Below are positions 1 to 33,118 of a DNA stretch of 33,118 nucleotides, piece by piece. Both the position numbers and the translations under genes were made by a program. Each line of letters opens with the position of its first letter. Within the stretch, counting starts at the first letter, position 1. A model generated the notes under the pieces. That model saw only the letters and a program-made list of their open reading frames with translations. It was not told the origin of the DNA and did no database searches. This DNA comes from Mycoplasmataceae bacterium (GTDB lineage Bacteria; Bacillota_I; Bacilli_A; Mycoplasmatales; Mycoplasmoidaceae): the NCBI GenBank assembly GCA_031275175.1, contig JAISPD010000018.1:1-33118 (forward strand), written 5' to 3'.

Positions 1-98
1 AAGAGGCTGTAGATTGAGTTAACAATATTTATCGTGGCTCATTAAACTATTTATCGGCCAACGAAGTGTATAATAAGTGGGTTCAAGTTAATTGCTAA
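1..98 (+). CDS. C-terminal fragment of a probable IS3-family transposase (cut by window edge)
   Basis: Reading from base 3 with TGA as Trp gives about 31 codons ending in TAA at 96-98. The peptide contains NNIYRGSLNYLSANEVYNKW. This resembles the extreme C-terminus of IS3/IS150-type DDE transposases (integrase core), where a W-x-N-N-x-R segment is followed by a SLNYLSPNE-like motif. The rest of the gene lies outside the window, so I cannot tell whether it is intact or a remnant. A 7-bp inverted repeat (85-91 and 107-113) spans its stop codon and could be a terminator stem or part of an element end. Another gene with a similar short motif is possible. Confidence 0.5.
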
Positions 99-178
99 CT
101 TTAGAGTTAACTTCGGGGAACAATTTCATATTTTTTTCATATTTGTAACATTTATTTAATCACTATGAATCATGAGTA

Positions 179-3764
<3,586 letters not shown>

Positions 3765-3769
3765 TTTTT

Positions 3770-3797
3770 GTCTATTAGTACTAATTACTAATAAGAC
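3770..3797. terminator. Hairpin between convergent nifJ and mupG, possible bidirectional terminator
   Basis: GTCTATTAGTA pairs with TACTAATAAGAC, giving about 11 bp with one bulge around a short loop. It sits between the nifJ stop (3764) and the mupG stop (3809-3807). Neither side carries a good U-tract, so termination is inferred from position. Confidence 0.4.
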
Positions 3798-3806
3798 ATC
3801 GTAACA

Positions 3807-4928
3807 TTAATTAATTATTTTAAATCTTGTTCACGAATTAATCTTGTTCATTTTATTAAAATCCGTTTTATCTATTTTGCCTACATAATTAAAAATGTTA
3901 GAAGTAAATAGGAAATTTTTACGAATAATAATTCAAAGTTCTCCGACGTAGTGTGGGTTATTATTGTTGATAATAACTATGTCACCAATTTGTGCTTTTT
4001 TAACATTTCCTCTTGGTTTAACATCACGATATAAAATGCGTGTGTTAGTGCTTCTAATAAAACCTTCAGTTAAATCACCGCGGCGAAAATGGTTTTTGTA
4101 AGCAAGAATTTTTGTTTCGTTTGCTTGTAAACCTTTAATGATGTGAGCTTTCAATTTGACGACACTATCATTTGATTGTGGCCGATTAAAGTGCTTAGCA
4201 TATTTTTTTAAACTAACTAGTTCTTGATCGGAAGCAGGATAATTACCAATAAAAATTTCTTGAATCTTTGTGTATTCTAGAATGTCGATTGCTTGCTGTT
4301 CAATTGATGAATTACGGTGTTTTTCAATTGTTGGTAATTTAACTTGGTTTTTTGTATTAGGTTGTTGTCCAAAAAAAGCCGATTGACTTGTAATAAAAAC
4401 TGCGTTTGGTAATTTCAATGCTGCATATTTTTTATTACAACGCATAAAATATTGTCACCCTAATCCAGTTTGATCTAAAGGATAAAAATTATGCATCACA
4501 CTAATTCTGGATTTGTTAGCCTCAAGAGATAAAACATCGTCAATAAATTTGTTATCATTTGATGCATTAATTTGAATATCTAAGCCTTGATAGGTGGCGT
4601 CTGCAACGACACTTGCTAATAGTGGAGTATCCAATCTGAGACAATCAATGCCAAATGATTTTAATTTAGTAAATTGATAGTCATCATCTAAAACTTTTAG
4701 CACTTCTGGGCCAATATCGGCGATAATGTAAAACCCGAGCTTTTTAGCTAATTTAAAAAAATTTAGGTATTTTGGCAAATTAACTTTCAATGATGGTTGA
4801 TCTAAATAAAAAAGTGAAGTGAATATCTTACTAAAACCATTAGCTTTGGCTTTAGTTAGATATGTCTGGATTTCTTTAAAATCACTATGACGAGGATAAA
4901 CGGAAATGCCTAAAACAACTTTACGCAT
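3807..4928 (-). CDS. mupG: 6-phospho-N-acetylmuramidase (MupG family, DUF871)
   Basis: 373 residues, close to the ~350 of Staphylococcus aureus MupG. The family hydrolyses MurNAc-6-phosphate-(1,4)-GlcNAc, formed by the MurP PTS, in the cytoplasm. The N-terminal half (MRKVVLGISVYPRH, then GFSKIFTSLF and FYIIADIGPEVL) reads like the TIM-barrel of DUF871. The C-terminal end (GDIVIINNNNPHYVGEL, NYVGKI, SWTRF) matches the small cyclophilin-like domain. I chose the ATG at 4928; a TTG three codons upstream is possible. The ATG lies one base after the murQ stop, so translation is probably coupled. The gene is last in the murP-amiE-murQ-mupG operon. Function is inferred from family and context; older annotations call these outer surface proteins. 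Confidence 0.85.
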
Positions 4929-4929
4929 A

Positions 4930-5829
4930 TTAATCAATAACTTTTCTAAGTATACCGTGATTTTGTTTTAATAGTTTGACAGCCGTTGGATAATCCACAT
5001 GTTTTTTAATCATGACTACCGCTTCTTTAACGCGATTTTTAGTTATCTGTAATGTACGATTTATTATAGTTTCGTTCGCATTTGTTAAAGTTTTAACAAT
5101 ATTATGTACGCGGCTTACTAGTTTAGCGTTTTTTGGTAATACATCTACCATTAAATTACGATAAACTTTGCCCATTTTAATCATTGCTCCAGTGGAGAGC
5201 ATATTGAGCACCATTTTTTGTGCTGTACCAGATTTCATCCTTGTTGATCCCGTAATAACTTCAGGACCAGTGATGACTTCAATTTTAATCTGTGCAAGCT
5301 TACCAATATCAGAATTCTTGTTGGTTGAAATGGCGACTGTCCTCGCTTTAAGTTGTTTAGCAAATTGTAATCCCCTAACGACATATGGGGTTCTTCCGCT
5401 AGCGCTTATACCCACAAGCGTATCGTTAGAACTAAATTTAATTTTTTTTAAATCATTAATCGCTGCTTGTTGATCATCTTCTGCTCCTTCTACAGCATTT
5501 AAAATAGCTTTTTTACCACCAGCGATTAAACCAATAACTAAATTAGAAGGTGCACCATAGGTTGGCGGTATTTCACTAGCGTCTAAAATACCAAGTCGAC
5601 CACTAGTACCAGCTCCTATATAAACTAATCTTCCACCTTTAATAAAAGTCAACACAATTGCATCAATAGCTTTTGCTATATTTTTAAGTTGCGTAACAAT
5701 TGCTTTAGTAATTTTATTGTCTTCTTGGTTAATAGTTCTAGCGATATTTAATGACGACATCAAATCAATATCAATAGATTTAGGATTAACGCTCTCTGTG
5801 ATTATTTTTTGTAAATTAATTTGCTTCAT
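4930..5829 (-). CDS. murQ: N-acetylmuramic acid 6-phosphate etherase
   Basis: 299 residues, the normal length for MurQ. The enzyme splits the D-lactyl ether of MurNAc-6-phosphate, giving GlcNAc-6-phosphate and D-lactate in the cytoplasm. The SIS fold is shown by GAGTSGRLG (residues 72-80). The catalytic region DASEIPPTYG carries Glu86, and VEGAEDD at 113-119 carries the second conserved acidic site. GSTRMKSGTAQKMVLN is the family signature. It starts four bases after the amiE-like stop and is followed one base later by mupG. The presence of murQ in an organism without peptidoglycan points to use of external MurNAc rather than wall recycling. Confidence 0.96.
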   Translation of the reverse strand: MKQINLQKIITESVNPKSIDIDLMSSLNIARTINQEDNKITKAIVTQLKNIAKAIDAIVLTFIKGGRLVYIGAGTSGRLGILDASEIPPTYGAPSNLVIGLIAGGKKAILNAVEGAEDDQQAAINDLKKIKFSSNDTLVGISASGRTPYVVRGLQFAKQLKARTVAISTNKNSDIGKLAQIKIEVITGPEVITGSTRMKSGTAQKMVLNMLSTGAMIKMGKVYRNLMVDVLPKNAKLVSRVHNIVKTLTNANETIINRTLQITKNRVKEAVVMIKKHVDYPTAVKLLKQNHGILRKVID

Positions 5830-5833
5830 ATTT

Positions 5834-7402
5834 TTATAGTTTAAATCCTAAAGCTTCATATATTTTTTCTGAAACAGTTTGTCCAATTCGATTTAATCCA
5901 TCACCCAAATAAACATCGTCACTATTAGGATTAAAATAATTATATTTGCCAAAAAAATAATTTTGTTTCGGTAATGCTTCATCGTTTCTTGAAAGCAAAG
6001 TATTAATGGAATTGGTTAAAATCGCAATAACTATTTTATTTTCTGAGTCAATGATTGTAAAAGTTCCAGTTCACCCATCGTGACCATATGTTGATTGTGA
6101 TGGTTGTCTTCCAAAGATGTAATTATTTTGATTCCCTGATTTTACTTTTCAACCAATACCAAATTGAAAATTATTTGGATCTTTAGGGTTTGCTATAGGC
6201 GTAATTACTTTATCAATTAATGATTGATCAAAAAATCTGTGGTTTCCATATCCGCCACCATTTAACATTATGCTTTGTAAAATATTTAATTCACCAGCTG
6301 TAGAAAATAAACCAGCGTGTCCAGATATACCATTCATACTATAGTATGAAACTTCATCATGAACCTCGCCCCTAATTTGCACTTTACGCATATCTGTAAA
6401 ATCATCTGGCGTGTCATTTCTTAACCCTTGACGCGTATTACCTTGAAGTTCTGTTGCCGCTAAATTACTTAATGATATTTCCCTTTTTAGCGGATTGTAC
6501 ATTGTGTGTTTCAAACCTAAAGGATGATAAATATTATTTTGATTAAATTGATCAATCCGTTGCCCAGTGATTCGGTTAACTAAAAGATCAACCAACATAA
6601 AATCAATATCGCTATATTGTTGATCATTACCAAAAATAAAATCAGGTTCAATCAATATCAGAGCGAGTAATAAACCGTCAAAATCTCTTACCTTGTGTTT
6701 ATTACCATCAACGCAATCCTTGCTAGCACTAACAATGTAGTCATAAGGAGAAGCTTTTAATCCTGAAGTGTGTGTTAATAAGTTGTATATGGTAATGTCT
6801 TGAAGATTCATTGAACCTTTTTCTTCACTATTCAAACTAACCGGTACATTAGCAAATTGATGATTAAACTCTGGTATATATTTACTAACCTTATCATCCA
6901 ATGAACCGATTTTGTGATTTTGGATTAAAAATTGAATGGCAAACATCCCCGCATACATTTTCGTGTTGGAAGCTAAGTCATACATCGTTTCATTAGTTGC
7001 CTTTACCCTTTGCTCGTCGGGTAACAAATCACCTACAGTCCCACCTGTACCACCAATGTCAGCAGATTGACCATCTTTGTACATGTAAGCATAGCCAAAG
7101 GTTTTTTGATAAAAAATTTTATTATCTTTAGCCGCACTTATTTGTATGCTTGGGAAAGCTAATGAAGTACTAGGGTTTGCACTTGATTTATTAATACTAC
7201 TTTTGCTCCCCTCCCAAACGCGCTCATTTATATAAAAGTCTAAAGCATCTAATAAAGTCTGATCAGCACCAACTGCTGTTGGATTGTTCGTATAATCTGT
7301 TAACATCGGATATTTGGTAGTTGAACAAGCAGAAACAGTTATCGGAGTGATTAAACTAAAAGTGCTTACAGATAGATAGATGAATTTATTTTTTAATTTC
7401 AT
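5834..7402 (-). CDS. Surface lipoprotein serine hydrolase, class C beta-lactamase fold, AmiE/YbbE-like
   Basis: 522 residues. The N-terminus has a lysine-rich start, a hydrophobic stretch and a lipobox ending VSAC with Cys26, so the protein should be lipid-anchored outside the membrane. Family motifs are all visible: SxxK as S145-N-T-K148, the LLTHTSGL block near 208-215, Y263-S-D for the YxN/YSD motif, and HDGWTGT near the C-terminus for the third box. In Bacillus subtilis a protein of this family, AmiE (YbbE), is an N-acetylmuramyl-L-alanine amidase inside the mur operon. The same setting here suggests it strips peptide from muropeptides before MurP import. The exact substrate is inferred; a general esterase or DD-peptidase activity is an alternative. 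The frame needs TGA as Trp to reach the stop at 5834. Confidence 0.82.
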
Positions 7403-7409
7403 TAATTTT

Positions 7410-9068
7410 TTATGCTAAATTTCAATTGATTTTTGCATTATTTTTAAATATTTTATAACCTAAGAAAGTAAATCCACACCCTGAAATATAACCCAAAACT
7501 AGACCTGAAATATAAACCACATAACCTTGTCAAACACCTGCAGATGAAGTAATCATTGGCAATGCTAATAAACCACTAGGGCCTGTAGGCATTAACAACC
7601 CCATGTTAATGTGTCCCCATTGATTTAATGCCCCGACAAAGAATCCAGGAAGCATCGCTCCTATACATGCCGTAACAAATGGTACAATTCTTGGCAAAGA
7701 AACTCCATATATTAGTGGTTCCCCAATACCTAAAAATCCAGGAACAATTGCACTCGCAATTTGTTTACGGAAAGTACCACCTTTATTTGCAATAAAGAAC
7801 ATTGCAATCGCACATCCAACTTGACTAGCACCAGCTAAAGCTAATACAGGGAACAAAGTATTAATATTGTATTTAACCATTAAAGCAAAATAAACTGGTA
7901 AGAATCCTTGATGAATTCCAAACACTACACAGATTAAGAAAATACCAGCTAATAAAGCATCACCAAATGGAGCGAAAATTCCTTGAGTTAAGAATTGGAA
8001 TGCTGTACTAACTGCCAAGAATAAATAACCAGAAAGCGGAATGATTAATAGGAAATTAAATACCATGAAAGTTACGATAACTAAAAAAGGAGTAAATATT
8101 GGACTAACTACATCTGGCATTCATTTGCTAACAAATTTTTCAAAATAAATAGCACCAGTAATTCCTAAAATTACCCCAAACATTGAACCATGTGGTGAAC
8201 CTAATGAATCTAATGAGTGACCTACTAATGTGCCATCTAAATAATGATAATCAGCATATGAACTTACTGTTGTTAAACCTGATGTAAATCAGTTATATCA
8301 AAGATGATTAACATCAATGTTAATCCCTAGGAATGCCCCCCCAAAGATAGTAACCGTCACTGGGTTCGCTCCTTCTTTAAAATCAACAGTTACAGTGGTA
8401 GTCGTCCCCAGAGCGGTTCATAATTGATTAGTAAAGGCATTAGACATAAACAATGCACCAATAATTGCACCAATATATCCTTTCCCGCCAAAAGCTTCGG
8501 CAAATCTTCAACCAAAAATAACTAAGAACACTTGCAATCAAACCGTATTCACGATATTAAATACCGAATATCATTTTTGAAGTGTTTCGTGACCTTGTCA
8601 ATTGTTTTGCACAGATGATTGCATGATTCCTGCAATACCAGCAAATAGACCAGCACCGATAAAGGCCGGAATTAAGGGAGCAAATATTTTGGCAAATTTA
8701 CTTAAAGCAGTTGTTATTAAATTACTACGCTTTTGTTGATTTTCAAATTTAACTTGATTGGCAACTTCTTTTAATGATGGTGTAGTACTATTTGTTGGAG
8801 TGCTATCTGCAATTTTTTTGAACTCGTCATAAACTTTAGCTACTGTTCCAGGGCCCAAAATAATTTGATATTCGTCACTGCCTTTAGGATGAATAACATT
8901 AATTACACCCGGTACTTTTTTAAGCAATTCTATATCTAACACGTCTTTTTGTTTTAGTTTTAATCGCAATCTAGTCATGCAATTTTCATAATCAAGAATC
9001 CCATATTTTTTAACTAATTGATAAAGATCATTAGCCATTTTTTGTTGACTGATTTTTTTACTACTCAT
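7410..9068 (-). CDS. murP: PTS EIIBC permease, probably for MurNAc or MurNAc-GlcNAc
   Basis: 552 residues. The N-terminal EIIB domain carries the phosphorylation cysteine C30 in ENCMTRLRLKL. A charged linker follows at about 110-130. The multi-spanning EIIC domain (SKFAKIFAPLIPAFIGAGL onward) includes the GIGEPLIYGVSLPR loop typical of the glucose/sucrose/MurP superfamily. There is no EIIA domain, as in Escherichia coli MurP, so a separate EIIA must serve it. It is the first gene of the operon, with a 7-base gap to the lipoprotein gene. The MurNAc specificity comes from the neighbours murQ and mupG; sequence alone would also allow sucrose or trehalose. It is preceded by a good promoter that overlaps a palindrome. 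Confidence 0.87.
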
Positions 9069-9097
9069 ATTTTTTTGTGTCTCTGTATTACAAATAA

Positions 9098-9126
9098 ATT
9101 ATATATTACTATGGTGTCATAGTAAA
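9098..9126 (-). promoter_or_regulatory. murP promoter with embedded 20-bp palindromic operator
   Basis: On the minus strand a -35 TTTACT (9126-9121) and a -10 TATAAT (9103-9098) are exactly 17 bases apart. The -35 and spacer are covered by a perfect inverted repeat, TTACTATG-N4-CATAGTAA, at 9106-9125. A dimeric repressor bound there would block RNA polymerase. A MurR/RpiR-type regulator is the natural candidate by analogy with other mur operons, but none is encoded in this window. I did not see a second copy of the palindrome. Confidence 0.72.
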
Positions 9127-9191
9127 TGTTAAATTACTTAACTAGTTCGTGTTTCCTTTCTGGAAAATAAATTATCATTGATTTGTTATCG

Positions 9192-9197
9192 TATAAT
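9192..9197 (+). promoter_or_regulatory. -10 box of a probably leaderless small gene
   Basis: A perfect TATAAT ends six bases before the ATG at 9204. Transcription would therefore start at or next to the start codon. No clear -35 and no Shine-Dalgarno are visible. Confidence 0.5.
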
Positions 9198-9203
9198 ATT
9201 CTC

Positions 9204-9386
9204 ATGGAAATAACATCAAAAGAAATATTAGAAATGTCTGAGACAGAATGACAAGCTTTTCGTAAGAAATCTTGAGAACGTAAACGAGAATATTACGCTC
9301 AAAATGTACCTGATTGATATCTTAGAGATCAAGAAAACTTTGCTAAATTTTTGGAAAGTAAGCAAACATCAAAGAAAAAAAATTAA
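9204..9386 (+). CDS. Small hypothetical protein, 60 residues
   Basis: I do not recognise it. The frame runs from ATG to TAA with three Trp codons, all TGA, so it disappears under the standard code. The product is highly charged and aromatic, with LEMSETEWQAFRKKSWERKR followed by REYYAQNVPDWYLRDQENF and a Lys-rich tail. It has no signal or membrane segment and probably forms a helical, soluble and perhaps nucleic-acid-binding protein. It is divergent from murP, and its stop codon overlaps the purD stop on the other strand (shared TTAA at 9383-9386). The compact fit between two genes and the TATAAT just before its ATG argue that it is real. Confidence 0.6.
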
Positions 9387-10627
9387 TTTAAACCAATGTC
9401 TTTGCGAAAATACATTCTTTTAAAATTAATATTTTTAATTTCTTTATAAACTTTTACATAAGCATCTTTTACACTTTTACCAACTGCTACAACCGATAGA
9501 ACTCGTCCACCATTTGTTAATAACTTATTTTCTTTAATAATGGTATTAGCAAAAAATACTAATGGTTGATGTTGAATGTTTATTTGATATCCGATTTTAT
9601 AATTTTTAGGGTATCCATTCGATGCTAAAACAATATTAATTGCTGTGCCTTTTTTTCACAAGAATTTAAAAGTATGCAACTGATTTTTGATTACAGTTTG
9701 AAACAATGCTACTAAATCAAAATTCATTAAAGGGACTATTGATTGACATTCTGGGTCGCCCATCCGTACATTATATTCCAAGCACTTGCATCCATTATTT
9801 GTAATCATAATGCCAAAGAATAAAAAACCGTGAAAATCTAATTTAGATTGTTTGATGCCATTCAATGTGGGAATCATGATATGTTTGGTAAAATCATCCA
9901 TAACTTTTTGATTAACGTGTGGATTAGGGCAAACCGCTCCCATTCCACCTGTATTAAGACCAACTCCATGTTCATGAATCGTTTTATGATCTTGTGCTGA
10001 TACTAGCGGTACCATGGTTTTTCCATCAGTAATGCAAATGATTGATGTTTCAACACCAGAGAAAAATTCTTCCATCACAATGGAATTACCCGCATCTTTT
10101 AAAGAATGATCAATCATAAAATCTGTGATTGTTTCTCTCGCTGCCTTTAAATTTTTGCAAATAACAACGCCTTTCCCAGCAGCTAAACCATTTGCTTTCA
10201 CAACGACTGGAAAAGTAGTGGTGTTCTCTAAATATGCCAAAGCACTATGAGGTTCTGAGAATACTTTAAATTTAGCAGTTGGAATCTTAAAGCGTTCCAT
10301 AAATTGTTTAGCGTATGTTTTGTTACCCTCTAATTGTGCTGCTTTTTGTGATGGACCAATAATATCTAATTTATTTTGTTTAAATAGATTAACTATTCCC
10401 TCTACTAATAGGTTTTCTGGGCCGACAATGGTTAAATCAATGTGATTGTCTTTGGCAAAATTTACTAAATTTTCATTAGTAAATAAATTCACATTGCAAC
10501 ATTTACTAATCATTTCTGTACCAGCATTACCAGGAACAACATAAATAGTAGTTACCTTTTTACTCTGTGCCAGTTTCCAAGCCAAAGCATGTTCACGACC
10601 ACCTGACCCAATTAACATAATTTTCAT
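9383..10627 (-). CDS. purD: Phosphoribosylamine--glycine ligase
   Basis: 414 residues, the normal size. The enzyme makes glycinamide ribonucleotide from phosphoribosylamine, glycine and ATP, the second step of de novo purine synthesis. Visible features are the N-terminal MLIGSGGREHALAWKL, the ATP-grasp region VVVKANGLAAGKGVV, NTGGMGA, and the metal-binding segment CLEYNVRMGDPECQ (family consensus EFNARFGDPE). I start at the ATG at 10627; a TTG two codons upstream is less likely. It is separated from purH, purN and purM by a permease-apt pair on the other strand. De novo purine genes are rare in mycoplasmas. Confidence 0.96.
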
Positions 10628-10669
10628 AACCAAAATTTACTCTTTATGATAAGTATTATAAAATTAATT

Positions 10670-12295
10670 ATGAGCGCGAAATATCATATTGTTAAAAAAC
10701 TTTCAGAATCAATCAATGCTGCTAGTCCTTCACCAATTGAGGTAATCCCTACTAAAAAGAAAATTGGATTTGTTTCAACCGTTAGTCTAGTTATAGGTTC
10801 TTCAATTGGTGCAGGAATTTTTATTAAGAACCATGAAATTTTAAATAATGTTCATGGATCAATTTTATTTGCCATTATTAGTTGATTAATTTCCATTATC
10901 GGTATTTTAGCTTTAGCACTGGCGTTACCAGAAATTTGTAGCGGCATTCATAATAATCATCAAGGAATAGTTGGATGGGTAAGAAAATTTAATAGCAAGA
11001 TAATTTTCTTATGTAGTAAAAATTTTATGAGTTATCTGCACTTATCAATCTATTATTTCATTATGCCCTTCTACCTTGTAATGACATTACAAGAAACATT
11101 TGGTTTTGCTATTGAATGGTATTGACTAATCTTGATTTCGTTTGCAATTTCTAGTTGATTTATTTGAATTACAGGTTTATCTACCAAAGCTGCTAATTTA
11201 CAAAATTGAATTGTTACAGCAATAAAGTTTTTGCCAATTATTTTTGCTGCAATTGCTGGTTTTATTTTATTAGGTTTAGGTAAAGGCACAGACAATACAA
11301 TGTTTCCTGTATATCCTGTCTATGATGGGCATTTACCTCTGTTCAGTGACAAACTTCCCGTCTTAGGGATTCTAAGTTCCATCCCCGCAATCTTTTTCGC
11401 CTTTGATGGTTTTTATTCAACTGCTGGGATTCAGGGAGTTATGAAAGAACCTAAGAAAATTTCTTCAGCAATGGGTTTAGGAATGGCAATTGTTAGTGCA
11501 TTAGACATAATTATTTCGTTATCATTATTGTTTGGCACACATAGTGGAAAAATATCTGATTTACAATTATCCAGATGAATTTTTCAAATTGCTAATTTAT
11601 GCGTCGCAATTGGTATTTTAGGCATTATCAATGGTGTATCAGTTTATGCAGGAAATTATTATCGCGATTTAATTAATAACATGGAATTGCCATTTGCTGG
11701 TTGATTAAAATCTCATGCCAAAAATAATAGCCCAACCATGGGGGTGTTAACAAGTTATTTGATCACGATTTTTTGATTCATTATTTTTACAATTATTGGT
11801 CTGAATTTTTTAAACACCAGTCATTATGGAGCAATCCCTGGATGAGAGAATAAAAATTATGGTAGTCAATATGTAATGAATTTGTATTCCTTTGCAGATT
11901 TATTAGGTGATTGGAATGCTGCCTTTGCTTTTATCATAATTTTATTGGCAATTTTAGGAGTAATGCGTAATCGTAAAACTAACCATATTAAAGTAACTCA
12001 TTCGAAATTTTTATTACCTAGTGGAATTGTAAGTTTATTAATTATGGGGTCAGGAATATTTTTCATTCCCATTCAATCCATTGGTAATTTAGTTTATATT
12101 ATTGATTATTACGACGGTACTATTCCTATACCACCAGGAGTAAATGCTCATATTACAATTGTAGATATTGTTGGTGCTGCTTCACAAATTGTGGTGTTAT
12201 TTTTATTCCTTGGAATAATGTTAATTCCCGCCATTGTCCGTAATCACAATGATCATAGAAAACGAATAAGTAAAATGTCTCATAAACATTACTAA
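10670..12295 (+). CDS. APC-family amino acid permease
   Basis: About 541 residues with roughly 12 hydrophobic segments. After a short polar N-terminus comes VSLVIGSSIGAGIFIKN, the TM1 signature of the amino acid-polyamine-organocation superfamily. FFAFDGFYSTAGIQGVMKEPKK is the matching TM6/loop region with the conserved FDG and EPKK. The frame is interrupted many times by TGA (Trp). An ATG at 10646 in the same frame would add MISIIKLI. I prefer 10670 because a TTTACT / TAAAAT promoter pair (10636-10641 and 10659-10664) overlaps the longer version. The TAAAAT box lies five bases before this ATG, suggesting a leaderless mRNA. The substrate cannot be read from sequence. It is followed 21 bases later by apt. 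Confidence 0.85.
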
Positions 12296-12316
12296 TTTCG
12301 TTTAAAATTATTGGGT

Positions 12317-12862
12317 ATGTCCACAAATATCCAGAAACTTATTGCTAAGAACATTCCTAACATTCCCAATTTTCCAATCAAAGGTGTACAGTTTAAAGAT
12401 TTGACACCAATTTTAGCAAAGCCTAAAATCTTAAAAATCGTTATTAATGAATTAGTTAAAAAAGTTAAAAAGATGAAAATAGATTACATCGTTGCCCCAG
12501 AAACACGTGGTTACTTCTTTGGTATTCCACTCGCTCAAAAATTACATATTCCGTTTATTCCTGTACGTAAAAAAGGTAAATTACCACGTCCAACAATTTC
12601 GGTTACTGAAAACATTGAATATAGTAAAGTATCTTTAGAAATTCATCGTGATGATATTAAGCCAAATGCTCGTGTATTGATTGTGGATGATTTATTGGCG
12701 ACTGGCGGAACAATTAAAGCGATTATAAAACTAATTAGATTATTAAAAGCAAAACCAGTTGGTGCATTAGTGGTCGTTGAATTACCAGAATTAAATGGTG
12801 CAAAGCAATTAAATTCTTTGGGTATTTTAGTTGATGCAATGATTAAACTTCCGGGTAAATAA
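12317..12862 (+). CDS. apt: Adenine phosphoribosyltransferase
   Basis: 181 residues, the standard APRT length. The enzyme joins adenine to PRPP to make AMP (purine salvage). The PRPP-binding motif VLIVDDLLATGGT is complete. The start GVQFKDLTPIL and the APETRGYFFG loop are also characteristic. The ATG at 12317 is preferred over a TTG at 12311. A TAAAAT box at 12303-12308 ends eight bases upstream and no Shine-Dalgarno is seen, so this mRNA may also be leaderless if the gene has its own promoter. It ends 11 bases before the convergent purH stop, with no obvious terminator hairpin between. Confidence 0.96.
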   Translation: MSTNIQKLIAKNIPNIPNFPIKGVQFKDLTPILAKPKILKIVINELVKKVKKMKIDYIVAPETRGYFFGIPLAQKLHIPFIPVRKKGKLPRPTISVTENIEYSKVSLEIHRDDIKPNARVLIVDDLLATGGTIKAIIKLIRLLKAKPVGALVVVELPELNGAKQLNSLGILVDAMIKLPGK

Positions 12863-12873
12863 AATCACTAACC

Positions 12874-14370
12874 TTAATGTTTAAAGTGACGAATACCAGT
12901 AAATACCATTGCAATATGGTGTTCGTTGGCAGCATCGATCGAGGCTTGATCTTTTATGGAGCCACCTGGTTGAATAATTGCTTTAATACCATATTTAGCA
13001 GCTTCATCAACAACATCACGGAATGGAAAAAAAGCATCAGAAGCTAATACCGTTGCTCCTTTACCACGTTTTAATGCATCCATTGCTGGTCAAATTCGAT
13101 TAACTTGACCACCACTAATACCTAACGCTACTCCATGATGTGCCACCACAATTGCATTCGATTTAACAAACTTCACTACTTTCATAGCAAATTCTAAATC
13201 TTTCATTTGATCTACTGTGGGTAAAGTATTTGTAACCACCTTCATGGTTTCAAAAAATTTCTGATCTTCTGATTGAACTAATAGTCCACCATCAACTGAA
13301 GTCATACAATGTTGATCTTGCGGTTGATGGTTGATTTTAATAACTCTTAAATTCTTTTTAGATTGCAAAATTGCTAGTGCATCTTTCTCATAACTAGGAG
13401 CAGCCACTATTTCTAAAAAGATTTTAACCAATTCCTGAGCAGTCGCTTTATCAACCTTACAATTAAAAGCAACAATTCCTCCAAAAATACTAGTTGGATC
13501 TACATGGTAGGCTTTTAAATAGGCATCTAAGTCATCTTTACCAACGGCAAAACCACACGGTGTGTTGTGTTTTAAAGCACAACAAGCTGGAGTATCAAAA
13601 TCGTTAACTGCTTTTCAAGCGATATCCACATCTTTAATATTGTTGTATGAAAGTTCTTTACCATTTAATATTTCAAATGTGTTCATCGAACCACCAGTTA
13701 TAGTTGAACCATAAAAACAGGCTGATTGATGAGGGTTCTCACCGTAACGTAACATTTGAGTTTTTTTAAATGAAGTTGTATAGAATGGTGGATATTCATC
13801 TTTTAACATAAATTGACTAACAGCCCCATCATACGCACTCATTAAATTAAATACTTTCCCAGCTAATTTACGTTTAAAGTCTAAAGTTATATTGCCATCA
13901 GTCATTTGTTTTATTAGTTCTGGGTAATCATTCTTATCATAAATGACAACAACATCTTGAAAATTTTTGGCAGCAGCTCTTAACATTGTTGGCCCACCAA
14001 TATCAATAAATTCTAATTTTTGTTCAAAAGTCAAATCTTCTTTGACTTTGTCAAAAAAAGGATAAAGATTAACAATTACAAAATCAATTGGTTTAATTTG
14101 CTGGTTTGTAATTGTTTCCATATGATTTCTATTCTCACGTTTTGCTAAAATGCCTGCATGAATACTAGGGTGTAAAGTTTTAACACGACCATCTAAGATT
14201 TCTGGGAAATGAGTAATTTCATTTATTTCAATTACTGGTATTTGGTTGTCCTTTAAATACTTATAAGTTCCACCAGTAGAAATAATTTGCACATCGTTGG
14301 TAACGAAGTACTTAGCTAATTCTAAAATACCATCTTTTTCATAAACACTAATTAATGCACGTTTTTTCAT
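12874..14370 (-). CDS. purH: Bifunctional AICAR transformylase / IMP cyclohydrolase
   Basis: 498 residues. It carries out the last two steps of IMP synthesis: formylation of AICAR with 10-formyl-THF, then ring closure. The N-terminal MGS-like cyclohydrolase domain shows [26 protein letters not shown] and [14 protein letters not shown]. The transformylase domain carries the catalytic pair K267-H268 in ALKHNTPCG. The C-terminus has [19 protein letters not shown] and [10 protein letters not shown]. Two internal TGA codons encode Trp. It follows purN by 11 bases. A functional folate one-carbon supply would be needed. Confidence 0.97.
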
Positions 14371-14381
14371 ATTCGTTTAGA

Positions 14382-14945
14382 TTATAAAAATAGTTTGATT
14401 GCTTGCAATAATAACTTATGTTCATGCACGGCAACTTTTTTTGCCAAACTTTCCGGTGTATCATCAGAAGTTACATTTACCTTCGCTTGTAAAATAATGG
14501 CTCCAGCATCAATTTCTTCGTTCACAAAATGAACTGTACAACCAGATTCGCTTTCGTGTGCATTAATCACTGCTTGATGTACGTGAAGACCATACATACC
14601 TCTGCCACCATATTTTGGTAATAATGCAGGGTGAATATTAATAATTTTATTTTTGTAAGACTTTAGTATTTCACCTTTTAAAATTCCCAAATACCCAGCT
14701 AACACAATAAGATCAACATGAAATTGTTGACACAATTCTGAGATAGCATTACTTCGGTCTGTGTTTGTCTTGGTAATTGTATACGTTTTAATGTTGTGTT
14801 GTTGTGCACGCTTTAGTGCATAAGCATCAGTGCGTGATGAGATCACTAAAGATAACTCTACTTCTAATTCGTGGTTTTCAATGGCATCAATAATTGCTTG
14901 TAAATTGGAACCGTTACCACTTACTAAAACAGCTATTTTAAACAA
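14382..14945 (-). CDS. purN: Phosphoribosylglycinamide formyltransferase
   Basis: 187 residues. It transfers a formyl group from 10-formyl-THF to GAR, step three of purine synthesis. The N-terminal phosphate loop is VLVSGNGSNLQA. The catalytic triad is N103, H105 (INIHPALLPKYGG) and D146 (VNEEIDAGAI). This is the folate-dependent enzyme, not the formate-dependent PurT. It overlaps the end of purM by 13 bases, so the two are likely translationally coupled. Confidence 0.96.
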   Translation of the reverse strand: MFKIAVLVSGNGSNLQAIIDAIENHELEVELSLVISSRTDAYALKRAQQHNIKTYTITKTNTDRSNAISELCQQFHVDLIVLAGYLGILKGEILKSYKNKIINIHPALLPKYGGRGMYGLHVHQAVINAHESESGCTVHFVNEEIDAGAIILQAKVNVTSDDTPESLAKKVAVHEHKLLLQAIKLFL

Positions 14946-15946
14946 ATTGGTTTCCTTCCTTTTGCGATGTATCCAATTTCATAAGCCGTTTCCCCGTTTT
15001 GTTTTAAAATTCGCATAGTTTTTTTGGCATCTTTTGGTGTCACACAAAGTACAAAACCAATACCCATATTAAAAGTGTTGTACATATGGTCCAACTCAAC
15101 ACCTCGTTCATTAATTAATTTAAAAATCTTTGGTAACGGATAACTATTTTTATGAATCACAATTTGCATGTTGGTTCTTGTTAGCATTCTTGGGACGTTT
15201 TCAATAAAACCACCACCAGTGATATGTGCCATCCCTTTAACTTTGACTTGTTTCATTAAAGTTAAAACTGGTTTAACATAAATCTTGGTTGGTTTTAATA
15301 ATTCTTTTCATATTGGTTGATGATTAAAGTACTCATTTAAATTTTTAAAAACTTTTCTAATCAATGAAAACCCATTCGAATGACATCCACTAGCACTAAT
15401 ACCAATTAAAACATCACCAATTTCAATATTATTACCATTAACTATTTGTTGCTGTTCTACAACCCCCACAGAAAAACCAGCTAGATCATAATCGCCAGCT
15501 TTATAAAATCCAGGCATTTCCGCTGTTTCTCCACCAATTAATGCACAATTTGCTAATTTACATCCTGCGACAACCCCTTTAACCAAATCTCTAGCTATAA
15601 ATGCATCTAATTTACCGCAGGCAATGTAGTCAAGGAAAAATAATGGGGTTGCTCCATGACATAAAATATCATTCACACACATCGCTACGCAATCTATCCC
15701 TACCGTATCATATTTTTTTTGTTGACAAGCAATCGCAATTTTTGTACCAACACCATCAGTGCCAGAGACTAAAATCGGTGCTTGCATTCCTTTGGGGATT
15801 TTAAACATGCCAGCAAATGAACCAAGATTATTCAAGACTTGTTTGCTATAAGTAGATTTTGCTAAATGTTTGATTAATTGAACTTCTTTATATCCTTCCT
15901 GGATATTAACGCCACTTACGGCATAGGTTATTTTTTTATTTGCCAT
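14933..15946 (-). CDS. purM: Phosphoribosylformylglycinamidine cyclo-ligase (AIR synthetase)
   Basis: 337 residues, as expected. It closes the imidazole ring of FGAM with ATP to form AIR. Motifs are GTDGVGTKIAIA, CVNDILCHGATPLFFLDYIA, GGETAEMPGFY, GISASGCHSNGFSLIRK and HITGGGF. I start at the ATG at 15946 (MANKKITYAVSGVNI). The frame is open further upstream, but that would run deep into phoU. The gene overlaps phoU by 11 bases. PurN, PurM, PurH and PurD are here, while PurF, PurL/Q/S, PurE/K, PurC and PurB are outside the window. Confidence 0.96.
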
Positions 15947-16631
15947 GGTCTTTAATGAATTGCTTGCTTTGTTTACCAAAAAATAAATCAGGTTGCTTAA
16001 TAAAAATGAAATTTTCAGAAATATTAGCAACGTGATCCATTAAACGTTCAATGTGCTTAATAATGATAATAACACCTTGAAATAATTTTTGAATTTGGTC
16101 AACTGAAAGTCTTTTCAAGATTTCTGATAATTTCACAATTAATTTAGCGTAATTATTTCTAAATGTCACATGCACCTTTTGACATGTTTTATAAGTATCG
16201 ATTGCCGGTTTAACTTTTAGTGAATCATTTACTTTTTTAATCGCTATTAGTGCATCTTTAATTAATGCTACAATTAAAGTTCGCATCTCGTTTGTTATTT
16301 GATTATGCACAAAGAATCGTGCAGCATTAATCGCATAATCTGCCATTCTTTCTAAATCTTTAATTGAATTTAATACGGCAATGATATATCGTAAATGATT
16401 AGCTAATGGTTCATTTTTAGAGATTACCCAAATGCAATCATCTTGAATTTGTGCTTCAAAATGATTAGAAATATCCTCCATTCGATAAACTTCTTCTAAT
16501 TCTTTTTGTGAAAAAGTTTTATTTTTAATGTTCTTACAAATAAATTCCCATGTTTTATACACATGTTCACAAAATTTCAGAAATTCAGACTGAAGTTCAC
16601 GTTCCGATTGTTTCATTATTTCGTAGTTCAT
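15936..16631 (-). CDS. phoU: PhoU-family phosphate-signalling protein
   Basis: 231 residues with the two-repeat helical PhoU fold. The first repeat has SIKDLERMADYAINAARF and the second IKHIERLMDHVANISENF, both versions of the ERxxD metal-binding consensus. PhoU normally links the Pst ABC transporter to control of phosphate uptake. Here it is in the same strand run as pstB but separated from it by two SemiSWEET genes, and it overlaps purM. No PhoR/PhoB is visible, so its role is probably direct restraint of transport. A Met five codons in is an alternative start. Confidence 0.9.
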   Translation of the reverse strand: MNYEIMKQSERELQSEFLKFCEHVYKTWEFICKNIKNKTFSQKELEEVYRMEDISNHFEAQIQDDCIWVISKNEPLANHLRYIIAVLNSIKDLERMADYAINAARFFVHNQITNEMRTLIVALIKDALIAIKKVNDSLKVKPAIDTYKTCQKVHVTFRNNYAKLIVKLSEILKRLSVDQIQKLFQGVIIIIKHIERLMDHVANISENFIFIKQPDLFFGKQSKQFIKDHGK

Positions 16632-16641
16632 CGTGGTTTAT

Positions 16642-16983
16642 CTAATCCTTCTTGTAGTGTGACTCTCAATATGCAGATTCAGTCATGTTAGCTTTTTTAG
16701 CAATCCGAATATTTTTAAATTTAATGGATAAGGTTACAACAGCGATGGCAACACAGAATGCATTAGAAATTAAGATCGGTAATCCTCCTGATAAATTACC
16801 ATTTATTGTCATTCCCAAGCCATAAATTACAAACATGATGCAAGCAAATGTAAAAATTAAATACATAGGTAAGTTAATGCCAATCGTATTCTTAGTGCGT
16901 AAAACTTTTATTAAATTAGGCAGTGAAAAAATACCAATGAAAACTGCACCAATTGTCATGATAATGGTTACAAATTCATCCAT
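16642..16983 (-). CDS. SemiSWEET (PQ-loop) family transporter, copy 1
   Basis: 113 residues with TGA as Trp near the end. It has three membrane helices at about 5-27, 38-60 and 66-88. The first ends in SLPNLIKVLRTKNT and is followed by INLPMY, a PQ-loop (here PN) signature of bacterial SemiSWEET proteins, which dimerise to move sugars along their gradient. A cytoplasmic tail RIAKKANMTESAY follows. It is one base after the end of the neighbouring copy and ten bases before phoU. The sugar substrate cannot be read; some PQ-loop proteins move other solutes. Confidence 0.82.
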
Positions 16984-16984
16984 A

Positions 16985-17431
16985 TTATTTCTCCTCCACT
17001 ACTTTAACCGTTTGTTCATCTTTATGACTAAGGGAACGAATCTTGTGTTTATATTCATCATAAATTGATTTAAGTTGTTTGCAATATTGCGTTTCAGTAA
17101 CATTTGCTTTCTTTGCTCGAAAATAATTTTTTAATTTTCAACCAAAAATTACGGAAGAAATCAAACCACAAATTGATTGAGCAATAATTAATGGTAATCC
17201 AGAAGATAAACATTTCCCAATACTCTTATCCTTGCCAATACCATAACCTAAAACCATACATATGCCACCAATTAAAAATAAAAAGCAACCCACTAAGTAA
17301 ATCGCATACATAGGAATATTAATGTGTGTGGTATTTCGTGTTTTAATTAAATTAATTAATTGCGGAGTAGTAAAAATCGCGATCGCTCCCGATGCAATAA
17401 ACCCAACCCACATGTATCACATTAAATCCAT
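16985..17431 (-). CDS. SemiSWEET (PQ-loop) family transporter, copy 2
   Basis: 148 residues. The start is placed at the ATG at 17431 (MDLMWYMWVGF, one Trp as TGA), which aligns with the MD start of copy 1 and lies four bases after pstB. Three helices are predicted at about 5-28, 42-62 and 75-95. The canonical motif TTPQLINLIKTRNT is followed by INIPMY. The tail is about 45 residues, charged, and begins FRAKKANVTETQY, nearly the same as the start of the copy 1 tail. The shared tail shows the pair arose by tandem duplication and suggests a common partner. Heterodimer formation is possible. Confidence 0.82.
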
Positions 17432-17435
17432 ATTA

Positions 17436-18410
17436 TTAACCTATTTTCCCAGAGATATATTCTCTTGTTTTTTTATTTTTAGGTGCAGTAAACATTTGTT
17501 TTGTGCTACCCATTTCAATCACACTACCTTGATAAAAGAAAGCCGTTTCATCACTAACTCGTTGTGCTTGAGCCATTGAGTGTGTCACTATAATGATAGT
17601 AAAATGTTGTTTTAATTGGTTAATTAAAATTTCAATCTTACTAGTAGCTATTGGATCAAGTCCACTAGTAGGTTCATCCATCAACAAGGTTTCAGGTTTT
17701 AGTGCAATTGCTCGTGCAATACATAATCGTTGTTGTTGCCCTCCAGATAATGAAGTACCTAAATCAAATAGATTATGTTTTACTTCTTCTCACAACGCTG
17801 CTCCTTTTAAAGCTTCTTCAACAATCTCATCCAACATTTTTTTATCATTAATACCATGAGAACGTGGACCATAAGCTACATTTTCATAAATGCTCATCGG
17901 GAATGGTGATGGTTTTTGAAAAATCATCCCCACCCTCGTGGTTAACTCTAATGTACTTATTTTTTTACTAGCTAAATTTATCCCCTTATCAAAATAAATT
18001 GATCCCTCGCTACTAGTTCCTTCAATTTGGTTGTTCATGCGATTCAAACAACGAATAAATGTAGATTTACCACAACCTGAAGGTCCAATTAAAGCTGTAA
18101 CTTTGCGTCGTTTAATATGAATATTAATGTCTTTTAATGCATGTTTGCTGTGATGGTCATATCAAAAGTTAAAATTTTCAATTTCAAAAATATTCTCTGG
18201 ATCAAAATTAGGTTTAACATCGTCAATATTCTTTTTCGCTTTGTTTTGTAGGTGTCGGTACAATGTCTTTTGCTCAGGCTTTAAAAATAAAAACTTCAAT
18301 TTTCGTACAAGCAATGGCTGTGATAATAATTGTGAAATTTTGGTAGTCTCTTGCTGTTGAGTTTCAATACTCTCTGATTCCAGATTATTTGTTTCTTTTG
18401 GTGTAACCAT
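17436..18410 (-). CDS. pstB: Phosphate ABC transporter ATP-binding protein PstB
   Basis: 324 residues. An N-terminal extension of about 75 polar residues precedes a standard PstB domain of about 250. Walker A is GPSGCGKST, followed by the PstB-typical FIRCLNRMN. The Q-loop region is [20 protein letters not shown]. The signature is LSGGQQQR and Walker B is [12 protein letters not shown], with the switch His in [10 protein letters not shown]. Extended PstB proteins also occur in other mycoplasmas. It is first in the run pstB-SemiSWEET-SemiSWEET-phoU-purM-purN-purH. pstS, pstC and pstA are not adjacent, so the ATPase must find its membrane partners elsewhere. Confidence 0.93.
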
Positions 18411-18495
18411 CTTTAACGATTTGAATTATATACAACTGATTTAATTATGAGCTTTTGATAGTTTAATATGTTAACATTATCACTCGTAATAACTT
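18411..18495. promoter_or_regulatory. Divergent intergenic region between pstB and the nagB-like gene
   Basis: The 85 bases separate two divergent starts and must hold both promoters. I see AT-rich -10-like stretches but no convincing -35/-10 pair, and no copy of the palindrome found upstream of murP. Confidence 0.35.
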
Positions 18496-19239
18496 ATGCC
18501 ATTACTACAAAGAAAAAAGGTTATAAAATTCATCCCTTGCATTAATTATGCAGAAATTAATGACCATGTATCCGCTTTAGTTTGCTCTCTTGTCAAAAAA
18601 AATAAAAATACCGTTCTGGGTTTTAGTGTTGGAATAACAATGGAAGATTTGTATAACAAAATAATTACTAAAGCACATAAACAAAAAATCAGTTTTAAAA
18701 ACACAATTACTTTTAACACAGATGAATATCTTGAGACTCATAAGCACCACCAAAAGCACACTAAGACTAGTTTTATGAAAGAACATTTATTTTCTAAATT
18801 AGACATTAAATTAGAAAATACCAATTTCCCAACCTCAAAAAACTATAAAACATACGATAAAAAAATTAAAGCACTTGGGGGAATTGATTTATTAATCTTA
18901 ACAATTGGTGTTAATGGTTATGTCGGTGCTAATGAACCAGATACAAAATTCCATTCATGAACTCATATACAAAAACTTAGCGAGACTACCAAAAATAATT
19001 TAATGACTTTATTTGACGAAAAAATTAATGTCCCTAACCAAGTCATCACTATGGGCATTCAATCTATTTTACAAGCTAAAAAAATTGTTCTAATCGCTGT
19101 AGGTGAATCTAAAGCGGCAGCAGTTAATAAATTATTCAAAAATAAATATAATCCGCTTTGACCTGTTACTACCCTCATTTATCATGATGATGTAACTTTA
19201 TATGCGGATACAAAAGCATGTAAATTGATACAGAAATAG
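18496..19239 (+). CDS. nagB: NagB-family (glucosamine-6-phosphate deaminase-like) protein with altered active site
   Basis: 247 residues, the usual size for Gram-positive NagB, which converts GlcN-6-phosphate to fructose-6-phosphate and ammonia. Family landmarks are FNTDEY (74-79, with D76), SFMKEHLF, GGIDLLILTIGVNG, ANEP (Glu147) and the Lys in GESKAAA. Several normally fixed residues differ. The loop usually written NGHIGFNEP reads NGYVGANEP, so the catalytic His (E. coli His143) is Tyr142. The phosphate loop ATGSTP-like segment reads SVGITME, and the Arg matching E. coli Arg172 appears to be missing. It may be a weak or altered enzyme rather than a full NagB. A true NagB would complete the MurNAc route after NagA. 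Confidence 0.78.
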
Positions 19240-19881
19240 TTATTTGTTTATTGGTTTCAATAATTGATTGATTAATATCACTAATTCATTAATATTATTT
19301 GGCAATAAAGATTTTAAAAGTTTATGAATTTTGGTTATGTAAGCCAATTGACAAACAACAGCATCCACTTTTTTTTGATAATCATTATTTAAATTTTTAA
19401 TGGCACTGCGCATTAGTGTGGGCGATAAATAATTTATTAAAAATAACTCCATGATTAATTTCATTAAAGTAGTTAGTTCTTCTTTTTTGTTTCTTACATC
19501 GTCATTAATGAGTAATACATCAACCAGTTTTGCAATGAACTGTGCATAAGTAGAAGCAACGCTAATAGCTTTTTTTTGATTAGTGTTAAGAAAAATTAAT
19601 TGGTTTATATCACCATTTATTTCTGTATCTTTAAGTTCATTTAAATCAATCATTTTTAAATAAACATGCAAAAGATGATCTCAATGTGTTAAATCTAAAT
19701 TTCAATTACGCTTATTTATTTGGTTACTAACTTGAACAAAATATGCTAAAAATGTCAGAATTTTTATTTTTGGGTCTGCTGTTTTTAATGGTGAAAAATT
19801 TGAGTTGACTTGTTTGAGTGCTCGTAATAACTGTTTTTGTAATGATCTAATCGGTATCGGTTTAACTTTTGTAAAAATCAT
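19240..19881 (-). CDS. Hypothetical helical protein in the hrcA operon
   Basis: 213 residues; I do not recognise a family. The frame needs two TGA Trp codons (RNWNLDLTHWDHLL). The whole protein reads as amphipathic helices rich in Leu, Ile, Lys and Asn, with no signal peptide and no clear membrane span. It starts five bases after the hrcA stop, so it should be co-transcribed with hrcA under CIRCE control, in a place where grpE or dnaK often sits in other bacteria. Its stop TAA directly abuts the nagB-like TAG on the other strand with no space for a terminator. Confidence 0.72.
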
Positions 19882-19886
19882 GCTGC

Positions 19887-20897
19887 TTAATTATTGCTCA
19901 ATTTTTCTGTCTCGGATTTAATAAAATCCAATAAACCTTTAATCTTTGAATAATCCATGCGTGTTGGACCGATGATAGATAATTGGTGTTTGCTGCCATT
20001 GGCAGATATGCTTGTTGAGGCGATGGCTAATTCATCTGCATCAAATTCATTACCAAAAGTTATTAAAGTTTTACCAGTTTTCTGTTGCACGTAAGAAATG
20101 TGTTTTCAGACATTTGTATCTTCTAACATCGTTAGCACTTTATTTAATAGCTCAATGTTTTGGAATTCTGGCTGCATAGTTAATCATTTTGTTCCGTGAA
20201 TCTTAGTTTCTGGTGGAATGCTATTGAAATCAAAGATTTTTTCAATAATTTGACGAATGCAAAATTCATACTCATGCACCGCGGAACGAATGATTTCTTT
20301 AATGGATTCAATTTTATCAGGAATATCTTTAATGGCGGTATTCACAAGACGATCATTAAAAATACGTACACATATGCTAATGTCATTCAATTGTTTAGAA
20401 TCATGTAGATAAATCGTATTTTTATTGATGGTACCGCTTGAAGTTACAAGTAAGATTAGTGCGGTTTGTTTGTCAATTTGAATTAAATCAAAGCGTTTCA
20501 ATAACTCGTTAGATTGTTCAACAGTTACAATTGAAGGCAATTTGAGCGATTCATTAATAATCGTTATTGATTGATCAATAATTGTGTCAATTGATAAATC
20601 TCTTTGAGCAAAGATTTTTTCTAATTTATGTTTGATGTTAGCTGATAGTTTTGGTTGCAAAATATTAGCTTCATAATATTTGTACCCTTTGATTGATGGA
20701 ATCCTCCCAGATGAAGTATGTGTTTTTTCTAACAGTCCCATATTTTCTAATTGTGCCATTTCATTTCTTACAGTAGCACTAGAAATTTCTGGCATGTATT
20801 TAGCAATAATTTCTTTAGAAGAAATAGGGGCGGTGGTGTAAGCATATTCTTCTACAATAATTTGCAAGATATTTCTTTGACGTTCATTAATCTTCAT
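19887..20897 (-). CDS. hrcA: Heat-inducible transcription repressor HrcA
   Basis: 336 residues. The N-terminal winged helix has RQRNILQIIVEEY, ISSKEI, SSATVRNEMAQLENMGLL and HTSSGRIPSIKGYKYY, which are diagnostic of HrcA. The GAF-like middle and the C-terminal SIIGPTRMDYSKIKGLLDFI are also typical. HrcA represses chaperone genes through CIRCE and is itself released on heat stress with the help of GroEL or DnaK. One internal TGA pair codes for Trp around 20100-20183. A CIRCE element lies ten bases upstream of its start, so it is autoregulated. Confidence 0.95.
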
Positions 20898-20907
20898 AAA
20901 AATAATT

Positions 20908-20934
20908 TTAACACACTATTTGAATGAGTGCTAA
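20908..20934 (-). promoter_or_regulatory. CIRCE operator overlapping the hrcA promoter
   Basis: Plus-strand TTAACACAC - 9 bases - GAGTGCTAA matches the CIRCE consensus TTAGCACTC-N9-GAGTGCTAA, with one perfect half and one with two changes. On the minus strand a -35 TTAGCA lies inside it and a TTAAAA(T) -10 ends seven to eight bases before the ATG, so the operator covers the core promoter and the mRNA is probably leaderless. Confidence 0.9.
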
Positions 20935-21042
20935 AACACTTTATTGAGGCAATTTTTCAAAATGAGTAAATAGTTTTAACCACTTGTACAACATCGCAAT
21001 TTTAGCTGCATTTATTATTTTTAAATTTGAATTATTTATTCG

Positions 21043-21048
21043 TATAAT
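21043..21048 (+). promoter_or_regulatory. Candidate -10 box for the HAD-pot-tsaD operon
   Basis: A perfect TATAAT lies 61 bases before the HAD start, with no good -35. The remaining sequence between the CIRCE and 21110 is AT-rich and shows no other signal that I can support. Confidence 0.4.
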
Positions 21049-21109
21049 ATGCGCAATTTTTCTTGCAGAAAATTTATAAGGAAAAGGATAGACAGACAAA
21101 AGTGCAAAA

Positions 21110-22834
21110 ATGATAAAATATAAATTGTTAGTAATTGATTTAGATGGCACTTTATTATCAAAATTTAAACACATTTCACGTTTAAATTTTTTAGCAGTTA
21201 AAGATTATTTACAACAAGGTGGTAATGCAATCATTGCAACGGGGCGAGCAATTGTCTCTGCAGAAAAATATGCTAAACAAGTTTATGATTATGCAGGCGT
21301 CGATGGTAGTTACGTTATCGCTTTCAATGGAGCTTACATTAAAAATGTTAAAACTGGCAAAACTTTTAAATCCAAAATACCTAATGACATTGTGCAAGAA
21401 ATAAAAGAATTTGCTAGACAAAATAAACTATTAATTTGAATCTACAATGAATATGCCACAGAGCGTAATGCAGTATATGTATCACATTCTTTTGCTAACT
21501 TAGTAATTAGATTCGGCAAAGGTGTTAATTTACTTAAATTAAGAAAGGACCATAAAGATTTGTCTGCTTACAAAATTAATTTATTGTCATTCCGTAAAAA
21601 CAAAATTAGTAAGGCCATCACCTTTTTAAAAAATAAGTATAAAAATAAATTAACTTTTTCATATTCACATAAACGACTAATTGAAATTAACTTTAAAGAT
21701 GTTAATAAAGGTTTTGGCGTCAAATATGTGGCAGACCAACTAAAAATTGATCATCAACAAATTGCAGTTTTGGGTGATTCTAATAATGATTTACCAATGT
21801 TTGATGTAGCTAATCTGAAAATTGCCATTAAACCTTTAAGCGATTCTCTAAAACTAAAATCCACATATTGTTTAGATTACAAAAAAAATGCTGTGAGTGA
21901 TGCGATTAATAAATATATCATTAACAATAATGAAATTCTATTAGTCGCTAGTGATTTAGATGGCACTTTATTAAAAGATGACACTAAAGAAATTGATAAG
22001 CAAGCCAAAGAAATGATTGTTCAATTAATTGATAAATACAATAAAAAATTTGTGATATGTACTGGTAGAAGTCTTGACAATGCAATGCTCATAGCTAATT
22101 ATTTAAATGTGAAAAATCAACAGAATCTTTTTTCCATTGGAGCTAATGGTGGGTGCATTTATGATGTTTTCCATCAGCGTTTTATTTATAAAAAACTAAT
22201 AGATAAAAAAGTTGCTAAACAAATCATTGATATATTTTTAGACTTTCAAAATAACAAAAAACCACTTAAACAAATTGCCATTGAAGCTTTTACAGATGAT
22301 GATCCTAAAAATTTAGCTAAAAATAAAATCCCAAAACATTATTCTATTAATCAAAAATTCGTGCATGATTATTATGCGATTAAACATCCGGGAATGACCA
22401 AAAATTTTTGGATTAATCGTGAACATGAACCTATCGATGAAAAAACTCCTTTAGATCAAATCATGAAATTTGTATTATTTTTTGAGTCATCCGAAGATAA
22501 AGCACGTGCCTTTGCCTTGTTTGAAAAATATAATAATTTATACGAAGTTTCTTCAAGTGCTAAGCATAACCTAGAAATCATGCCACTCAACATAAGCAAA
22601 GGTAATGCTTTGCAAAGATTATGTAATTATTTAGACATTGATGTTAAAAACACAATGACAATTGGCGATGAAAAAAATGATATATCTATGCTGGCTTTAT
22701 CTCCACATTCTGTTACGCTTAAATCGTCTAGCGAAAGTGTACGTAAAGCTGCTACATATGTCCTAGATGCACCACCAAGTTTGGTTGTGGCTAAGGCCAT
22801 AAAAAGCTATGTTTTAGGAAATAAAAATGATTAG
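21110..22834 (+). CDS. Double-domain Cof-type HAD phosphatase
   Basis: 574 residues containing two complete Cof/YidA-like haloacid dehalogenase units in tandem. Unit 1 (about 1-283) has the nucleophile motif VIDLDGTLL, motif II IATGRA and motif IV VLGDSNNDLPMF. Unit 2 (about 284-574) repeats these as ASDLDGTLL, ICTGRS and TIGDEKNDISML. Each unit also has the large C2 cap expected of Cof proteins. Such enzymes dephosphorylate sugar phosphates, FMN or PLP, and the substrate cannot be read here. Mycoplasmas usually carry several single-domain copies; a fused pair is uncommon. The gene overlaps potA by eight bases. The frame needs TGA as Trp near residue 110. Confidence 0.9.
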
Positions 22835-24452
22835 AAAGAATTACATTCAGTTAATCGATATTAAAAAAATTTATGATGACGGCTATATCGCTGTTCAGGA
22901 CATAAATATTTCTATTAATAAAGGTGAATTTGTTACTTTATTAGGACCATCAGGCTGCGGCAAAACTACGATTTTAAAAATGCTCGCAGGTTTTGATGCA
23001 CCAACTACTGGTCATATTCTTGTAGATGAAATTGACATTAAGGAATTGCCTATTAATCAAAGGCCAACCGCTACCGTTTTTCAAGATTATGCCTTATTCC
23101 CAAACATGAATGTTAAACAAAATATTAGTTATGGTTTAAAAGTGATGCGTAAACAACTTGAAGATGTGTCGCCTGAATTAAAAAAAGAGAGCGAAAAAAT
23201 TTATAACCAAGCCATAAAAAAAGCTAATACTGAAATTAAAAAAATCAATCAGCAACAAGGAAAAATTTTACAACAATTAGTTAAATTAGATGAACAATAC
23301 AAAACGTATAAAGAAGTTGAAAACATCAAAAGTATGCGTTTAAAACAATTTAACATAAAGTGCGATTATTTTCTACGAAAATTACGCGAACATACTACCC
23401 AAGATGCTGAACTAAAGCTATCTAGAGCAAACAAGCAGCGTGAGTTTCGTTATATTTGAAATCAACGTATATGAAAAACCAAAAACTTAATAAAATACGA
23501 TAATAATCATCTTAACAAATGAGAAATTTTATTTTTAGAGTTACGTAAATGATATTTGTACAAATTACCCATTGACATTAAATACGATAAATTAATGATG
23601 GCTTATAACCGTTTGGACAAGCTTTCTTCGTATTGACAAAATTTTCCAACTATTTCTAAAGAAAATTTTGATAAAAAAAATACTAGTCGTAAGTTGACTA
23701 AAAAAGAAATTAAGAATAAAACCGAACAAATCATTGAATTAGTTGGTCTTACTGGAAACGAAAATAAATATCCGAGCGAATTGTCTGGTGGAATGCAACA
23801 ACGTGTTGCATTAGCACGAGCATTAGTTGTTGAACCAGATATTTTACTATTGGATGAACCTTTGTCTGCACTAGATGCCAAAGTTCGTCAACAAATGCAA
23901 ATTGAATTAAAACGTTTGCATAGCGAATTAGGTATTACTTTCGTTCTTGTTACCCATGACCAAGAAGAAGCCTTAACTTTATCTACCAAAGTAGTAGTAA
24001 TGTCTAAAGGATGCATCGAACAAATTGATTCACCAAAGAAAGTTTATGATAGTCCACGTAATGAATGAGTTGCTAGTTTTATTGGTAAAGCTAATTTATT
24101 TACTGGGACATACATTGGCCAAAACAAAATTAAATTTTTTGATGAAACCTTAAACATTGATGAAACTTCAGCTAAACGTTATAAACCAGGCATCCCTGTG
24201 AAATTCATGATCAGACCCGAAGATATTTATTTAACAGAAATTAATAAAGGAATTATTAACGGAAAGGTAATTGATAGCATTTATAAAGGACAAGTGTATA
24301 GTGTCCAAGTAAAATGTAAAAATTATTTTATTTTATTAGAGTCTACTAAGCAAATTAATCGTAACCAATATGTTGGTTTAGATTGAGATATTAGCAATAT
24401 TCACGTAATGCAAGATAGAACCAAGAGGAACCCAAATGAATTTAGATTCTAG
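22827..24452 (+). CDS. potA: Spermidine/putrescine ABC transporter ATP-binding protein PotA
   Basis: 541 residues, much longer than the ~370 of typical PotA. Walker A is GPSGCGKTT, followed by [14 protein letters not shown] and the Q-loop [14 protein letters not shown]. The signature LSGGMQQR is near 319 and Walker [17 protein letters not shown] follows, with THDQEEAL as the switch. The C-terminal TOBE-like part has [10 protein letters not shown]. Between about 112 and 288 there is a roughly 175-residue Lys- and Glu-rich, probably coiled insertion inside the helical subdomain. A similar insertion is known in Mycoplasma genitalium and M. pneumoniae PotA, so it is a lineage trait. It overlaps both neighbours (8 and 17 bases). 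Confidence 0.94.
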
Positions 24453-25311
24453 AATATCAAAAATTTACATGCGTGAGTTCAAAGATTCAACTCATAAGAA
24501 AAATTGAACGCTTTTAATTCCGTTTGCCGTTGTTTCGCTGATTTTAGTGATCATTCCTTTATTATTAATTTTTATTAAGGCATTCCTTCCTGCAGATGGT
24601 GCAACTGTAGCTGATAACTGAACGGTCATTAATGGTTTTATTTGACAAAAAATATTAACTTCCTTTTTTATCGCTTTGATTACAACTATTGTGTGTATCT
24701 TACTTGCATATCCATTTGCTTATTTTTTATCAACAAGCAAAAGTAAAATTTTTCGTACAGTTATATTTTTTATTGCCACGGCCCCAGTCTGAACTAGTTT
24801 CCTAGTAAAGCTGGTGGGGTTAAAAACATTTTTTGATATTTGTGCAGGTTATGATAATTCCACCTTTGGTCATATATGAACAATCATTGGTTTAATTTAT
24901 TTGTACTTACCATTTATGATCATGCCTTTGTACTCGGTTTTGAACGACATGCCTAAAAATCTTGTTTATGCAAGTTATGATTTGGGATACGGTTCATTTA
25001 AAACTTTTTTAAAAATTACACTTCCATACACTAGAGTTGCACTAGCATCGGGTATTACTTTAGTACTTTTACCTTCATTAACTACTGTTGCTGTTCCACA
25101 ATTTTTAAATAATAACAATGATGGTTCCATGATTGGTGATATCATTGTTGATCAAGGACAAGCAGGTTTAACAAGTGACATAGCACTTACAAGAGCTTCC
25201 ACTTTGTCGCTAATCTTATGCTTAGTGATGCTGGGAGGTTTTGGTATATATTTAATCTTCCAAAAAGTGATATGAAAACGTTTTAAAGCAAGAAGGAGCA
25301 GCCATGAATAA
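24436..25311 (+). CDS. potB: Spermidine/putrescine ABC transporter permease PotB
   Basis: 291 residues with about six membrane helices. The conserved permease EAA-type loop is NLVYASYDLGYGSFKTFLKI, which contacts PotA. It begins inside the last codons of potA (17-base overlap), and its stop overlaps the potC start by eight bases. Many Trp codons are TGA. It pairs with PotC to form the polyamine channel. Confidence 0.93.
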
Positions 25312-26170
25312 ACATTTTTCATGAAATATGGTTACCCAGTTTCTTAAAAAATTTTACATATACATTGTGTTGGCGATGATTTATGTGCCATTAATATTTG
25401 TTGTCTTGTTGAGTTTTTCAGCACCAACAGATCGTGGTAATATTAATCCTAATTTTTCTACACCAACATTTGTAAATTATCTAGACTTATGAAAAGACGA
25501 CGAATTTTTGAACGGTTTATTCAATTCGTTATTACTTTCAGTTGTAGTTGTACCAATATCTTTACTCTTAGCAATTATTACTTGTTTTGGTTTGTGAAAA
25601 GCAAAACCTTTCCAACAAAAAATGGTTAATCTTACTACTCAATTAACAATTGTTAATCCAGAGGCAATTACTGGTATAAGTTTAGCTCTATTATTTTCAT
25701 CAACATGAGTAGCTATGGGGTTCAATTTAGGATTTTTTACGGTTGTTCTTGCCCACATTTCTTTTTGCACACCATATGCCATCATTGCGATCTATCCACG
25801 CATGGCAAAAATGAATCGAAATCAATTATTAGCAAGTTATGATTTGGGTCATACTAGATTTAATACTTTTTGAAAAATTACTATCCCTTATTTAATGCCT
25901 GCTATCTTATCAGCCATCGCAATCATTTTGGCAATGTCATTAGATGACTTTATCATTACCAACTTAGTTAATGGTTCTTTTCAAACCATAGGAACACTAA
26001 TTTATTCCACAAGGAAAGGGATTAAAGCTTGAGTAGTAACATTTGGTGCGTTTGTTGTTATTATTACTTTCCTAATCATAATAGTTAACGCCATTCGTAA
26101 ATATTACCGAATTAAAAATGCTAATAAAAAAAGTGCAACCGAATCAGCTTCAAAAGGAGGAGAATCTTAA
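25304..26170 (+). CDS. potC: Spermidine/putrescine ABC transporter permease PotC
   Basis: 288 residues, six predicted membrane helices, and the EAA loop LLASYDLGHTRFNTFWKITI. LDDFIITNLVNG is typical of PotC/PotI permeases. A good Shine-Dalgarno (AGAAGGAG) lies within the end of potB and sets the ATG at 25304. The C-terminal tail is hydrophilic and its codons contain the strong ribosome site of potD. Confidence 0.93.
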
Positions 26171-26171
26171 G

Positions 26172-27815
26172 ATGTGCCATAAACTAAAATTTTTATTTTC
26201 AATTCCATTAGCAACCATTACTCTCATTTCTCCGTTTGCACTATCTTCATGCGGTAATCAAGGGATTGTTTTTGCTAATTTTGAAAGTTATATGTCTCCA
26301 CAACTAATGAAGGAATTACACCGTCAACATCAAATTAATTTTGTTAACTATTCTACCAACGAAGATATTCTTGCAAAATTTGCTAATTCATATGATATTG
26401 CCGTTCCCTCAACTTATAGTATTTTGGAGTTAATCAAAAAGGGATTATTAGGTGGTGTTAAAGATGGTACCAATGAATTGGGTATAGATTGAAAATACCT
26501 AGGAAAAAGGTATCAACTAACTGCCAACCCTGAGCGTCTTGAGTCAGAACCGGTAGATCTAATTAATAATGCTAAACCAAAATCTGATGGTTATAATCCA
26601 CGCGATGATTCAACCAATGCACAATGCTTGTTCAGTGATACTATTGATAATGTGATTGATTCAATTGATAAATATTCACATGAAAACGGTTATTATAAAG
26701 ATGAACAATCCATTTTACAATTTGCCATTCCTTATTTTTTGCAAGATTGAATGTTCGCTTATCATGGAGATTATATAGACGAGTTGCCATCATCAAATTT
26801 ACAAGAGGATGATAATAATGAATGATACAGTGCCTACGAAGATGGAACACCTGTTACTTGAAACGATATCATTAGGGAGATTGGTAATAAAGATCATGAC
26901 CCTGACCCACGCTTTAATAAAAATGGGAACCGACCACAATTAACAATGGTTGATGATTCGCGAACAGTTTATGATATGGCACATTTAATTTATGATACCC
27001 AATCAGGAATTTCTCCACCAGGTATTAACCCTACAAGTAAAGAAACTTCATTAACATCAATTGAGGATGTTTACTCAAGATTAACTGATAAATTTACTCC
27101 TAATACTTTTAGATTAAACTCAGATAGCCAACAAGTTTTGTATTCATTTGCTAAACCCGATAATCCAGATGACGCAAAATTTGCAGAGAATAACGGTATC
27201 ATCGCTTACAATGGCGATATTTTGTATGCTGCAATGGGCGCCGGAATTGACCAATGAGAAGATGCATGATATTGTGATCCAGAAGGAGAAGATGAATATC
27301 CTTTAATTGATGGTAATTTCCATATTGTAAAATTAAAAGATACTCCAATCGCTTTAGATATGGTAGTAGTGAATAAGAAGATTAATAATTCTAGCAAAAA
27401 AAACGAAGTGTATGATGTTTTAAATAAAGTTCTATTAGAAGGTGCCGATTTACCTTGTGAGACCGAAGAAGAAAGTGATCAACCATGAATCGGTTCTAGT
27501 GAAGACGATGAGTTTGTCTATGGACCTACCTTAAATTTTGATTATGTTTCTTATACGCCACCGCTATGAAATTTAAATACTTTCGTGGCAAGAGAAGTAG
27601 AAAAACCCAATGAATATAATTCATATTTTGATATGTTATATCCAGTGGAAGCTGGTGAACCTAATAATAAAGCTGAATTATTAGCTGAAATTAATAATGT
27701 CAATTTTGTAAATAATGGGCAAGAAGATGATGCCAGGTTATTGGAAATTCCTTTATCTGATTTGGTTAAATCTGATATGAGCTTTTTGTGAATGGAATAT
27801 AAAGAAAAAATTTAA
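26172..27815 (+). CDS. potD: Polyamine-binding lipoprotein PotD
   Basis: 547 residues, longer than the ~350 of E. coli PotD but in line with enlarged mycoplasma versions. The N-terminus has a signal with lipobox LSSC and Cys27, so it is a surface lipoprotein. The start of the mature domain (FANFESYMSPQLMKELHRQ, then IAVPSTYSILELIKKGLL) matches the PotD/PotF binding-protein fold. IAYNGDILYAA and FHIVKLKDTPIALDMVVVN are the later conserved strands. A strong AAGGAGGAG at 26154-26162 sets the ATG at 26172. The gene contains several TGA Trp codons, and its TAA overlaps the tsaD ATG by one base. The acidic expansions may be lineage-specific surface loops. Confidence 0.9.
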
Positions 27816-28756
27816 TGACTACAAAATACATCTTAGCTATTGAAACTTCTTGTGATGACACAAGTATTGCAATTTCTAAAAATGATCAAATTTTAATCAA
27901 TGTGAATCGTTCTTCTTTGCAAGCACACAAGCAATATGGCGGAATCGTTCCTGAAATAGCATCACGTAGTCATTTAGTTAATTTACCAAAATGTTTAAGT
28001 AATAGTATGCAAAAAGCAAAACTGAAATTTAATCAACTTACACATATTGCTTATACTTCAACTCCAGGACTACCCGGTTCACTTCATACTGGAAAAGTGT
28101 TTGCTAAGTCTATGGCTAGTTTATTAAATATCCCCCTACTTCCGGTTGATCATATGCTGGGGCACATATATTCATATGCTATTAATCAAACTAAAATAAT
28201 TTCATATCCTTTCATTGCCTTAGTAGTTTCTGGTGGTCATACATGCATCTATTTGGTTAAATCCATTAATAATATTGAAATCTTAAACCAAACGACAGAT
28301 GATGCCGTCGGAGAGGTTTTAGATAAAGTTGGTAGGTTTTTAAAATTAGACTATCCAGGTGGAATAAGTATTGATTGTATTTATAATCCAACAAAAATTA
28401 ACATAAAAATGATTCGCCATTTTAAACCAACTGATAATTTTAGCTTTTCAGGTATCAAAACAAATATTTTAAACCTGATTAATAAATCCAAAATGCAAAA
28501 ACATAAAATAGATCATGTTGCCATTGCATCATCTTTGCTTCACTGGATTGTGGAAGAAATCATAATTAAATTAAAATTTTATTTAACAAAATATCCCATC
28601 ACTAAATTTATTGCCATTGGCGGTGGTGTTAGTGCGAATTCGGTTTTAAGACAAGAAATTAAAAATATCGGAAAGTTAGTTTATTTACCAGAATTAAAAT
28701 ATGCTAACGACAATGCGGCCATGATTGCCAATTTTGCCTATTTATTAAGTAAATAA
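27815..28756 (+). CDS. tsaD: tRNA N6-threonylcarbamoyladenosine synthase subunit TsaD
   Basis: 313 residues. It transfers threonylcarbamoyl from TC-AMP to A37 of ANN-decoding tRNAs, together with TsaB and TsaE. Motifs are ILAIETSCDDTS, HKQYGGIVPEIASRSH, TPGLPGSL, the metal ligands H113 and H117 in VDHMLGH, VVSGGHT, and the late YANDNAAMIA with the third ligand. It is the last gene of the HAD-pot operon and translationally coupled to potD through TAATG. Its end overlaps the convergent glpQ by 12 bases. No internal TGA Trp codons are needed. Confidence 0.97.
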   Translation: MTTKYILAIETSCDDTSIAISKNDQILINVNRSSLQAHKQYGGIVPEIASRSHLVNLPKCLSNSMQKAKLKFNQLTHIAYTSTPGLPGSLHTGKVFAKSMASLLNIPLLPVDHMLGHIYSYAINQTKIISYPFIALVVSGGHTCIYLVKSINNIEILNQTTDDAVGEVLDKVGRFLKLDYPGGISIDCIYNPTKINIKMIRHFKPTDNFSFSGIKTNILNLINKSKMQKHKIDHVAIASSLLHWIVEEIIIKLKFYLTKYPITKFIAIGGGVSANSVLRQEIKNIGKLVYLPELKYANDNAAMIANFAYLLSK

Positions 28757-29467
28757 ATTAATGTTGTTGGTAGTAATAAAATCAACGTCTCTGTGTTTGT
28801 ATCTATGAGCACAACGCACCTTGTCAACTGTTCAAATACTAATTAATAAATGGTGTTCGTGAGCTAATTTAACTATTTTTTTAGTAGCTAAGCAACTTCT
28901 CACGCTTACATTATGGTTGAGATTAATAGACACTTTAACCCCACTTTTACCTAGACCGTTTTTGGCTAATTTTGTATCAATTAAATCATAAATAGTAATT
29001 TTAGGCATCGCTGTTCTTAAGGTTTTTAATGAATCAAATTCAAAACTAATAAATGCTGTTTTTTCAAACAATCCGCGCTTGTGAATTTTATTTGATAAAA
29101 CAACACAATCTGCGTTTGTTAAATCATTTGATTTAATTTCAATAATGGGCGCTTTATCAAATTTTTGACATACGTCTAGATAATCATCTAATGTACACAA
29201 ATAGTTTTTTTGATCTGTGTTAAATTTTGGTTTTGTTATTGATAATGGAAGTTTTTGGATATCGCTATATTTACTTTGATTAATCAAAATTGTTTTATCA
29301 ACAAATGGATTGTTATCATGTGAACATACTCATACATTATCCGTAGTTTTCCAAATATCCGTTTCAATACCAAATACTTGTGCTGATTTTCCGGCAATTT
29401 CAAAAGCTGCCTTAGTATTTTCTAAAGCTAATGTTGATGCACCACGATGAGCAATTAATTTAAGCAT
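28745..29467 (-). CDS. glpQ: Glycerophosphodiester phosphodiesterase
   Basis: 240 residues, no signal peptide, so cytosolic as in M. pneumoniae GlpQ. It splits deacylated phospholipids to glycerol-3-phosphate and an alcohol. The catalytic set is visible: H7-R-G, E35-T-D37 and H50-D51. The start at 29467 (MLKLIAHRGASTLALENT) and the end at 28745 both need TGA as Trp. It follows a small unknown gene by eight bases and is likely the last cistron of the metK-led run. In mycoplasmas glycerol-3-phosphate oxidation can yield H2O2, though a PFOR-using cell may handle it differently. Confidence 0.93.
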
Positions 29468-29475
29468 GGATGGAA

Positions 29476-29916
29476 TTATAATGCTAAGCTTATTTTAAAT
29501 TGATCATAATATTTATGAGGATTAATCCCTGGTAAATATCAAACTACATCTAAATTTACAGACGTTTCGTTCACAAATTGATAATTCAATTCAATTGTAT
29601 AGTTGTTAGCATTATTGGAAAATTTGTTCATTCTCTTTAAGGCATTTTTAATCATGTCCCCAATGTTTTCACGAAATTTTGCTTCGTCAATGATTAAATG
29701 GTCAAAGTTAGCTAAACATTTCTTTATGAAATAATTATGATCAATAAAACTGCTTATATATTCGTGATCATAGTTTGGATGACAAGCTGGAGTCTTTTCT
29801 TTAGTTTGTTTTTTCTCTTCTTGTTTTAACGCTAAACTAGCTAAAACAGTAGTTCCAATAATGCTAGTAGCTAGTGTAGCACAACCTAGAGATATGATTT
29901 TTTTATTGAATTTCAT
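29476..29916 (-). CDS. Hypothetical membrane-anchored protein
   Basis: 146 residues; family not recognised. A lysine-rich start is followed by one hydrophobic segment (about 7-30, ISLGCATLATSIIGTTVLAS), then a Lys/Glu/Thr linker and a soluble domain with Cys45 and Cys67. Cys12 sits too early in the hydrophobic run for a normal lipobox, so I read it as a signal anchor with the C-terminal domain outside. The frame reaches its stop at 29476 only with TGA as Trp. It lies two bases after the preceding unknown gene and eight before glpQ. Confidence 0.72.
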
Positions 29917-29918
29917 AT

Positions 29919-30968
29919 TTAAAAAGTCATCCTTTTGTAATCACTAGTAATAGTGTCAATCATGATTGGTGTAATATTAATGTTTCGATCATAGTGTGTT
30001 TCACTTGAAAAACTAAAATTCTTATGAAAGCAATATGTTCGTACGTAATCATTTTGTTCAATTTTTACTTCAATTTCAAAATAGCCTGCACTACGTGTTG
30101 GAATGTAAAAACCATAGTTACCAATTAAATTAGTGTTGACACTTTTAGTACTATCATCATAACTCGTAATGACATGAAAATCTAAATCATAATGACCATG
30201 AATTGGCGCAATATCTTTGTTATCATAGTGATATTCATAAATCTTGCATTCGCTGTTGATTGAATAATAAAAATTAGCACGATATCCAATAATGCAAGCT
30301 GGTGTATTAGTCTGCAAGCTTAATAAATGTACAATTGGTTTTTTGAGTTCTTCACAATCATTATTCATAGTATAGATAACAGCAGCTTGTCTGCTATAAC
30401 AGCCATTTTTAGTGGTCAAATAGTAACTACTGCCGTTGTCAAACCAACCTTCATTATCACTAACTTTAATGTAGTTTGAATAGAGTAAACTCATTTGTTG
30501 ATTTTGTAAAATTCATTCATTTAAAAATAAATTTGTGCTTGAGGTTTCATTATTAAAAGTATTCTTGTCAACCACTTCTGCATTGTAACCAAAAGTAAAT
30601 GTCAAGTACATTTGATAACTTGTAATCATTTGATCAAAAAACTTATTATTTGATGTATCTATATTAAAAGAAGCTTGGTAAACTTGGCATTGATCTTTTT
30701 GAACTACATCACCTGAAATTTGTGCATATGGATTACGATTTAATGAGATATTATTGACAGTTGCAAATGATGAAGTGATGTTTGCTTCTAACATATTCAT
30801 GGGCAAATTACCATTTAATATTAAATAAAAATTTAATGTAAAATACCATCAATTATTTTTCATTGTTAAGTCGCCATCAATGCTATCTACATAGACATAA
30901 CGATAGTTATTTAATAAATTACATGATATTTTACTTACGTTGTAGTTGTTACTAACAATTACGCTCAT
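29919..30968 (-). CDS. Hypothetical 349-residue protein, aromatic- and cysteine-rich
   Basis: I do not recognise a family. The frame runs from ATG 30968 to TAA 29919 with TGA as Trp at two sites. There is no signal peptide or membrane span. The sequence is dominated by Tyr, Phe, Asn and Ser with alternating patterns (RANFYYSINSECKIYEYHYD, GYFEIEVKIEQNDYVRTYC) that suggest a beta-sandwich protein, and it has about nine cysteines. It starts three bases after the 108-residue gene and ends two before the membrane-anchored gene, so the three belong together. From memory the size series resembles the MG284-MG285-MG286 group of M. genitalium, but I could not check this. Confidence 0.72.
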
Positions 30969-30971
30969 TAA

Positions 30972-31298
30972 TTAAGATATGTATCTTAAAAAGGTACTTG
31001 CGGCTTTACGATATCTATCATAGTAAATCGAATTGGAATAACCAAGCTCTTGAATGGGAATTCGTAATAAACTTACATTACGGATTAAATCAGCATCTTC
31101 TTTATTCAAACATTGCAAAATTAATTCAAATGTATTTATGTAGTTACGATATTTGTAAATTTTATTTTGGTCAGCTATTTGTTTATTAGGTTTACTTTCT
31201 AAAAATTTTAATTTAATCTGAGCGATTCGATAGTCTTCGCAAATTCTTTCAATTTTACTTTTAACAAACTTAAAATTGTTCTTTTGTTTTTGGTCCAC
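30972..31298 (-). CDS. Small sigma-region-4-like helix-turn-helix protein (possible MG284/MPN403 family)
   Basis: 108 residues, GTG start with GAGGAG upstream. The N-terminal two-thirds is a long charged helix pair. The C-terminal end, LLRIPIQELGYSNSIYYDRY followed by RKAASTFLRYI, has the layout of a sigma-70 region 4 or phage ArpU-type helix-turn-helix: a preceding LIRNVSL helix, an I-x-E-L-G-Y-S turn and a basic recognition helix. It could regulate transcription or be a remnant of such a regulator. It lies 74 bases after metK and directly before two unknown genes. The family suggestion is from memory. Confidence 0.62.
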   Translation of the reverse strand: MDQKQKNNFKFVKSKIERICEDYRIAQIKLKFLESKPNKQIADQNKIYKYRNYINTFELILQCLNKEDADLIRNVSLLRIPIQELGYSNSIYYDRYRKAASTFLRYIS

Positions 31299-31372
31299 TT
31301 TTATTTAATCTCCTCTTTGTGTCTGCAATATAAATATCCATGGATTATGAAATTTGCTATTTTTTTGAAAAA

Positions 31373-32506
31373 TTAGATATTTTTTAATAAATTTTTTACT
31401 TGATTGGTAGCTTCTCACGGTAGATTTAAATCGTCGCGTCCAAAATGACCATAAACAGCAGTTTGTTGATAAATCGGTTGATCAAGTTTAAGAACCTTAA
31501 TAATGTGATTTAAATTCATATCAAATGTTTTTTTAATTGCTTGATAGATTTTGTCTATTTTGACATGATTGGTATTAAATGTTTCAACGCGAAAAGCAAT
31601 TGGGTATGGATCACCAATAACAAACGCCAGTTCTATTTCACAGCGATCTGCTAATTTAGCGGCAATGACATTTTTAGCAATTCATCTAGCAAAATATGCC
31701 CCCGAACGATCAACTTTAGTGTAATCTTTCCCACTAAAAGCTCCTCCACCTACATGTGCCGCAGTGCCATAGTTATCAACAATAATTTTACGCCCAGTTA
31801 ATCCTGTATCACCAATCGGTCCACCAATTATGAAATCACCATTGGCGTTTACTCTCTTTTGAAAATCGATATTTAAATGATATTTTTTTGCCACAGTTAA
31901 CATAACATTGTCTACCACATACTTTTTAAATTTACTACGATCAACATTAGCATCATGTTGAATGGACATTACCATGTTATTAATTTTTGGTTCAACTTTG
32001 CTTCAATCAATGGTCACTTGTGATTTCATATCATATTTTGCACCTAAAAATTTACCCTGTTCAATTAACTTAGTGGCTAATTTTACTAATTCGTGGGCAA
32101 GAACCGTTGATAATGGCATAAAAGTTTCAGTTTTATTGGTTGCATACCCATACACGATACCTTGGTCACCAGCACCAAGCGCTTTAGATTTTGTTTGGTC
32201 TACCAAAGCTGTAATATTGGGTGATTGACGATTAATGTTAGCTAAAATCGTAAAATCATTTTCATCATAACCAATTGGTTTTAAGATACTCCATGCAATT
32301 TTGACAACATCTACGTATGCTTTAGTAGTAATTTCTCCACCCACAACAATTAAATGATTACTCGCTAGCACTTCACACGCAACACGACTATTTTTATCTT
32401 GTCTTAGACATTCATCTAAAATCGCATCTGCGATTTGATCACAAATTTTATCGGGATGACCCTTACCTACCGATTCACTTGTATATAACGCTAGTTGATT
32501 AATCAT
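31373..32506 (-). CDS. metK: S-adenosylmethionine synthetase
   Basis: 377 residues, standard length. It makes SAM from methionine and ATP. Motifs are [42 protein letters not shown] and [19 protein letters not shown], so all catalytic loops are present. The strong AGGAGG site seven bases upstream sets the ATG at 32506. Two Trp codons near the middle and one near the end are TGA. Expression is controlled by the SAM-I riboswitch and terminator just upstream. Confidence 0.97.
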
Positions 32507-32528
32507 TTTATTTCCTCCTAATATAAAA

Positions 32529-32566
32529 GAAAAACTACTCCCATAAATTTAAATATGAAAGTAGTT
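32529..32566 (-). terminator. Riboswitch expression platform: intrinsic terminator
   Basis: Minus-strand AACTACTTTC pairs with GGGAGTAGTT (10 bp with two G-U pairs, extendable by three A-T pairs) and is followed directly by a U-rich run. A second small hairpin, GTTAG-GAATG-CTAAC, overlaps its 5' foot and may take part in the switch. Confidence 0.82.
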
Positions 32567-32670
32567 AGCATTCCTAACACCATCATCCAAGTTTTAGCAC
32601 CTTGCACCATTTGCGGGTTGCTGTGTGATTATTGAGCTTGTCTCTACCACACTCTTTATGGTTGAAGATA
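32529..32670 (-). promoter_or_regulatory. SAM-I (S-box) riboswitch with terminator upstream of metK
   Basis: On the minus strand the aptamer runs from about 32670 to 32575. A short P1 (ACCAT with ATGGT) is followed by the conserved AAGAG, P2 (GTGTG with CACAC), an inner GAG-loop-CTC stem, then GCAACC, a P3 stem and GGTGCTAAAAC. These two last blocks are the hallmark of SAM-I. The P2 loop CAAG can pair with CTTG after GGTGCTAAA, which is the known SAM-I pseudoknot, kept here with compensatory bases. GATGA precedes the P1 3' strand. A terminator follows, so SAM should shut metK off. A promoter is likely around 32675-32700. Confidence 0.88.
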
Positions 32671-32699
32671 TTTTAACATTATTTTTAAATAATCAAAAA

Positions 32700-33017
32700 T
32701 TTTTGGTTGTTTACTTGACCATTAATTTCTAAAATTGGTAAATTAATAGAATAATAGATAACAATTTATATAAATAGATTATTTTTGGACTAAAAAATAA
32801 GGAAACATAATGAGTCAGTCAAAGATTCATTAAAATCTTCAGTCATTGCTCAAAAGATAGAATGTCTATATTCTTAACAAAAAATAGTGATGTTGCTAAG
32901 TCTGAATGAAAATTTATGACTTGCATCTCATTCGCTTTATTTCGTGTTTAAGGTAACTACATTTCACTACAATGTGGTAACAATATAATTGACGTTCCAA
33001 TATTGTCGCTTTTTTTA
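32700..33017 (+). other. Non-coding stretch, candidate structured leader or small RNA
   Basis: No open frame of useful length is present on either strand between the metK promoter and the gene at 33057. On the plus strand a strong hairpin at 32953-32981 (GTAACTACATT with AATGTGGTAAC, one mismatch) is followed by an intrinsic terminator. A transcript therefore seems to end here, 40 bases before the next gene. It could be a riboswitch-like leader of that gene or an independent RNA. I found no match by eye to T-box, purine, TPP, FMN, preQ1, RNase P, tmRNA or SRP RNA cores. Confidence 0.4.
32980..33016 (+). terminator. Intrinsic terminator before the last gene
   Basis: ACAATAT at 32980-32986 pairs with ATATTGT at 33000-33006, a perfect 7-bp stem, followed after CGC by seven T. 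Its first two bases overlap the foot of the preceding hairpin, so the two structures may compete. Confidence 0.6.
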
Positions 33018-33056
33018 TTGTAGAATTTTTTATCATTTTAAAAAAACGAGGGAAAT

Positions 33057-33118
33057 ATGACAAAAAACAAAAAGATAAATTCAAAACAACGGAATATGAA
33101 AATAATCGCTACTATATG
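33057..33118 (+). CDS. N-terminus of an unknown protein (cut by window edge)
   Basis: ATG at 33057 with a GAGGGA ribosome site five bases upstream opens a frame to the window end, about 20 residues: a basic, Lys- and Asn-rich start leading into MKIIATI. This looks like the beginning of a signal peptide or first membrane helix. Nothing more can be said. Confidence 0.55.
   Translation, partial: MTKNKKINSKQRNMKIIATI

Follow-up and report, generated by a model that had tools for sequence, protein, structure and literature searches.

The recycling of peptidoglycan is usually viewed as the housekeeping of a bacterium's own wall. A locus on a contig of 33,118 nucleotides from a Mycoplasmataceae bacterium (the whole stretch is called the window here) raises the question of what a cell without a wall would do with genes for the breakdown of wall fragments. 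Four genes lie head-to-tail on the minus strand between positions 3807 and 9068, namely murP, a gene for a lipoprotein of the AmiE/PBP4B type, murQ and mupG. The best explanation, to which we give a probability of about 0.8, is that they form a catabolic operon with which a wall-less Mycoplasmatales cell uses the peptidoglycan sugars of other bacteria.

A preliminary description of the window had placed these genes in one compact minus-strand operon, and all four were indeed found there, intact and separated by gaps of 7 (murP/lipoprotein), 4 (lipoprotein/murQ) and 1 (murQ/mupG) bases, which makes their co-transcription probable. Under genetic code 4, each open reading frame starts with ATG, ends with TAA and has no internal TAA or TAG. 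Judged from the homology scores, a chance origin of the four reading frames is excluded, and the motifs of the families are intact. TGA is read as tryptophan 15 times in the operon (10 codons in murP, two in the lipoprotein gene, none in murQ and three in mupG), while TGG occurs once in murP, once in the lipoprotein gene and not at all in murQ and mupG. Because tryptophan is mostly encoded by TGA, the operon is adapted to a code 4 genome, and a contaminating contig from a walled species is ruled out.

The same codons put the cell in the Mycoplasma/Spiroplasma group, which bears on the first alternative: that peptidoglycan synthesis persists to some extent in this species, with the operon recycling its turnover products, as in Staphylococcus aureus or Escherichia coli. 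It is true that walled bacteria use these genes for recycling (PMC5061867, PMC6262408, PMC9547203) and that the assembly to which the window belongs (833 kb in 33 contigs) is 86% complete, so that the absence of a family from it is not final. Nevertheless, three separate families of wall synthesis, MurA/AroA (PF00275), the Mur ligases (PF08245) and the transpeptidases (PF00905), gave no match in this assembly, while the same searches were positive in 14, 12 and 10 of the 14 control genomes, respectively. The earlier claim of a cell without wall synthesis is thus upheld by the missing families and by the reading of TGA, and recycling of an own wall seems highly improbable. Where no wall is turned over, there is nothing of the cell's own to recycle, and the pathway could use only external material.

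The identities proposed for the four genes in the preliminary description agree with the family scores, the motifs and the trees. The clearest case is murQ (4930-5829, minus strand), the MurNAc-6-phosphate etherase gene. Its product scores 382 bits with TIGR00274, above the equivalog cut-off of 302, shares 52% identity with E. coli MurQ and matches the structures of Haemophilus influenzae MurQ with an E value of 1e-90. An alignment with MurQ of E. coli and Bacillus shows that the conserved Glu is kept in both the DASE and the EGAED motif; we take these residues to be catalytic. The start codon of mupG (3807-4928, minus strand) lies at 4928, one base past the stop of murQ. The gene encodes a candidate 6-phospho-N-acetylmuramidase of the GH170 type, with the domains MupG_N (219 bits, cut-off 24) and MupG_C (82 bits, cut-off 24.4) and a match to the Bacillus cereus structure 1x7f (E value 3e-49).

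The product of murP (7410-9068, minus strand) is predicted to be a PTS permease of the MurNAc EIIBC type. The preliminary description had tied this assignment to the position of MurP relative to the permeases for sucrose and trehalose, and on both model scores and tree a sucrose or trehalose transporter is rejected. The best curated model is that of the MurNAc EIIBC permease (PRK09586, 361 bits, below its cut-off of 516), compared with 185 bits for the sucrose and 139 bits for the trehalose model. In the tree, the protein falls in one clade with E. coli MurP (support 100/99) and is split from TreB, BglF and AscF of E. coli and from a plasmid-borne ScrA with support of 100/100, away from the sucrose, trehalose and β-glucoside permeases. 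The EIIB motif CMTRLR is present in the alignment. The domain search found no EIIA in MurP itself; a glucose-type EIIA (144 bits) and EI (403 bits) were found in the genome.

The remaining member is the lipoprotein (5834-7402, minus strand), an S12-family protein (PF00144, 138 bits) with the lipobox VSA-C, for which a role as a surface muramoyl-L-alanine amidase can be proposed. Its best NCBIfam model is that of PBP4B (PRK03642), which it matches with 308 bits, below the cut-off of 385; the corresponding lipoproteins of two members of the same genus score 343 and 378 bits, also under this cut-off. The active-site motifs of the S12 family are kept in the alignment: SxxK (ASNTK), YSD and HxG (GHDGWTG). 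The protein shares 36% identity with E. coli YfeW/PBP4B and groups with it in a clade (97/95) that also holds a PBP4B of Priestia and the proteins encoded at the amiE position in Bacillus and Metabacillus, with the other sampled S12 proteins outside. Going by this clade, AmiE and PBP4B are one family, to which the lipoprotein belongs, as its clade and its motifs indicate, although it stays under the curated cut-off.

A second alternative is that the operon serves a plainer use of amino sugars, in which free MurNAc or amino sugars of the host or its diet are taken up, the lipoprotein is an esterase or an unrelated S12 hydrolase that plays no part in handling muropeptides, and MupG may act on another phospho-disaccharide. 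In line with this, the S12 enzymes matched by the predicted structure of the lipoprotein (pLDDT 67, moderate confidence) are mostly esterases and PBP homologues; paralogs of the MupG family may differ in substrate (PMC6262408), and in one relative (G023), mupG adjoins another PTS. However, the clade described above sets the lipoprotein apart from the other sampled S12 proteins, and its distribution also counts against this alternative. A survey of 320 genomes of the order Mycoplasmatales (36 in the window's genus) yielded strong PBP4B/AmiE matches (>270 bits) in only four genomes, all of the window's genus and each with the gene adjoining murQ; outside the genus, no strong match was found among the 320 genomes, the best one scoring 77 bits. 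Moreover, mupG, which almost touches murQ here, also adjoins murQ in several wall-less relatives. We consider this second alternative unlikely, and return to the catabolic operon for peptidoglycan sugars.

Under this preferred reading, the lipoprotein would strip the stem peptide from released muropeptides at the cell surface. MurP, phosphorylated via EI and the separate EIIA, would then import MurNAc or MurNAc-GlcNAc and phosphorylate it at position 6. Inside the cell, MupG would split MurNAc-6-P-GlcNAc, and MurQ would cleave MurNAc-6-P to GlcNAc-6-P and D-lactate; NagA and NagB would finally deliver fructose-6-P to glycolysis. The activities and substrates of all four proteins are predicted from their families, and so is the surface location of the putative amidase. 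NagA was found in the genome, where a nagA-nagB pair lies at another locus (L215), and the operon together with NagA, NagB, EI and EIIA would lead from a muramyl sugar outside the cell to fructose-6-P. For GlcNAc set free by MupG, a cytosolic GlcNAc kinase would be needed. The window itself holds a gene for a NagB-like glucosamine-6-phosphate deaminase (18496-19239, plus strand; PF01182, 52 bits; nagB model TIGR00502, 172 bits, below the cut-off of 237), possibly a further downstream enzyme; it is a second nagB besides the copy adjoining nagA.

It could also be argued that the main task of the surface amidase is to destroy muropeptides to which the immune receptors of a host would otherwise respond, and that the use of the sugars is secondary. 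A surface amidase would be expected to inactivate muropeptides, but the importer, the etherase and the phospho-muramidase in the same operon, together with nagA and nagB, point to catabolism, and signal removal as the main role has very little probability. As for the origin of the wall fragments, they would come from other bacteria. The more specific suggestion in the preliminary description, that the cell lives in the gut or on a mucosa, for instance, and feeds on walled neighbours, is unsupported, as the sequence holds nothing that identifies the source of the fragments.

Several known systems resemble the operon in part. In E. coli, murQ-murP-yfeW likewise brings MurQ and MurP together with a PBP4B-family protein, yfeW being the third gene (PMC5061867), and it is the E. 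coli type to which the window's MurP is closest in the tree. However, mupG is missing there, murR adjoins the operon in divergent orientation, and E. coli makes and recycles a wall of its own. The mupG-murQ-murP-murR operon of S. aureus shares three of the window's genes as well as the uptake and cleavage of MurNAc-GlcNAc (PMC6262408, PMC9547203), but holds no AmiE/PBP4B gene and belongs to a walled cell whose own autolysin Atl supplies the fragments. In Bacillus subtilis, the cluster murQ-murR-murP-amiE-nagZ-ybbC encodes, at the amiE position, a protein of the lipoprotein's clade, and NagZ is used outside the cell (PMC5061867). All four genes of the window occur in one run in Metabacillus kandeliae (murQ-murR-murP-mupG-PBP4B/amiE, locus L042); Metabacillus and B. 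subtilis differ from the window in being walled Bacillaceae with an additional murR and another gene order. The locus had been described as a mix of the S. aureus and B. subtilis versions. Such a mix is not unprecedented, since the lipoprotein is of the E. coli YfeW family and M. kandeliae holds all four genes.

Within the wall-less bacteria, MurP and MurQ have long been published for Spiroplasma (PMC3563533, PMC4607517, PMC5726471, PMC12453411). The clusters of Spiroplasma and other Mycoplasmatales resemble the window in combining murP and murQ in a wall-less cell, murR being a frequent and mupG an occasional companion, and differ from it, outside the window's genus, in the lack of a strong PBP4B/AmiE match among the 320 genomes. 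Most of the pathway is already known in relatives, as are MurP and MurQ in wall-less cells; what appears to be new is the candidate surface amidase in a wall-less lineage, along with the varied outer enzymes encoded next to it in sister species.

In the survey of the order, MurQ exceeded the curated cut-off in 35 of the 320 genomes and MupG_N was found in 94, paralogs included. Clusters of murP and murQ recur in several Mycoplasmatales families, while murQ is patchy even in the window's genus (5 of 36 genomes). The MurQ proteins of the Mycoplasmatales form a clade of their own (93/87) and so do the MurP proteins (99/99), pointing to an old possession of these genes. Recent transfer from a walled bacterium into the window's genome is disfavoured by these clades and by the TGA codons.

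A search for the four-gene arrangement in other wall-less genomes, which had been proposed in the preliminary description, recovered it in one sister species (G003), where a mupG-like gene, murQ, the lipoprotein gene and murP follow in the same order as in the window. The mupG-like protein is only 28% identical to the window's MupG. Convergent with this cluster lies a gene set for EtfB, EtfA and a FAD dehydrogenase, of which the dehydrogenase matches LctD (578 bits) and EtfA matches LctC (397 bits) of structure 7qh2, the lactate dehydrogenase (NAD+, ferredoxin) complex of Acetobacterium woodii (PMC9232219). The neighbourhood of an LctC/LctD-type enzyme is suggestive, as it would fit the D-lactate that MurQ releases. 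A further lipoprotein encoded near the cluster (locus L090, 3650-4552) resembles NlpC/P60 and thus a peptidoglycan endopeptidase by eye; given a Pfam E value of 0.09 and no match among solved structures, it was left out of the argument.

The other sister loci vary more. In G023, the amiE-type gene carries a single frameshift, and in both G023 and G020, mupG is located away from the murQ cluster. In G027, murQ, the AmiE/PBP4B-type lipoprotein gene and the genes for a GHL10-family and a GH20 lipoprotein form one run on the same strand, with murP divergent; MupG was sought in this genome and not found. We take E. coli DigH to be a protein of the GHL10 type. DigH breaks down glycan strands that are denuded of peptides (PMC12288456). 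MupG, divergent in G003, encoded elsewhere in G023 and G020 and not found in G027, is replaceable among these relatives. This pattern fits two ways of splitting the disaccharide in different species, by MupG inside or by GH20 outside the cell. A GH20 enzyme on the outside would be suited to GlcNAc-MurNAc, the form in which lysozyme releases the disaccharide, while MupG would need MurNAc-6-P at the non-reducing end.

Taken together with the sister loci, it is quite conceivable, though tentative, that members of the genus are specialised in eating the peptidoglycan of others. A surface amidase, to which sister species would add lipoproteins acting as a glycan hydrolase (GHL10) and a hexosaminidase (GH20), would digest wall fragments outside, MurP would import the sugar, MupG or external GH20 would split the disaccharide depending on the species, and the flavin lactate dehydrogenase of one species would burn the D-lactate from MurQ. 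A wall-less cell with such a route and a surface amidase can draw only on the wall material of others. It thus becomes testable why several Mollicutes keep MurP and MurQ, and by what means reduced symbionts draw carbon from the community around them. Because the sister species differ in their partner enzymes, with MupG inside in some and GHL10 and GH20 outside in another, they lend themselves to a natural comparison.

Little can be said in favour of a MurNAc-specific regulation, which is without support: no murR lies inside the operon, and no conserved operator was found. A perfect inverted repeat of 20 bases (9106-9125) upstream of murP is a weak candidate for an operator; such repeats are common here, with 30 perfect palindromes of 8-base arm length listed for the AT-rich window, and this one is not conserved in the relatives, with which no shared operator was found. 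It overlaps a putative promoter of the operon (9098-9126, minus strand), TTTACT and TATAAT at a spacing of 17 bases, which matches the sigma-70 type at 10 of 12 positions, such matches being no commoner in the region than in shuffled sequences. The preliminary description, which ended the locus at 9126, had included this putative promoter.

In G027, a sister genome from the same genus as the window, two lipoprotein genes, one for a GHL10 protein and the other for a GH20 beta-hexosaminidase, are found downstream of murQ and the gene of the candidate surface amidase (AmiE/PBP4B type), all four being on one strand (L091, 4063-8131). Another sister genome, G003, carries an EtfB-EtfA-LctD set that is convergent to its MurNAc operon (L090, 4588-7946) and resembles the lactate dehydrogenase complex of A. 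woodii. A further sister genome, G023, encodes a MupG that is 63% identical to that of the window (L214, 5147-8425). This gene adjoins not murQ but a PTS whose domains are EIIC, a IIB of the lactose/cellobiose type, and EIIA_2.

Outside the genus, a GH3 (NagZ-type) domain was found fused to MupG_N and MupG_C in a single protein of about 870 aa, encoded near murQ in two Acholeplasmataceae / Tenericutes MAGs (L051, 3318-5942; L055, 2334-4952). A further genome stretch (L080, 3363-5981) contains a similar long ORF, a candidate for such a fusion. In the Rimicaris foregut MAG F_SnakePit_00002 (L009, 1030-8265), a murQ is flanked by two copies of murP and by a second, distant MurQ-like gene (23% identity).

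Within the window itself, the operon is convergent with a full-length pyruvate:ferredoxin oxidoreductase gene (243-3764), an enzyme that is unusual in a Mollicute. Several candidate purine-synthesis genes, identified by eye as purD, purH, purN and purM, occupy 9383-16030, whereas most reduced Mollicutes do not keep such genes. Two small PQ-loop/SWEET-like membrane proteins are encoded side by side at 16642-17431, with Pfam matches slightly under the cut-offs, and a single protein at 21110-22834 contains two tandem HAD phosphatase stretches (Cof-type, PF08282).
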